In this document: positions 1 to 18,929 of the stretch, in pieces
Position numbering within the stretch: the first letter of the stretch is position 1
How the letters are laid out: every line of letters starts with the position of its first letter
NCBI GenBank assembly: GCA_001799195.1
Contig: MGSU01000031.1
Location: forward strand, 1-18,929
From: Deltaproteobacteria bacterium RIFOXYA12_FULL_61_11
GTDB lineage: Bacteria > Bdellovibrionota_F > JAHFAK01 > YA12-FULL-61-11
Direction: 5' to 3'
DNA: 18,929 nt
Program-made: the position numbers and the translations under genes
The notes under the pieces: model-generated
Told to the model about the DNA's origin: nothing
Database searches by the model: none
Seen by the model: the letters and a program-made list of their open reading frames with translations, nothing else

Positions 1-51
1 CGCAAGGATGAGCATGGTGGGGGTGAGAGGTGGCAGGACCCCTCGACCCAC
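1..51 (-). CDS. Possible 5' end of a divergent gene (partial)
   Basis: Reading the minus strand, a strong ribosome-binding sequence AAGGAGG lies at 71-65. It is followed by possible starts GTG at 51 (13 bases away) or TTG at 55 (9 bases away, other frame). The GTG frame stays open to the window edge and reads V-G-R-G-V-L-P-P-L-T-P-T-M-L-I-L-A, which could be the start of a protein with a hydrophobic N terminus. Too little is present to name a function. If real, it is divergent from mlaE and 52-124 is a shared promoter region. Confidence 0.2.
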   Translation of the reverse strand, partial: MGRGVLPPLTPTMLILA

Positions 52-124
52 CCAAAACTGAAATCCTCCTTACACTGAAGGGATACCTTCCGTTCCTGAC
101 CATCCTTGACCCTCTTACGCAGCA

Positions 125-1240
125 ATGTTAGGCATCCAACAACCCCCCACGCCAGATGCAGGCATGAGTGAGCATAGATTGACCATCCCTCAGGACTTGG
201 ACACGGAGAACCTCGAACGGACCGTGGCGGGTCTCTCGGCTCAGATCGGCACCGATGAGGAACCGCTCCTGTTCGACCTCGGCGAACTCCAGGAGGTCAC
301 CCCCTTCACGGTGACCGCCCTGCTCGCGCTGCTCGAACGCACTCGTTCCCTCGGCCGTTCGTACCGGATCGAGGGCGGCAATGCCCTGGTCTGGAACAAG
401 CTCCACGGTTACAACATCGAGCGCACCTATCTCGACCCCAGGAAACGGCAGCGCCCAAGTTTTCTCGAGCACTTCGGAGAACGGTCCTTCGCCGCCTTCG
501 AGCGAGGGCTCTACTTCTGTGCCTTCCAGGTCGAAGTTCTTACCGGCTTGCCCCGGTACCTCTTCCGTCCCATGGGACTGAAGGGCTCGGTGCTCATCTC
601 CCAACTCAAGCAGATCGGCTCAGACTCTTTGCCGATCGTGGCCCTGCTCTCCTTCCTGGTCGGTCTGACCCTGGCCCTCCAATCGGCCAACCAACTCAGA
701 CAGTTCGGCGCTAACGTCTTCATCGCGGACCTCATTGCCATCGGGTTGACGCGGGAGATGGCCCCCTTGATGATCGGTATCCTCCTCTCCGGACGCACCG
801 GAGCCGCAATCACCTCGGAGATTGCGACCATGGTGATCACCGAAGAGATGGACGCCCTGCGAGGCATGGCCATCGAGCCGTTGCGCTTCGTCATCCTGCC
901 GAAATTCCTCGCGCTGGTCATCTCCCAACCACTCTTGACCATGTTGGCCAATCTGATGGGGGTCCTGGGCGGAGGCTTGGTCGGTCTGTTCTGGCTCGAT
1001 CTGCCCTTGCAAACCTTTTTCCAGCGGGCCCTGGCCGCCGTGACCCTCGGAGACCTCATGAGTGGGCTGATGAAGGCCACGGTCTTCGCCTGGATCATCG
1101 TCTCGATCGGAGTATATAAAGGACTCAACGTCGGCAAGGGATCGGAGGCGGTTGGAGTGGCTACTACTTCCTCGGTGGTGTCGTCCCTCTTCGCCATCAT
1201 CATCACGGACTGTATTTTCTCCTTCTTCTTCTATTTCTGA
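125..1240 (+). CDS. mlaE: MlaE-type ABC permease with N-terminal STAS domain
   Basis: Inner-membrane permease of an MCE/Mla phospholipid transport system, expected to work with the ATPase and MCE protein encoded next. Residues about 15-105 look like a STAS domain (LLFDLGELQEVTPFTVTALL). Residues about 150-371 are the MlaE permease fold, with several hydrophobic helices and the family's cytoplasmic coupling segment around EEMDALRGMAIEPLRFV. The total of 371 residues fits STAS-MlaE fusions; E. coli MlaE lacks the fused domain and uses separate MlaB. The start is uncertain: neither ATG 125 nor ATG 164 has a good ribosome-binding site, and ATG 164 (MSEHRLTIP) would remove a Pro-rich N terminus and may be the true start. 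First gene of a plus-strand operon. The family call is firm; which lipid is moved, and in which direction, cannot be read from sequence. Confidence 0.93.
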   Translation: MLGIQQPPTPDAGMSEHRLTIPQDLDTENLERTVAGLSAQIGTDEEPLLFDLGELQEVTPFTVTALLALLERTRSLGRSYRIEGGNALVWNKLHGYNIERTYLDPRKRQRPSFLEHFGERSFAAFERGLYFCAFQVEVLTGLPRYLFRPMGLKGSVLISQLKQIGSDSLPIVALLSFLVGLTLALQSANQLRQFGANVFIADLIAIGLTREMAPLMIGILLSGRTGAAITSEIATMVITEEMDALRGMAIEPLRFVILPKFLALVISQPLLTMLANLMGVLGGGLVGLFWLDLPLQTFFQRALAAVTLGDLMSGLMKATVFAWIIVSIGVYKGLNVGKGSEAVGVATTSSVVSSLFAIIITDCIFSFFFYF

Positions 1241-1309
1241 GCGAGGAGGATGCTTGTATTTCGGACCCCGCTGACTATCATGGAGCCTTATCACTCCGGA
1301 GAAACGAGC

Positions 1310-2101
1310 GTGGAGCAACGAGAGTCGGACATCCTCATCAGGGTCGAGGGGATCACCTCTTCCTATGGCGAGCGGCGTATTCTGGACGGGGTCTCGCTCG
1401 GGGTATCCGCAGGTCAGATCACGGTCATCCTGGGCGGCAGCGGTTGCGGTAAAACGACACTGCTCAAGAACATGCTCGGTTTCCTGGTCCCAAACGAGGG
1501 TAGGATCGTGTACTTCGGCAAAGAAGTACGCGGCGATGCGCCTGCCATGGTCGAGGTACTCCGCCAATTCGGCATCGTTTTCCAGAACGGCGCGCTGATC
1601 GGCTCGATGACCGTCAAAGAGAACGTCGAACTGCCCCTGATCATGCACACCTCGATCTCTCCCGCGCTGCGCGATCATCTCGTGCGCGTCACCCTGGCCC
1701 GGGTCGCCATGTCCCACGCCATTGAGCTCTACCCCTCGGAACTCTCCGGGGGTATGAAGAAGCGAGCGGCCATAGCCCGGGCCATGGTCCTCGGCCCCCG
1801 GGTGCTTTTTTGCGATGAACCCGCAGCGGGGCTCGACCCGATCACCGCGGCTAGTCTGGACAGTCTGTTGCTCGATCTTCGCGACAGTCTGGGCATGACC
1901 ATCGTTATCGTCACCCACGAACTGGAAAGCATCCGCACGATCGCCAATAGGGTAGTCATGCTCGAGTCGGGGAAAGTGATCTTTGAAGGTCCTCTCGCAG
2001 ACGCTCTGGTCTCCGAGCATCCCACCGTTGCAGGTTTCTTCGCCCGCCGCCACGGTAGCGAGGGCGGGGTCGACAATTTCTTCGAGGCACCCCAGCCATG
2101 A
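1310..2101 (+). CDS. mlaF: MlaF-type ABC transporter ATP-binding protein
   Basis: ATPase that should power the MlaE permease at the cytoplasmic face. All ABC motifs are visible: Walker A GGSGCGKTT, Q-loop FQNG, signature LSGGMKKRAAIARA, Walker B VLFCDEPAAGLDP, and H-loop VTHEL. The reading frame is open from ATG 1250, but GAGGAGG abuts that ATG with no spacing. ATG 1280 has no ribosome-binding site. GTG 1310 has GGAG eight bases upstream and gives an N terminus of MlaF-like length, so it is chosen here; starting at 1250 would add 20 residues. The gap to mlaE is 69 bases with this start, 9 with the longer one. The stop overlaps the mlaD start by 4 bases (ATGA), which implies translational coupling. 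Confidence 0.93.
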   Translation: MEQRESDILIRVEGITSSYGERRILDGVSLGVSAGQITVILGGSGCGKTTLLKNMLGFLVPNEGRIVYFGKEVRGDAPAMVEVLRQFGIVFQNGALIGSMTVKENVELPLIMHTSISPALRDHLVRVTLARVAMSHAIELYPSELSGGMKKRAAIARAMVLGPRVLFCDEPAAGLDPITAASLDSLLLDLRDSLGMTIVIVTHELESIRTIANRVVMLESGKVIFEGPLADALVSEHPTVAGFFARRHGSEGGVDNFFEAPQP

Positions 2102-3129
2102 TCGACCGCAAGACCAAGCTCCAGGTCGCCATTTTTCTGCTCGGTACCATCGGGTTGCTCGTCGTCACCGTCGTCCTCCTGGTCGGAATGAAGTTCTTCG
2201 AAAAGAAAGACCTTTATAACATTCGGTACAAGAACGTCTCGATCAGCGGTTTGCACGAGGGCTCCACAGTGCAGTTCCGCGGCGTGAAGGTAGGGGTGAT
2301 CGAAGAGGTGTATATAGACCCCAAAGACGTCGAGAGCGTCATCGTCGCCATCTCGCTCAAACGCGGCACGCCCGTGAAGCAGGATACCGAGGCAGCGATC
2401 ACCAACATGGGGATCACCGGCCTCAAGTTCATTGAACTGGTCAAGGGAACCAATGCCTCAAAACACTTAAAACCAGGTAGTTACATCCTCGCGGGCGCCT
2501 CCTTGATGGATGAGTTGACCGACAAGGCCGAGGTCATCAGTTCCCAGGTCCAGCAGGTCCTGGCGAACCTGATTCTCTTCACCGGGGACGAGAATCGCGA
2601 GCGTTTCACCCAACTCGTCGACAACATCGACGGGGTTGTGGTGACCCTGCACGAGGTGCTCGACGAGAATCGCGGCAGTCTCACCGCGATGATGCGCAAC
2701 CTCGATCAGATGACCACGGAACTCCGCACCGTGGCTGGCAATCTGGAAGGGACCATGCGGCATTTCCGCCAACTCGTCACCCGCGAGGACCTCCAGACTT
2801 TGCTCGGGGAGATCCAGACCACGCTGGCCCACACCCGAGCCACCTTGGACGGCCTGGGGGTCGACCAACTGGTTCTCGACGTACGGCGGAACCTCGAGGG
2901 TATGAGTCTGCCCACCATGACCAAACGCATCGACGACCTCCTCACCCGTACCGACAAGACCGTCGAACACCTCGACGTCACCGTGCAGCGCAGCCGGGAG
3001 GATGTCTACGAATCCCTGGACTACCTACGAGAAGCCCTGGAGAACTTCCGGGACTTCACCCGCACCATCGGCGAGGATCCCTCGCTCTTGTTCCGTTCGA
3101 AAAACAAGGAAGAGAGGCGCCTCGATTGA
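2098..3129 (+). CDS. mlaD: MlaD-type MCE-domain lipid transport protein
   Basis: Membrane-anchored periplasmic substrate-binding ring protein of the Mla/MCE transporter. One N-terminal membrane helix (about residues 8-30) precedes a single MCE domain (about 38-125) containing GLHEGSTVQFRGVKVGVIEEV and NMGITGLKFIEL, both typical of MCE proteins. Residues about 140-343 are long, polar and heptad-like, probably helical. E. coli MlaD is only about 183 residues, so this is the longer form with a helical C-terminal extension, as in many MCE proteins that may reach further across the periplasm. ATGA overlap with mlaF upstream; TTGA overlap with the lipoprotein gene downstream. The extension's role is inference. 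Confidence 0.92.
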   Translation: MIDRKTKLQVAIFLLGTIGLLVVTVVLLVGMKFFEKKDLYNIRYKNVSISGLHEGSTVQFRGVKVGVIEEVYIDPKDVESVIVAISLKRGTPVKQDTEAAITNMGITGLKFIELVKGTNASKHLKPGSYILAGASLMDELTDKAEVISSQVQQVLANLILFTGDENRERFTQLVDNIDGVVVTLHEVLDENRGSLTAMMRNLDQMTTELRTVAGNLEGTMRHFRQLVTREDLQTLLGEIQTTLAHTRATLDGLGVDQLVLDVRRNLEGMSLPTMTKRIDDLLTRTDKTVEHLDVTVQRSREDVYESLDYLREALENFRDFTRTIGEDPSLLFRSKNKEERRLD

Positions 3130-3737
3130 ACCGAACGATTCTACCCTTGTGTATGGCCGCGCTCCTGGTCGGGTGTCTGTTCTCCACACCGGTCCAGCAG
3201 CACTACTACATGATTCATTACCTTCCCTTGGTGAAGCCCGCGAAAATCACCTATCCCTATACAGTCCGGGTCCAGGACCTCAAACTCGACGAAGCCTACA
3301 GGCGCCCACAGCTCGCCTACCGTTTCAACCCTTACGAAATCAAATACTACGGTTATCAACTCTGGGGGGTTCGTCCCGACAAGAGTATCACCGATCTGCT
3401 GGTCAATCACCTCGGTCAGCGGAGCGTGTTTCAAGAGGTGCTCAAGGAGTATGCGGACAAACGTCCGGACTTCGAGATCAGCGGTAACCTCCTTTCTCTC
3501 GAGGAGTTCGACAACGGTCAGGAGCGTTACGCTCACCTGGCCCTCCGTTTTCGGCTGACCCGACACCAAGACCGAAAAGTACTCTTAACTCACCATTTCG
3601 ATGGCCGGCAGATGGTCTACCAACAGGAGACGACCTTCCTGGTCAAGACCCTCAGCGAAATGCTCGAGAAGCAAATCGATGAGTTCATCATCAAGATCGA
3701 GGAGTTCCTGGCTCGGGAGGCCGGCGATGCGCACTAG
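3126..3737 (+). CDS. PqiC-like ABC-type transport auxiliary lipoprotein
   Basis: Predicted outer-membrane lipoprotein of the COG3218/PqiC type that accompanies MCE transporters. The start is TTG 3126, overlapping the mlaD stop as TTGA. It gives MNRTILPLCMAALLVGC with lipobox LVGC and lipidated Cys17. The mature part begins with the YYMIHYLP stretch usual near the N terminus of the family. It has the characteristic segment RRPQLAYRFNPYEIKYYGYQLW, in which a base-bound Tyr-Tyr motif precedes a conserved Trp, followed by the family-style helical segment ITDLLVNHLGQRSVFQEV. The length of 203 residues is normal. Its stop overlaps the next gene by 11 bases. By analogy with PqiC it may dock the MCE assembly at the outer membrane. 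The family call is good, the docking role inferred. Confidence 0.82.
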   Translation: MNRTILPLCMAALLVGCLFSTPVQQHYYMIHYLPLVKPAKITYPYTVRVQDLKLDEAYRRPQLAYRFNPYEIKYYGYQLWGVRPDKSITDLLVNHLGQRSVFQEVLKEYADKRPDFEISGNLLSLEEFDNGQERYAHLALRFRLTRHQDRKVLLTHHFDGRQMVYQQETTFLVKTLSEMLEKQIDEFIIKIEEFLAREAGDAH

Positions 3738-5250
3738 CTTCCTGCTGTTGCTGTTGACTTTTTCCCTCTCGGCTTCGGCCTTCTACAATTGGGAGACCGA
3801 GGACGCCGAAACCCAGTTGGCCATGGACGGGACGATGATTCCGGTCGGTATGGGCGGTGTGTTCATCCCGGCCATGACCAAGTCGGCGGACGAGCCCTCG
3901 GGCGTGCTCATGTCCGGTAATAAGCAGGTGGCAGAGATACCACCGGGCAAGCTGGTCCTGGTCCAACCGGGAGACTACACCTTCGTCATCGGCTCGGGAG
4001 TGGGCGACCAGCGTATGTCCCGGGAGTTGCACGTCAGCGAAGGGCACAGCACGATCATCGACCCCTTCTGGGCCGTACTCGTGTTGCGCGTGGTCAATGA
4101 ACACAATTTTCCGATCCGCGGTTCCTACGAATTGATCGAGATGGACAAGAAAGAGAACCTCGGTGTTGGTCTCGGCGCGGACGAGGAGAAGGGTGAGCGC
4201 CTCCAGGCCTGGATTCTCCAACCTTCCACCTACAAGGTCATCAAGGTCGGTGAGAATTATCGCAGTTATCGGAACTTTTTCACGTTCAGGATCAACAAGG
4301 GAGAGTACCATAATCTCAATCTGGTCATGGACGAAGCCACCGGCGAGTTCTACGGGGCCGGGTTGATGGACGAGAGCCTCCAGACGAAGGTTGTGGGCGA
4401 TTGGAAATATTTCTTCAGCCTCAGCGGGGACTTCCTGCTCAATGCCACCCAGAACGTCTTCGGAGTCGAGGACCACTATCTCTTCTCAGCCTCGACCCTG
4501 TTCGACGGCTCGATCAGGTACAATCGGGAGAATATCTCCTTCTTCAACCGCATCGAGACCGAAGAGGGGTTCAATCGGGAAGAGGGCCGAGAGTTCCGCA
4601 AAGCCCTCGATCGTGTGCGCTTCCGTTCCATTATCATCTACCGCATCTTCCCCTGGTTCGGTCCCTACGCCCGGGTCGGCCTGGATACCAATCTCTTCAA
4701 TCAGTACTACTTCTTCGACCAACCTACCTCGGTGACCATCCAGGACAGCGAAGGCAATGAACTCGATACCAGACCCGACCTCGCCCGCCTCGAGACAGCA
4801 CAACCCTTTTCTCCTTTGACCTTGCGCGAGGGGGTCGGCGGCAACTTCGACCTCCTCAATTCGATCTGGCTCAACTTCTACCTGCGCACCGGTATCGGAC
4901 TGCGCCAGAGCCTTGTCCACGGCGACCTGTTCAGCGCCTCGGATACCAGCGATCCCCAGAACGTCATCTTCAAACGCGTCGGAGATTACTACCTCACCGG
5001 CAACGAACTCACCGGCATCCTCAACGGGTATCTGCTGGAGCGTTTCAGCTATAGCACCGAGTTCGACGTTTTCTTCCCCTTCGAAGACCTCGGGGATCCC
5101 ATCATCAACTGGATCAGTGCGCTGACTCTGCGGTTGACCAGTTTCTCCTCCCTCAACTTCCTCGTTGATATGACCAAGGATGCGAATATCCAGGAGGATG
5201 TCCAGTTCGACTACCGGCTCATCTTGCGCTTCACCCTGACCTTGTTATGA
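3727..5250 (+). CDS. Exported protein with predicted C-terminal beta-barrel
   Basis: No named family recognised. ATG 3727 is chosen over the longer open frame from 3601: GGAGG at 3717-3721 sits just upstream and a clean signal peptide follows (MRTSFLLLLLTFSLSASA, cleavage near residue 18). This makes a 507-residue protein overlapping the previous gene by 11 bases. Residues about 20-230 are beta-rich; the segment EIPPGKLVLVQPGDYTFVIG recalls PEGA-like domains. Residues about 240-507 alternate hydrophobic and polar residues and are rich in Tyr and Phe (KYFFSLSGDFLL, RFRSIIIYRIFPWFGPYARV, LNFYLRTGIGLRQS, final QFDYRLILRFTLTLL), which suggests an outer-membrane barrel. The last residue is Leu, not the usual Phe or Trp. 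Its place inside the mla operon suggests a partner of the lipid transporter at the outer membrane. That is inference. Confidence 0.78.
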   Translation: MRTSFLLLLLTFSLSASAFYNWETEDAETQLAMDGTMIPVGMGGVFIPAMTKSADEPSGVLMSGNKQVAEIPPGKLVLVQPGDYTFVIGSGVGDQRMSRELHVSEGHSTIIDPFWAVLVLRVVNEHNFPIRGSYELIEMDKKENLGVGLGADEEKGERLQAWILQPSTYKVIKVGENYRSYRNFFTFRINKGEYHNLNLVMDEATGEFYGAGLMDESLQTKVVGDWKYFFSLSGDFLLNATQNVFGVEDHYLFSASTLFDGSIRYNRENISFFNRIETEEGFNREEGREFRKALDRVRFRSIIIYRIFPWFGPYARVGLDTNLFNQYYFFDQPTSVTIQDSEGNELDTRPDLARLETAQPFSPLTLREGVGGNFDLLNSIWLNFYLRTGIGLRQSLVHGDLFSASDTSDPQNVIFKRVGDYYLTGNELTGILNGYLLERFSYSTEFDVFFPFEDLGDPIINWISALTLRLTSFSSLNFLVDMTKDANIQEDVQFDYRLILRFTLTLL

Positions 5251-6266
5251 AAACATCTACTCCGCGCCCTCGACCAGTTGATCTGTCGGAAGTGACGACC
5301 TATCCCTTGTCCGAGCGGCGCAACCTCGAGAAGATCGAGCGCTTTGCACGTCCCTGTAGCGGTACTCCCTCGAGCTGCGAGACCCTACTGGCGGCCATGC
5401 CGGAGGTCCTGCGAGCGCGCGAGCTCCGTCATCTGGTCGATGCCGTGGTCTCCTTGCATCTTGGAGGCAGGCAGGTGGTCGCGGCCATCGGCGGGCATGT
5501 CCTGAAGTGCGGGCTGGGACCGCTGCTCATCGATCTGATGGAGCGCGGCATCCTCACCGGGCTCGCGCTCAACGGCGCGGGTATGATCCACGACTACGAG
5601 TTCGCCCTGCTCGGAGAGAGCTCCGAGGATGTCGGAGAAGGGTTATTGCAGGGTCGTTTCGGCATGGCTCGGGAGACGGCGGCCCAACTCGAAGAAGCGG
5701 TCGCGGAGGGAGCCAGGGAGGGGGTAGGCCTGGGAGCGGTGGTCGGCCGTGCGATCCTGCGGAAGAACCTCCCCCACTCGGATGTCAGCGTGTTGGCCGC
5801 GGCCTACCGCTTGGGTCTGCCTGCGACCGTGCATGTGGCCTTCGGCACGGATGTCCTCCATCAGCACCCGGGCTTCGATCCCGCGGCGACCGGGGTGACC
5901 ACCCACACCGATTTCCGGTTGGCCTGCGGTCTCGTCGCCGAACTCGAACCCGGTGGGGCTTGGCTCAACATCGGTTCCGCGACCATCCTCCCCGAGGTAT
6001 TCCTCAAGGCGCTCTCGGTAGCGGCGAACCTCGGACATCGTTTCGAACACCTGGTAACAGCGGATTTCGACATGGTCGAACGGTATCGCCCCCGGGTGAA
6101 CGTCGTGCAGCGACCCGTGAGCGCAGGAGGGCAGGGGTTCTCTTTCCTCGGGCATCACGAGATCCTGATCCCCCTGCTCTATTGGCTGCTCCTCTGTGCA
6201 TTGGATCGGAGAACGAGAGATAGGTCGACCGGGATCGAGGACGGGCACTCCTCGCAACGCGGGTAG
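5247..6266 (+). CDS. Conserved protein, possibly deoxyhypusine-synthase-like
   Basis: A 339-residue cytoplasmic-type protein with no signal peptide; ATG 5247 overlaps the previous stop (ATGA). Conserved-looking segments are GGHVLKCGLGPLLIDLMERG, LALNGAGMIHDYEFAL, SEDVGEGLLQGRFGMARET, THTDFRLACGLVAEL, LNIGSATILPEVFLKAL, and FDMVERYRPRVNVVQRP. The Gly-rich and acidic pattern suggests a Rossmann-like fold. It recalls bacterial proteins loosely labelled deoxyhypusine synthase family. However, I do not see that enzyme's signature around its active-site lysine, so no activity is assigned. Its co-translation with an envelope transport operon is unexplained: a metabolic enzyme here may be shared by chance or may modify a lipid or polyamine. 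The gene is certainly coding; the function is open. Confidence 0.8.
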   Translation: MKTSTPRPRPVDLSEVTTYPLSERRNLEKIERFARPCSGTPSSCETLLAAMPEVLRARELRHLVDAVVSLHLGGRQVVAAIGGHVLKCGLGPLLIDLMERGILTGLALNGAGMIHDYEFALLGESSEDVGEGLLQGRFGMARETAAQLEEAVAEGAREGVGLGAVVGRAILRKNLPHSDVSVLAAAYRLGLPATVHVAFGTDVLHQHPGFDPAATGVTTHTDFRLACGLVAELEPGGAWLNIGSATILPEVFLKALSVAANLGHRFEHLVTADFDMVERYRPRVNVVQRPVSAGGQGFSFLGHHEILIPLLYWLLLCALDRRTRDRSTGIEDGHSSQRG

Positions 6267-6287
6267 ACCACCTTGAAAGGAGACTGT

Positions 6288-7469
6288 ATGCATAGCAAGA
6301 GTATGGAATTACTGTTTATTACTGTAGTCGGAACACTCTGGAACTTCTCTTGCTCGGACGATGGTGGGAAGGAAGTATTCCAGAGCTGTCTTGTGCAACA
6401 AACGGGAGGGCAACAATGTGCTGCGCTGACCGGGGAGGGGGGCGGGGAAACCGGAACCGAATTCGCCACCCTGTGCAATAGTCTGAACGGTCAACTCAGC
6501 GAAGCTCTCTGCCCGAGCGAGGGTTTGCTGGCGACCTGTACCACCACCTCGACCCAGCCTCCGCTGCTTACCATGTACTTCGGGTACAGCCCCGCCGAAC
6601 TAACACCTCTGGCCGCGGCCTGTGCAGGCACCTGGAGTTATTCCCCAGGACATGAACCCAGCGATGATCGCTCGCAGGATCCGCTCCCTCCAGTGGATAC
6701 CAGTGATGATCCGACCCCGCCCTCGTCGCCCGCGGATACGAGCGATGACCAGACCCCAGAACCACCGATCGATACCAGTGCTGATACTTCCTCCGACCCC
6801 GCTCTGCCTATGGGTTCCGTGATGTGTGTGCCTCTGCAACTCTGCCGGCTGGATGCCGATGAAGCCGCGCTCCCGGTGCGGCTCGAAATCCCTACCGGTT
6901 CTCTCGATGTCAGTGAAGATACGGTATTCATTGGGCTTCTCGGAACTACTCGCACCGCCTTCGAGAGCCTCGTGGTTAAGGCGGAGACGGACAGTTCGGC
7001 CGAGGTCCTCGACCTGCCCTCGGCGGCTGAAGATCTGGCCTTCCTGGCCTCGATCGATGTACACCTCGGCCAGGATGGGCAATACCTGTTCTATCGCGAC
7101 GAGGAGAGGGTCTTCCGGGTCAGTCTTGCGTACGAAGAACTCGAGGGACTTGTCCCCGATTCGGCCATGCCTGCTCCTGCGCTGTGGCTGCTCGACCAGG
7201 ATACTGCGGCGGTGAAGAACTTCCTCATAGACGGCTGGATGGCCGTGGGTCTGCTCCAAGACGGAGACACCTATCTCACCACCCTGAGGGCGAAAGAGGT
7301 TTCTTTTGAAGAGGAGAGGGTGGTCTTCGATTTCCTCCTCAAGGGGAATTCCAAGAAGCTCAAACTCTCCATTGCCCTCCTGTATGGTGATCGCGCCAAG
7401 GTTTCGGTCGTCGGCAAGACGTACCTCGAAGCTCCCTTCGCCCTCATGCTGAACAGCATCGAGGAATAG
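6288..7469 (+). CDS. Asp-rich probable lipoprotein, function unknown
   Basis: The start is ATG 6288, with AAGGAG at 6277-6282 five bases upstream; the open frame also allows TTG 6273. The 393-residue product has a short hydrophobic N terminus ending in WNFSC (Cys22), an imperfect lipobox, followed by SDDGG, as in many lipoproteins. Residues about 120-175 form a low-complexity linker with repeated DTSDD, DTSADTSSD and Pro-rich units, dividing a small Cys-containing N-terminal part from a globular C-terminal domain of about 200 residues. No family recognised. It lies 21 bases behind the previous gene and probably belongs to the mla operon as its last member. Outer-membrane or surface location is inferred from the N terminus. 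Confidence 0.78.
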   Translation: MHSKSMELLFITVVGTLWNFSCSDDGGKEVFQSCLVQQTGGQQCAALTGEGGGETGTEFATLCNSLNGQLSEALCPSEGLLATCTTTSTQPPLLTMYFGYSPAELTPLAAACAGTWSYSPGHEPSDDRSQDPLPPVDTSDDPTPPSSPADTSDDQTPEPPIDTSADTSSDPALPMGSVMCVPLQLCRLDADEAALPVRLEIPTGSLDVSEDTVFIGLLGTTRTAFESLVVKAETDSSAEVLDLPSAAEDLAFLASIDVHLGQDGQYLFYRDEERVFRVSLAYEELEGLVPDSAMPAPALWLLDQDTAAVKNFLIDGWMAVGLLQDGDTYLTTLRAKEVSFEEERVVFDFLLKGNSKKLKLSIALLYGDRAKVSVVGKTYLEAPFALMLNSIEE

Positions 7470-7481
7470 ATCCTCTCGGTT

Positions 7482-7652
7482 CTACCTGGATACGACCTTC
7501 ACCGCCCACATCAAGAATACGGCAATTATACCAACGTGCTCGTTTTCCCCTGCGTCACGACTATAGTCAGGTCCTAGGGCAATATTGAATTGCGTTGGAC
7601 CGAAATAGTATTGAAACCGAGGCCCCCTCACCGACAACAAATCGGTAGATAC
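7482..7652 (-). pseudogene. Possible 3' remnant of a protein gene
   Basis: On the minus strand, a 56-codon open stretch ends at a TAG at 7484-7482 and reads convincingly protein-like: RGPRFQYYFGPTQFNIALG, then PDYSRDAGENEHVGIIAVF, then LMWAVKVVSR. It has no ATG at its upstream end; a TGA in frame (7655-7653) closes it exactly where the sequence turns extremely AT-rich. The composition is intermediate between the GC-rich genes and the AT-rich island. It converges with the lipoprotein gene ending at 7469. It may be the tail of a truncated gene (an aromatic, barrel-like C terminus). Chance openness cannot be excluded, since the frame is short. Confidence 0.35.
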
Positions 7653-7800
7653 TCATATTAATTTACTTCAATACATTGATAATATTAATAGAAATGTATA
7701 TTTTGATATGCAATATGTTTTCTTACCATCTACCCGATGGAAGAAAATACCCCCGTTTTCCAATCAACATTTTAAATTTATATTGATTTCTATTTGAAGT

Positions 7801-7815
7801 ATGTATACATATATT
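7801..7815. repeat. 15-base repeat, copy 1 (palindromic core)
   Basis: ATGTATACATATATT, identical to 7907-7921. The first ten bases, ATGTATACAT, are a perfect palindrome, the usual shape of a dimeric-protein operator. Start-to-start distance to copy 2 is 106 bases, about ten helical turns, which would place both on the same DNA face. A caveat is that such words arise more easily in AT-rich DNA. Confidence 0.6.
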
Positions 7816-7886
7816 TAATATACTATAAATATATAAAATAATGAATATACATAAAAATAAAAAATTATATATAATATTTTGTTATA

Positions 7887-7915
7887 TTGATATATTTATT
7901 AGTGCGATGTATACA
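7887..7915 (+). promoter_or_regulatory. Sigma70-type promoter for the 8005-8533 gene pair
   Basis: TTGATA at 7887-7892, a 17-base spacer, and TATACA at 7910-7915, each one or two bases from consensus. Transcription would start near 7922, leaving a leader of about 80 bases before ATG 8005. The AT-rich setting raises the chance of random matches, but the spacing and the overlap with the palindrome are notable. Confidence 0.5.
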
Positions 7916-7921
7916 TATATT
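7907..7921. repeat. 15-base repeat, copy 2, overlapping a -10 box
   Basis: This is the second copy of ATGTATACATATATT. Its palindromic core at 7907-7916 covers the TATACA (7910-7915) of the predicted promoter, so a protein bound here would block RNA polymerase. Candidate operator for the ribbon-helix-helix protein encoded at 8273-8533 (inference). Confidence 0.6.
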
Positions 7922-8004
7922 CATATTATGCCACGATATTCTGCCGGTATAAGTGAAAATGATTTCATAGAATTTTCTAATATATTATTTTAACAGAGGT
8001 AATC

Positions 8005-8286
8005 ATGAAGCCTTCACGGGATATCGGATGCAAGGATTGTCAACGTAAGAGCCGGCGGCTCGAAAAACTGGAGCTGCTCCTGGAAACCTACCGTATCGGA
8101 TCCGACGGGTTGATCGAGCAGCTCCGCTGGTACATGGAACGGAACAAAGAGTTGTACCAGGAGAACCGGCAGCTCAGACGGTTGTGTTTCGGTCCGGAGC
8201 TACGCGAGGTTGTGGGGGCAGAACGGGCCAGACCGCTCCGGCTCGTCGATTGTTCCGGACAAGGAGGGGGAGATGGCCAAGGCTGA
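8005..8286 (+). CDS. Small charged coiled-coil-like protein
   Basis: A 93-residue protein of unknown function. ATG 8005 has GAGGT four bases upstream. Residues about 15-65 are strongly helical and charged with heptad-like Leu spacing (RLEKLELLLETYRIGSDGLI, then EQLRWYMERNKELYQENRQL), suggesting a coiled coil or dimerisation helix. CKDC near residues 9-12 could bind metal or form a disulfide. The C-terminal 30 residues are Gly- and Arg-rich and probably disordered. Its 3' end overlaps the next gene by 14 bases, so the two are likely co-translated from the promoter at 7887. It does not resemble any toxin I know. Confidence 0.65.
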   Translation: MKPSRDIGCKDCQRKSRRLEKLELLLETYRIGSDGLIEQLRWYMERNKELYQENRQLRRLCFGPELREVVGAERARPLRLVDCSGQGGGDGQG

Positions 8287-8533
8287 AGAAGCTCTTGGGC
8301 AAGCTGGCGAAGACACCAGCAAGCGAGGGCTCCGCCCCGAGGATCGACGAGCCTCTTTCATCATGAAGGAAACTCACTACAAGAAGCTGCGCGACTATGC
8401 CTATTGGCAGCGGTTGTCGATCAAGGAAGCCCTCGAGCAGGTGTTCGAGGAGTTCTTCAAGACCCGCAAGGTACGTTCGAGGCCGCGGGGGGCAGAACCC
8501 CAGGGGCGGTCCTCGCGCCGAGGTCGTTCTTGA
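8273..8533 (+). CDS. Probable ribbon-helix-helix DNA-binding protein
   Basis: The start is ATG 8273, with AAGGAGG at 8261-8267 five bases upstream; the frame is open from TTG 8210, but that start is weaker. The product has 86 residues. Residues about 27-64 match a ribbon-helix-helix layout: a short beta strand (RASFIMK), then helix 1 (ETHYKKLRDYAYWQRL), then Ser-initiated helix 2 (SIKEALEQVFEEFFK). This resembles CopG/ParD/Arc-type regulators. The C-terminal 20 residues are Arg-rich and likely disordered, possibly adding non-specific DNA contacts. Together with the palindromic repeats upstream this suggests autoregulation, a partition-type role, or an antitoxin without a visible toxin. The fold assignment is by eye. 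Confidence 0.65.
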   Translation: MAKAEEALGQAGEDTSKRGLRPEDRRASFIMKETHYKKLRDYAYWQRLSIKEALEQVFEEFFKTRKVRSRPRGAEPQGRSSRRGRS

Positions 8534-8561
8534 AGGGATCTCGGGAAGTTGAGGGCGGTAT

Positions 8562-9719
8562 TCAGGGTTTCTGGACCGCTTGTTCCGGGACAGGGTTGCG
8601 TGGGCGAGGAGGGAAGCTCTCGATCACCGCGGCACCGAGACGCGCCAAGATCTCTTCGGCCTTGGTGCGCAGGGTCTCTTTATACCCTCGAACGTAGGCC
8701 CCCAGGAACAGGGTCGGTCCATCGGTCAGTTCGGCGATGCCGAGATCACAGAGACAACGGTATTGGGTTCCCGTTTTATGAGCGAAGAGAACCCGCCCTT
8801 GCGGGAAACCGGCCTCGAGCCGTCTCTTCCCGGTGCGGCAACCCCTCATCAAGGCCAGCATCTGCCCGTCGATCTCCCGTCCAAGGATTTCACCGCGATA
8901 CATTGCTTCCAGGAAACGACCGATCTCCCAGAGGGTCGCGGTATTGTAACTGCTGGCGTAGAAACGTTCATAGGCCTCGTCGAGCTCGCGCACGGTCAGG
9001 GGTTTCCCCGTTCTGCCCAGTTTGCGACTGAAAAACTCCAACCGTTCTTTGGATTGATCGAGTTCTCGTAATTCAATGAAGTCATTTTGCGATAGGGAAA
9101 AGGCCCGGGGGTCGAGCTGACCCCAGACCAACTTGCGAACCTCTAACATGGAGGTGATCCAACCGACCTGTTCGAAACCTAATCTCCGGACTACCCGGTT
9201 GATCGTTTCCGCTCCTAATAGATTGTAAAGTATATCTGTTGCAGCATTATCGCTGTCGTTCATCATCATTTCTTGAAGCTCAGCGATGCTGAGCTGGCTT
9301 CCCGGAGAGAGCTTCTCAAAGGCACTCGACCCGTCGCGAAAATCGTCGCGTTGCACAACGTGCTTCTGTTCGAGGGTGAGGCGGCCGAGCTGGATTTCAT
9401 GGTGCAGGGTGACCAGTACGCATATTTTGGTCGTGCTGGCGAGGTAGAAGGGTGTGTGAGCATTGGTGGCATACACCTGCCCACTGGTGAGATCTTTGAC
9501 CAACAAGCCGACTTCCCCTGGAAATTCCCTGCTCACGAGAGCGATACGTCGTTGCAACTGCGCCGGCCAGATAGGGAAGACGGTTCCTTGGCCGCGACGT
9601 TCTTCGATCTCGAAGCTGCGCAGATCCATGGAGCCCGGCGCGGGTTGCCCCAAGGCGAGGAGAGGGGTGAGCTGGAGAAGAGCGTACCAGAGCCCAAGGA
9701 GTTCAATGCGAACGTGCAT
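8562..9719 (-). CDS. Exported class-A-beta-lactamase-fold serine hydrolase
   Basis: A 385-residue secreted enzyme of the penicillin-recognising serine hydrolase superfamily (Beta-lactamase2 type). The start is ATG 9719 (MHVRIELLGLWYALLQLTPL), giving a signal peptide cleaved near residue 25; the open frame to 9767 lacks one. Motifs appear in order: S95-T-T-K98 (nucleophile and base), S156-D-N158, and K315-T-G317. The general-base Glu of true class A beta-lactamases (ExxLN on the omega loop) is not visible; a charged insertion occupies residues about 195-250. It is therefore more likely a D,D-peptidase-like or other serine hydrolase than a resistance enzyme. It overlaps the upstream membrane protein gene by 17 bases and ends 28 bases from the convergent gene at 8533. 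Confidence 0.85.
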   Translation of the reverse strand: MHVRIELLGLWYALLQLTPLLALGQPAPGSMDLRSFEIEERRGQGTVFPIWPAQLQRRIALVSREFPGEVGLLVKDLTSGQVYATNAHTPFYLASTTKICVLVTLHHEIQLGRLTLEQKHVVQRDDFRDGSSAFEKLSPGSQLSIAELQEMMMNDSDNAATDILYNLLGAETINRVVRRLGFEQVGWITSMLEVRKLVWGQLDPRAFSLSQNDFIELRELDQSKERLEFFSRKLGRTGKPLTVRELDEAYERFYASSYNTATLWEIGRFLEAMYRGEILGREIDGQMLALMRGCRTGKRRLEAGFPQGRVLFAHKTGTQYRCLCDLGIAELTDGPTLFLGAYVRGYKETLRTKAEEILARLGAAVIESFPPRPRNPVPEQAVQKP

Positions 9720-10851
9720 GACGTTGATTCTCCCGTTGTTTCTTGAGCTTCCGGTAGGCCTTGGCATATTTGGCGGCCGTTGCCTTGCGCCGGACGTTCA
9801 GCGGTGCGAGTAACAAGGCCGCACCCCAGACGCCTGCGAAGAGGAACAAACTCTGACCATAGGTAACCGCCCCGCGGAGGTCGAGAAGATAGCGATAGCC
9901 GATAAAGATGATACCGAGATGCAGGTTGAAGCACAACAAGGACTCCTTGCCCAAGATCGAGAGTGGTGCAAAGAGGAGCCCCCCTTCGTTCAGGTATAAA
10001 CAAGCGGCGAGGATCAGGGTTGCCCCGCCGAGGCTGAAACTCATAAAGACAAGATCCGGGGGGTGTTTACCGACGTTGTGCGAGATATCCCAGAGCATGG
10101 CTTGCAACCGATCCGGATCGAAGTCGCCGAGGTAAAGGAAGGTACAAAGACAGAGGACCGTCAGGGAGAGCAGCACCGCGAAAAGCCGGCGGCGGTGCAG
10201 CACCCACTGTTCATAGAACGTAGCCCGTTGGAGGTATTCCCCAAGGGTTAGCCCAAGCAGAGCGATGGCGCCTCGTTGGAGTTGGCCGAAACAATAGGCT
10301 CCGCGTTGCTCGCACAGGATGGCCTTGATCGGCCAGAAGTCCCCGAACTCCAAGGTTGCCTCGAGATATTGACCAGCCTGCCACAAACCGATCACCAGGA
10401 TCGGTTTGACCGCGAGGGGAATTCGCACCCAGAGGGGGAGCAAAAAGGTGATCCAGACGATGGCGAACGAATAGAAATTGAGTACCTCGGCGAAATCGGG
10501 AAAATTGAGATAACCGAGCGTGGCTAGGACCTCGGGACCGCTGTAAGTCTGGAACATCTGGACGAAACACAGGGCCTTGTAGGATAGCAACACCACGAGG
10601 GCTCGCAGGAGCAGGTGGTTGCGTTTTGCAGGCCAACGAGTGGTACCGACATGACGGACGAAGAACATGCCGAGGCTGACCCCGAAGACGAGGAAGAACA
10701 AGGTCGAGGAGAACTTGGTCAGGGTATGGATCGGCAGAATGGCGAAATCGGGCATCTGTTCGTAGGAGAGGAGGCCCTTGACCGTGTGACTGAGGAACAT
10801 CAGGACGATGGCCACACCACGGGCAATGTCGAGGCCGTCGAAGCGTTTCAT
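9703..10851 (-). CDS. Multi-pass membrane acyltransferase-like protein
   Basis: An integral membrane protein with about ten hydrophobic helices. The N-terminal RFDGLDIARGVAIVLMFLSH, where an Arg-Asp pair leads the first helix and a conserved His closes it, is characteristic of the acyltransferase-3/OpgC/DUF1624 group, which transfer acyl groups to envelope sugars. The start is ATG 10851 (MKRFDGLD), placing that motif at the N terminus; the frame is open from TTG 10878, but neither has a strong ribosome-binding site. The C terminus is basic (KATAAKYAKAYRKLKKQREN), probably cytoplasmic. It is the first gene of a coupled pair with the serine hydrolase, suggesting joint action on peptidoglycan or an envelope glycan; the substrate is unknown. 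Confidence 0.75.
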   Translation of the reverse strand: MKRFDGLDIARGVAIVLMFLSHTVKGLLSYEQMPDFAILPIHTLTKFSSTLFFLVFGVSLGMFFVRHVGTTRWPAKRNHLLLRALVVLLSYKALCFVQMFQTYSGPEVLATLGYLNFPDFAEVLNFYSFAIVWITFLLPLWVRIPLAVKPILVIGLWQAGQYLEATLEFGDFWPIKAILCEQRGAYCFGQLQRGAIALLGLTLGEYLQRATFYEQWVLHRRRLFAVLLSLTVLCLCTFLYLGDFDPDRLQAMLWDISHNVGKHPPDLVFMSFSLGGATLILAACLYLNEGGLLFAPLSILGKESLLCFNLHLGIIFIGYRYLLDLRGAVTYGQSLFLFAGVWGAALLLAPLNVRRKATAAKYAKAYRKLKKQRENQRHARSH

Positions 10852-10936
10852 GCTCGCGTGATAAAACTCCGGCGCCAAGGTAGATCGCGCATCCTCGAAC
10901 CTCAGAGGAGAACTGTCCTCATGGTAAGGGCAGCCA

Positions 10937-10945
10937 TGCTATAGT
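10937..10945 (+). promoter_or_regulatory. Extended -10 promoter for the gene at 11043
   Basis: TGCTATAGT is an extended -10 element (TG-N-TATAGT). There is no good -35, which extended -10 promoters can do without. It lies in the 191-base divergent gap between 10851 and 11043 and would give a 5' leader of about 90 bases. Confidence 0.4.
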
Positions 10946-11042
10946 AGTTGATCGGGAACGGGACCTCAACGGGAAGGTGACATCCTCGCCGTTTCTCGGT
11001 CTTCGAACCCTTCCGCCTCACGCTGAGCATGGAGAGCGTGCG

Positions 11043-12401
11043 ATGAACCTATTGATCGGCAAGGGTTACGGTATTGTATTCCTCGTCATACTGCTCGGGA
11101 GTGGAGGGTGGTTCCTGCAAGGGGGATGCGACGCTCCGGCCGAGGTAGAATCCATCCTCGAAGAATCCGACGAACTCGAGATTGTGCAGGAAGAAAGCAG
11201 CGACGTTGCCGTGGTTCAGGAACGTCCCGATCGGCCAGCCCCCCCTTCTGTTACTCCCACTTCCTCACCTGTCATCAGCCCAGAGCCCGAACCCGAGTTG
11301 ATCGATCCGACCAGCCTTGCCCTCCCTCCTGGTCCGGTCGACCTAACTCCGCTCTACCGAGCATATCGTTTCGACATGAACCTCTACGATCTAGCGGGGA
11401 AGGGGTATCTCACCCACCGTTGGGCGAGTTGGAACGAGTTCTTGGCATTGACCGGATTGGGTTCGGTGGCCACCTATGCAGCTCATTATGAGGAATTCAA
11501 TCCCGAAACCCCGTGGGATCAACTGCTCGATCGCTACAGTAAGGTCGCCCCCTTTAGGGGTGTTGCTGGTTCCCCCTATACCGAGGAAAGCCTCTCACCG
11601 GAGTTGCGCAACGTAACGACCTTTCGCATGGGTGGGAAGGCTGCGATCAATCCCTTCATGTTCCTGTGCGACACCATCCTCGGTGGAGACCGGAGCCACC
11701 TCGGCCACGACTTGGTAGCCCCCGACGACGGTCTTTTCTACGACGGCAGCGCGGTGGAAAGCGTACGCTATGAGGTCCAGGATGGGGTGCCTACTATCCT
11801 GGTGACCAATCGCGTCGTCCCCCACTTCCTTGTGTTCACCGACGTCAACGCCCGGCTCCTGGCCACGCACGTGCGGCTGCTCGACAACGGAACGTTCCTT
11901 ACGGGCGCGGTTTCCGATACACCTCCGTCCGCTCCTTCATCCCGGGTCTTCACCCTCTACGACGAAGCGCTCGACTATGCCCAGCTTTTCCACGAACTCC
12001 GGGAAGGTTGGAACACCCGTCTGACCGAGCAGCTAGCCGGCCGTGCGGTACAGGTCAACAATTGGTGGCACGATCGGCACAATCTGAGCGATCGCACCGC
12101 ATTCTGGATACGGCTGCGAGACCTCGGTGACGATCCTTGTCCTGCGGAAATGCGCTGCGGAGCAGTCAAACCAACCGCCAACGGCGAACCCCTGCCGATC
12201 CACCGGTACGTCCTCCCCGTGCTGCGCTTCGAGCTACTGCGACAAGGCCTTGTCATCCTGCGGTATCAGGTCGACTACCTCGCGTTCCATCAGCGTTGGG
12301 CCGATGGGGTCCCCTTTGAGGGACCCCCAGAAGAGTCTCAAGCTCCAGAAACCAGTGATGATCTCTCTGAAACGGGGGTTTCTGGTGACAACGGGAAGTA
12401 A
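11043..12401 (+). CDS. Probable lipoprotein of unknown function
   Basis: The start is ATG 11043, with GGAG at 11031-11034; the frame is open from 10977 but that extension has no ribosome-binding site. The 452-residue product begins MNLLIGKGYG, a hydrophobic helix, then LQGGC (Cys29), an imperfect lipobox. Residues about 30-95 are a Glu/Ser- then Pro-rich linker (EESDELEIVQEESSD, PEPEPEL). Residues about 100-435 are globular with many aromatic residues (YRAYRFDMNLYDLAGKGYL, VNNWWHDRHNLSD, VLRFELLRQGLVILRYQVDY), and two Cys near residue 365-370 may form a disulfide. The end is again acidic and Ser-rich. No family recognised. It ends 8 bases from the convergent aldolase gene. Confidence 0.78.
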   Translation: MNLLIGKGYGIVFLVILLGSGGWFLQGGCDAPAEVESILEESDELEIVQEESSDVAVVQERPDRPAPPSVTPTSSPVISPEPEPELIDPTSLALPPGPVDLTPLYRAYRFDMNLYDLAGKGYLTHRWASWNEFLALTGLGSVATYAAHYEEFNPETPWDQLLDRYSKVAPFRGVAGSPYTEESLSPELRNVTTFRMGGKAAINPFMFLCDTILGGDRSHLGHDLVAPDDGLFYDGSAVESVRYEVQDGVPTILVTNRVVPHFLVFTDVNARLLATHVRLLDNGTFLTGAVSDTPPSAPSSRVFTLYDEALDYAQLFHELREGWNTRLTEQLAGRAVQVNNWWHDRHNLSDRTAFWIRLRDLGDDPCPAEMRCGAVKPTANGEPLPIHRYVLPVLRFELLRQGLVILRYQVDYLAFHQRWADGVPFEGPPEESQAPETSDDLSETGVSGDNGK

Positions 12402-12409
12402 AGAAGGGT

Positions 12410-13693
12410 TCAGTCGTCGAAATTGCCTCCTAGCCCCTTGTCCGGGGTCAGGGCCGCCGCGCGGGCTCGCAGCGCAGTTTCCGTCCACTCCGCGGGATCT
12501 TCCAGACGTTCGGCTTTGGGACCGGGGTCGAAGGAACCGCAAGAAACGATCTGCTCGAGGGCGATGGCCGCGGTATCCCGCGCGTTGAAGACGTCGACGA
12601 GGAGCTTCTCGACGAAGGTGGCCACGGCTTCGGTCATCCGCTCTCGGATGGCCGCGGGTTGAGCCAGTATTTTGTTCTCGAAGGGAAGATTGAGCTTCTT
12701 CGTGTCGCCGGTTTTCCAGCCCTTCTCCTTGGTATACGCCATCATCTCGGCCCACAGGTCTTCACCAACACCCGCTCCGATTCTCTTGCGCAAACCTCCC
12801 TCGGCATCGAGCACGGCATTGCCGTAATCGTTGACCTCGACTCCCCAGGAAATCATCTGCAGGGCGGTGGCAACGTTGGCTTTGGTGGTACGCGTCTGCT
12901 GGGCGATCTGGCGGAGACGTTCGGAACTGTTGCCCGAGGTACCGTGCTGAGCCCCGGAGACCTTGTAAGGGGTCAGAGCCTTGTGGATCGACGCGGTCAA
13001 CTCGACCTGGATACCGGAATCGCTGGCTTCGATACCGTGAGAGGTGCCGTTGTTCAGGGCGATCCAGTCGGGGAAAATGCCGTGGGCGTTGAGGCCGCGG
13101 ATGAGGAACAAGGCTTCCTCGACCGTGGATAGGCCTTCTTTTCCTTTGATCTCGCCGACTTCGGTCTCCAGACTGGCCCAGGTCGGCAGATAGGGAGCGA
13201 GGGCAAGAGCGGCGAGGAGATTGTCGGCGTCGGGGAGATGCGAGGCATCCAGGGCGACCGAGGTAATTCCGGCTTCGAACATGGAAGGAAGCTCGGTCTT
13301 GGCCGCAGCGATATCCTTGGCGTTCTTGATGCCGTAGTGGTCGGCATGGATGACTACGGGAACCGTGATGTTCAGTTCGTTGCAGGCGGCATCGACGATC
13401 CTGGCGAGGTTCCAGTAGTTCACGGCACAGTACGAGCTGCGTCCCCCTTCGGACTTGGCGATCTCGAGGATCATCGCGGCATTGGCCCGTTGCGCAGCCA
13501 GGAGCGCACCGCGGACTATGATACTACTGCGCCCGTTAGCGGCCATGGCGATGGCTTGCCCCCTCGCGAGCATCGCGCGGTCGACGAATTTTCCGCTGAT
13601 GAGCAAGGCGCGGCTATTGGGGAAGAGCTTGCGGATTGTTGGGGGGCGTCCGACCGTGAGGGCGCGTTCGAAGAGCGATTTGGTTTCTTGCAT
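12410..13693 (-). CDS. fba: Class II fructose-bisphosphate aldolase
   Basis: Zinc-dependent enzyme interconverting fructose 1,6-bisphosphate with glyceraldehyde 3-phosphate and dihydroxyacetone phosphate, in cytosolic glycolysis and gluconeogenesis. Visible signatures are VVIHADHYG (metal-binding His at 116 and 119), ALDASHLP, ETEVGEIKGKE (Glu ligand region), NNGTSHG (His219) and SGAQHGTSG (His250). The start is ATG 13693 (MQETKSLF), with GGAG nine bases upstream; the frame extends to GTG 13708. At 427 residues it is longer than the roughly 360-residue E. coli FbaA, with extra sequence toward the C terminus (FDPGPKAERLEDPAEW onward). It lies 149 bases downstream of the 13843-16017 gene on the same strand, probably with its own promoter. 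Confidence 0.95.
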   Translation of the reverse strand: MQETKSLFERALTVGRPPTIRKLFPNSRALLISGKFVDRAMLARGQAIAMAANGRSSIIVRGALLAAQRANAAMILEIAKSEGGRSSYCAVNYWNLARIVDAACNELNITVPVVIHADHYGIKNAKDIAAAKTELPSMFEAGITSVALDASHLPDADNLLAALALAPYLPTWASLETEVGEIKGKEGLSTVEEALFLIRGLNAHGIFPDWIALNNGTSHGIEASDSGIQVELTASIHKALTPYKVSGAQHGTSGNSSERLRQIAQQTRTTKANVATALQMISWGVEVNDYGNAVLDAEGGLRKRIGAGVGEDLWAEMMAYTKEKGWKTGDTKKLNLPFENKILAQPAAIRERMTEAVATFVEKLLVDVFNARDTAAIALEQIVSCGSFDPGPKAERLEDPAEWTETALRARAAALTPDKGLGGNFDD

Positions 13694-13842
13694 GTTTTCC
13701 ATCTCCACAGTGACAATGCCCGGTCATTGGAGCCCAGGCGCCGAGGAAGATCAAGCCGATTTCGAATCCAAGGGTCAAACTCGACGATCCTACGATCCTC
13801 GAGATACTTCCCACCTTGAGGTAGAGAGGCAGATGGGGGGGG

Positions 13843-16017
13843 TCAGGGGCAGGCGCGACCGGCAGTATCGGTCGTGCGACCGCAGCCGCACTCGGTCGGA
13901 CACCAACCGCCGTCGGTGACGGCCTGGCCACCATAGCAGCAGAACAATCCGCTCGGACACCCCAATTCGAGGTTCGGTCCTGGTTCGGTGGAGTATTCGA
14001 TCCCTTGGCCGGCGGCCGTGGTGCAATACGTACGACAGGGACGCAGGGTGCCATTACGCAGAGGATCGCAGGTCATGTCCGATCCGGGTGCGGCTCCGGC
14101 ACAACGGAAACCAGCGTGGATTAACGCACTCTCCGCACTCAGAATTCGACGGTCCGGGAAGGTGGCTGCGGTCCAGTCTCCTCCACGGAGCACCCGCATA
14201 CCTCCCTCGACATCGGGTCCCACGACCAGATCGGTGCAGTCCGTGCTCGGGTCAAGACACTGCTCGAGGGCCTGGGTATCATCGAGATCGAGGGTCCATT
14301 CCCATATCGTGGTTTCAGCGACACTACCGGTAGAGGGCAAGAATGCGGTTTTTTTCTGCGTTACGGCGAGGCGCCATTGCAAATCCGAGGGCAACTCGCC
14401 TCCGAGAAACCTGCAATAATCCCGGGCGCCATGCCAGGTAACGCCGAACATCGGTTTCGCAACAGTTTCGGGAGAAACCAGAGTGACCGTTCCATCGACC
14501 TGCAATTGCACTTGGTCGTTCGCGACAGCGGTCAGATAGGGATTATCGGCAGCATTTCTCGACCCCTTCAATCGCAGGAATTCGACGAACTCCCAGACTT
14601 CGACGAGACGCTCCTGCAGGAAGAAAGCATTTCCCGAAATCGCACGTGTCTCGTCTCCGAACTGGTAATCGATCGAACCGGCGGCAACACTTGTCCAGAG
14701 CTTGGGCTGGGGGGCGAGGTACGGTAGGGTAGCGTTGGGGGGAGGGGGATCGACCGGTTCCTCGATACTCGGATCAGGAGGGGAAGGCTCAACGGTCGAC
14801 GGAGGGAGCTGCCCTTCCGGAGTCTCTCCAACGACGGTGACGGTCAGGGTTTTTCGAGTCGCACGCTGTGGATTGCCACCATCGAGCACGGTGATGGTCA
14901 ACCGGTGCGCATCGAGAGCAGCGTCGGTAGGGAAGATGACGTGCTGGAAGCTCTGATAGGCACCTGGGGGAAGCCCCTCGACAAAAGCGACCAGGAAGTC
15001 GCCGTCCGGATCTTCGGCCTCGATTTGGATGGATCCACCCCGGGGGATTGAACGGTCTTGAGTTTGTATGACCGGAGCCCGGTTGCCGTTGGGGTTGTTC
15101 AGGTCGAGGTGATTACGGGCAAAGACGAGGGGAATCTGGTTGAGACGCAAGGTAAAATAATCGGAGGCAGTCACAGCAAAGAGGGAAAAATCGAAATCCA
15201 GTCGTTGAGCCTTGCCTTCGAGTGGACACGTCACCGCAAGTAAATCCGTAGTATCCAGCCGGGCCATGGAGGGAAAGTGGCAGCGGACGCTGGCCGAATA
15301 GGCACCATCGATGCGGCCGAGCAGCAGCGGTACGACCACGTGGTCGGGGACCTGGAAAAGGTTTTTTAGCGCCGGCGCGAAAACAGCGTCGCCGAGGTCC
15401 GGTGGGGCTAGCCATAGACTCGAGGGAAGGGCGTTGGAAGGAAGGGCGTTCGAAGGCAAGGCTTTCTGAGTGGTTGCCGGGTCAGGGAGGTGGCTCGAGG
15501 GTAAGGCATTGGAAGGAATAGCATTGGAGGGAATTGCCTGTTGAGGCATATCGGCTTCGGAGAGCAGGCTCGCCGGCCAGGTATTCGAGGGTATCGCGTT
15601 GGAAGGCAAGGCTCCGAGGGGAATGTGGTGGGTTAGTCCGGCCTCGGAAAAATCGAGGGGCTGGTCCTCTGCCACGATCGAGGCATGAATAATATAAATG
15701 GGTTCAGCCGCGGTGAAGGCTTCGAGGCCATACCCGAGTTCCTCGGCGTTGTCGGAGAATTTTTGATAGTCTTTCCGGGTAATAGTAATGGATGGCATGC
15801 GGGCCATTTCGCTGCCGTTGAGGATCAGCTTCGATCCGCCTTCCAATTCTACCTCGATGGCACTACCGCTGCGGCCGTCGGGATTCAAAACCGGGCGGCT
15901 ATGTACCGAGATCGACATCGGGACCTGGGTATCGTCCTTCTCGGGAGCGATGGTACAGCCCAGGACCATGAGCAGGAGCACAAGGGTTCCTCCGGCGGGG
16001 AAGCGTTGGTCGGTCAT
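13843..16017 (-). CDS. Mosaic lipoprotein: ALPSN repeats, cadherin-like and FGE-sulfatase-like domains
   Basis: A 724-residue surface or periplasmic lipoprotein. ATG 16017 has AGAGG upstream and gives a signal ending LMVLGC (Cys21). In order: an N-terminal domain (about 30-135); a period-5 ALPSN/AIPSN repeat (136-200); a beta domain with Cys246 and Cys264 (about 205-300); a cadherin/Ig-like domain (about 312-397, EAEDPDGD and LTITVLDGG); a Pro-rich linker (about 400-437); an FGE-sulfatase (SUMF1) fold (about 460-640: VTWHGARDYCRFLGGELPSD, WEWTLD, RVLRGGDW, AGFRCAG); and a Cys-rich tail (650-724, ten Cys including a CC pair). The SUMF1 part has TAATFPDRR where true formylglycine-generating enzymes carry their catalytic Cys pair, so it is probably a binding or scaffold domain. 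Residues 30-300 are paralogous to the protein at 18059. Confidence 0.88.
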   Translation of the reverse strand: MTDQRFPAGGTLVLLLMVLGCTIAPEKDDTQVPMSISVHSRPVLNPDGRSGSAIEVELEGGSKLILNGSEMARMPSITITRKDYQKFSDNAEELGYGLEAFTAAEPIYIIHASIVAEDQPLDFSEAGLTHHIPLGALPSNAIPSNTWPASLLSEADMPQQAIPSNAIPSNALPSSHLPDPATTQKALPSNALPSNALPSSLWLAPPDLGDAVFAPALKNLFQVPDHVVVPLLLGRIDGAYSASVRCHFPSMARLDTTDLLAVTCPLEGKAQRLDFDFSLFAVTASDYFTLRLNQIPLVFARNHLDLNNPNGNRAPVIQTQDRSIPRGGSIQIEAEDPDGDFLVAFVEGLPPGAYQSFQHVIFPTDAALDAHRLTITVLDGGNPQRATRKTLTVTVVGETPEGQLPPSTVEPSPPDPSIEEPVDPPPPNATLPYLAPQPKLWTSVAAGSIDYQFGDETRAISGNAFFLQERLVEVWEFVEFLRLKGSRNAADNPYLTAVANDQVQLQVDGTVTLVSPETVAKPMFGVTWHGARDYCRFLGGELPSDLQWRLAVTQKKTAFLPSTGSVAETTIWEWTLDLDDTQALEQCLDPSTDCTDLVVGPDVEGGMRVLRGGDWTAATFPDRRILSAESALIHAGFRCAGAAPGSDMTCDPLRNGTLRPCRTYCTTAAGQGIEYSTEPGPNLELGCPSGLFCCYGGQAVTDGGWCPTECGCGRTTDTAGRACP
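15418..15612 (-). repeat. Period-5 ALPSN/AIPSN protein repeat
   Basis: Residues 136-200 of the 724-residue lipoprotein: 13 pentapeptide slots in one unbroken register. Clear units start at 136, 141, 161, 166, 171, 186, 191 and 196 (A-L/I-P-S-N/S). Degenerate slots (TWPAS, LLSEA, DMPQQ, HLPDP, ATTQK) keep the five-residue phase. At DNA level this is a degenerate 15-base periodicity. Confidence 0.9.
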
Positions 16018-16325
16018 GGTCTCAACCTCTGTGATCTGACGGCAGCACCATACCATAAGCAGGGATTCCGGCCAAGGCCGGTTGGCGGTTGCGGGGGCAC
16101 GTCTTTAGGATACCCGAGCCCCAAGATACCTTTGGAGAACTCGGACGGAAACTCCGTCCTCCTCCTTGCCGGTCCACGACGCGGTGCTCTGAGAATAAAA
16201 TCTATCGAGTACGCGGCAATACGGGAAATATACATGATCCATTGTGTCATTTTCCTTGTGAAAACCGACTCGATATGCTAGAGGCAGACAGTACGGTGGT
16301 CGACCATTACATTGGGGGTACCGAT
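16018..16325. other. Divergent intergenic region
   Basis: 308 bases between the minus-strand lipoprotein (start 16017) and the plus-strand tandem-repeat gene (start 16326), so it must hold both promoters. I see no clear -35/-10 pair with good spacing; AT-richer candidates are TATACA near 16230 and TATGCT near 16274. A 14-base inverted repeat, CCGGCC-AA-GGCCGG, lies at 16068-16081. No convincing gene is seen here. Confidence 0.5.
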
Positions 16326-17360
16326 ATGTTGCGGTTGTTCGTCCTCTTCGCTTTGTTCGGCTTCGTCTTCACTATCTCAGCTACTGCCGAGGAGCATGTT
16401 CTCGGTAAGGTTACCGGAAAAGAGATCGATGGTTTCACCTCTGATCATGGGTTTGTCGCTCGAGTTGGGGATCACATCGCTTTAGGTTTCCTCGATGAAG
16501 CTACCGGAATCAGCACCTTGCGTATTTGGAAACATACTCAGGAGATCAGTGCGCACTTCGCGCGGAGTGAGGAAGACGGCGGCATCGGCGGGACCATCGC
16601 TCACGAGAAAGATGGGGACAAATTCGAAACGCGCTTGGCCTTTTTGGGTATCAACAAAGAAACCAAAGTTTTGCTCTTCAAGGTCAACGATGAAGCCATG
16701 CAGGTGAGCCTCGCGGCCGAGAAGTTCGAGAACGGTCATTACCTCAACCCGACCTATACTGCCCGGTTGGGAGCCCGCGAAATCGTTTTTCGGACCGAGG
16801 GTGAAGCTTGTATGGGTTTGGCCATACACACCATTTTCATGATCACGGGTGCGATCCTGCACGCCGAAGGTGCGGAGCTCGAAGAAGAACACCCCATTGG
16901 AAAGGTCAGCGGCAAGGAGGTCGAGGGGTATACCTATGACCACGGTTTTGCCGTCAGAGTTGGCGACCACATCGCCTTCGGTTTCCTGGACGAAGCCACG
17001 GGTGTCAGTACCCTGCGCATCTGGAAGCATACCCAGGAAATCACCACCCGCTTCGCCCGTAGTGAAGAGGATGGGATCCTCGGCGGTGTCATCTCCCACG
17101 AGAAGGACGGGGTGAAGTTCGAGACCCGCCTGAGCTTCCTCGGCATCAATAAAGAGACGAAGGTCCTGCTCTTCAAGGTCAACGAAGACCAGATGGAAGC
17201 GAGTCTCGCGGCCGAGAAATTCGAGAACGGGCACTACCTCAACCCGGTTTACACCGCTCGGCTGGGAGCCCGCGAGATATCCTTCCGCGTCGAAGGTGAG
17301 GCCTGTATGGGTCTCGCAATACACACCATTTTCATGATGACCGGCGCTGTTCTGCATTAA
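16326..17360 (+). CDS. Exported protein of two tandem 158-residue repeats
   Basis: The start is ATG 16326 (MLRLFVLFALFGFVFTISAT), with GGGGG upstream; the open frame from 16089 is rejected because the signal peptide begins here, with cleavage near residue 21 before EEH. The 344-residue product is two copies of one domain (residues 22-179 and 187-344) joined by AEGAELE. They align without gaps at about 80% identity. Invariant parts include RVGDHIA, GFLDEATG, STLRIWKHTQEI, FARSEEDG, KFETRL, FLGINKETKVLLFKVN, SLAAEKFENGHYLNP, YTARLGAREI, and EGEACMGLAIHTIFM. Each copy has one Cys. No family recognised. Periplasmic or secreted location is inferred. The rhodanese gene follows after 45 bases, probably in one operon. 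Confidence 0.85.
   Translation: MLRLFVLFALFGFVFTISATAEEHVLGKVTGKEIDGFTSDHGFVARVGDHIALGFLDEATGISTLRIWKHTQEISAHFARSEEDGGIGGTIAHEKDGDKFETRLAFLGINKETKVLLFKVNDEAMQVSLAAEKFENGHYLNPTYTARLGAREIVFRTEGEACMGLAIHTIFMITGAILHAEGAELEEEHPIGKVSGKEVEGYTYDHGFAVRVGDHIAFGFLDEATGVSTLRIWKHTQEITTRFARSEEDGILGGVISHEKDGVKFETRLSFLGINKETKVLLFKVNEDQMEASLAAEKFENGHYLNPVYTARLGAREISFRVEGEACMGLAIHTIFMMTGAVLH
16389..16862 (+). repeat. Intragenic tandem repeat, copy 1
   Basis: Encodes residues 22-179. Copy 2 lies 495 bases downstream. By hand alignment about 30 of 158 residues differ, mostly conservatively, and many synonymous codons differ as well. This is therefore not a recent duplication or assembly artefact. Confidence 0.9.
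16884..17357 (+). repeat. Intragenic tandem repeat, copy 2
   Basis: Encodes residues 187-344, with the same length as copy 1 and no gaps. Third codon positions are more GC-rich than in copy 1 (for example CTGCGCATCTGGAAG against TTGCGTATTTGGAAA), so the two halves have drifted separately under protein-level constraint. Confidence 0.9.
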
Positions 17361-17405
17361 CCACTAGGAATAAACACACTTTCAATGAACTGATGAGGCA
17401 ACCCC

Positions 17406-17858
17406 ATGCTCTCTCGCAAGGCTGCATTACTCCTCATACTAGCGGCATGCTGTACTCTGTTTGGGGCCGAAGTCCTGGCTCGACCGATGCGGGCGGAATG
17501 CACCGGACCCGCGGCGCCGGGCGAGCAGTTCTTAGGTCAGGTCACTCCTGCCGAAGCGAACACCCTGCTCAAGGTCTTCGGACAGAGCAAGCGTTTCCTG
17601 CTGCTCGACGTGCGCACCGAAAGCGAATACGAAGCTGGTCATTTGGCTGGCAGCAGGCAGCTCGATTTCTATGCACCGGATTTCCCCAAATTGCTCGCGG
17701 CAATACCCCGGGACGTGGTTATTCTGGTCTATTGCGCTTCCGGCAACCGCAGTAAACAAACCATGACCATGCTCGGCTCACTCTGTTTCCCCGTGGTCCT
17801 CGACCTCCAAGGGGGGGTGAAACGCTGGGTTGGCGAGGGATATCCACTCGTACAATGA
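17406..17858 (+). CDS. Exported rhodanese-domain protein
   Basis: A single-domain rhodanese of 150 residues with an N-terminal export signal. ATG 17406 has TGAGG eight bases upstream. The rhodanese features are LLLDVRTESEYEAGHLAGS (residues 65-83), the active-site loop C110-ASGNRS, and the terminal DLQGGVKRWVGEGYPLV. The active Cys is present, so sulfur-transfer or sulfide/thiol-binding activity is possible. The signal MLSRKAALLLILAAC contains an LAAC lipobox (Cys15), so it may be a lipoprotein; cleavage by signal peptidase I after EVLA is the alternative. It sits 45 bases after the tandem-repeat exported protein, which has one Cys per repeat and could be a partner (speculative). Confidence 0.87.
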   Translation: MLSRKAALLLILAACCTLFGAEVLARPMRAECTGPAAPGEQFLGQVTPAEANTLLKVFGQSKRFLLLDVRTESEYEAGHLAGSRQLDFYAPDFPKLLAAIPRDVVILVYCASGNRSKQTMTMLGSLCFPVVLDLQGGVKRWVGEGYPLVQ

Positions 17859-17991
17859 AGGCCGCCTGAACTCACCCTCCAAAGCTTGAACCATCCTTCC
17901 CCGCCTCGACGCTCAACCCTGCTTCTTGCGCGGACCTCCTTTGCACGGGTTCCTGCCGGTCGAACGGATCAGGACTGTGCGCGAGTCCCAG

Positions 17992-18020
17992 TTGCATCGA
18001 TCGTGAAGTGCTGGTATACC
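17992..18020 (+). promoter_or_regulatory. Candidate sigma70-type promoter for the gene at 18059
   Basis: TTGCAT at 17992-17997, a 17-base spacer, and TATACC at 18015-18020. It lies in the 200-base gap after the rhodanese gene, predicting a short leader of about 30 bases before ATG 18059. Confidence 0.4.
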
Positions 18021-18058
18021 TGTGTAACATGCAGTTATTTTCGTGAGGGGGCAAGGCC

Positions 18059-18929
18059 ATGACGAAGGCCATCATCATTAGTATTGTTCTCTGGCTCACC
18101 CTGTTCTTGGGGTGCAGTTCCTCGGGGGAAAAAGAGAATGAAGAAGAAACTCTCATCTCCGGCGATCCCTCGGACGATCGGACTTCGGATGTCCCCGCGC
18201 AACAGGTCGAGGAACAACCCGTCGAAACTGCCTATCGGGTGGATACTGCCAAGGGGCTGCTTGTCTTCGAACTCGGCCCCAAGGCTGCTACGGTCACCCT
18301 GCCTCTGAAAGCAATAGCCGATCCCGAAACAGTACGGGTCAACCAACTCACCCGCGCCACCTATACGGCCAACCTGGATCGCCTGGGTCTTCCGCTGGAA
18401 ATGCCGGTCGCTGCAACGGTTTTCGGAGCTGTCCAGCTCGAACTCTCCGCCAAAGCTACCGACTTTTCCAAGGGTGATCTCGACATTTCCTTGCCTGCCG
18501 GGGCCCTACCGGCCAACGGCCTTCCCTCCAATGCGATGCCCGCTTCGGCAATCCCCGCCAACGCCTTACCTTCCTCTGCCATACCGGCCAATGCCTTGCC
18601 TTCCTCTGCCTTACCCTCGGCAGTGGTTCCAGAAGGCTCCTCGCCGGCCAGCGCTTTCGATCAAGCCCTCTTCCTGGTCGCTCCTCGGTTCTTGTATGCA
18701 GAACCGGTCCAGGAAACCCCGAAGGCTGACCAGGTCGTGGTCTTCGCCCTGATGACGCTCTCGACCATCGAGAACGAACACTATGTCCAACATTGTACTA
18801 TTACCTCCGCGCTCAGCCGGGCCACGGCCATCGGAATCGACCTCCGTTGCTCGATCGAGGGGAGCTTTCCGCACAGCGAAATCAATCTGGTCGTCGGGGC
18901 CTGCAAGGCCGAGGACTATTATAAAGTCC
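18059..18929 (+). CDS. ALPSN-repeat lipoprotein (3' end outside window)
   Basis: The start is ATG 18059 with GAGGGG upstream; the frame is open for 290 codons to the window edge. The signal MTKAIIISIVLWLTLFLGC has lipobox LFLGC (Cys19), then a charged Ser/Glu linker, an N-terminal domain (about 58-147), a ten-unit period-5 repeat (149-198), and a beta domain with Cys246, Cys264 and Cys282. The order matches residues 30-300 of the 724-residue lipoprotein. DFSKGDLDISLPAGALPAN parallels DFSEAGLTHHIPLGALPSN. After the repeats, DQVVV, paired Cys, CSIEG and a final AEDYY correspond to DHVVV, paired Cys, CPLEG and ASDYF. The two are paralogues; whether this one also carries downstream domains is unknown because it is cut. 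Confidence 0.85.
   Translation, partial: MTKAIIISIVLWLTLFLGCSSSGEKENEEETLISGDPSDDRTSDVPAQQVEEQPVETAYRVDTAKGLLVFELGPKAATVTLPLKAIADPETVRVNQLTRATYTANLDRLGLPLEMPVAATVFGAVQLELSAKATDFSKGDLDISLPAGALPANGLPSNAMPASAIPANALPSSAIPANALPSSALPSAVVPEGSSPASAFDQALFLVAPRFLYAEPVQETPKADQVVVFALMTLSTIENEHYVQHCTITSALSRATAIGIDLRCSIEGSFPHSEINLVVGACKAEDYYKV
18503..18652 (+). repeat. Period-5 ALPAN/ALPSS protein repeat
   Basis: Residues 149-198: ALPAN, GLPSN, AMPAS, AIPAN, ALPSS, AIPAN, ALPSS, ALPSA, then the weaker VVPEG and SSPAS, ten slots with Pro at position 3 of each. The third to eighth units alternate N-ending and S-ending forms. Confidence 0.9.

Follow-up and report, generated by a model that had tools for sequence, protein, structure and literature searches.

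The window, meaning the whole 18,929-nucleotide stretch analysed, carries two lipoprotein genes, A and B, each of which encodes an array of in-phase A-(L/I)-P-(S/A)-(N/S) pentapeptides. The features of the two genes are as follows.

13843-16056, minus strand: protein A, a lipoprotein of 724-737 amino acids, start at 16056 or 16017 (open reading frame list; candidate lipobox LMVLGC; PF03781)
15628-15957, minus strand: N-terminal beta-rich segment of A, from the lipobox Cys to slot 0 (hhalign 93% against the profile of the other paralogues; AlphaFold strands)
15418-15627, minus strand: pentad array of A, slot 0 (HIPLG) plus 13 slots, 8 canonical units
15097-15417, minus strand: Cys-pair beta-rich segment of A, following the array, with cap LWL (hhalign 98.5%)
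14827-15084, minus strand: cadherin/He_PIG-like beta domain of A (matches of profile A2)
14341-14631, minus strand: FGE-sulfatase-like C-terminal domain of A (PF03781, E 1.7e-11, best stretch 463-559)
18059-18929, plus strand: protein B, a lipoprotein, 5' part only, continuing on contig C179
18113-18487, plus strand: N-terminal beta-rich segment of B (hhalign 92%)
18488-18667, plus strand: pentad array of B, 12 slots, 8 canonical
18668-18929, plus strand: Cys-pair segment of B, cut by the contig end (hhalign 96.6%; profile match E 1.4e-19)

The observation made in an earlier sequence-only reading holds, with the corrections that A lies on the minus strand and spans 13843-16056, and that B is not complete. 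The window's last bases (18900-18929) are the first 30 bases of contig C179, an exact overlap across which the reading frame of B continues, and the window contains just the 5' part of this gene. The continuation matches the family profile from model position 69 onward and contains a cadherin-like part and a weak GH5-like match (PF00150, E 4.6e-4). In A, the two cysteines of the Cys-pair segment are encoded at 15280-15282 and 15226-15228 (minus strand), and positions 93-209 of profile A2 match cadherin/He_PIG-like domains of other genomes and also protocadherins.

The same reading had claimed that both lipoproteins carry the pentad repeat, and this is confirmed by nine in-phase units in each array, compared to a maximum of three in 20,000 shuffles of the residues. 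Its count of 13 slots holds for A, where slot 0 comes in addition, while B has 12 slots rather than 10. Within array A, the non-canonical stretches LLSEADMPQQ and HLPDPATTQK stay in phase.

The earlier reading also described the segments on either side of the array as the same domains in A and B. Compared directly, the flanks of A and B gave hhalign probabilities of 0.7% and 3.5%, which are not significant. However, when each was compared with a profile of the other paralogues, the N-terminal segment matched at 93% (A) and 92% (B) and the Cys-pair segment at 98.5% (A) and 96.6% (B), which places A and B in the same two segment families and establishes the homology for this main subfamily. Both cysteines of the Cys-pair segment are invariant in 12 of 12 members. 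Neither flanking segment nor the array has a Pfam match, and a profile search of 192 genomes did not find the Cys-pair segment outside its own genome, matches elsewhere covering the cadherin part. Asked whether the flanks always bracket the repeat, the data say no: at least eight members in the genome, as well as exported proteins of other phyla, carry the array elsewhere. The two domains are not constant brackets, given the other contexts of C229, C87, C205, C75, C314, C136, C29 and C309. In C229 and C87, the array lies beside CarboxypepD_reg domains, and the resemblance of GALAGQLVV and GALIGQMTV to the sibling CarboxypepD_reg domains hinted at insertion after strand A of the first of them; this idea was dropped, as the scores were weak. 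A placement of the C309 array as a loop of a fibronectin III host domain likewise had no Pfam support once the array was left out.

Searching the own genome (4.64 Mb in 342 contigs, 87% complete) with A, B and a DNA pattern, we found 22 proteins that have three or more in-phase units, and four further relatives, three with the array decayed or nearly absent (C337, C53 and C67) and one cut at its 5' end (C210). The DNA pattern matched 90 times, compared to once for the backwards control. The suspected expanding lipoprotein family is thus an expanded one, with 22 array proteins and four relatives in a single genome. Judged by pattern and by eye, A and B have a candidate lipobox, as does almost every member whose N-terminus is intact. 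The array lies close to the membrane anchor in some two dozen lipoproteins that are otherwise unlike each other. Their C-terminal parts vary (FGE-sulfatase-like, Lcl_C, LamG, weak GH5-like, Ig/cadherin and TTR-like), with an FGE-type domain in five members and an Lcl_C-type domain in two; Pfam matches among the members comprise FGE-sulfatase, Lcl_C, LamG, CarboxypepD_reg, FG-GAP, CARDB, Big and He_PIG. For C313, the start is missing from the open frame. C171 (L040:1604-3257) is frameshifted between the array and the Cys-pair domain, as a result of either an assembly error or pseudogene formation.

The length of the array region is nearly constant in the main subfamily. The measured region starts at slot 0, which follows the strand motif GLxLxIP, and ends at an aromatic cap, (F/W/Y)xL. 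We compared paralogues rather than orthologues, and the test is weakest in its anchors, which were set manually with a single motif rule. Across 12 main-family paralogues with between 1 and 12 canonical units, the region measures 61.8 ± 6.5 residues; its coefficient of variation (0.10) is close to that of the flanking domain segment (0.09), and that of the canonical content is 0.39. Random pairings of the canonical and non-canonical parts were as tight in 0 of 20,000 trials (3 of 20,000 without the two hardest cases). Members on other base domains have regions of roughly 25-81 residues, as read off the sequences. In A, C85 and C14, pentads without Pro stand in for units in phase, and external proteins have inserts that are multiples of five in 14 of 24 cases (p = 4e-5). 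Region totals are divisible by five in 7 of the 12 members, which favours a set length. Inserts without an in-phase Pro in the own genome show no enrichment of multiples of five (5 of 22, p = 0.46), and inserts of 4, 6, 11, 16, 18 and 19 residues also occur in the family. The earlier proposal that degenerate slots keep the phase and that length is constrained therefore stands for the phase in A and for total length in the main subfamily, but not for the phase of single inserts across the family.

The repeat is old and has been selected as protein. The 164 canonical units, from 26 proteins, represent 13 peptide types encoded by 154 distinct DNA 15-mers, and between adjacent pentads of identical peptide sequence 58.5% of codons differ, where 66.9% would be expected if the codons were independent. 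Synonymous differences that are near saturation, together with peptide words that are almost invariant, indicate an array kept at the protein level over a long time. The prevailing words are AIPSN/AIPAN and ALPAS/ALPSS, in which positions 2 and 5 are coupled: units with Ile at position 2 tend to have Asn at position 5, and those with Leu tend to have Ser or Ala (36/6 vs 29/102, p = 1.6e-13, in the own genome; 36/1 vs 1/80, p = 5e-28, in five proteins from Acidimicrobiales, Chloroflexi and other Actinomycetota). Because units are not independent samples, we also shuffled within proteins; concordant units numbered 137 compared to a maximum of 131 in 20,000 shuffles for the own genome, and 125 compared to a maximum of 109 in 20,000 shuffles for the other phyla. 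The coupling survives although neutral drift at saturated sites should break it, which hints at packing or specific recognition. Slot-specific order of AIPSN and ALPAS is weak, and the unit type in a given slot is not conserved. As a separate observation, four of the five Gly residues at unit position 1 fall in slot 2, in the divergent members C85, C313, C102 and B, a hint of slot-specific constraint.

Outside this genome, at least five relatives look real among the matches listed (L202, L130, L118, L170 and L113). These carriers are unrelated exported proteins from Acidimicrobiales, Chloroflexi and other Actinomycetota, and their genomes have one or two array proteins each. Most of the pattern matches listed from public collections seem to be accidental or to stem from tandemly repeated DNA, in frames that are short or unrelated. 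The array pattern is very rare in the related genomes sampled: within the order of the Acidimicrobiales member, 3 of 397 genomes have it, and one of these looks real; AIPSNAIPSN was absent from the 400 genomes searched in the phylum of the Chloroflexi member and from the viral contigs; and the pattern is absent from G001, the sole genome of the same class among the 40 nearest genomes searched. In L118:1449-4730 (Actinomycetota MAG32), runs of ALPSS are split by helical-looking stretches without the Pro, many of them 5, 10, 15 or 20 residues long. No Pfam, NCBIfam or PDB relative of the array was found, nor did a literature search turn up the repeat words; the pentad repeat is a real, previously undescribed building block.

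In an AlphaFold model of A built from a two-row alignment, the N-terminal segment forms beta strands, mostly at pLDDT 51-76, and parts of the Cys-pair segment reach 41-71. The array has a pLDDT of about 25 and no modelled strands, which proves neither order nor disorder, given that the neighbouring cadherin-like domain, surely folded, scores only about 30; the regular rod or solenoid suggested in the earlier reading thereby stays a conjecture. The pLDDT of a model of L202 from Acidimicrobiales is 34. A Foldseek search yielded no strong match for the base and nothing at E < 0.3. With a ZU5-like or related beta-sandwich as the candidate fold of the base, VIA-align placed phosphorylase N-domains, CBM3a and AnkG at Z scores of 4.5-5.9, which, being under 8, are too low to mean a relative; the rows at Z 5-6 span model residues 8-277, taking in the N-terminal and Cys-pair segments together and omitting the array as a loop, a hint that the two segments might align as one sandwich.

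Our leading, though tentative, reading is that the array is a proline-pentad arm of set length extruded from the beta-sandwich base of a lineage-expanded group of display lipoproteins. Each protein would start with a lipid anchor and an acidic linker and continue with a beta-rich base, which would carry the pentad stretch of some 60-65 residues between the conserved strand GLxLxIP and the aromatic cap (F/W/Y)xL. The two flanks probably form a single beta-sandwich, out of which the array would protrude as an arm, possibly exposed at the surface with a role in display or spacing. The exchange of pentads at unchanged total length suggests that this arm is not a free linker but at least partly ordered. 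What is displayed would be the C-terminal parts (FGE-like, Lcl_C, LamG, glycosidase-like and Ig), and the lectin-, FGE- and glycosidase-like parts likely face the environment. Counting against this reading are the low pLDDT of the array, the negative Foldseek search, the VIA-align Z values under 8, the manual anchors and paralogue-based comparison of the length test, the different region lengths on other base domains and the non-conserved unit type per slot.

Nearly as likely, ranking just below the arm, is a flexible hydrophobic loop or spacer of proline pentads, similar to pertactin R1 or elastin, that would provide reach and mobility with no fixed structure. Consistent with this, the uncharged array has a Pro every fifth residue, ALPAS has a hydropathy of +1.0 compared to +1.2 for VPGVG, the pLDDT of the array is low, and paralogues differ in unit number. 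The R1 repeat of Bordetella pertactin, (GGAVP)n, shares the A-hydrophobic-P-x-x scheme and lies in a large, proline-rich surface-protein loop of variable repeat number (PMC8931430). However, pertactin is a beta-helix autotransporter with Gly spacers, whereas we find a lipoprotein with a beta-rich base, coupled words, a set length and almost no Gly, and phmmer similarity to the pertactin passenger is at chance level (E 1.1). Elastin-like VPGXG also is uncharged with a hydrophobic residue and then Pro every five residues, but the arrays described here are Ala-rich, coupled at positions 2 and 5, short and inside a folded protein. The disorder of elastin has been ascribed to Pro and Gly combined (PMC5703643); with Pro at 20% and Gly in only 7 of the 164 units, our arrays do not have the high combined content of elastomeric sequences. 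Neither the position 2/5 coupling nor the constant total length would be expected of a flexible spacer.

A quadrilateral beta-helix like that of pentapeptide repeat proteins, with Pro at a turn corner and about three coils of four pentads, is unlikely. The period of five fits, 60-65 residues would make about three coils, Pro is tolerated at the second position of beta-turns, and pentads without Pro replace units in phase in three members. However, insert lengths are often not multiples of five, and no strands were modelled in the array. Members of PF00805 share the five-residue period, but the pentads here contain Pro. With the published consensus (A/C/S/V/T/L/I)(D/N/S/K/E/I/R)(L/F)(S/T/R/E/Q/K/V/D)(G/D/E/N/R/Q/K) (PMC8145042), membership requires at least eight contiguous fitting pentads, which the arrays do not show in any register: between 10% and 42% of positions fit, with 26% in the sole register with a central Leu. 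The array proteins also have no Pfam pentapeptide match at E <= 0.1, in agreement with the initial view that the repeat is distinct from classic pentapeptide-repeat proteins.

Less probable again is a tag for sorting, processing or glycosylation, for instance one in which a sortase-like enzyme reads LP(S/A)(N/S)A. The words resemble LPxTG/LPNTA-type signals and are very uniform across unrelated exported proteins, but the arrays lie on the N-terminal side rather than forming a C-terminal signal. The four other array-bearing genomes have sortases; PF04203 was not found in the 87% complete own genome, for which we reject a sortase signal. A recent, functionless tandem expansion of DNA, which the tandem layout and variable unit number could suggest, is very improbable, as it is contradicted by near-saturated synonymous differences in almost invariant words, and recent slippage is rejected on the same-peptide codon divergence.

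Returning to an ordered array, we consider it possible, though doubtful, that the pentads constitute a new fold in which two internally coupled words, AIP(S/A)N and ALP(S/A)S, can replace each other. Exported proteins of several phyla would use this proline-pentad fold, and one lineage would have expanded it to some two dozen display lipoproteins. If ordered, the array would be a new short-period repeat architecture with Pro, usually a breaker, in every unit; if disordered, it would be a bacterial counterpart to elastin or the pertactin loop, with an unexplained sequence coupling. In both cases, the family marks a group of surface-type lipoproteins that is still uncharted, in a lineage with almost no sampling.

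FGE-sulfatase/Lcl_C lipoproteins are of a type that can be the target of a diversity-generating retroelement. The five FGE-type and two Lcl_C-type members share their C-terminal domains with that type, but no RVT_1 reverse transcriptase was found in the 87% complete assembly, where the positive controls were detected, and we rejected this possibility. Elsewhere in the window, a small exported protein (16300-17360, plus strand) sits between A and B and consists of two near-identical halves of about 150 amino acids with the pattern EEH..GKV.GKE..G....HGF..RVGDHIA.GFLDEATG... Positions 125-3737 (plus strand) carry MlaE/MlaF/MlaD-like lipid-transport genes, then a lipoprotein gene, an arrangement that, judged from sequence, would fit an outer membrane.
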